NCBI GenBank assembly: GCA_944349765.1
Contig: CALVNN010000012.1
Coordinates: forward strand, 1-32,500
Length of the DNA: 32,500 nt
Reading direction: 5' to 3'
From: an uncultured Clostridia bacterium
GTDB taxonomy: Bacteria > Bacillota > Clostridia > Christensenellales > UBA1242
Of the stretch, positions 1-32,500 are shown in pieces (position 1 is the stretch's first letter; every line of letters begins with the position of its first letter). The position numbers and the translations under genes were made by a program. The notes below the pieces were generated by a model, which worked only from the letters and a program-made list of their open reading frames with translations, was not told the origin of the DNA and made no database searches.

Positions 1-75
1 TATTTTGTGAAATTTTTTCATTTTTATGCTTTTTATGTTGTATTACTTAGTAATTAACTCTTTTGCTACCCCATC
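1..75. other. AT-rich left edge, nothing recognised
   Basis: Short AT-rich stretch before the repeat field. No ORF, RNA gene or clear promoter is visible. The window edge may cut a neighbouring feature. Confidence 0.5.
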
Positions 76-119
76 CCCTTCCGGGAGACCCTTCGACGGG
101 GCTTTAGGGTGACATAATG

Positions 120-184
120 GGGTCGGTCGTTCTACACTAGTCGTACGCTGTCCCAGCATCCTTATCCCTTCCGGGAGATTCTTC
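120..184. repeat. 65-bp exact duplicate, copy 1
   Basis: Identical over 65 bases to 652-716. It starts GGGTCGGTCGTTCTACACTA and ends GGGAGATTCTTC. It spans the end of one repeat unit and the start of the next, so whole unit junctions were copied. Confidence 0.9.
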
Positions 185-457
185 GCTTCGCACTAAAGTG
201 CTTGCTCTGAATGACATAATTGGGGCGGTCGTTTTATATTTACCGCACCATCACACCTAATGCCGTATTCCCTTCCGGGAGATCCTTCACGGCGTGCTAC
301 GCACTTGTTCTGGATGACATAATAGGGTCGGTCGTTCTAGAAGAGTTATCACTCTATAAGGGCTATCGTTTTACCATAATGTCATGTTGAGCGAAGTCGA
401 AACATCCCCCGGAAGGGTTCAGCTTAATACTTATTATGGATACTATTAAAATAAAAA

Positions 458-487
458 TAGAACGTATTCTTTTATACATACGTTCTA
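458..487. repeat. AT-rich hairpin closing module I
   Basis: TAGAACGTAT (458-467) is perfectly inverted by ATACGTTCTA (478-487), with a 10-nt loop. The terminal CGTTCTA is the same word that ends the repeat units, so the hairpin appears to be part of the repeat family. Confidence 0.75.
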
Positions 488-651
488 CAGTCTATACTTT
501 ACCCCTAACTCCCCTTACCCTTCCGGGAGACCCTTCGACTTCGCTCAGGGTGACATAATAGATATCTTATTCTACGCTAGATCACGCACTGCACCAACTA
601 ATGTATCCCTCTTTAAGGAGTCCCTTCGACAGGGCTCAGGGTGACATAATA

Positions 652-716
652 GGGTCGGTCGTTCTACACTAGTCGTACGCTGTCCCAGCATCCTTATCCC
701 TTCCGGGAGATTCTTC
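652..716. repeat. 65-bp exact duplicate, copy 2
   Basis: Second copy of the 65-bp identity, 532 bp from the first. The sequence after it (CACGGCGTGC) follows the 270-339 unit rather than the unit that follows copy 1. Confidence 0.9.
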
Positions 717-855
717 ACGGCGTGCAACGCACTTGTTCTGAATGACATTACCAAGGTCACACGTTCTACATTTAATGTCATGCTGAGCGAAGTCGAAACA
801 TCCCCCGGTAGGGTTCTGCTTGACACCAATAAAAGGTTACTACATTAAATAAAAA

Positions 856-883
856 TAGAACGTATGCTTGATTATACATTCTA
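856..883. repeat. AT-rich hairpin closing module II
   Basis: TAGAACGTAT (856-865) is followed by ATACATTCTA (874-883). This is the counterpart of the 458-487 hairpin, with one mismatch. It is preceded by the same word, AAATAAAAA. Confidence 0.65.
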
Positions 884-1029
884 TCTCCACTATTCCATAT
901 TCCTACTGCCATATTCCTCTTTAAGGTAGACCCTTCGACATCGCTTTAGGGTGACATAATAGGGTCGGTCGTTCTAAAAATTATATCATATTGAGTGAAG
1001 TTGTAAGTGGAGTCAATATTTATAATGGA

Positions 1030-2292
1030 TTATTTATCAAACTTCTTAAGGTCATTAATGTCTATATCCTTACCTACTGCACAAGTGGCAAAGGTAGACT
1101 CGTTATAAATCCTTTTGGCAAATTCATTTACATCATCTACAGTAATACTATCTATTTGCTTCAAATCTTCTTCATTCTCTCTTACTCGGCCCCAAATAAA
1201 TAGGTCTTTAGCATTCTTCAAGGCTTTTCTTTCGGCACTTTCTTCTGCAAATATAAGGCTAGCCTTAATCAAGTTTTTAGCCTTATCCACTTCGTACTGA
1301 GTGACTCCGTCAGCCATTTCTTTTAGAATATTTTTAACCAAAGTTATAGCTGTCTCAAGGTTTTCATTAGTAGTACCAAGATAAAGAATTAAAGCACCAG
1401 CATTGTTATTAGTGAAGCTTTCAGTATATGTATTATACGCCAATCCCAGTTCTTCACGAATTTTCACAAAAAGCCTTGAAGTCAATCCGCCACCTAAGAT
1501 AATAGTATAGACAGCTTGCTTATATAATTCGCTAGAATAAATATTTTCCCCTTTTATGATTGCTCGCCATCTTACCTGAGTATCGTCTTTATTGACTATA
1601 CAAAACTTATCTTTTACATTTAATTCCAATTGATTTGTTGCGTATTGCTTTGCAGTAGCTTTACCCTCGAAGTATTTTGGAAAGTACTTTTTGACCAAAG
1701 CTTCCATTTCGTCAAAAGTAATATCTCCAACTACTGATATTATGATATTATCTGACGTGTAATGTTTTTGTTTGAATTGTTTGAGCTTATCAATAGACGA
1801 ATTTTTGACTATTTCCTCACTACCTGATATAGGATGTGCAAGACAAGTGCCGTTATAAAAGTCTGCCATAGTGGCATTTATAGACACATCTTCTGAATCA
1901 TCTTTATACATATTGATCTCTTGCAATACGACGTCACGCTCTAAGTCGACCTCTTCTTTCTTGTAAATACCATTTTGAAGCATATCGGCAAAGACGGTTA
2001 ACGCCTTTTCAAAATTTTCTTTAATAGACTTAAAAAAGAAACATGTATTGTCATAAGTAGTAAAAGCATTACTCGAACAACCTAAAAAATCCAACTCTTG
2101 ATTAATTTCGTTCGTACTTCTAGTGTTGGTGCTTTTAAACATCAAATGTTCTGTAAAATGTGCTAAGCCCTGTTCGTCTTCTGCTTCGTCTTGAGAGCCT
2201 ACTTTTACATATTGATTAAAAAATACTGTACTGCCCTTTCGCTCTTCTACCACCAATCTAAAACCGCTTTCATATGTCTTGGTTGTAATCAT
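1030..2292 (-). CDS. M16 (insulinase-like) zinc peptidase
   Basis: Processing-peptidase-type M16 metalloprotease of 420 aa, the normal size for the two-domain single-chain form (about 45 kDa). The inverted zinc motif HxxEH is seen as HFTEH at residues 45-49. The third ligand is probably E125 in VVLQEI, 76 residues later, as the family requires. The second half has the conserved SRLFVKIREELGLAY segment near residue 270, which completes the catalytic cleft. No signal peptide or membrane segment is visible, so it is predicted cytosolic. It is the last gene of the dnaG-rpoD operon: its ATG overlaps the TGA of the upstream gene by 4 bp (ATGA), and AAGGAG lies just upstream. The substrate is unknown. 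Related Firmicutes proteins are usually annotated only as zinc protease. No clear terminator follows; the repeat field begins at once. Confidence 0.93.
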   Translation of the reverse strand: MITTKTYESGFRLVVEERKGSTVFFNQYVKVGSQDEAEDEQGLAHFTEHLMFKSTNTRSTNEINQELDFLGCSSNAFTTYDNTCFFFKSIKENFEKALTVFADMLQNGIYKKEEVDLERDVVLQEINMYKDDSEDVSINATMADFYNGTCLAHPISGSEEIVKNSSIDKLKQFKQKHYTSDNIIISVVGDITFDEMEALVKKYFPKYFEGKATAKQYATNQLELNVKDKFCIVNKDDTQVRWRAIIKGENIYSSELYKQAVYTIILGGGLTSRLFVKIREELGLAYNTYTESFTNNNAGALILYLGTTNENLETAITLVKNILKEMADGVTQYEVDKAKNLIKASLIFAEESAERKALKNAKDLFIWGRVRENEEDLKQIDSITVDDVNEFAKRIYNESTFATCAVGKDIDINDLKKFDK

Positions 2293-3602
2293 AATGTCTC
2301 CTTAGGTTTAAATAAAAGTATGTGTTTATTATCAACAAAATCAAAGGATGTATTGATATTAAATTTTTCAAAAATTATTTTAAATATCTCATCATTAACA
2401 AACAACTTCTTTAACAATTTTTTGTTATGTCTTAATAGATAAAAATACACTAGTACATCTCTTGTCAAGTCTATATTATCAAAAGTGATGATATTAGATT
2501 TATTGCAACCTTTTAACAAGGTATTTATTTCATATGTCAAATCTAAGCTGTAGCAATTAGTAATGTCGAGCAATACGTTTAAAGCCTCTATTATGCTAAG
2601 CTCAAGGTTTGGGTGTATTCTCCTCGCTCTAGCTAGAGAGTGAAGTACTACTACCCTTGGTAAATCATTATGTATGATGCATAATTTATTAGATAGTCCA
2701 CTTGCCAACAAGTACAATAATAATTGCTTCTTTAATAATCCTTTCCCCTCGCTGATAAGTGCCGTTTCGCAATAATAGATAGCTTTCTTGGTGAGTTTAG
2801 ACAGCATTTGCACGTAAAATTTTTCATTCAAGCCTATAGACCCATAATTTGTCAAAAATCTAATAAGGCTCTCTGAGTCTTCTTTTCCCCACAAGTCCTC
2901 ATATGCTTTTTCGTCGTCAACGGCGTCTTCTATTTCTTTTATCCTTTGCATTATGTACATCTCTGGTAATGTCTTGGTGAGCTTGCCGTCAAAAGCTTCA
3001 TCCGCATTAAAATACAAATAGCTCACAAAAGGATTGGTTCGGTCTAATTCATACGCAAAATGCAAATACTTGAATGCTCTATCAAATCTCTTATTATTAA
3101 TGTCATTTGTGACCTTATTTATAATGACATTTAAGTTGTTTGTAGTATCAAAGTCTTTCAAAATAATATTTTTGTCATCAAATAAAAAAGCATCCACCAA
3201 ATTATTATTTATAAGATATTCTTGAAACAATCTAGCTTTCTTTTCTTGTCTACTTACCTTTAAGATCCCCCACATATTAAATAGGTATAGCATATCTTTA
3301 TCAAATCGTAAGTATCTTGCCATACTATTAAATAGCAACTCGTAGTTTCCAGTAAATCCATAAATACGCTCTAAAATATCCTGCCAGATAGAATCATTAG
3401 GATAGAAGACTCCGTTTAAAAATATGTCAATAGCTTTGTTGTATTGCTCACAAGCATACAACATATCCCCACTATTGATTGCTAATACTGCACGCTTTAG
3501 ACAATTTATATGTCCGCCCTCTTCAATATTAATAACTTGAGCTGGATGTGTACTATGCTTTTTTGATATAACTTTCGGTACAAATGAAATAATTTTAGCC
3601 AT
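2289..3602 (-). CDS. Unrecognised 437-aa protein, possibly helical-repeat
   Basis: I do not recognise a family. The protein is soluble-looking and rich in Lys, Asn, Leu and Asp. It has no signal peptide, membrane segment or cysteine cluster. Residues about 30-120 contain alternating helices with spacing reminiscent of TPR repeats (AINSGDMLYACEQYNKAID, then IYGFTGNYELLFNSMARYL), and similar helical stretches continue to the C terminus. It lies between hslO (14-bp gap) and the M16 peptidase (4-bp overlap) in the dnaG-rpoD operon, so it is very likely co-transcribed and translationally coupled to the peptidase. An adaptor or scaffold role would be an inference only. Codon use and base composition match its neighbours. 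Confidence 0.8.
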   Translation of the reverse strand: MAKIISFVPKVISKKHSTHPAQVINIEEGGHINCLKRAVLAINSGDMLYACEQYNKAIDIFLNGVFYPNDSIWQDILERIYGFTGNYELLFNSMARYLRFDKDMLYLFNMWGILKVSRQEKKARLFQEYLINNNLVDAFLFDDKNIILKDFDTTNNLNVIINKVTNDINNKRFDRAFKYLHFAYELDRTNPFVSYLYFNADEAFDGKLTKTLPEMYIMQRIKEIEDAVDDEKAYEDLWGKEDSESLIRFLTNYGSIGLNEKFYVQMLSKLTKKAIYYCETALISEGKGLLKKQLLLYLLASGLSNKLCIIHNDLPRVVVLHSLARARRIHPNLELSIIEALNVLLDITNCYSLDLTYEINTLLKGCNKSNIITFDNIDLTRDVLVYFYLLRHNKKLLKKLFVNDEIFKIIFEKFNINTSFDFVDNKHILLFKPKETL

Positions 3603-3616
3603 TTAAAATGTTCCTT

Positions 3617-4471
3617 TTATTCAATATCTTCTCTTGATACCAATCGTGTTTTATTACAAAAATCACATTTGACTTCAATCTCACCATTCTCATTATATAT
3701 AGACTCTCTATCCTCTGCTGGTAAGGATTTGAGGACCTTTTTGACTCTAGCCATACTACAATCACATTTAAATTTAGGTTCACTTTGCTCATAAAGTTTA
3801 GGCATTAAATGACCGAAATACTGGTTAACAAAATCAACTGTAGATATATCTTTCATTATAGTGCTTATATCCGACAATTGCTTTGTGACATTTTCAATCT
3901 CCTCAATATCGTTATCCATAGCATCTGGCATAACTTCCACCAAAAATCCCGCTCCGCTTAAAGCTTTGGTGTCTTTCATAAGTACGCCTAGACCAATAGC
4001 ACAAGGTTGTTGTAAGCTATTAGCATAATACATGGCAAAATCCTCTGCTATCTCACCCGTGACTAGCTCGACCTCTCCTATATAAGGCTTCGTCATACTA
4101 TAGTCGCTTATTACTCTAAGCTTACCTTTACCCACTGCACCGCCGACATCTATCTTGCCTTTATCGTTTGGCATAAGGTCAACTTCTGGCACATCCAAGT
4201 ATCCTTTTACGACTCCACCATACCTAGCTACCGTGACAATCCTACCTACAGGTCCATCTCCAGTAATAATAGCTGTAATATTATCACTAGGATTTTTTAA
4301 TTTAGCACCCATTAAGGCACTCATCGTCAAAGCCCTTCCTAGCACTGCACCCGTTGTACAGGTAAGGCCATGCACTTTTATAGCTTTGTTTACTAGTGTC
4401 GTAGTCTTAGCTACTGAAAGCATAATTTTGTCGTCACACAAAAACCATTTTGTCAATTCGTCTTTTGTCAT
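3617..4471 (-). CDS. hslO: Hsp33 redox-regulated holdase chaperone
   Basis: Cytosolic chaperone that is switched on by oxidation and holds unfolding proteins. The 284-aa length is typical. The N-terminal Hsp33 fold contains the conserved GRALTMSALMGA stretch (about residues 45-56) and TGDGPVGRI (about 70-78). The C-terminal redox switch has all four zinc-binding cysteines as C236-x-C238 and C269-x2-C272, so it should be functional. It starts at the first ATG. The Shine-Dalgarno (AAGGA) is about 11 nt upstream, which is rather far. The gene begins 7 bp after the zinc-ribbon gene and is followed within 14 bp by the unrecognised 437-aa gene, so it is part of the long operon. Confidence 0.97.
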   Translation of the reverse strand: MTKDELTKWFLCDDKIMLSVAKTTTLVNKAIKVHGLTCTTGAVLGRALTMSALMGAKLKNPSDNITAIITGDGPVGRIVTVARYGGVVKGYLDVPEVDLMPNDKGKIDVGGAVGKGKLRVISDYSMTKPYIGEVELVTGEIAEDFAMYYANSLQQPCAIGLGVLMKDTKALSGAGFLVEVMPDAMDNDIEEIENVTKQLSDISTIMKDISTVDFVNQYFGHLMPKLYEQSEPKFKCDCSMARVKKVLKSLPAEDRESIYNENGEIEVKCDFCNKTRLVSREDIE

Positions 4472-4478
4472 AAATATA

Positions 4479-5156
4479 TTAATCCTTGTTGATAATTATT
4501 CTCCTACAATGTTCACACTCTATGTGATTATTTTGCTTTAATTTTTCTAGCCCCCTAGAAGACAGCTCTATTCTGCATCCTCCACAGGAATTTCCTATCT
4601 TTGGCACAAATACAGGCATTACATTATCTGCCTTTAACTCATCATATTTTTTTATAAGAACAGGATTAATATCCTTTCGCAAAGTGGCTATTTCCTTCTT
4701 TAAATTTTCTATTTTTGGTATAAGCACACTTTCATTCTTTTCTATGTTAAGTTTAGCTTCTTTATGCTTTGTTTTAGCCATAACTACTTTCTTTTTTGCG
4801 TTGTCAAATTGTTTCAACACATCCTCAATTTTTGTTTGAAGTTTGCTGATTTTTGCTTGAAAGTTTATTATACTATTATTGATTTTAGTTAAACTAGCTA
4901 TCCCTTCTTCGACTACACAATTTTTATCAAATTCATCGAGCTTTTCATTCAATTTACTTAGCTCAACACCAAGATTATCGTACGTCTTTTTAAGTTCGGT
5001 AGCCTCTTTTTCCAAATTGATAGATTTTATTTGAAGCTCTTTTACCAAAGCCACCATATCTGTAACAACTTTTCGGCTAGGTAAATTATCCAATTCTCTT
5101 TGAAGCTTTCTCAAATCTAATTCTTTTCTTTGATAATTTAAAATGTCCTCAAACAT
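4479..5156 (-). CDS. Coiled-coil protein with C4 zinc ribbon
   Basis: Member of the family with a long coiled coil and a C-terminal C4 zinc ribbon (formerly DUF164, COG1579). Residues about 10-170 are heptad-rich and charged. The ribbon is C191-x2-C194 and C214-x2-C217. Its molecular role is not established; the fold is compatible with nucleic-acid or protein binding. It lies 3 bp downstream of trmK. In many Firmicutes a nif3/yqfO-type gene sits between these two, but here it is absent. 225 aa is close to the family norm. Confidence 0.88.
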   Translation of the reverse strand: MFEDILNYQRKELDLRKLQRELDNLPSRKVVTDMVALVKELQIKSINLEKEATELKKTYDNLGVELSKLNEKLDEFDKNCVVEEGIASLTKINNSIINFQAKISKLQTKIEDVLKQFDNAKKKVVMAKTKHKEAKLNIEKNESVLIPKIENLKKEIATLRKDINPVLIKKYDELKADNVMPVFVPKIGNSCGGCRIELSSRGLEKLKQNNHIECEHCRRIIINKD

Positions 5157-5159
5157 AAC

Positions 5160-5792
5160 TTACTCCTTATTATTGCTTCGCTCATTCAACAAGCTGTCAA
5201 TACTTTTTAATTGTAGCATACTTTGCTCATTAAAAGCAAGAAACTTTTTGATGATATTACGCTTATACAATAAAAATTTATATTTATTCTCACTTATAGG
5301 CTTTTGAAACGCTCCAAAATACTTAATATCATCGTTTATTTCTATAAATTTAGGTACATTATTTACGACTAAAAATGTATAAAACCTATCATCTTCTATA
5401 ATCACATCATCTATAACGACTTCATACCTTGAGTAGACATACTCTCGTAATTTTTCAATATTATTCATAGGTTGAAGTATGTACCTAGAAATATTTGCTT
5501 TTGAATTTTTAAGGATATTTATAATATTTAGTCCGCCCATACCCGCAAGTACCACCACGTCAGCATCAATATTAGGCACGCCATCGCATACTAAAAATTC
5601 AGCACGTTTTGCGTACTTGCTCGGCAAATTTTGTCTCGCTTTCATTAAACATTTTTCACTAATATCGGAAAAAACCACTGAAGCGGTGGTTTTTTGTAAA
5701 GCAGTTATACCTAAATATCCGTGGTCACAACCGACATCAATCAATTTGTCGTAATCACCCGCATACTTAAGCAACTCGTCTATTCTTGACAT
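5160..5792 (-). CDS. trmK: tRNA (adenine22-N1)-methyltransferase
   Basis: SAM-dependent Rossmann methyltransferase that makes m1A22 in bacterial tRNAs. The SAM loop is DVGCDHGYLGI (about residues 19-29). The family signature VVLAGMGGLNI follows near residues 79-89, and LQPMNN is at about 106-111. 210 aa is slightly short compared with about 230 in Bacillus. The start codon overlaps the rpoD stop in a TAATG arrangement, which implies translational coupling. The position directly after rpoD is the usual one in Bacillota. Confidence 0.93.
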   Translation of the reverse strand: MSRIDELLKYAGDYDKLIDVGCDHGYLGITALQKTTASVVFSDISEKCLMKARQNLPSKYAKRAEFLVCDGVPNIDADVVVLAGMGGLNIINILKNSKANISRYILQPMNNIEKLREYVYSRYEVVIDDVIIEDDRFYTFLVVNNVPKFIEINDDIKYFGAFQKPISENKYKFLLYKRNIIKKFLAFNEQSMLQLKSIDSLLNERSNNKE

Positions 5793-6964
5793 TAATCAAT
5801 GTAATCCCTTAATTTTTTACTACGGTTTGGTTGTCTAAGCTTTCTTAAAGCTTTTGCCTCTATCTGTCTTATACGCTCTCTTGTTACATTAAATTCACGG
5901 CCTACTTCCTCAAGTGTTCTAGGACGGCCATCATCTAAACCGTGACGAAGCTTAATTACTTGTTGTTCTCTTGGCATTAGTTCGCTAACTATCTTTAATA
6001 GTTGCTCTCTCAGCATTGTCTTCATAGTAGCTTCTACTGGTGTTCTAGTGTTCTCATCTTCTATTAGATCACCTATCTTGTTGTCATTTTCCTCACCTAC
6101 TGGCGTCTCCAATGATACTGGATCTAATGATATTTTTTGAATCTCAGCTATCTTTCGCTCTTCCATCCCCATCTCTTCAGCAAGTTCGCTTATAGTAGGC
6201 TCTCTACCTAGCTCTTGAGACAATTTACGGCCAGCACGGTTGAGCTTGTGTAAAGTCTCTACCATATGGACTGGAATACGAATCGTTCTGCTTTGGTCAG
6301 CAATAGCACGAGTTATAGACTGTTTTATCCACCACGTTGCATATGTTGAAAATCTAAATCCTTTTGTATAGTCAAATTTATCCACTGCCTTAATCAAACC
6401 TTGATTGCCTTCTTGAATAAGGTCCAAAAACTGCATATTAGGGTTTGGTCTATTAGGTCTTGAATATCTCTTGGCTATACTGACTACCAATCTAAGGTTG
6501 GATTCAACTAATTTTTTCTTAGCTTTTTCATCACCATCACTTGACCTCTTCGCCAGCTCCAATTCCTCAGCTGGAGTAAGCAATGGAATCCTACCTATAT
6601 CCTTCAAATACATCTTAACTGGGTCATCTAAAGTAGAGTTTTTGATAATATCGTCTATATCAAAGTTAAGTGATATGTCAGGTGCTTCGGTAATCTTGAT
6701 TTCTTTTCTTAGTTTTTCAATAAAATCCTCTGCCTCTTTGGCAGATACGCCTATATTGACCAATCTTAAACACACATCCTCTTCAGATATACTACCTTCG
6801 GATTTTGCTATTTGTTTGATTTTATCCAAAACCATTTTCAAATCTTTTTCTTTGTATGAAGGACTATTGACTTTTACTTCTTTGACTTTAAGCTCTTTTT
6901 CTATAATCATATTTTGCTTTTTCTTAATCAATTCCTTCAACTTATCTTTTTCAGATTGAGCCAT
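5792..6964 (-). CDS. rpoD: Primary sigma factor SigA/RpoD
   Basis: Housekeeping sigma factor of RNA polymerase, 390 aa. Region 1.2 starts near [11 protein letters not shown] (114-124). Regions 2.3-2.4 ([20 protein letters not shown], about 205-224) are canonical, region 3 follows, and region 4.2 ([19 protein letters not shown]) is near 361-379, so ordinary -10/-35 recognition is expected. Region 1.1 is short, as in Gram-positives. I place the start at ATG 6964, because GGAGG lies 7 nt upstream of it; the in-frame GTG at 6970 would leave 1 nt. Odd point: after KRY (165-167) the usual VGRGM-type link is replaced by a Pro/Asn-rich stretch about 5 residues longer, and the following EGNLG reads EGNQG. 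The SD overlaps the dnaG 3' end. Confidence 0.97.
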
Positions 6965-6966
6965 TC

Positions 6967-8745
6967 TCACTCCTCCGTCCTTATCTTATATTTTTGTTGT
7001 GATATTTCTTGTAAATTTTTTAATAATTTACTTCTAAGTATCAAATCTGGTTCTTGATTTATCATTGCTTTTAATTCATCTTCACGCTCAGTCAAGTTAA
7101 ATACTTTTATTTGCTTAACACATTCTTTGAAATATTTTGCCTGAGACTGCTCGAAATTATCCAAATCAATATCAATTATTTCATTTAGTTGCTTTAAGTC
7201 CACCTCGTCGGTCTCATCCATTATAGTCGCAACCGCAAATTCTTTTTTATCTTTTAGATAGGAATACAATTTATCATACAAATTGTTATAAAACATATTT
7301 TTACTGCTAAGCTTAAAATCATCATCTAGTGTTACATAATCTTTTTTGTGTAGCATACTTGATAATATAAATCTTTGCGCTTTAAGCAAAGCATCGGGTT
7401 TATGTTTTAAATCACTTAAAGACTCCTCTTTGACTTCTTTTACTATAATAGCTTTGTTTGTTATATCTCTTCTAATTATTTCGGTGCTTATATTTGACAA
7501 TTCGCTAACTAATGGTATATACACATCCCTTTGAGCCTCTAAGGTTAAGGTATTTAAATAAGCAATAGCTTCCTTTAAAAACTTTGTACGACCTAAATTG
7601 TCTTCAAGGTCGTATTTTTTTGCCATATATCTTATCTCGAATTCTATGCTGTCTATTGCATTTAAAATAAGTTCCTGTAAAGCCTCTTTCCCTTTTTCTT
7701 TTATTACTTCGTCAGGGTCTTTACCACTCGGTAGTTGGACAACCCTTAAAGATAAATCAAAGTTTTTTAGTATGCTTATAGCTTTTGAAATTGCGTGTTG
7801 TCCAGCATCATCCCCGTCAAAGCATAAATATACTTTATCAACCAGCCTACTTATTTCCCTTGCGTGAGACTCAGTCAATGCTGTACCTAGACACGCTACG
7901 CTATTTGTAAAACCAGCTTTATGCATAGCTATTACATCCATCTGCCCTTCACACAGTATCAGACTCTTAAGTTCATCACTTTTCAATTTTTTTACAAGAT
8001 GTAAACCATATATTAAGTTAGATTTATCAAAGACTATGCTTTGTGGAGAATTCTTATACTTTGCGTGAGTCTTCCCCTCAATATCTCTACCAGAAAATCC
8101 TACGCAATCACCGAACTTATTATGAATAGGAAAGATTAGCCTCTTTGCAAAAAAATCATATTCTTTGCCTTCACTTACTGCCATCAATCCAAATTCCTTT
8201 AGCTCTTCATCCTTAAAGCCTTTTTGTTTACATTCGTTAATTACGCCTTCCCAATTAGGACTGTACCCTAGCTCAAATTTATTTATCTCATCTTGAGTAA
8301 TACCTCTTTTGGTTAAGTAATCCAAAGCAACTTTACCTTGAGATGAGAATAAATTTCTTTTGTAAAATTCTTTTGCAACAGTCAACATCTGATAGGCACG
8401 GTCTCTTTTTTGTTTCTTCTCTTTCAAGTCATTGCTAACATCAAAACTAGGTACCTGCATACCACATCTTTTAGCTAGAAATGTTACCGCTTCTATAAAG
8501 TCCAAAGACTCCATCTTCATTATAAAAGATATTACGTTCCCCGATTCGCCACATCCAAAACAATGATAGTACTGCTCATCTTCGTTAACACAAAGAGAGG
8601 GCGACTTCTCGTGATGAAACGGACAATTCGCCCAATATTTACGCCCTATCCTCTTTAATGGTAAATAAGTCGACATTATAGCAACTAAATCATTAGCGTC
8701 TCGGAGTCTGCTTAGCCATTCATTATCAATACCACCCTTTGGCAT
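6967..8745 (-). CDS. dnaG: DNA primase
   Basis: Makes RNA primers at the replication fork. The N-terminal CHC2 zinc finger is C41-x2-H44 and C62-x2-C65 ([18 protein letters not shown]). The catalytic core continues to the TOPRIM fold, with [13 protein letters not shown] near residue 266 (acidic ligand) and CFDGDDAG near 309-316. The C-terminal helicase-binding part (about 430-592) is divergent, as is common. 592 aa is typical for Firmicutes. ATG 8745 is preferred over the adjacent GTG 8748 because AGAGAGG lies 6 nt before it. This is the first gene of the operon with rpoD, the classic Bacillota macromolecular-synthesis arrangement without rpsU. Confidence 0.97.
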
Positions 8746-8770
8746 CACATACCTCTCTTTTTTGGAATGA

Positions 8771-8799
8771 TTAATATATATATACTACACAAAATACAA
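8771..8799 (-). promoter_or_regulatory. Possible promoter of the dnaG-rpoD operon
   Basis: On the minus strand TTGTAT (8794-8799) is followed after 17 nt by TATTAA (8771-8776). Both boxes are imperfect and the area is almost pure AT, so other choices are possible. It would give a leader of about 20 nt with AGAGAGG as ribosome site. Confidence 0.35.
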
Positions 8800-8864
8800 A
8801 TTTCCTATAAAAATTTTTTTATTTTTTAAATATTTTTTATAAATTGTATTTTTATTACTTGTAT

Positions 8865-8878
8865 TGCATAATTATGCA
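8865..8878. promoter_or_regulatory. 14-bp perfect palindrome, possible operator
   Basis: TGCATAATTATGCA is a perfect dyad lying between the divergent dnaG and rlmD genes. It sits upstream of both candidate promoters. No regulator gene is adjacent, so the binding protein is unknown. Confidence 0.4.
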
Positions 8879-8913
8879 CACTTTTTGGTATTTTAGACAC
8901 TTTTTTTAAATAG

Positions 8914-8942
8914 TTGTAATTTACTTTAAAATATGATATATT
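8914..8942 (+). promoter_or_regulatory. Promoter of rlmD-like gene
   Basis: TTGTAA (8914-8919), 17-nt spacer, TATATT (8937-8942). The expected transcription start falls at about 8949-8950, the start codon itself, so the mRNA may be leaderless. Confidence 0.5.
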
Positions 8943-8949
8943 TTTGATT

Positions 8950-10266
8950 ATGAAAAAAAATGATATACTAGAAGTCAAAATTATAGACATTGGCGTAAAC
9001 GGAGAAGGCATAGCAAAGATAGATAACTATGTAATTTTTGTGCCGTTTGCACTAAAAGACGAACTCGTACAAGTAAAATTACTAAAGGTGAACAAAAATT
9101 TTGCCTATGCAAAAATAGTTAATATTATAAATGCTAGTGAATTCAGAGCCAAGCCGAAGTGTCCTGTTTTTATGAAGTGCGGTGGATGCAATCTACAACA
9201 TACCGCTTATTCTAATCAGTTACAAATTAAGACTAACATTGTGTATAATACGTTAAATAAAATGTTAAAAAAGCCATTTTCTGTCAACCCTACCATTGCG
9301 AGCCCAAAGTCTTATGGGTATCGCAATAAGATGCAATTCCCTGTAAACAAAAATGGTATTGGTATGTATGCACTCAACTCGCATAGATTGATACCTCTTG
9401 ATGAATGTCCGTTATCTCAAGATTGGTGCAAAAAACTAATAGGTATCATCCACGACTATCGGAGCAAAAGTCATATTAGTCTATACGATGAAGAAAGTGG
9501 AAAAGGAACATTAAGAAATGTATTAGCCAGAGTTAATGAAGATAGCATAATGGTAACAATTGTGTGTAATGGGATTCCTACTCACCTAGAGATACTTAGC
9601 TCTTTACTACAAAATAATTTTAAAAAATACGGACTTTATTACAACATTAACAAACTAAAAAACAATACTATCTTGACTAATGAGTTTGTACACGTTAGCG
9701 GTATAAAAGAACAAACTAGCATAGACTTTGGAATACGACATACACTTTTGCCTTTGAGCTTTGCACAAATAAACAGAGAGGTTCAAAATCTTATATACGC
9801 AAAAGTACTCGAACTTATAGATAATGACATTGTGATAGATGCATATAGCGGTGCAGGTCTTTTGAGTGCTATCTTATGCACAAAAGCAAAAGAAGTCTAT
9901 GGGATAGAGATAATAAAAGAAGCTACCGACAATGCAAATACCTTAAAAGCAATAAATAGTATAGATAATTTGACAAACATAAATGGAGATTGTGCCATTG
10001 AGCTTCCTAAGTTGATCAGTACACTACCACCTTCAACTGTGATACTTGACCCGCCTAGAAAGGGTTGTGATAAAAGGGTGATAGCTGCTCTAATTTCAAG
10101 CAAACCAAACAAAATAATCTATATTAGTTGCAATCCAGCGACCTTAGCACGTGATTTAAGCTATTTAGAGGATTATTATAATATAGAATTTATTCAACCT
10201 TACGATATGTTTCCACAAACAAAACATATAGAGACTTTGGTTAGTCTTAAAAAAATTAATGAATAA
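8950..10266 (+). CDS. rlmD: 23S rRNA (uracil-C5)-methyltransferase, RlmD/RumA family
   Basis: Methylates C5 of a uridine, most likely U1939 in 23S rRNA; TrmA-type tRNA activity cannot be excluded from sequence. There is an N-terminal TRAM domain (residues 1-60). An Fe-S cluster site C71-x5-C77-x2-C80 follows, with C153 as probable fourth ligand. The SAM fold contains DAYSGAGLLS, then DPPRKGCD, and the catalytic Cys is in SCNPATLARDL (C394). 438 aa is a normal length. I take ATG 8950; a TTG at 8944 is in frame but neither has a Shine-Dalgarno site. Firmicutes often carry two paralogues (RlmCD/RlmD types), so the exact target is uncertain. It is followed by ldh after 45 bp. Confidence 0.88.
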   Translation: MKKNDILEVKIIDIGVNGEGIAKIDNYVIFVPFALKDELVQVKLLKVNKNFAYAKIVNIINASEFRAKPKCPVFMKCGGCNLQHTAYSNQLQIKTNIVYNTLNKMLKKPFSVNPTIASPKSYGYRNKMQFPVNKNGIGMYALNSHRLIPLDECPLSQDWCKKLIGIIHDYRSKSHISLYDEESGKGTLRNVLARVNEDSIMVTIVCNGIPTHLEILSSLLQNNFKKYGLYYNINKLKNNTILTNEFVHVSGIKEQTSIDFGIRHTLLPLSFAQINREVQNLIYAKVLELIDNDIVIDAYSGAGLLSAILCTKAKEVYGIEIIKEATDNANTLKAINSIDNLTNINGDCAIELPKLISTLPPSTVILDPPRKGCDKRVIAALISSKPNKIIYISCNPATLARDLSYLEDYYNIEFIQPYDMFPQTKHIETLVSLKKINE

Positions 10267-10311
10267 AAAATATAAAATATCAAAAATTAAATAAAAAAGG
10301 ACAAGTATAAA

Positions 10312-11220
10312 ATGAATAAGATAGCAGTTATTGGATGCGGAAATGTTGGTATGGCTTACGCTTATGCTTTGACTATATCAAATTTGCCAGTTGATGAAAT
10401 AGTATTAATAGACATAGCTCAAGACAAGATAGAGGGAGAAGCAATGGACTTGTCCCATTCAGCTATTTTTAGAAGTAATAAGTGCAAGATATATGCAGGT
10501 TCTTATGAAGATTGTTGCGACGCAAAAATAGTGGTTATTAGCGCAGGCAGAAATCAAAACATTGGAGAAACGAGAACGGATTTAATAGATAAAAATGTTG
10601 CAATTTTTAATTCTATAATAAGTAGTATAAAAGAAAGTGGCTTTGATGGTATTTACTTAATAGCTACAAACCCACTCGACGTAATGACCTATGTTACTTT
10701 AAAACTATCCAACACCACCCCAAATAAAGTAATAGGTAGCGGTACTACATTAGACACCACAAGATTAAAAAGCCTTATCAGTGATAAGACATCTATAGAT
10801 CCCGATAACATACACGCATTCGTTATAGGCGAACACGGAGACAGTGAAATGATTCCTTGGAGTTTGTGCCGAATTGGGCTTAATCAAATAGATGAATTTT
10901 TAACTGATAAAGATAAGGAAAATTTGCTTCATACAGTCAGACAGAGTGCATATGAAATAATAAAACTCAAAGGCAATACCGCCTATGGCATAGGTATGTG
11001 CCTAATGAAAATAACGGAAGCAATACTTAATGATGACAATACTATAATGACAGTATCCACTTACGATGAAAATAATAAAATTTATTACGGATACCCAAGT
11101 GTCATTAATGCAAATGGAGCTATTAGACAAGTAGATATTGCATTAACTAACAAAGAAAAAACACAATTAGAAAATTCTATCAGTCAAATAAAAAGTAATA
11201 TAAAACATATCAATATGTAA
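10312..11220 (+). CDS. ldh: L-lactate dehydrogenase
   Basis: NAD-dependent reduction of pyruvate to L-lactate, regenerating NAD in fermentation. The Rossmann motif is GCGNVG (8-13) and the NAD-selecting acid is in IDIAQ (33-37). The active-site loop reads NQNIGETR, with Q82 where malate dehydrogenases have Arg; this favours lactate over malate. The D148-x2-R151 substrate pair and catalytic H175 in GEHGDSE are present. 302 aa is close to the family norm of about 315. AAGGA lies 10 nt before ATG. It is co-oriented with rlmD and ends at a shared bidirectional terminator. Confidence 0.93.
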   Translation: MNKIAVIGCGNVGMAYAYALTISNLPVDEIVLIDIAQDKIEGEAMDLSHSAIFRSNKCKIYAGSYEDCCDAKIVVISAGRNQNIGETRTDLIDKNVAIFNSIISSIKESGFDGIYLIATNPLDVMTYVTLKLSNTTPNKVIGSGTTLDTTRLKSLISDKTSIDPDNIHAFVIGEHGDSEMIPWSLCRIGLNQIDEFLTDKDKENLLHTVRQSAYEIIKLKGNTAYGIGMCLMKITEAILNDDNTIMTVSTYDENNKIYYGYPSVINANGAIRQVDIALTNKEKTQLENSISQIKSNIKHINM

Positions 11221-11256
11221 AAAAAATTCACGGTCAAAATCCGTGAATTTTTTATT
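11221..11256. terminator. Bidirectional terminator between ldh and secG
   Basis: AAAAAATTCACGG (11221-11233) pairs perfectly with CCGTGAATTTTTT (11241-11253) around a 7-nt loop. The run of T on one strand and A on the other lets it serve both convergent genes. Confidence 0.9.
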
Positions 11257-11569
11257 AACCACCATAAAATAATTCTGGTACAAAAAATAATACAATCAAC
11301 ACCACTATAGTGATAGCAGAAATGGCAATCAAACGTTTTAGCCTACCTTCTTTAGTGCTTCCTTTATTTTGTGAATAATAAGTATCACTAATACCAGTAA
11401 TAGCACTTGCACCACTTGATGTCGTATTTAACATAAGTACAGATACGATGATGGCGATAGCTCCTACGACTATCAAACACATAAGTACAGATCTGTAAAT
11501 AGGTAATGCATTCACAAACCAGTCAGGCAACAAATAAGTACCCTCTACAAAAGTTAATAAATTAAACAT
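11255..11569 (-). CDS. secG: Protein translocase subunit SecG
   Basis: Small inner-membrane component of the SecYEG channel. 104 aa with two membrane helices (about residues 27-46 and 80-99). They flank a conserved cytosolic loop with SGASAITGISDTYY and NKGSTKEGRLKR, a form common in Clostridia. AAGGAG lies 6 nt before ATG. It has its own likely promoter and ends in the terminator shared with ldh. Confidence 0.88.
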   Translation of the reverse strand: MFNLLTFVEGTYLLPDWFVNALPIYRSVLMCLIVVGAIAIIVSVLMLNTTSSGASAITGISDTYYSQNKGSTKEGRLKRLIAISAITIVVLIVLFFVPELFYGG

Positions 11570-11598
11570 ATCTACTCCTTAAAAGTCTAGCTTCATTA

Positions 11599-11627
11599 AT
11601 GTTAACATAAATCAATCAATTATGCAA
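11599..11627 (-). promoter_or_regulatory. Likely secG promoter
   Basis: TTGCAT (11622-11627), 17-nt spacer, TAACAT (11599-11604) on the minus strand, about 25 nt upstream of the secG ribosome site. Confidence 0.5.
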
Positions 11628-11635
11628 GTATTTTT

Positions 11636-11851
11636 TTAAAATACTGCATAAACGAAAAATAGTAAGAAAATAAATAACAATATGGTAACTATCAGCCACC
11701 CAATATTATATCCACCCTTATTTTTTAGTGTCTGCCTAAAAGTCATCAGCATAGCTAAGAGTACTACGACAAAGATAACACATTGTACTACCGTACTCAT
11801 CCCTCTAAAGAAATTGAGGATGGAATCAAAAACACCTAAAAGATAAAGCAT
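11636..11851 (-). CDS. Small two-helix membrane protein, unrecognised
   Basis: 71 aa with two strongly hydrophobic segments (about residues 24-41 and 51-70). The linker between them is basic (FRQTLKNKGGYN). I chose ATG 11851 rather than ATG 11872 because AGGAGG lies 6 nt upstream of 11851. A second SecG-like or holin-like role could be imagined, but no family motif supports it. It has a perfect consensus promoter of its own and lies 66 bp upstream of secG in the same direction. Confidence 0.65.
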   Translation of the reverse strand: MLYLLGVFDSILNFFRGMSTVVQCVIFVVVLLAMLMTFRQTLKNKGGYNIGWLIVTILLFIFLLFFVYAVF

Positions 11852-11875
11852 ACTTGCCCTCCTAACATACATCTC

Positions 11876-11904
11876 ATTATATATTAAAATTCAATAAATG
11901 TCAA
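11876..11904 (-). promoter_or_regulatory. Consensus SigA promoter
   Basis: TTGACA (11899-11904), 17-nt spacer, TATAAT (11876-11881) on the minus strand. Perfect match to consensus, driving the 71-aa membrane protein and possibly secG. Confidence 0.85.
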
Positions 11905-11913
11905 TACACTATT

Positions 11914-12465
11914 TCAACTTTTAAGTCCACTTAAAGCGACCAAACTATTAGGTAATAAAGCAATCTGCTCTTTACAAAAATCTTCATCCATCAGCTCTTC
12001 TTTGATACATATATTGAAAGCATACTCCCTAAAACCAGCTATTTTTAGAGCATCTTTTGGTTCAAGCAACTTATACGCAGCAATAACAAACCTATTTAAT
12101 TTATCAAAATCAGTTGTTTTGGCTCTTTTTAGAGAATTAGCTACTTTTTCAAATAAACCTGTATAGTCGTTTTGAACATCGTTGCCCACATTTATGATTT
12201 CATTTATAAGGATTGGATTTCTTAAATACTTCTCTAAAATCTCTCTAGAGAGTTGCACCTTATGGGTACTATCCAAAGCTCTAGCATTGACTATAGCAAA
12301 CTCCATATCTTTATCCTCATAAAACATTGTATCCAAATTTTTAGAGCGAACTAAAGTCAATCTATCTGGATAAATACCCCTACCATTCGTATATTGTACA
12401 GGCAAGAAAAAATTGTTAATGTAGTACGCAATCTCTTGCCACTTTTCAGCATTTATCTTGTACAT
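11914..12465 (-). CDS. Unrecognised 183-aa soluble protein
   Basis: I do not recognise a family. The N-terminal third is aromatic-rich (KWQEIAYYINNFFLPVQY, residues 8-25). The rest is predicted helical, with charged stretches near 95-150. No signal peptide, membrane segment or metal motif is seen. AAGGTGG lies 6 nt before ATG. It follows the HicB-like gene by 20 bp on the same strand, so the two are probably one transcript, but nothing in its sequence resembles a HicA toxin. Confidence 0.7.
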   Translation of the reverse strand: MYKINAEKWQEIAYYINNFFLPVQYTNGRGIYPDRLTLVRSKNLDTMFYEDKDMEFAIVNARALDSTHKVQLSREILEKYLRNPILINEIINVGNDVQNDYTGLFEKVANSLKRAKTTDFDKLNRFVIAAYKLLEPKDALKIAGFREYAFNICIKEELMDEDFCKEQIALLPNSLVALSGLKS

Positions 12466-12485
12466 ACAATACCACCTTTTAAATT

Positions 12486-12776
12486 TTAAAAAATTATTGT
12501 AATGTCGTCATCCTCATCATTTTGAATAGAAGCATCTATAAACATCATTGTATTATCAGGATATTTCACTTTAAAATCTTCAAAATTTGTAGGTTTTGGT
12601 AAGTTCGCATCAAACTTATTTACACATTGCAAGTAAATCTTTAATTGACTTTTTGCGTCAATTACAGCATCCTCTAGTGTATCTCCTTCGGCAACAATAT
12701 TTACATCTGGAACCACAATAACAAAAGGTTCGTCTTCAGTTTTATCATACACAATAGCTGGATAAACAAACAACAT
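12486..12776 (-). CDS. HicB-like antitoxin-family protein, orphan
   Basis: 96 aa. The N-terminal half has the HicB/UPF0150 pattern: YPAIVYDKTEDEPFVIVVPD is followed by AEGDTLEDAVIDAKSQLKIYL (about residues 5-50), the partial RNase H-like fold of HicB antitoxins. The C-terminal 45 residues are acidic (QNDEDDD) and show no clear ribbon-helix-helix or HTH. HicB normally partners with a ~60-aa HicA mRNA interferase containing a conserved His. No such ORF is visible within 1 kb on either strand, so this looks like a solitary HicB. AGGAG lies 9 nt before ATG. Confidence 0.7.
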   Translation of the reverse strand: MLFVYPAIVYDKTEDEPFVIVVPDVNIVAEGDTLEDAVIDAKSQLKIYLQCVNKFDANLPKPTNFEDFKVKYPDNTMMFIDASIQNDEDDDITIIF

Positions 12777-12819
12777 ACAAATAGTCTCCTATTGAAAAGT
12801 AAACATACTAATATGTAAT

Positions 12820-12848
12820 AGAATATCACAATTTTTGTTATTTGTAAA
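12820..12848 (-). promoter_or_regulatory. Likely promoter of HicB-like/183-aa pair
   Basis: TTTACA (12843-12848), 17-nt spacer, TATTCT (12820-12825) on the minus strand, upstream of the HicB-like gene. Confidence 0.45.
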
Positions 12849-12884
12849 ATATAATAGACTACTTTTTTTATTTTTTTAAAAAAA

Positions 12885-12919
12885 ATAAATCTTAGCATCA
12901 AAAATCAGCTAAGATTTAT
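12885..12919 (-). terminator. Terminator of the 97-aa gene
   Basis: ATAAATCTTAGC and GCTAAGATTTAT form a 12-bp stem (12885-12896 with 12908-12919) around an 11-nt loop. On the minus strand it is followed by a T run, so it ends transcripts coming from the 97-aa gene. Confidence 0.8.
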
Positions 12920-12960
12920 AAAATTAATTATCTTACTAAATCAATATCATTGTATAAATA

Positions 12961-13254
12961 TTACAAAGCCCTTCCGCAGTCTTTTGTATTTACCGCAGAT
13001 TTTACCTGAGCTTCGGTAGCTAAGTTGGCCTTATATAGCTTAAATAGCTCTTCTTTGCCATGAGTAGTCTTCTCATTGCTCACATCTATGGTCTTAGCCT
13101 CACAAGCCGTCTTGCTCCTAAGCTCACATGGAACTATCTCAATCTTGTCGTCTTTCTGAAGAACAACACCCTTGTCCCATCTACCAACAACTTTGTAACC
13201 ATCTTTAATCATTGTATTAACAATTTTAAAAGAATTATTACTTAATTGATTCAT
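12961..13254 (-). CDS. Unrecognised 97-aa protein
   Basis: No family recognised. It is small and soluble, with a mixed beta/alpha appearance. The first 50 residues contain GYKVVGRWDKGVVLQKDD, then a Cys/Lys-rich stretch (PCELRSKTACEAK); three cysteines in total. ATG 13254 is chosen because AGGTGA lies 6 nt upstream; the in-frame TTG at 13260 is too close to it. It has its own promoter and its own terminator, so it is a monocistronic unit placed after rpoC. It occupies the place where rpsL often lies but is not a ribosomal protein. Confidence 0.65.
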   Translation of the reverse strand: MNQLSNNSFKIVNTMIKDGYKVVGRWDKGVVLQKDDKIEIVPCELRSKTACEAKTIDVSNEKTTHGKEELFKLYKANLATEAQVKSAVNTKDCGRAL

Positions 13255-13272
13255 CAACAATCACCTGCCTAA

Positions 13273-13301
13273 ATTATAATAGGTTTCCCTTTAATTTACA
13301 A
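13273..13301 (-). promoter_or_regulatory. Promoter of the 97-aa gene
   Basis: TTGTAA (13296-13301), 17-nt spacer, TATAAT (13273-13278) on the minus strand. Predicted leader of only about 12 nt. Confidence 0.65.
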
Positions 13302-13354
13302 GTAAATAATAACACACTATCTTAAAAAAGTAAATACCCTTTAGCAAAAATATT

Positions 13355-16300
13355 TTAAATTTCTTCTTGTGCGTTTTCTACAAATGTATTAGGAATTGTA
13401 TCTTCGACTACTTTAGGTGCGATGTTAGTGTAATCCTTCAAACCAGTACCAGCAGGAATCAATTTACCTATCATAATATTTTCTTTAAGTCCTACCAAAT
13501 TATCTACCTTACCCTTAACTGAGGCATCAGTAAGCACTTTTGAGGTCTCTTGGAACGAAGCAGCAGATAAGAAGCTTTCGGTACTTAAAGATGCTTTAGT
13601 GATACCCAATACTTCTCTTCTTACCATTGCAGGTACACCACCTTCCATAAGGACTCTTTCGTTCTCTTCTTCAGCCTTAAATACGTCTACAAGCTCGCCA
13701 GAGATAAGATTTGTATCACCTGTGCTCTCAACTCTTACTTTCCTTAACATTTGACGAATTATTATTTCTATATGTTTTGGATTAATGCTAATATCTTGTG
13801 CCTTATAAACAGCAACAACTTCTTTTAGCAAATACTCCTCTACACCCTTCACACCCTTCGTTCTCAAGATATCTTTAGGGTTCGCAGAACCTTCAGACAA
13901 AATAGTACCAGGCTCTACCATATCACCCTCATTAACCTTTAGCCTTACACCAAAAGGTAACAAGTAGCTCACATCGCCATCGCTAGATTTTACGACTACC
14001 TCATAACGTTTATCCACTTGATTAATAGTTACCTTACCACTAACTTCACTTATATAAGCCATACCCTTTGGCGTCTTAGCTTCAAATATCTCTTCAACAC
14101 GAGGCAAACCTTGAGTAATATCTTCTCCACCTACAACACCTGCAGAGAAGTTCTTCATACTAAGCTGAGTACCAGGCTCACCAATAGATTGAGCGGCAAT
14201 GATACCTACGGCTTCGCCAATAGGCACTACTTCATTGTTAGACATATTCTTGCCGTAACACTTAGCACATACACCATTTTTGCACTTGCAAGTAAATAAA
14301 GTTCTTATAGCTACTTCTTTGATACCAGCATCTACAATAGCTTTTGCTTGTGCACGTGTAATCATAGTGTTAGCAGGAACTATTACTTCATTAGTATTAG
14401 GATCTATTACTTCATTAACAGTAAATCTACCAACAATTCTATCTTCAAGGCTCATAAGAATGTTGTCATCGTTAGCAAATTCTCTTACTACCATACCTTT
14501 AACAGATTCATTAAGGCTTGCAAAGCAATCCTCTTCAGTAACAACAATTTCTTGTGCTACATTTACTAATCTTCTAGTCAAATATCCAGACTCACTAGTC
14601 TTAATAGCCGTATCAGAAATAACCTTACGACCACCACGAGATGATATAAAGTACTCTATAGGTGAGAAACCACGCTTGTAGTTTGACTTAATGGCTACGT
14701 CGACCTTTTGGTTAGAGTTGTTAGCAATAAGTCCACGCATACCAGCCATTTGGTTCAACTGTCCGTCACTACCACGAGAACCAGATTTAATGATTATCTT
14801 CAAATCATTGAAATCATCCATACAATCCATTACGTGCTTACGCAATTCTTCACTTGCTTGTGCCCAAATTTCAATGTTTTTAGCTCTTTTTTCGTCAAGC
14901 GTTATAAGTCCACGTGCGTAATTCTTTTCTACTTTTGCTACTTTTTCTTCGCCTTCTTTTATAAGTATAGCTCGTTGCTCAGATTCTACCACATCAAACA
15001 AATTCATCGTGATACCGCTAAGTGTAGCGTACTTAAATCCCAAAGCTTTCAAATCATCAAGCATTTTTACTGTAGGTGTTGCACCGAGTTTATCGTATGC
15101 GTACTCGGTAATCTTACCAAAAATACCTTTATTAGCTGGGAAATCAATTTCGTAAGTAAGAGCATTCTCTCTCTTCGACCTATCCACAAAGCCAAGACAT
15201 TGAGGCACACATCTATTGAATAATATTCTACCAACAGAAGTCTCTACTCTACCAACAATGTGTTCGCCCTCAAAATCAGCCTCTTTTCGTACCCAAATCT
15301 TAGCTTGCAGATCAAGGTTACCAGTCTCATGTGCCATAATAGCCTCATCTTCGCTGGTATAGGCATTCCCCTCGCCCTTAGCGTTAGGTCTGTATATAGT
15401 CAAATAATAACCACCCAACACTATATCCACACTTGGTGTACAAATTGGCTTACCATCTGAAGGTTTTAAAAGGTTGTTTGTAGATAGTAGTATTGTACGA
15501 GCTTCGGCTTGTGCTTCGAGACTAAGTGGAATATGCACTGGCATTTGGTCACCATCAAAGTCAGCGTGGAAGCCCTTACATACCAAAGGATGCACTTGTA
15601 TAGCTCTACCTTCTATAAGAACAGGCTCAAAAGCTTGTATACCTAACTTATGAAGTGTAGGTGCACGGTTCAAAAGTACTGGATGGTCTTTGATGACCTT
15701 ATCTAACACATCCCAAACAACAGGTTTTGTACGATCAATCATACGTTTTGCACTCTTGATATTGTGCGTTGCATTCATTTTTACTAATTCATGCATTATA
15801 AATGGCTTAAATAGCTCCAACGCCATTTCTTTAGGAAGTCCGCATTGATACATCTTAAGTTCTGGACCAACAACAATAACAGAACGTCCAGAATAGTCAA
15901 CACGCTTTCCTAGTAAGTTTTGACGGAAACGACCTTGCTTACCACTAAGCATAGCTGTGAGTGACTTAAGTTCTCTTTGCTTAGGTCCTTGAATAGCCTT
16001 ACCACGCTTTCCATTTTCAATCAAAGCGTCTACAGACTCTTGTAGCATACGCTTTTCGTTACGAATAATTACGTTTGGAGCACCCATTTCTATAAGCTTT
16101 TTCAAACGGTTATTTCTATTTATAACTCTTCTATATAGATCATTCAAATCACTACTAGCTATACGTCCACCATCAAGCTGCACCATAGGTCTAAGTTCTG
16201 GTGGCATAACAGGAATAACATCAAGTATCATCCATTCAGGTTTGTTGCCACTCTTAATAAAAGCTTCAACTACTTCAAGCTTCTTTGTAGCCTTGATCTT

Positions 16301-16909
16301 CTTCTGACCTTTATCTTTTTCAACTATTTGTTTTAATTCATCACGTTCTTTTTCAAGGTTAACTTGTTTCAACAATTCCTTAACAGCTTCAGCACCCATT
16401 CCAGCCTTAAAGCTACCTTCACCATAAAGTTCTTCAGCTTCCCTATACTCTTTATCAGTAAGGATTTGTTTGTAAGCCAAAGGTGTTGTTCCTGGGTCAG
16501 TAACAACATAAGTCACATAATATAAGATGTGTTCAAGATTTTTTGGAGTAATATCAAGCAAAGTACCTATACGAGAAGGTACACCTCTAAAAAACCAAAT
16601 ATGACTAACTGGAGTAGCTAACTCTATGTGTCCCATCCTTTCTCTTCGAACACTAGACTTAGTAACTTCTACTCCGCACTTATCGCAAATAACGCCTTTA
16701 TATCTTATAAGTTTATATTTGCCACAACGACATCTCCAGTCTTTGGTTGGTCCAAAGATTTTTTCGCAAAACAAACCATCAGGTTCTGGTTTTTGCGTTC
16801 TATAGTTAATGGTCTCAGGCTTTGTAACCTCACCATACGACCATTCTCTTATCTTCTCTGGCGATGCTAGACCTATTCTAATAGAATCAAAATTATTTAA
16901 TTCAAACAT
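13355..16909 (-). CDS. rpoC: RNA polymerase beta-prime subunit, divergent active site
   Basis: Catalytic subunit of RNA polymerase, full length at 1184 aa. Conserved parts include the N-terminal zinc finger ([17 protein letters not shown]), the lid/rudder region ([19 protein letters not shown]), [28 protein letters not shown] and the second zinc site ([15 protein letters not shown]). The three Mg-binding Asp are present at D450, D452 and D454. Unusual residues cluster at the catalytic centre. The NADFDGD motif reads HADFDGD (H448), and the later P[ST]QD reads PSVD (V494). The bridge-helix start reads SRGGRKVIS (757-765). The trigger helix reads SMKNFSAG, with S922 at the usual catalytic-His position. 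The reading frame is intact, so this is not decay. It follows rpoB by 16 bp with AAAGGAG before ATG. Confidence 0.98.
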
Positions 16910-16925
16910 ATCTAATCTCCTTTAA

Positions 16926-19900
16926 TTACTCATCCAAATCAAACATAGAATCTTCATCAAATTCTGTGGTTAATTGTTCATCAGTTGGATATACATCACC
17001 ATTTTCACTTAAGATAGTATCGTCCAATTCCAAATCTATATCACTTAATTGCTCTTCTTGCTTAGGTGCAAGTAAATCATGTTCGTCAATAGACATATCA
17101 TTGAGTGATATCTCTTGATGTTCTTCATTCATAACTGACACATCCAAAGCCAAAGCTTGCATTTCTTTGACCAACACTTTAAACGCCTCAGGAACACCAG
17201 GGTCACCTATAGGTTTGCCTTGTACAATAGACTCGTATGTCCTTTGACGACCAGAAATATCATCAGATTTTACAGTTAACATTTCTTGCAAAATGTGTGA
17301 AGCACCATAAGCTTCTAGAGCCCAAACTTCCATCTCACCAAAACGTTGACCACCAAACATAGCCTTACCACCCAAAGGTTGTTGAGTAACTAAAGCGTAA
17401 GGTCCAGTAGAACGTGCGTGCATCTTGCTATCAACCATATGGTCTAGCTTGATCATATAACGATAACCTACAGTTACCTTATTATCAAAAGGCAAACCTG
17501 TTCTACCATCATAAAGTGTCATCTTACCATCTTCTGGCAAGTTGTTTTCTCTTAGTAGCTGTTGTATTTGAGCATCAGTAGCTCCATCAAAACAAGGAGT
17601 AACAACATTCCACCCTAAGCTCTTAGCAGCCAACCCCAAATGAGTCTCAAATAACTGACCTAAGTTGTTACGAGAAGGAATACCAAGAGGAGTTAGCAAT
17701 ATATCTATAGGTTGACCATTAGCAAGGAATGGCATATCTTCAACTGGTACCACCTTACTTATAACACCTTTGTCACCATAACGTCCTGCCATCTTATCAC
17801 CAACAGAAATCTTTCGCTTTTGAGCAACTATGACTTTTACCATCATATTTACGCCGGCTTCTAGGTCGTCTTTGTTTTTACGACTAAACACTTGAACATC
17901 TACTACTACACCGCCGTGACCATGTTGTACACGAAGTGAGGTATCCTTAACTTCTCTAGCTTTTTCACCAAAGATAGCTCTAAGTAGTCTCTCCTCAGGT
18001 GTAAGCTCTGTCTCACCCTTAGGTGTTGTCTTACCTACTAGTATATCACCTGGGCGGACCTCAGCACCTACACGAATGATACCCCTTTCGTCAAGGTTTT
18101 TCAAAGCCTCTTCGCCTAGATTAGGTATATCTCTAGTTATTTCTTCATCACCTAGTTTTATAGAACGAGCTTTTACTTCCTCTACTTTTAGGGTAATTGA
18201 AGTGTAAATGTCTTCTTTTGCCATTCTCTCACTCACGATAATAGCATCTTCGTAGTTATAGCCCTCCCAGTTTAGGTAAGCTACCAATACATTTCGACCT
18301 AATGCAAGTTCGCCATTGTGAGTTGAAAAACCATCAGCTATCAAATCTCCAGCTTTTACACGTTCCCCATTCTCAACACTTGGTCTTTGGTTGAAACAAG
18401 TCTCTTGGTTTGATTTGTTGTGCTTGATAAGAGTGTATGTGTCAAGCTCTCCATTGTCAGCTCTGACTCTAACCTCTAAAGCATCCACATATTCTACTAC
18501 ACCATCACGCTTAGCTCGAACCATTGAGCCACTATCCCTAGCTATATAGTATTCCATACCAGTAGCTACAATAGGAGCTTCTGTTTGAAGTAGAGGCACA
18601 GCTTGACGCTCCATGTTTGTACCAAATGCAGCACGAGCTGCCTCATTTTTATCCACAAATGGAATAAGTGAAGTGGTAACAGATATTATTTGGTTAGGAG
18701 CCAAATCTACAAAGTCAACCTTTTCAGCTGGGATTTCTACAATGTTGTCATCTTGACGAGCTATGACTATACTATTAGCCAAACAACCATTTTCGTCTAG
18801 TGGTTCTGTAGCTTGTCCTATATAATAGCCAACTTCATCATCAGCTGTCATGTATACTATTTCATCTGTTACTTTTTTATTTACAACTCTTCTATAAGGA
18901 GTCTCAATAAATCCAAATTCATTTATCTTAGCGTATAAAGCTAAGTTAGTGACAAGACCAACACCTTGTCCTTCAGGAGTTTCCACAGCACAAATACGAC
19001 CATATTGAGTATAGTGGATATCACGAACCTCAGCACTAGCTCTTTCCTTCTTAATACCACCAGGGCCTACGGAGCTTAATTTACGCTTTTGTGCAAGACC
19101 TGAAATAGGGTTAACTTGGTCCATAAGCTGACAAAGTTGAGATGAACTAACAAAATTCTTCAATTCTTTGTTGATATGTCTAGCATTCATAACCTGTGAA
19201 GGCATTAAATTGTCCATATCCTGAGATTGCATAGTCTCTTTTGCTGAAGTAACCAGCTTCATAACACCTGTTCTGAATGCGTTTTGCATAAGTTCGCCAG
19301 CTGGGCTCACTCTTCTATTAGCAAGGTTATCAATGTCGTCTTTATAACCAAAACCAGCATCCAAATCTAAATGATAGCTAATCATTGCTAATATATCATC
19401 TAATGTTAAATGTGTAATACAAAGGTTCTCAACATTATCATTAACTATCTTAATTTTCTCTTCTTTTGTGGTAGCTCCTTCTAATAAATCCTTTAAATTT
19501 GGATAATATACAGAAGTCTTAACATCAAGGTCTTTTGCATCACAACCTATAATTTCGTGAGCAAACACTTGATTGTTACCTACTACTCTATGCGCCTTAT
19601 CGTTAACTATTACATCTACAACATTAACGCCTTGATTTACCATATTTACAGCTTGCTCGTAAGTAATCACCTCGCCAGCTTTCACCAAAGTCTTACGACC
19701 TACAGTAATATTATTTGCACTGGTCATCCCCTTGATACGAGTAGGTAAATATAATTTTTTATTGATTTTATAACGGCCAACTTCAGCTAAGTTGTATTGA
19801 TGAGTAAAGAAAATGTCATTTATAAACTTTCTAGTTGCGTTAGCATCTGGTATATCGTTTGGACGCATACGTCTAGCTAGTTCAATAAGACACTCTTCTT

Positions 19901-20597
19901 GAGTCTTCATATCTTCTTTCTCAAGCAAAGATGAAACGACTCTATTGTCTCCAAAATATTTAACAATATCTTGATTAGATAGCCCGAAACACTTTAAGAA
20001 TGTAACAATGGTAACTTTACTAGACCTATCTAGCACCATTTTAATTACATCAGCACTGCTCTGTTCGGTCTCAAGCCAAGTACCACGGAAAGGAATAAGA
20101 GTAGACTTAAATAATTCTTTACCAGTCTTGTCTATTTCGCCATCATAGTACACGCCAGGGGATCTAACAATTTGATTAACCACAACTTTTTCTGAGCCAT
20201 TAGAGATAAAAGAACCATCTTCGGTCATAAAAGGTATATCACCTAAGAAAACCTCTTGCTCTCTAGCCTCACCAGTCTCAGTAATGACCAAACGCACTTT
20301 AACTTTCAAAGGCACCGAATAAGTAATGCCTTTTCGTTTGCATTCTTGCTTAGAAAAGCGTGGATTTAGATCAACATGATAATCTACAAAATATAAGTAA
20401 GCTTTACCAGAAAAGTCAATTATAGGTGAAAACTCATTTAAAATATCGCCAATACCTTTTTCCAAAAAATTTTTGTAAGATTGCTTAGGTATCTCAAGTA
20501 AGTCTTGAATAGGTTGGATATTTTCCACTCTACCAAAAGAATAACGTTCTGCTTTGCCTAATTTGACTTTTTTAATATTTGACAAGTAATCCGCCAT
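16926..20597 (-). CDS. rpoB: RNA polymerase beta subunit
   Basis: Second large subunit of RNA polymerase, full length at 1223 aa. Conserved blocks include GYNYEDAII, KMAGRYGDKG (935-944), KLDHMVDSKMHARSTGPY, GGQRFGEMEVWALEAYGA and the C-terminal VKSDDISGR. Two deviations stand out. The usual KMAGRHGNKG has Tyr and Asp (Y940, D942). The rifampicin cluster reads SSSQLCQLMDQ, then AQKRKLSSVGPGG, with Q503 at the E. coli H526 position and K506 at R529. ETPEGPNIG reads ETPEGQGVG. The C-terminal tail (about 1150-1223) is very acidic. No rplJ or rplL gene precedes it. Its own promoter and a 310-nt structured leader lie upstream. AAGGAG is 8 nt before ATG. Confidence 0.98.
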   Translation of the reverse strand: MADYLSNIKKVKLGKAERYSFGRVENIQPIQDLLEIPKQSYKNFLEKGIGDILNEFSPIIDFSGKAYLYFVDYHVDLNPRFSKQECKRKGITYSVPLKVKVRLVITETGEAREQEVFLGDIPFMTEDGSFISNGSEKVVVNQIVRSPGVYYDGEIDKTGKELFKSTLIPFRGTWLETEQSSADVIKMVLDRSSKVTIVTFLKCFGLSNQDIVKYFGDNRVVSSLLEKEDMKTQEECLIELARRMRPNDIPDANATRKFINDIFFTHQYNLAEVGRYKINKKLYLPTRIKGMTSANNITVGRKTLVKAGEVITYEQAVNMVNQGVNVVDVIVNDKAHRVVGNNQVFAHEIIGCDAKDLDVKTSVYYPNLKDLLEGATTKEEKIKIVNDNVENLCITHLTLDDILAMISYHLDLDAGFGYKDDIDNLANRRVSPAGELMQNAFRTGVMKLVTSAKETMQSQDMDNLMPSQVMNARHINKELKNFVSSSQLCQLMDQVNPISGLAQKRKLSSVGPGGIKKERASAEVRDIHYTQYGRICAVETPEGQGVGLVTNLALYAKINEFGFIETPYRRVVNKKVTDEIVYMTADDEVGYYIGQATEPLDENGCLANSIVIARQDDNIVEIPAEKVDFVDLAPNQIISVTTSLIPFVDKNEAARAAFGTNMERQAVPLLQTEAPIVATGMEYYIARDSGSMVRAKRDGVVEYVDALEVRVRADNGELDTYTLIKHNKSNQETCFNQRPSVENGERVKAGDLIADGFSTHNGELALGRNVLVAYLNWEGYNYEDAIIVSERMAKEDIYTSITLKVEEVKARSIKLGDEEITRDIPNLGEEALKNLDERGIIRVGAEVRPGDILVGKTTPKGETELTPEERLLRAIFGEKAREVKDTSLRVQHGHGGVVVDVQVFSRKNKDDLEAGVNMMVKVIVAQKRKISVGDKMAGRYGDKGVISKVVPVEDMPFLANGQPIDILLTPLGIPSRNNLGQLFETHLGLAAKSLGWNVVTPCFDGATDAQIQQLLRENNLPEDGKMTLYDGRTGLPFDNKVTVGYRYMIKLDHMVDSKMHARSTGPYALVTQQPLGGKAMFGGQRFGEMEVWALEAYGASHILQEMLTVKSDDISGRQRTYESIVQGKPIGDPGVPEAFKVLVKEMQALALDVSVMNEEHQEISLNDMSIDEHDLLAPKQEEQLSDIDLELDDTILSENGDVYPTDEQLTTEFDEDSMFDLDE

Positions 20598-20796
20598 TTA
20601 GTATTCTCCTTAATATATTTAATTCTTAGTAATCTTAAATTTTGGCTATATCTACAATGTTGTATTTGCATCTAAGGTTGAACTTTAAAATCACTTAAAG
20701 CAATTTTTTTAATAAAAACATCAACTCTAGACGTTAGCATATTAAGTAGTCAAATGAAATGCGAACTCACATAGAACGGTCCACTTTCCCAAAATC

Positions 20797-20855
20797 CAAT
20801 TTAAACGACAAAAAGGCACTATCAAAACGTGCCTTAAAAATATTCATTTAAATTG
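20797..20855 (-). promoter_or_regulatory. Nested stem-loop in rpoB leader, attenuator-like
   Basis: The outer stem pairs CAATTTAAA with TTTAAATTG (20797-20805 with 20847-20855). The inner stem pairs AAGGCAC with GTGCCTT (20813-20819 with 20829-20835) and, on the minus strand, runs into TTTTTGTCG. This resembles an intrinsic terminator about 80-100 nt after the predicted start of transcription, so it may attenuate rpoBC. Confidence 0.6.
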
Positions 20856-20918
20856 TCTTAAAGTTATAAACACCCAAAAACTTCATATCTATGCAAACTA
20901 CCCCATAATATACCAGTT

Positions 20919-20947
20919 ATATTAACAGATGCAAGAGGTTTTGTCAA
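20919..20947 (-). promoter_or_regulatory. Promoter of rpoB-rpoC
   Basis: TTGACA (20942-20947), 17-nt spacer, TAATAT (20919-20924) on the minus strand. It lies about 310 nt upstream of the rpoB start codon. Confidence 0.8.
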
Positions 20948-21030
20948 CATATTTTCAACAATTTTTTTATGAAATTTAAAAATATGAGGTAAAAAATACT
21001 ATTTTTATCAAATATTTTGTGTTTTTTTGA

Positions 21031-23541
21031 CTATTTCAACAAAGTTTTTCCACTATTTATGTCAACTGTTAAAGGAATATCTAGTTTTACTGCATTCATC
21101 ATACAATCTTTCATTAATTGACTTACCGTCTCTATCTCCTCTTTAGGGGCATCAACTACAAGTTCATCGTGAATTTGCAAAACAAGTTTAGATTTAAAGC
21201 CACCCTCTTTCAAACTATTAAATAATCGTATCATTGCTATTTTAATTATGTCCGACGCCGTCCCTTGTAAAGGTGTATTGATAGCCACTCTCTCTCCAAA
21301 CAATCGAAGCTGTCTATTACTTGAAGACAATTCTGGTATACGCCTCTTTCTCTTAAATAACGTATGCACGACATTATTGTTATCTTTTGCATTTTGTTTG
21401 CATTCGTCAATATACTTTTTTACAAGTGGATAAGTAGCAAAATATGAATCTATAAATCTTTGGGCTGTGCCAAAGTCAGTATTGATTCCCTTACTTAATC
21501 CAAAAGCACCCTGTCCATAGATAATACCAAAATTTACAGCCTTTGCATCTCGCCTTTGTTCTTTGGTAACATATTCTATAGGAATTCCATATATTTTTGA
21601 AGCTGTGGAAGCATGAATATCTTCGTTTTTCAAAAATGCGTCAACAAAACCGGGGTCTTTACTAAAACTAGCCATTAACCTAAGCTCAATTTGGCTATAA
21701 TCCGCACTAATTAGTTCACCGCCATCAAATCTACTAACAAACATATTACGAATCAGACGAGCCTCGTCATCACGAGCTGGAATGTTTTGCATATTGGGAT
21801 CTGTACTGCTCAATCTTCCTGTGGCTGTAGACATTTGATTAAAGGTAGTATGAATAAAACCATTTTTCTCATATTTAATATAATTATCTATATAGGTATT
21901 TTTCATTTTCAAGATCTTTCTATATCTTATTATCAAAGGAATAATAGGGTGGCTGTCCTTTAACATTTCCAAATGCTCTATTGCTGTTGAATGCTTTTTA
22001 TTACTATACAATTTCAACTCATTGAAAAGCACCTCACCCATTTGCTTAGGCGAATTTATATTAAAAGGGTGCCCCGCAAGCTCATAAATATACTCGGTAA
22101 GTTCTTTAAGTTCGGAATCATACTTAATTTCGCTATCCCTAACTAGATCCATATCAAGTTTTATACCAGCCTCTTCCATATCATATAAAATGTCGGTTAG
22201 AGGAGCTTCTATATTGGTATACAATTCGTACAAATCTTCATCTTTTAATTCTTGTAAAAGTTTTTCGTACGAATTATAGATACTCACCACTTCAGATTCA
22301 AAACCCATTCTTATGCAAAATTGTTTAATATCAAGAGCTTTATCATTTGCATCTATCAAATATTGAGCAAGTTCTGCATCAAAGCAAGCTTTTACCTGAA
22401 GTCCTATTTCACCTAACTTGCGTCTTAAATCTTTTTTTCCGTACACTACTATATCAATATTTTTATTGAGGATTTCTTGTAGTTTATCTTTTTGCTGATC
22501 ATTCATACCTAGCATATCTTCAGATAAATTCAATGCATAATCCGTCTTACCATCGGTGCATATGTGCAATTTGTCATTTAGATACAAAGCTAATCTTTGA
22601 GTACTTGATATTGACTCTAAGAAGTCGCCTAATTCAACCCCACCCACTTCTTTGACCTCACAACTTTCAAGCCCTAAGTTTTCGTCTTTTAAAAATAAGT
22701 TGTCTTTTTTTATAAGTATAGCAAACTGATATTTAATAAATAGCAACTTCACTTTATTGCTAAAAGGAAACTGATACTTGCAGTCTTTTAGCTCGCAGTC
22801 TATATCACAATCAGTCTTTATTGTAGCTAAAGTGTAGGACAAGTATGCCATATCTTTATCAGTTGAAAGTTTGTTTTTTAACGAAGTAGTCAAATCTTCC
22901 AAATGTTCATACACATTATCAAGGGTCCCGTATTCTCTTATGAGTTTGTACGCACTGACTTCGCCCACTCCTCTTACGCCGGGGATATTATCTGACTTAT
23001 CACCCATCAAAGCTTTTACATCAATGACTTGACGTGGGGTAATCCCATACTCACTCATAAGCGACTCTTTATTCATTACGGCTATTTCACTTATACCTTT
23101 TTTCGTAAGCCATACATCGGTAGTGTCGTCTATTAATTGTAGGCTATCTCTATCTCCAGTAAGTATCATAGTAGGCACTTTGAAGCGTTTTGCTAACGTA
23201 CCTATAATATCGTCCGCCTCTATGCCTTGTATCTTAATGGTCTTTATATCCATTGCATCTAGCACTTCTTGAAGCAACGAAAATTGCATTCCAAGTTCGC
23301 TAGGAGTCTCACCTCTCGTCCCTTTGTAATCACTGTAAATTTCGTTACGAAAGGTCTTCCTTTCATAATCCATAGCTACGACAATATGCGTCGGTTTTTG
23401 TTCTTGTATAATCTTTATAAGCATATTACAAAATCCAAATACAGCATTGGTATACACGCCATCACTATTAGTTAAGAGAGGCAGTGCATAAAATGCTCTA
23501 TTCAACAAGCTATTACCATCTATAATAAGAAGTTTGTCCAT
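21031..23541 (-). CDS. polA: DNA polymerase I
   Basis: Gap-filling and Okazaki-fragment polymerase, 836 aa. The N-terminal 5'-nuclease domain (1-280) has LIIDGNSLLNRAFYA, ADDIIGTLA, TGDRDSLQL and GDKSDNIPGVRGVG. The middle 3'-5' exonuclease-like domain (about 290-460) lacks the DxE metal motif (LALYLNDKL is found instead), so proofreading is probably absent, as in Bacillus Pol I. The polymerase domain has DYSQIELRLMA (motif A), RRDAKAVNFGIIYG (motif B) and QIHDELVVD (motif C). It is shorter than E. coli Pol I (928 aa) mainly in the middle domain. It follows the DEAD-box gene by 13 bp with AGAGGAG before ATG, so the two are co-transcribed. Confidence 0.97.
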   Translation of the reverse strand: MDKLLIIDGNSLLNRAFYALPLLTNSDGVYTNAVFGFCNMLIKIIQEQKPTHIVVAMDYERKTFRNEIYSDYKGTRGETPSELGMQFSLLQEVLDAMDIKTIKIQGIEADDIIGTLAKRFKVPTMILTGDRDSLQLIDDTTDVWLTKKGISEIAVMNKESLMSEYGITPRQVIDVKALMGDKSDNIPGVRGVGEVSAYKLIREYGTLDNVYEHLEDLTTSLKNKLSTDKDMAYLSYTLATIKTDCDIDCELKDCKYQFPFSNKVKLLFIKYQFAILIKKDNLFLKDENLGLESCEVKEVGGVELGDFLESISSTQRLALYLNDKLHICTDGKTDYALNLSEDMLGMNDQQKDKLQEILNKNIDIVVYGKKDLRRKLGEIGLQVKACFDAELAQYLIDANDKALDIKQFCIRMGFESEVVSIYNSYEKLLQELKDEDLYELYTNIEAPLTDILYDMEEAGIKLDMDLVRDSEIKYDSELKELTEYIYELAGHPFNINSPKQMGEVLFNELKLYSNKKHSTAIEHLEMLKDSHPIIPLIIRYRKILKMKNTYIDNYIKYEKNGFIHTTFNQMSTATGRLSSTDPNMQNIPARDDEARLIRNMFVSRFDGGELISADYSQIELRLMASFSKDPGFVDAFLKNEDIHASTASKIYGIPIEYVTKEQRRDAKAVNFGIIYGQGAFGLSKGINTDFGTAQRFIDSYFATYPLVKKYIDECKQNAKDNNNVVHTLFKRKRRIPELSSSNRQLRLFGERVAINTPLQGTASDIIKIAMIRLFNSLKEGGFKSKLVLQIHDELVVDAPKEEIETVSQLMKDCMMNAVKLDIPLTVDINSGKTLLK

Positions 23542-23554
23542 AAAGTTTACTCCT

Positions 23555-24835
23555 CTATTTTTTACGACTTTTTGCTCTTACACTTTTTTTATTTGTTTTG
23601 TTATTAAAATGTTCACTTTTATAAGATTTATTATCTTTTTTGTGATTTTTAGACTTAACTGCAAACTTTTGATTAACATTTTTATTAGACTTTTTTGCAT
23701 TATTCTTTATATGTTTTACGGCAGTACTACTACCTATAATTTTTTCAGATAAATTTGTATTTGTTGACTTACACAATTCTTTTAGTCTTCTAAGCTGGTC
23801 GCCATTATTGATAATAGTTATTGCCTTGCCGTCTTTTCCAGCCCTACCTGTACGACCTATTCTATGAATATACGGCTCATTTTTAAGTGGCATATCAAAA
23901 TTAATAACCAGCGTCAAATCTTGCACATCTATACCACGCCCAGCCACATCAGTAGCTATAAGCGTATTGCATTTATTGTCTTTAAAAAGTGACATAGTTT
24001 GTTTTCGCTCTCTTTGATCCATATCGCCATGCAAAGTCAAGCTTTTATAGCTATTATCCCTTAGTAAGTTAGCTATAGTTTGCGTCATTTTCTTAGTATT
24101 GCAGAATATAATTTTTCGCTCTTTATTGTACTCTCTTAGTAGTTCTATCAATGCTTGTTTTTTATCTTTTAGCCCTACATTCACATAAAATTGTTTTACT
24201 TTATCTATAGGTGAATTACTTTTACCTATTTGAATATGAACCGCATTCTTTTGATAAGTGTTAGTAATCTTCTTTACTTCATTACTTAAAGTAGCCGAAA
24301 ACATAACTATTTGCGTATCTTTATTTACACCGCCGAGTATTTTATCTATGTCAGGTTTAAAGCCCATATTTAACATTTCGTCAGCTTCGTCTAGGACAAC
24401 CATTTTGATATCTTTTAGTTTTAGCGACCGCCTATCTATGTGGTCTATCAAACGCCCCGGCGTACCAACAACAATCTTTGCACCCTTCTTCACTAGCTTT
24501 ATCTGTCTAACAAAATCAGAACCACCATACAAAGGCACTACACTCGCCCCTTCTTTAAAACTGGCTATAGCTTTTATATCGTCATTGACCTGAATGGCTA
24601 GCTCCCTAGTCGGACAAATAATAAGCACTTCTACGCCCTTTTGCTCTACATCTATCATTTCAAGTGCAGGCAAACCAAAAGCCAAAGTCTTACCCGACCC
24701 CGTCTCACTACCAGCAAGCACGTCTTTACCTTGCAATATTAAAGGAATAGCCTCAGCCTGTATCTTGGTTGGTTCGACAAACCCTCTTTCATTTAAAGCA
24801 TCTACTATCCACTTACTCAATTCCCAATTTCGCAT
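23555..24835 (-). CDS. DEAD-box RNA helicase
   Basis: ATP-dependent RNA remodelling enzyme, 426 aa. Motifs in order: Q motif region (EPTKIQAEAIP), motif I GSETGSGKT (about 42-50; the usual residue before TGSGKT is not Glu), PTRELA, GTPGRL, DEAD, SAT, then ATDVAGRGIDV and HRIGRTGRAG. After about residue 350 the core gives way to a Lys/Asn/Ser-rich basic tail of about 70 residues, typical of CshA/DeaD-type RNA tethering. No DbpA RNA-binding domain is present, so CshA/RhlE-like roles in mRNA decay or ribosome assembly are likelier. It has a strong promoter and is followed by polA. Confidence 0.93.
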   Translation of the reverse strand: MRNWELSKWIVDALNERGFVEPTKIQAEAIPLILQGKDVLAGSETGSGKTLAFGLPALEMIDVEQKGVEVLIICPTRELAIQVNDDIKAIASFKEGASVVPLYGGSDFVRQIKLVKKGAKIVVGTPGRLIDHIDRRSLKLKDIKMVVLDEADEMLNMGFKPDIDKILGGVNKDTQIVMFSATLSNEVKKITNTYQKNAVHIQIGKSNSPIDKVKQFYVNVGLKDKKQALIELLREYNKERKIIFCNTKKMTQTIANLLRDNSYKSLTLHGDMDQRERKQTMSLFKDNKCNTLIATDVAGRGIDVQDLTLVINFDMPLKNEPYIHRIGRTGRAGKDGKAITIINNGDQLRRLKELCKSTNTNLSEKIIGSSTAVKHIKNNAKKSNKNVNQKFAVKSKNHKKDNKSYKSEHFNNKTNKKSVRAKSRKK

Positions 24836-24908
24836 TTTTAAACTCCTAAAACTTCAAAAAAAGGATTCGCAGGCTAGAAGCCTCAAACCCTAGAACACTT
24901 TACACAAA

Positions 24909-24937
24909 AGTATATCAAATAAATACGCCTTTGTCAA
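24909..24937 (-). promoter_or_regulatory. Promoter of DEAD-box/polA operon
   Basis: TTGACA (24932-24937), 17-nt spacer, TATACT (24909-24914) on the minus strand. A small hairpin (AGGCT/AGCCT, 24871-24883) lies in the 65-nt leader. Confidence 0.8.
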
Positions 24938-24955
24938 TTAATAATAATGACCTTT

Positions 24956-25792
24956 TTATCTTGTATTTTCTTTTTCAAGTGACATTGCACTCTGCTCTAC
25001 TGGTCTGTAGTAATCGGCACAAATATCTTTATCCTTTAGAGCTTCAAGCACCATTTCTTTAGTAATAGTCGGTTTTTTATAGAGCCCTGCAAGTGCTCGA
25101 AAATCTCTCTGATGAAATTTCGCATCTTGTGAATTGATAGCGTAACTATTCATTAAAGTGTGCCCATTATACTCATCCTTATACACGTCATTGAGTCCCA
25201 ACATATGAGCTATCTCGTGAAGTATAATACGCCTAATATTATGTACTCCGCCTTTTTCTATATCCTCAGTATTTATGAATACTTTTCCTATAACATTCTT
25301 ATTTAGCACCATCCTACTAAAAGGTGTAGCTACCCTAGCACCAGCATAAGCTGTCTCATCAATATTTTCTCTATTGACACTTATCCATTCATCTTCAAGT
25401 GGTAATATTCTTATATCACCCTCACCTTGTACTATTTTGAATTTGTAATCGTCATTTATGAGTTCAAAAGCTCTATTTAGATATTCGACATTCTGCGCTG
25501 TTGCTTCGTGATACTTTTCATCCAGCTTGTCACTAACACTTATAGCTATTCCATCTTTCTTTGCAAACCATGTATTATAACCATGAAAATTCCTATCAAA
25601 TAATAAATTACTATCTACCTCAAGTTCGCTTAAATCTTTTGCAGTTACAGTAGGATCTTTTGGCTCTACATAATCTTTCAACTGAGTCTCAGAAGCAAGA
25701 GCAATAGACGTAAAAGTCAAACCAGTTACCATTGCTATTGTCAAATTTGTGGATGTCGTCTTTAAAAATGATTTAATCTTGCCTTTTTTCAT
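24956..25792 (-). CDS. Secreted metzincin-type zinc protease
   Basis: 278 aa with a Sec signal peptide: a basic start (MKKGKIKSFLKTT), a hydrophobic core (about 18-33) and a probable cut after ALA at residue 33. The catalytic motif is H192-E193-x2-H196-x2-G199-x2-D202 (HEIAHMLGLND), the metzincin form with Asp as third ligand, as in snapalysin-like peptidases. A probable Met-turn is M214 in TLMNSY. The fold resembles matrixins, but the sequence outside the motif is not recognised. No LPxTG or membrane anchor follows, so it is likely released. AGGTGAG before its ATG overlaps the stop of the upstream stub, suggesting that it was once translationally coupled to a tandem copy. Confidence 0.85.
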   Translation of the reverse strand: MKKGKIKSFLKTTSTNLTIAMVTGLTFTSIALASETQLKDYVEPKDPTVTAKDLSELEVDSNLLFDRNFHGYNTWFAKKDGIAISVSDKLDEKYHEATAQNVEYLNRAFELINDDYKFKIVQGEGDIRILPLEDEWISVNRENIDETAYAGARVATPFSRMVLNKNVIGKVFINTEDIEKGGVHNIRRIILHEIAHMLGLNDVYKDEYNGHTLMNSYAINSQDAKFHQRDFRALAGLYKKPTITKEMVLEALKDKDICADYYRPVEQSAMSLEKENTR

Positions 25793-25798
25793 AAATTC

Positions 25799-25870
25799 TC
25801 ACCTTATATTGTCTTTTTCTATGTTACTATAGTAATCAGCTACATAGTTTTTATCTTTTAAAAAATTCAT
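25799..25870 (-). pseudogene. C-terminal stub of a metzincin paralogue
   Basis: The minus strand reads MNFLKDKNYVADYYSNIEKD and ends at a TGA at 25799-25801. This matches the C-terminal tail of the neighbouring protease (ALKDKDICADYYRPVEQ). Homology stops at about 25870, exactly where a transposase remnant begins on the other strand. It is best read as the end of a tandem protease copy whose remainder was lost through an IS insertion and deletion. It is too short to be a functional gene. Confidence 0.75.
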
Positions 25871-26146
25871 GGAACCATATTACATTCAGACCAGGGTTTC
25901 CAATACACATCTTACGAATACAAAGCTATTTGTGAATCCAATGGAATACAAATCTCTATGTCTAGAAAAGGCACTCCTATTGACGACTCTCCAATGGATA
26001 GTTTTCATGGAATTCTCAAAAAAGAAACTTTGTATAATAATGATATCAAAAGTTTACAAGAATATCAAGCACTAGTCGAAGATTGGATTGAATTCTATAA
26101 CACAAAAAGATTAAAAAATAGGAAGAAATCTAAAATTTCTTCCTAG
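25868..26146 (+). pseudogene. IS3-family transposase OrfB remnant
   Basis: The open frame encodes HSDQGFQYTSYEYKAICESN, then SMSRKGTPIDDSPMDSFHG, then LKKETLYNN and a final WIEFYNTKR. This is the C-terminal third of an IS3/IS150-type integrase, including the HSDQG catalytic Asp. The usual catalytic Glu of the NAxMESF block is Asp here (SPMDSF). The first two thirds, OrfA and the left inverted repeat are missing, and the end runs into KNRKKSKISS and a stop. A dead fragment; no intact copy is in the window. Confidence 0.85.
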
Positions 26147-26156
26147 TGGTTTTTTA
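26120..26156 (+). terminator. Hairpin at the 3' end of the IS remnant
   Basis: AGGAAGAAAT (26120-26129) pairs with ATTTCTTCCT (26135-26144), followed by GTGGTTTTTT. It overlaps the last codons of the transposase remnant and looks like the element's own terminator. Confidence 0.65.
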
Positions 26157-26160
26157 TTTT

Positions 26161-26190
26161 TAGTGACCCCTACGGGGTTCACTTCAACGT
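26161..26190. repeat. Probable right end of the IS remnant
   Basis: TAGTGACCCCTACGGGGTTC contains an imperfect GTGACCCC/GGGGTTCAC dyad and lies just after the transposase frame, where IS3-type elements keep their right inverted repeat. No left partner remains to confirm it. Confidence 0.4.
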
Positions 26191-26210
26191 TCTTAGGGAT
26201 TTTTATATAC

Positions 26211-26233
26211 CTTACTACCATAGAGGTAATAAG
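26211..26233 (-). other. Stem-loop after rpsI
   Basis: CTTACTACC (26211-26219) and GGTAATAAG (26225-26233) form a 9-bp stem, perfect with one G-U pair when read as minus-strand RNA. It lies just downstream of rpsI. There is no long T run, so it may be a processing or stabilising hairpin rather than a full terminator. Confidence 0.5.
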
Positions 26234-26243
26234 ATAATATTTA

Positions 26244-26927
26244 TTAACGTTTACTAAATTGAGGTGCTTTACGAGCTTTGTGTAAACCGTATTTTTTACG
26301 CTCTTTAGCTCTAGCATCACGAGTTAAGAAACCAGCTTTCTTGATCTCAGCTTTGTAGTTTTCATCAAACTTAACGATAGCTCTAGCTACGCCAAGTCTA
26401 ATAGCACCAGCTTGACCAGTAAGTCCGCCACCAGACACATTTACATATACATCGAACTTCTTCTCTAGATCAACCAAAGTCAAAGGTTGCTTAGATACTT
26501 GTATCAAAGTAGCTAATGGGAAATACTCCTCAATCTTACGCTTATTAACAACAAACTTACCCTCGCCAGGTATCAATCTAACTCTAGCGATAGACTTCTT
26601 ACGACGACCAGTACCTAAGTATTGAATAGTCTTATCCTTAGCTACAGCGGTCTTCTTAGTAGTCTTCTTAGCTGGAGCCTTTTCAGCTTTCTCAGCTTTT
26701 TCAGCTGTAGCTTTCTTAGTGGTAGTTTTAGCCTTAGTGGTCTTCACAGCTTTTTCAGTCGTATCAGCCTTTTCAGCTTTGGTAGTCTTAGTAGCTTTAG
26801 TTTTTGTAGCCTTAGCTTCCTTTTCAGCACCCTCAGCTTTTTCAGCTGCAGCTTTCTTAGTAGCTCTCTTTGGCTTAGCTTCTGCTTCTACTTCAGCAGT
26901 TACAACATCTTTCTCTAAATCTGCCAT
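26244..26927 (-). CDS. rpsI: 30S ribosomal protein S9 (uS9), N-terminally extended
   Basis: Small-subunit protein whose C-terminal tail reaches the P-site tRNA. The core begins near residue 98 ([19 protein letters not shown]) and keeps [17 protein letters not shown] and the terminal APQFSKR. Total length is 227 aa against about 130 for usual S9. The first 97 residues are almost only Ala, Lys, Thr and Glu, with repeats such as AEKAEKA and KKTTKKT, similar to H1-like basic tails. The start at 26927 is supported by GGAGA, which lies 9 nt upstream and overlaps the last codons of rplM; no later in-frame ATG occurs before the core. It forms the standard L13-S9 pair with rplM, with a 2-bp gap. Confidence 0.95.
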
Positions 26928-26929
26928 TC

Positions 26930-27373
26930 TTACTTATCTCCTTTTGTAAGCTTTAAAACTTCAGGCTTTTGAGCTTGGTGACCGTGCTCACTACCAGCGT
27001 ATACCTTAAGCTTCTTAATCATTTTGCGACCTAAGCTATTCTTAGGCATCATACCTTTTACCGCTTCATACACAGCAAATTCAGGTTTCTTGCTCATAAG
27101 AGTCTTGTATTGAACTTCTTTCAATCCACCAACATAACCTGAATGATGACGATAGTACTTGTCTTCCAATTTATTACCGGTCAAAACGATATCTTTACAG
27201 TTAATTACAATAACAAAATCACCCGTATCAACATGCGGAGTATAGGTAGGCTTAGATTTGCCAGTAAGCACCATAGCTACTCTACTAGCAAGACGTCCTA
27301 AAGTCTCACCTGAAGCGTCTACAATGTACCACTTCTTCTCCACTGTTTGGGGATTAGCCATATATGTCTTCAT
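26930..27373 (-). CDS. rplM: 50S ribosomal protein L13 (uL13)
   Basis: Large-subunit assembly protein, 147 aa. Signatures include [38 protein letters not shown] and the [13 protein letters not shown] block. I start at ATG 27373 (MKTYMANPQ), preceded by GGAG. A TTG at 27388 is in frame but overlaps that ribosome site. It is the first gene of the rplM-rpsI operon, behind a perfect consensus promoter and a leader of about 110 nt. Confidence 0.97.
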
Positions 27374-27436
27374 AATAATCTTCTCCAAACTTTTAAATTT
27401 TTCATTTACTTCAAATTCAAAGGTAATTTTATCAGT

Positions 27437-27482
27437 TAAGGGGCTAAATTAACAAAAAAAATCGCTTGATTTTTAGTAAAGC
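27437..27482 (-). promoter_or_regulatory. rplM leader with weak attenuator-like hairpin
   Basis: In the minus-strand leader TTGCTT pairs with AAGCGA (one G-U) around an 11-nt loop and is followed directly by eight T. It lies where the L13 autoregulatory leader is found in Bacillota, but the stem is short and I cannot confirm that family. Confidence 0.35.
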
Positions 27483-27488
27483 AAGGTT

Positions 27489-27517
27489 ATTATAACAAAG
27501 CACAAAAAAAATGTCAA
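27489..27517 (-). promoter_or_regulatory. Consensus promoter of rplM-rpsI
   Basis: TTGACA (27512-27517), 17-nt spacer, TATAAT (27489-27494) on the minus strand. Perfect consensus, as expected for a ribosomal-protein operon. Confidence 0.9.
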
Positions 27518-27591
27518 CTAATTTAACAAAAAAAATCAACATTTTTAAAGTTTGTTTGCATTACGGAATATATGCTTTAAAGGCTTAAAAG

Positions 27592-27783
27592 TCACGCCTC
27601 AACATTTTGCTTTTCTTCGCTTAGCTTAATAGCTTCGACTGGACATATTCCCATACAGCTACCACATTCAATGCACAAATCCTTATTTATCTTAGCTCCC
27701 TCATCTGTAAGCTCAATTGCACCCACAGGGCAGATAGAAGCACAACCGCCACATCTAACGCATTTATCTTTTATTACAAACAT
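27592..27783 (-). CDS. 2[4Fe-4S] ferredoxin
   Basis: Small electron carrier of 63 aa. The two clusters are bound by C8, C11, C14, C18 and by C37, C40, C43, C47, each as CxxCxxCxxxCP. The start is ATG 27783, with GGAGG 7 nt upstream; an ATG at 27801 is in frame but lies before that site. The gene overlaps the 3' end of the RnfC-like gene by 20 bp, so it is translationally coupled to it. It may supply the Fe-S part that RnfC normally carries at its own C terminus. Confidence 0.93.
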   Translation of the reverse strand: MFVIKDKCVRCGGCASICPVGAIELTDEGAKINKDLCIECGSCMGICPVEAIKLSEEKQNVEA

Positions 27784-28816
27784 CTTTTTTCCTCCTCGCA
27801 TTTTCTTTTTTATTAAGCAGTAGCATACCCTTTGATTTTAATGTAACTACCTTGTTAAAGTCCTCACTTGCTATGCCATTTAAGTAGTCACCATATACAA
27901 GCCCATCTAGCAAAACTTTGGAGTATTTCTTATCCACTTTCAAAAACTCAATTATATCAGCATAACTTTGCTTGCGAGTAGCCACAAGCTCGCTTGCTAT
28001 ATGAGATTTTTCAGGCTCTTCGCTCGCCTTGTATTCCTCTTTAAGGTCAAGCACTTTACCATATGACTCATTAGCCGTATTTAGTAGCTTGTTGTACTCA
28101 GCTAAAGGATACCTTTCACCACCGCAAAAATCCATAATCTCGCCGTATTCTGTGCCGACCGCCACCCTTACAACTCTTGGCTCTTTGACACTCATACCGC
28201 TCACAGTAATGACCTTATATATGTTAGGAATTCCTTTATAACACGCAAGCCACAATTTATACAAATCTTCTAGCGTAATAAGATTACCTTTTGCATTATC
28301 AAAATCTAAAGATAAAATTTTTGATAAGCCTTTATCATTTGTAGTAATCTGACCAAAACTTTTCAGTAAATTTATTGCAATTAGTATCTCTTTTTTGTAG
28401 GTATTAAGCAAAGCATCATCATTATTTATATAGTATTTATCATCGGTCGCACATAAACAAAATTCCACGCCTTTAAAGACACTATTTAGCCCACTCTCTA
28501 CTATCCTTTGCTTCACATCTTCGGTGCCTTCTATGCTGGGTAATACCACCCCTTCATTACGCCCATCATTTTGTATAACCACCGACTTACATTTCTCTCC
28601 AAACTCGTCAGTTTCTATAGAACAATCAAGTATGTATCCGCTACAAGGGCTAAAATAATACACATTATCACACACACCCAATTTTTGATAAGCATTTACC
28701 TCTTCCTCTTTCTGCACGCATAGCTCACAATCTAAAGGCACAAGAACGGTTACAAATCTTGGCGTTGGCATCTCAATTATTATCTTATTAAAGGTAAGTT
28801 TTTTACTACGCTTCAT
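27764..28816 (-). CDS. RnfC-like protein lacking flavin and Fe-S motifs
   Basis: 350 aa. Residues about 15-85 resemble the RnfC N-terminal barrel (VLVPL, YFSPCSGYILDCSIETDE, VVIQNDG). Residues about 195-230 (YKGIPNIYKVITVSG, then RVAVGTEYGEIMDFCGGE) match the RnfC/Nqo1-type SLBB segment. Between them the usual FMN-domain signature GxGGAGFP is absent; only degraded equivalents (RIVESGL, NNDDALLNTYKKEIL) remain. The C-terminal two [4Fe-4S] CxxCxxC sets are absent too; the tail is a charged helix and basic end. A separate ferredoxin gene overlaps its end. A scaffold or redox-partner role is inferred; no other rnf gene is in view. ATG 28816 is preferred, with AAGGTGA upstream; a GTG at 28828 lies inside that site. 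Confidence 0.7.
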   Translation of the reverse strand: MKRSKKLTFNKIIIEMPTPRFVTVLVPLDCELCVQKEEEVNAYQKLGVCDNVYYFSPCSGYILDCSIETDEFGEKCKSVVIQNDGRNEGVVLPSIEGTEDVKQRIVESGLNSVFKGVEFCLCATDDKYYINNDDALLNTYKKEILIAINLLKSFGQITTNDKGLSKILSLDFDNAKGNLITLEDLYKLWLACYKGIPNIYKVITVSGMSVKEPRVVRVAVGTEYGEIMDFCGGERYPLAEYNKLLNTANESYGKVLDLKEEYKASEEPEKSHIASELVATRKQSYADIIEFLKVDKKYSKVLLDGLVYGDYLNGIASEDFNKVVTLKSKGMLLLNKKENARRKKDVCNKR

Positions 28817-28882
28817 TATTAAAATCACCTTAGCTTAAAAATGTTATAAACATATAATCCTTTTCATATATTTATAGAAAAT

Positions 28883-28911
28883 ATATTAACATTTTTGACA
28901 CCTAATGTCAA
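28883..28911 (-). promoter_or_regulatory. Promoter of RnfC-like/ferredoxin genes
   Basis: TTGACA (28906-28911), 17-nt spacer, TAATAT (28883-28888) on the minus strand. A plus-strand TTGACA at 28895-28900 forms an inverted repeat with it (TTGACA-5-TGTCAA), so a regulator could bind here. Confidence 0.7.
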
Positions 28912-28929
28912 TTAACTTTTAAGGAGCGT

Positions 28930-29529
28930 ATGGAAAGTTTAATTCAAAATATTTTCATTTCAATATTTGGTCAAAATCCATTACTTATCACCTTTTTACT
29001 ATCAATGCTACCCGTTATTGAGATAAAAGGTGCATTACCTTTTGGAATGAGTAGCGTATGGGACAGCCCTCTAAGTGCCAGTACTAGTCTAGCTATATGC
29101 GTACTAGGTGGTGCTGTAGCAACTGGAATATTCACTATTATCTTAAGCAAAATAATGCCTAAAATAAAGAAATTGAATTTTTATGTGAATTTACAAAAAA
29201 AATTCCACAAAAAAACCGCCACCTTAACCACCCAAAACAACGAATTTAAAAAGCTATTATTTTTGTGCTTATTCACACTTATTCCTATCCCACTTACGGG
29301 GTTTTACACAAGTTGTGTTATAGCCTCACTTTGTGACCTAAAGCCATTTAGTTCGTGGTGCTTTATAAACTTAGGCAATTTAATAGCTGGTGTGATAATA
29401 ATACTATTAGGTTTTATATCTCAAAATATATTAACAATATTGCTTTACATATCTTTTGGCGTATTTATCCTATACGGTCTATACGTTTTGATTTTATTAA
29501 CAACAAAGCTTATTAAGACTTCAAAATAG
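28930..29529 (+). CDS. Small multidrug export family membrane protein (COG2426)
   Basis: 199-aa integral membrane protein of the PF06695/COG2426 family. The family signatures are seen: LPVIEIKGALPFG near residues 27-39 and PIPLTGFYTSCVIASL near 118-133, in re-entrant-type segments. About five hydrophobic segments are visible, the last two near 148-165 and 170-192. The family name comes from an early export claim, and the true substrate is not established. AAGGAG lies just before ATG. It is divergent from the RnfC-like gene. Confidence 0.85.
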   Translation: MESLIQNIFISIFGQNPLLITFLLSMLPVIEIKGALPFGMSSVWDSPLSASTSLAICVLGGAVATGIFTIILSKIMPKIKKLNFYVNLQKKFHKKTATLTTQNNEFKKLLFLCLFTLIPIPLTGFYTSCVIASLCDLKPFSSWCFINLGNLIAGVIIILLGFISQNILTILLYISFGVFILYGLYVLILLTTKLIKTSK

Positions 29530-29558
29530 TTGACTTTAAAGCCCCCATATGTTATACT
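29530..29558 (+). promoter_or_regulatory. Promoter of leuS
   Basis: TTGACT (29530-29535), 17-nt spacer, TATACT (29553-29558). It leaves a leader of only about 30 nt, so no T-box riboswitch controls this synthetase gene, unlike many Firmicutes leuS genes. Confidence 0.8.
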
Positions 29559-29593
29559 TTTCTTTAGATTTTTTAAGGAGATTAGCATAAAAA

Positions 29594-31987
29594 ATGGGCA
29601 ATTACAACTTTAGAGAAATAGAAGAAAAGTGGAGACACTTTTGGGACGAAAACAACACTTATTATACCGATGTTAGGGATTTTTCAAAGCCAAAATATTA
29701 TATTTTGGATATGTTTCCCTATCCTAGTGGTCAAGGTTTACATGTAGGTCACCCAAGAGGGTATATCACTACAGACATTGTTGCAAGAATGAAGCGTATG
29801 CAAGGGTACAACGTATTACATCCTATGGGTTTTGATAGTTTTGGTTTGCCTGCTGAGCAATACGCAATAAAGACTGGAAACTCTCCTATAGATTTTACCT
29901 ATAAAAACATTGATAATTACATTCGTCAAATGAAACTTATGGGCTTAGGTTATGACTGGAGCAAAAAGATAGCAACTTGCGACCCAGAGTATTATAAATG
30001 GACACAATGGATGTTTAAGCAGTTATTTTTAGACGGATATGCAAAATACGAAGACTGTCCAGTTAATTGGTGCGAAGAATTAGGCACGGTGCTTGCTAAC
30101 GATGAAATAATAAATGGCAAGAGCGAAAGAGGCGGTTTTCCTGTGGTGCGAAAGAATATGAAGCAATGGGTAATAAATATACCTACCTACGCTGAAAAAC
30201 TACTTGAAGGACTGGACGAACTAGACTGGACTGAGCAAGCTAAGACTACTCAACGCAACTGGATAGGTAAAAGCAAAGGTGCTAATATTACTTTTGAGGT
30301 AAGCGGTACAAAAGAACATTTTACCGTATTTACCACTCGCCCAGACACTCTTTTTGGTGCAACTTATTGCGTACTTGCACCTGAGCATAAATTGATTGAC
30401 ACTATAACAACTAATGAATGCAAAAAGGCTGTAGAAGAATACAAAAAGATATGTCTAACAAAATCCGATTTAGAGAGAACTGAGTTAAATAAAGAAAAAA
30501 CTGGCGTATTCACTGGTGCATACGCAATCAATCCAGTAAATCAAGCCAAATTACCTATTTATATATCTGATTATGTAATAACGACTTATGGTACTGGTGC
30601 TATAATGTCTGTCCCTGCACACGACCAACGAGATTATGAATTTGCAAAAAAATTCAATCTTGACATTATTCCGGTAATTGAAGGCGGTGATATAAGCGTC
30701 CAAGCTTATGAGGCGGACGGCAAACATATCAACTCAGACTTTTTGAATGGACTAGACAAACAGGAAGCTATCAATGTGATGTGTAAATACCTTGAAGACC
30801 ATAATCTAGGCAAAGCTACCACCTCTTATAAACTACGCAACTGGATATTTGCTCGCCAAAGATACTGGGGCGAACCTGTGCCTATTCTTCATAACGGAGA
30901 TGAATGCATAGCTCTAGAGGATGAAGAGCTACCTCTTGAGCTTCCAAAGCTTAAAGATTTTAAGGCCACTAACGGTCAAGCACCACTTGAATCAGCTGAA
31001 GAATGGAAGTATGTAAACCGCAACGGCAAGACTTATAAGCGTGAGACTTCTACAATGCCTTCATCAGCTGGAAGTTGTTGGTATTATATGAGATATATAG
31101 ACCCTCATAATGACGACACATTTGCGGATTATGAGCTTATGAAACACTGGTTGCCTGTAGACTTGTATGTCGGCGGTAGTGAACATCTAACAGGACACCT
31201 CATATATTCAAGATTTTGGAATAGGTATTTTTATGACAAGGGCTTGGTCCCACATAAAGAACCTTTCAAAAAGCTGGTCAATCAAGGACTTATTTTAGGC
31301 CCTAATGGCGAAAAAATGAGTAAATCAAAAGGTAATGTTATCAATCCAGATGATATCATAGCCGAATATGGTGCTGATACTCTAAGACTTTATGAAATGT
31401 TTATTGGTCCTATAACAGATACTGCCCCATGGGATACTAGCAATATAGAAGGTGTAAAACGTTTTATAGATAGAATATATAGATTGTATTTTGAATTAGA
31501 TTATATAAACGACAAACAAAATGATGCTGTAACTAAGGTTTATCATGAGACGGTCAAAAAAGTTACCGAAAATTTTGAAAAACTAGAATTTAATACCGCC
31601 ATTAGTCAAATGATGATATTTATCAACACAGTTTACAAGGAAAAGCAACTAAATAACACTTTAGCTGAGAATTTTATAAAATTAATCTCTCCTATTTGTC
31701 CATTTATTGCTGAAGAAGTCTGGCAACAAGTATTTAAACATAACGAGAGTATAACGACAGCTAAGTGGCCTACTTATGATGAAAATATGCTGAAAAATGA
31801 TACTTTTGAATTGGTTATCTCTTATAATGGTAAATTCATCTCAAAACAAGCCACTCCTATGAACACATCTAAAGAAGAGCTAATCAAATTAGCTAAAGAT
31901 TATTACAACGCTCACCCAAAAGATGGCAAACAAATAAAAAATGTAATCGCGGTAGAGAACAAACTTGTAAATATTGTATTAGAATAA
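29594..31987 (+). CDS. leuS: Leucyl-tRNA synthetase
   Basis: Class Ia synthetase charging tRNA-Leu, 797 aa (about 804 in Bacillus). The HIGH-type motif is HVGH (residues 50-53) in PYPSGQGLHVGHPRGY. The CP1 editing domain (about 220-400) has FTTRPDTLFGATYCVLAP. The active site continues with NWIFARQRYWGEPVP, and KMSKS is at 574-578. The anticodon-binding and C-terminal domains are complete. The start at ATG 29594 leaves a longish 13-nt gap after AAGGAG. It ends at a terminator at 31991. Confidence 0.98.
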   Translation: MGNYNFREIEEKWRHFWDENNTYYTDVRDFSKPKYYILDMFPYPSGQGLHVGHPRGYITTDIVARMKRMQGYNVLHPMGFDSFGLPAEQYAIKTGNSPIDFTYKNIDNYIRQMKLMGLGYDWSKKIATCDPEYYKWTQWMFKQLFLDGYAKYEDCPVNWCEELGTVLANDEIINGKSERGGFPVVRKNMKQWVINIPTYAEKLLEGLDELDWTEQAKTTQRNWIGKSKGANITFEVSGTKEHFTVFTTRPDTLFGATYCVLAPEHKLIDTITTNECKKAVEEYKKICLTKSDLERTELNKEKTGVFTGAYAINPVNQAKLPIYISDYVITTYGTGAIMSVPAHDQRDYEFAKKFNLDIIPVIEGGDISVQAYEADGKHINSDFLNGLDKQEAINVMCKYLEDHNLGKATTSYKLRNWIFARQRYWGEPVPILHNGDECIALEDEELPLELPKLKDFKATNGQAPLESAEEWKYVNRNGKTYKRETSTMPSSAGSCWYYMRYIDPHNDDTFADYELMKHWLPVDLYVGGSEHLTGHLIYSRFWNRYFYDKGLVPHKEPFKKLVNQGLILGPNGEKMSKSKGNVINPDDIIAEYGADTLRLYEMFIGPITDTAPWDTSNIEGVKRFIDRIYRLYFELDYINDKQNDAVTKVYHETVKKVTENFEKLEFNTAISQMMIFINTVYKEKQLNNTLAENFIKLISPICPFIAEEVWQQVFKHNESITTAKWPTYDENMLKNDTFELVISYNGKFISKQATPMNTSKEELIKLAKDYYNAHPKDGKQIKNVIAVENKLVNIVLE

Positions 31988-31990
31988 AAG

Positions 31991-32020
31991 AAAAGTCACA
32001 ATTTTATGTTGTGGCTTTTT
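31991..32020 (+). terminator. leuS terminator
   Basis: AAAAGTCACAA pairs with TTGTGGCTTTTT (one G-U) around a 7-nt loop, ending in a T run. Confidence 0.85.
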
Positions 32021-32096
32021 TGCTAAAAGTTTTTTTATTTGTTTTTAAGTATTATTTTTTTCAAATTGGTAAACATCCTTATCAAAAGGAGGAAAT

Positions 32097-32369
32097 ATGA
32101 ATAAAAAAGATATAATCAAAGCTATTCAATCACAAACTAAAAAGAGTATGTCTGAGTGCAACAAATTTTACGAGGCGTTTGTATATACCATTACAGACGG
32201 ACTAAAAAAAGGTGAAGAAGTTGTGGTAAGCGGACTCGGAAAATTTATAGTCAAACAAAGAAAATCACGCAAGGTGCTAAATCCAAAAACCAAACAAATG
32301 ATAAATATCCCAGCAAAACTTCTGCCTCAATTCAAAGCTGGTAAAAAGCTAAAGGATAGCATTATTTAA
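32097..32369 (+). CDS. HU-family DNA-binding protein
   Basis: 90-aa histone-like protein that bends and compacts DNA. The N-terminal helices (KKDIIKAIQSQTKKSMSECN) are followed by VVVSGLGKFIVKQRKSRKVL, with the beta-arm NPKTKQMINIPAKLLPQFKAGKKLK at about 62-86. The usual GFGxF reads GLGKF, and GRNPxTG reads VLNPKTK, a mildly divergent HU. AAGGAGG lies 4-5 nt before ATG. It is monocistronic, with a terminator behind it. Confidence 0.93.
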   Translation: MNKKDIIKAIQSQTKKSMSECNKFYEAFVYTITDGLKKGEEVVVSGLGKFIVKQRKSRKVLNPKTKQMINIPAKLLPQFKAGKKLKDSII

Positions 32370-32408
32370 GTGTAGTAATTTAAAATCTTATTAATACAGT
32401 AGTTGTTT

Positions 32409-32440
32409 AAATACACTTCATTTTTAAGAAGTGTATTTTC
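32409..32440 (+). terminator. Terminator after HU gene
   Basis: ATACACTTC (32411-32419) pairs with GAAGTGTAT (32428-32436), followed by TTTTC. Confidence 0.85.
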
Positions 32441-32500
32441 TATTATAATCACGCAAAACTTACTAAATTTAGTTTGAAATTAAATATATCCGTCTAATTT

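Follow-up and report, generated by a model that had tools for sequence, protein, structure and literature searches.

How the 3' part of an IS3-family transposase gene came to adjoin the last codons of what appears to be a second protease gene is the question raised by positions 25,799 to 26,190 of the window, i.e., of the whole 32,500-nt stretch of DNA from an uncultured Clostridia bacterium that was analyzed here. The window belongs to one contig (C12) of a draft assembly of 977 kb in 30 contigs, 93% complete, and a search within the genus, of which the source genome is the sole representative, returned no second genome for comparison. A sequence-only reading of the segment had proposed that the protease gene was duplicated, that an insertion sequence (IS) entered one of the copies, and that both the left part of the IS and the 5' part of the gene were then deleted. 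The reading preferred here, which we regard as quite probable, is that three events left their scar in this segment: the presence of tandem proteases, insertion of an IS into the terminator of rpsI, and one deletion. The features on which the argument draws are the following:

24956-25792, minus strand: intact, exported metzincin-like protease of 278 aa (open reading frame; HEIAHMLGLND motif)
25799-25861, minus strand: stub, putatively all that is left of a protease paralogue located upstream, i.e., its final 20 codons and the stop codon (protein-level match, nucleotide blocks)
25862-25867, no strand: putative deletion junction, belonging to neither side (between the end of stub homology at 25861 and that of IS identity at 25868)
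25868-26186, plus strand: right part of an IS3-family element, about 320 of about 1231 bp (comparison with intact copies)
25871-26146, plus strand: 3' part of the OrfB transposase, still open, with its natural C-terminus KISS* (profile match, relatives' copies)
26119-26145, no strand: predicted bidirectional terminator hairpin in the IS right end, overlapping the OrfB stop codon (terminator scan, folding)
26174-26186, plus strand: IS right inverted repeat GGGGTTCACTTCA (intact copies)
26187-26204, minus strand: probably one arm, with A/T-run, of the split rpsI terminator (IS flank; relatives' intact terminator)
26244-26927, minus strand: rpsI, ribosomal protein S9 (open reading frame; matched in 30/30 genomes)
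26930-27388: rplM, upstream of rpsI (open reading frame)

The protease gene and the stub beside it

The intact protease owes its provisional metzincin name to a motif, the HExxHxxGxxH/D zinc motif, present here as HEIAHMLGLND; the HExxHxxGxxD form is common to the homologues of the family (12 ORFs in family neighbourhoods). Its matches to the Pfam models Matrixin and Zincin_1 (E 0.0013) stay under the curated cut-offs, as do those to NCBIfam, a single weak match (E 0.043) was obtained against the sequences of solved structures, and a single-sequence structure model, with a mean pLDDT of 34, is too poor to show a Met-turn fold. A homologue is found in 15 of the 297 family genomes, the source genome being counted among them. 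In 12 of the 13 protease neighbourhoods fetched, a scan for HExxHxxGxxD ORFs detected one such ORF, and in the last (L288) it detected none.

The minus strand from 25861 to 25799 translates as LKDKNYVADYYSNIEKDNIR, to be compared with the C-terminus of the intact protease, LKDKDICADYYRPVEQSAMSLEKENTR: both share LKDK..ADYY, followed by a gap of 7 codons, then EK.N.R and the stop. Homology of this tail to the end of the neighbouring protease, as first noticed from the letters alone, is thus confirmed, and is longer than had been described. Although the stub is only 20 residues long, its resemblance to the gene exceeds what chance would give. Among the 31,179 stop-free six-frame 12-mers of the window, that of the stub scores highest against the corresponding 12-mer of the gene, with a BLOSUM62 score of 42 versus 25 for the runner-up, and the stub's global score of 50 was reached by none of 20,000 shuffles (maximum 23). 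At the nucleotide level, two aligned blocks display 22/33 and 17/21 identical positions (39/54 overall, or 72%), but a plain nucleotide local alignment is weak, its score being reached by 108 of 2,000 dinucleotide shuffles; the case for the stub is therefore made by the protein-level match together with the shared stop region. Taken together, these comparisons support the identification of the stub as the tail of a protease paralogue.

The arrangement of the stub relative to the intact gene also is informative. The stub ends 6 nt before the start codon of the intact protease, whose presumed Shine-Dalgarno sequence, AAGGTGAG (25805-25798), lies 5 nt before this codon. The stop codon of the stub is located inside this presumed Shine-Dalgarno sequence, as in a tandem pair, which suggests a tandem protease operon in which the paralogue probably came first; in this respect, the idea that a copy of the protease lies behind the stub fares well. 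From sequence identities, the split between the two paralogues looks older than the IS event: the aligned nucleotides of the paralogues are 72% identical, those of the IS fragment and the copies closest to it 87-92%.

The IS3 element and its target sites

The IS fragment retains an intact right end and has lost about 910 bp on the left. The plus-strand frame at 25871-26146 matches the NCBIfam IS3 model NF033516 (E 5.3e-30, 104.9 bits, profile positions 276-359 of 369), remaining under the 160-bit full-length cut-off because it is truncated, as well as Pfam rve_3/rve_2. Its DNA is 87-92% identical to copies in four relatives, and identity to the intact copies stops at 25868, so that the claim that the transposase begins where the stub homology ends is true to within 6 nt (25868 versus 25861). 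Intact copies are about 1231 bp long, with the ends TGAAGTGAACCC...GGTTCACTTCA; these are 5'-TG...CA-3' ends with inverted repeats, the right one being found in the window as well, where the layout of the right end is the same. In relatives, OrfB is 257 aa long from its ATG. One intact copy (L022) carries orfA at 602-958 and orfB at 1000-1773 in frames 2 and 1, respectively, which places orfB in the -1 frame of orfA, and the 288-codon open frame of orfB overlaps orfA. In the same locus, hairpins resembling each other in inverted orientation occur at positions 630-675 and at the right end (self-matches 47-92 reversed), and both read as terminators. No orfA is present in the window, and the remnant cannot transpose, since its left end and most of the transposase are missing.

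The right-end hairpin of the remnant accounts for 2 terminator-like sites where 0.2 are expected, and folds at -12 to -13 kcal/mol. That the C-terminus of the transposase was cut off by a host terminator was considered as well, given that its reading frame ends in a hairpin, and rejected, as the full copies of relatives end alike.

A transposase match of some identity is present in 48 of the 297 family genomes. A search of a plasmid collection returned relatives less than 60% identical. The family loci fetched correspond to those matches that reach an IS end; with flanks sharing their first 25 nt counted once, and the solitary 28-mer loci L108-L111 omitted, they give 65 distinct ends, the window included. 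A T-run, defined as five or more consecutive T whose first lies 4-20 nt beyond the inverted repeat, is found just outside 61 of these 65 ends, versus 13.6% of outer positions in the same loci and 18.7% of intergenic ones. The other four ends are L113, L121, L122, and L126, the first three of which have a run of four T at this place. In addition, an ORF of at least 80 codons reading toward the IS ends within 100 nt of it at 42/65 ends, a raw count without control.

When both flanks of an element are oriented outward they are alike, i.e., they are the arms of one hairpin, as with ATTTGCTATG/ATTTGCTATG in G161. Separate contigs pair as the two sides of one site in four genomes (G280 C61/C51, G016 C10/C4, G099 C1/C15, and G206 C42/C49), which, with G161, G071:C53b, and G128, brings the double-ended sites to seven. 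At six of them, a target duplication of 3-4 bp was recognized by eye (G071:C53b AAA, G128 GTCG, G280 TAA, G016 GTGT, G099 AAAT, and G206 AATT), and that of G161, likewise by eye, is only 2 bp (AT). The range for the IS3 family is 3-5 bp.

The same pattern holds in a wider set of 80 loci, assigned by most of their record titles to Clostridia and Bacilli, whose transposases are 62-100% identical by best segment. T-runs flank 46/58 left ends and 38/53 right ends in this set (control 11.7%), and, for the 38 of the 80 loci with enough flank at both ends and a recognizable inverted repeat, left and right flanks form matching arms (score of at least 8) in 30 cases, versus 12% of mismatched pairs. The arms differ from site to site, their common feature being a hairpin and a T-run. 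The terminator-preferring lineage thus extends beyond the family, into Clostridia and Bacilli. At least two more distant IS3 elements of the family (L037 and L041), only about 40-43% identical, have A-run arms outside their ends; some of the other elements at about 40% identity lack such arms. From L037 and L041, the preference for terminators may be older than the clade studied here.

Insertion site, deletion, and competing histories

What lies on the right side of the remnant bears directly on where it inserted. The genes there are those that we take to be rpsI and rplM, by recognition of their proteins. Only 57 nt separate the IS right end from the rpsI stop, and this flank is rpsI 3' sequence, not protease; its sequence, ACGTTCTTAGGGATTTTT, fits the terminator-arm pattern. 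Directly after rpsI, an intrinsic terminator (score of at least 11) is present in 24 of the 27 relatives that were parsed, the end of rpsI not being located in 2 of 29. As for the three others, L296 has none by this criterion, with a hairpin of longer loop visible by eye, L314 has a weak one only (score 7), and L316 none, and the latter two look misparsed. By the same criterion, there is no terminator between rpsI and the IS in the window, where a second stable hairpin devoid of T-run follows rpsI at about 26208-26236. Taken alone, a T-run at the window site would have a 14-19% chance of occurring. The most likely landing site of the IS is thus the rpsI terminator, given that nearly all ends of this IS lie in terminators and that half a terminator flanks it in the window. 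With regard to rpsI itself, positions 26640-26927 encode a long, repetitive Lys/Ala-rich N-terminal extension on ribosomal protein S9, and a longer rpsI open frame is seen in G016 and some other relatives as well.

The history that we favor would start with an old state in which rplM-rpsI was followed by a tandem pair of protease genes. An IS3 element with a strong preference for terminator loops would then have entered that of rpsI, with its transposase gene oriented against rpsI; the preference comes from the comparison of copies, and the insertion itself is inferred from the half hairpin at 26187-26204. In the latest event, a single deletion would have joined the interior of the IS to the tail of the paralogue, thereby removing the left 910 bp or so of the IS, the other arm of the terminator, and the upstream protease except its last 20 codons and stop. 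Judging from the full lengths of IS and protease gene, this deletion would have been at least about 1.7 kb in size. The retained codons and the presumed ribosome-binding site of the remaining gene overlap, and this may explain the endpoint of the surviving deletion. In the present state, transcription of rplM-rpsI probably ends at the bidirectional hairpin in the right end of the IS instead of at the split terminator and, if so, the surviving protease would need its own promoter; 3 promoter-like sites are found near it versus 2.7 expected, i.e., not above chance.

An IS inserted within the upstream protease, later deletions taking the left part of the IS and the 5' part of the gene, is the history initially read from the segment. 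It draws on the fact that the stub and the IS fragment adjoin, and the opposite orientation of IS and protease is compatible with either version. However, the 5' part of the gene would then be expected to the right of the IS, where the intact end at 26186 runs instead into the rpsI 3' flank with its terminator arm, leaving no room for it. Such a history would also require a second deletion that stops exactly where the IS does, together with an insertion into a coding region, when nearly all sampled IS ends are in terminators. It was thus rejected on account of its right flank, and we consider it very improbable. The loss of the left part of the IS stands, but a separate deletion of the 5' part of the gene is not needed, as a single one suffices.

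Two other explanations spare either the tandem pair or the locus as a whole. The stub could come from a partial tandem duplication or capture of the protease 3' end, the IS deletion having stopped nearby by chance, and the rarity of the gene in the family speaks in its favor, as does the failure to find a tandem pair in relatives: none of the 13 neighbourhoods fetched has one by the HExxHxxGxxD ORF scan, and a scan of genome contigs with the protease as query revealed no relative. Nevertheless, the layout of stop codon and ribosome-binding site fits a tandem operon instead, and the 7-codon length difference together with 72% nucleotide identity suggests a gene that evolved separately, which makes this explanation unlikely, if by no means negligible. 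An assembly artefact, i.e., two unrelated loci joined at a mobile element, is conceivable in a 30-contig draft, all the more so as IS copies break contigs in many relatives, but here the joined sequences meet within the IS, where there is neither a repeat nor the edge of one, the homology of the stub to a gene 6 nt away assigns both sides to the locus, and the genome shows no other right-part copy that could form a bridge; we give this explanation hardly any credence. The reading as tandem proteases, terminator insertion, and one deletion is thus retained, while no relative with tandem proteases, or with an intact IS at the window site as had been looked for on the earlier interpretation, was found among the family genomes searched. 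The locus is a real but ordinary decaying remnant, whose history is corrected here.

Minimal relics and comparison with known elements

Relics are all that the source assembly shows of this element, namely the roughly 320 bp of the window, an 89-bp left end (C11:9925-10013, i.e., L140 2426-2514) with a T-run and terminator arm outside it, and a 28-bp palindrome (C23:1653-1680) located in a terminator loop with an ATCA duplication. No intact copy was seen in it, which may be a gap of the draft. By eye, the C11 relic lies near a tRNA-like sequence. With 3 mismatches allowed, the 28-bp pattern matches in 31 of the 297 genomes, IS right ends included. The solitary units, consisting of the C23 one and 26 others (loci L249-L275), are mostly found in terminator loops; flanking duplications of at least 3 bp occur at 17/27 of them versus 4.6% of mismatched pairs, and a T-run is present on at least one side in 27 of 28 units, one IS right end being counted with the 27 solitary ones. 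The 28-mer consists of the outer 8 nt of the IS left end and the outer 20 nt of the right end, back to back, a composition as expected from recombination at the shared AGTGA. The equivalent product of sister elements was seen in 0/29 genomes, which counts against a simple scar view. The 28-bp palindromes may thus be either near-precise excision scars or a mobile minimal unit.

Several known systems resemble parts of this picture. In the nearly precise excision of Tn10, an internal deletion between short repeats leaves fused ends, whereas the 28-bp relic occupies terminator loops and recurs in many genomes. Group IIC introns insert at intrinsic terminators, and in this are alike; they are retroelements, inserted beside the hairpin in an RNA-mediated manner, and differ in using no transposase. 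There is also a likeness with IS1397, ISKpn1, and ISPsy8, described as having IS3 transposases and a strict preference for palindromic intergenic DNA (PMC1525189). The IS1397 type recognizes particular REP sequences, whereas the element studied here does not have one repeated palindrome family as its target, and uses terminators of unrelated sequence in AT-rich Clostridia and Bacilli. IS1272/TnSha1, of the IS1182 family, also target stem-loops, often terminators, with no primary sequence consensus (PMC4923244). IS1272 has an IS1182-family transposase and its insertion deletes part of the stem without duplication, unlike the present element, which has an IS3 transposase and duplicates 3-4 bp. 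In one further case, an insertion carrying an ISL3-family element at its end was reported in an rRNA terminator (PMC11702846). No report of a terminator-specific IS3 element was found in the open literature, subscription journals and ISfinder lying outside this scope, and the target preference of this IS3 lineage looks undescribed so far.

A tentative generalization, which we put forward as possible rather than probable, is that a widespread IS3 clade of Clostridia and Bacilli recognizes terminator hairpins by their structure (as a cruciform or folded strand) irrespective of sequence, and inserts into the loop with a 3-4 bp duplication, that its own bidirectional terminators keep the host operon insulated, and that the same transposase moves the 28-bp end-to-end units. 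Were these units indeed moved by a transposase, few mobile DNA units would be smaller. Many IS elements are harmful to the genes that they enter; for small dense genomes, a large IS3 lineage targeting terminator loops, and bringing replacement terminators with it, would clearly illustrate a low-cost choice of target. This lineage would also lend itself to testing how the shape of a hairpin, instead of its sequence, can be recognized by an IS3 transposase, and calls for caution with the terminators of such genomes, which may in part be IS-made. Elsewhere in the window, palindromic repeats (CCCTTCCGGGAGACCCTTCGACTTCGCTCAGGGTGACATAATAGGGTCGGTCGTTCTA and the inverse sequence) are densely arrayed at positions 59-990.
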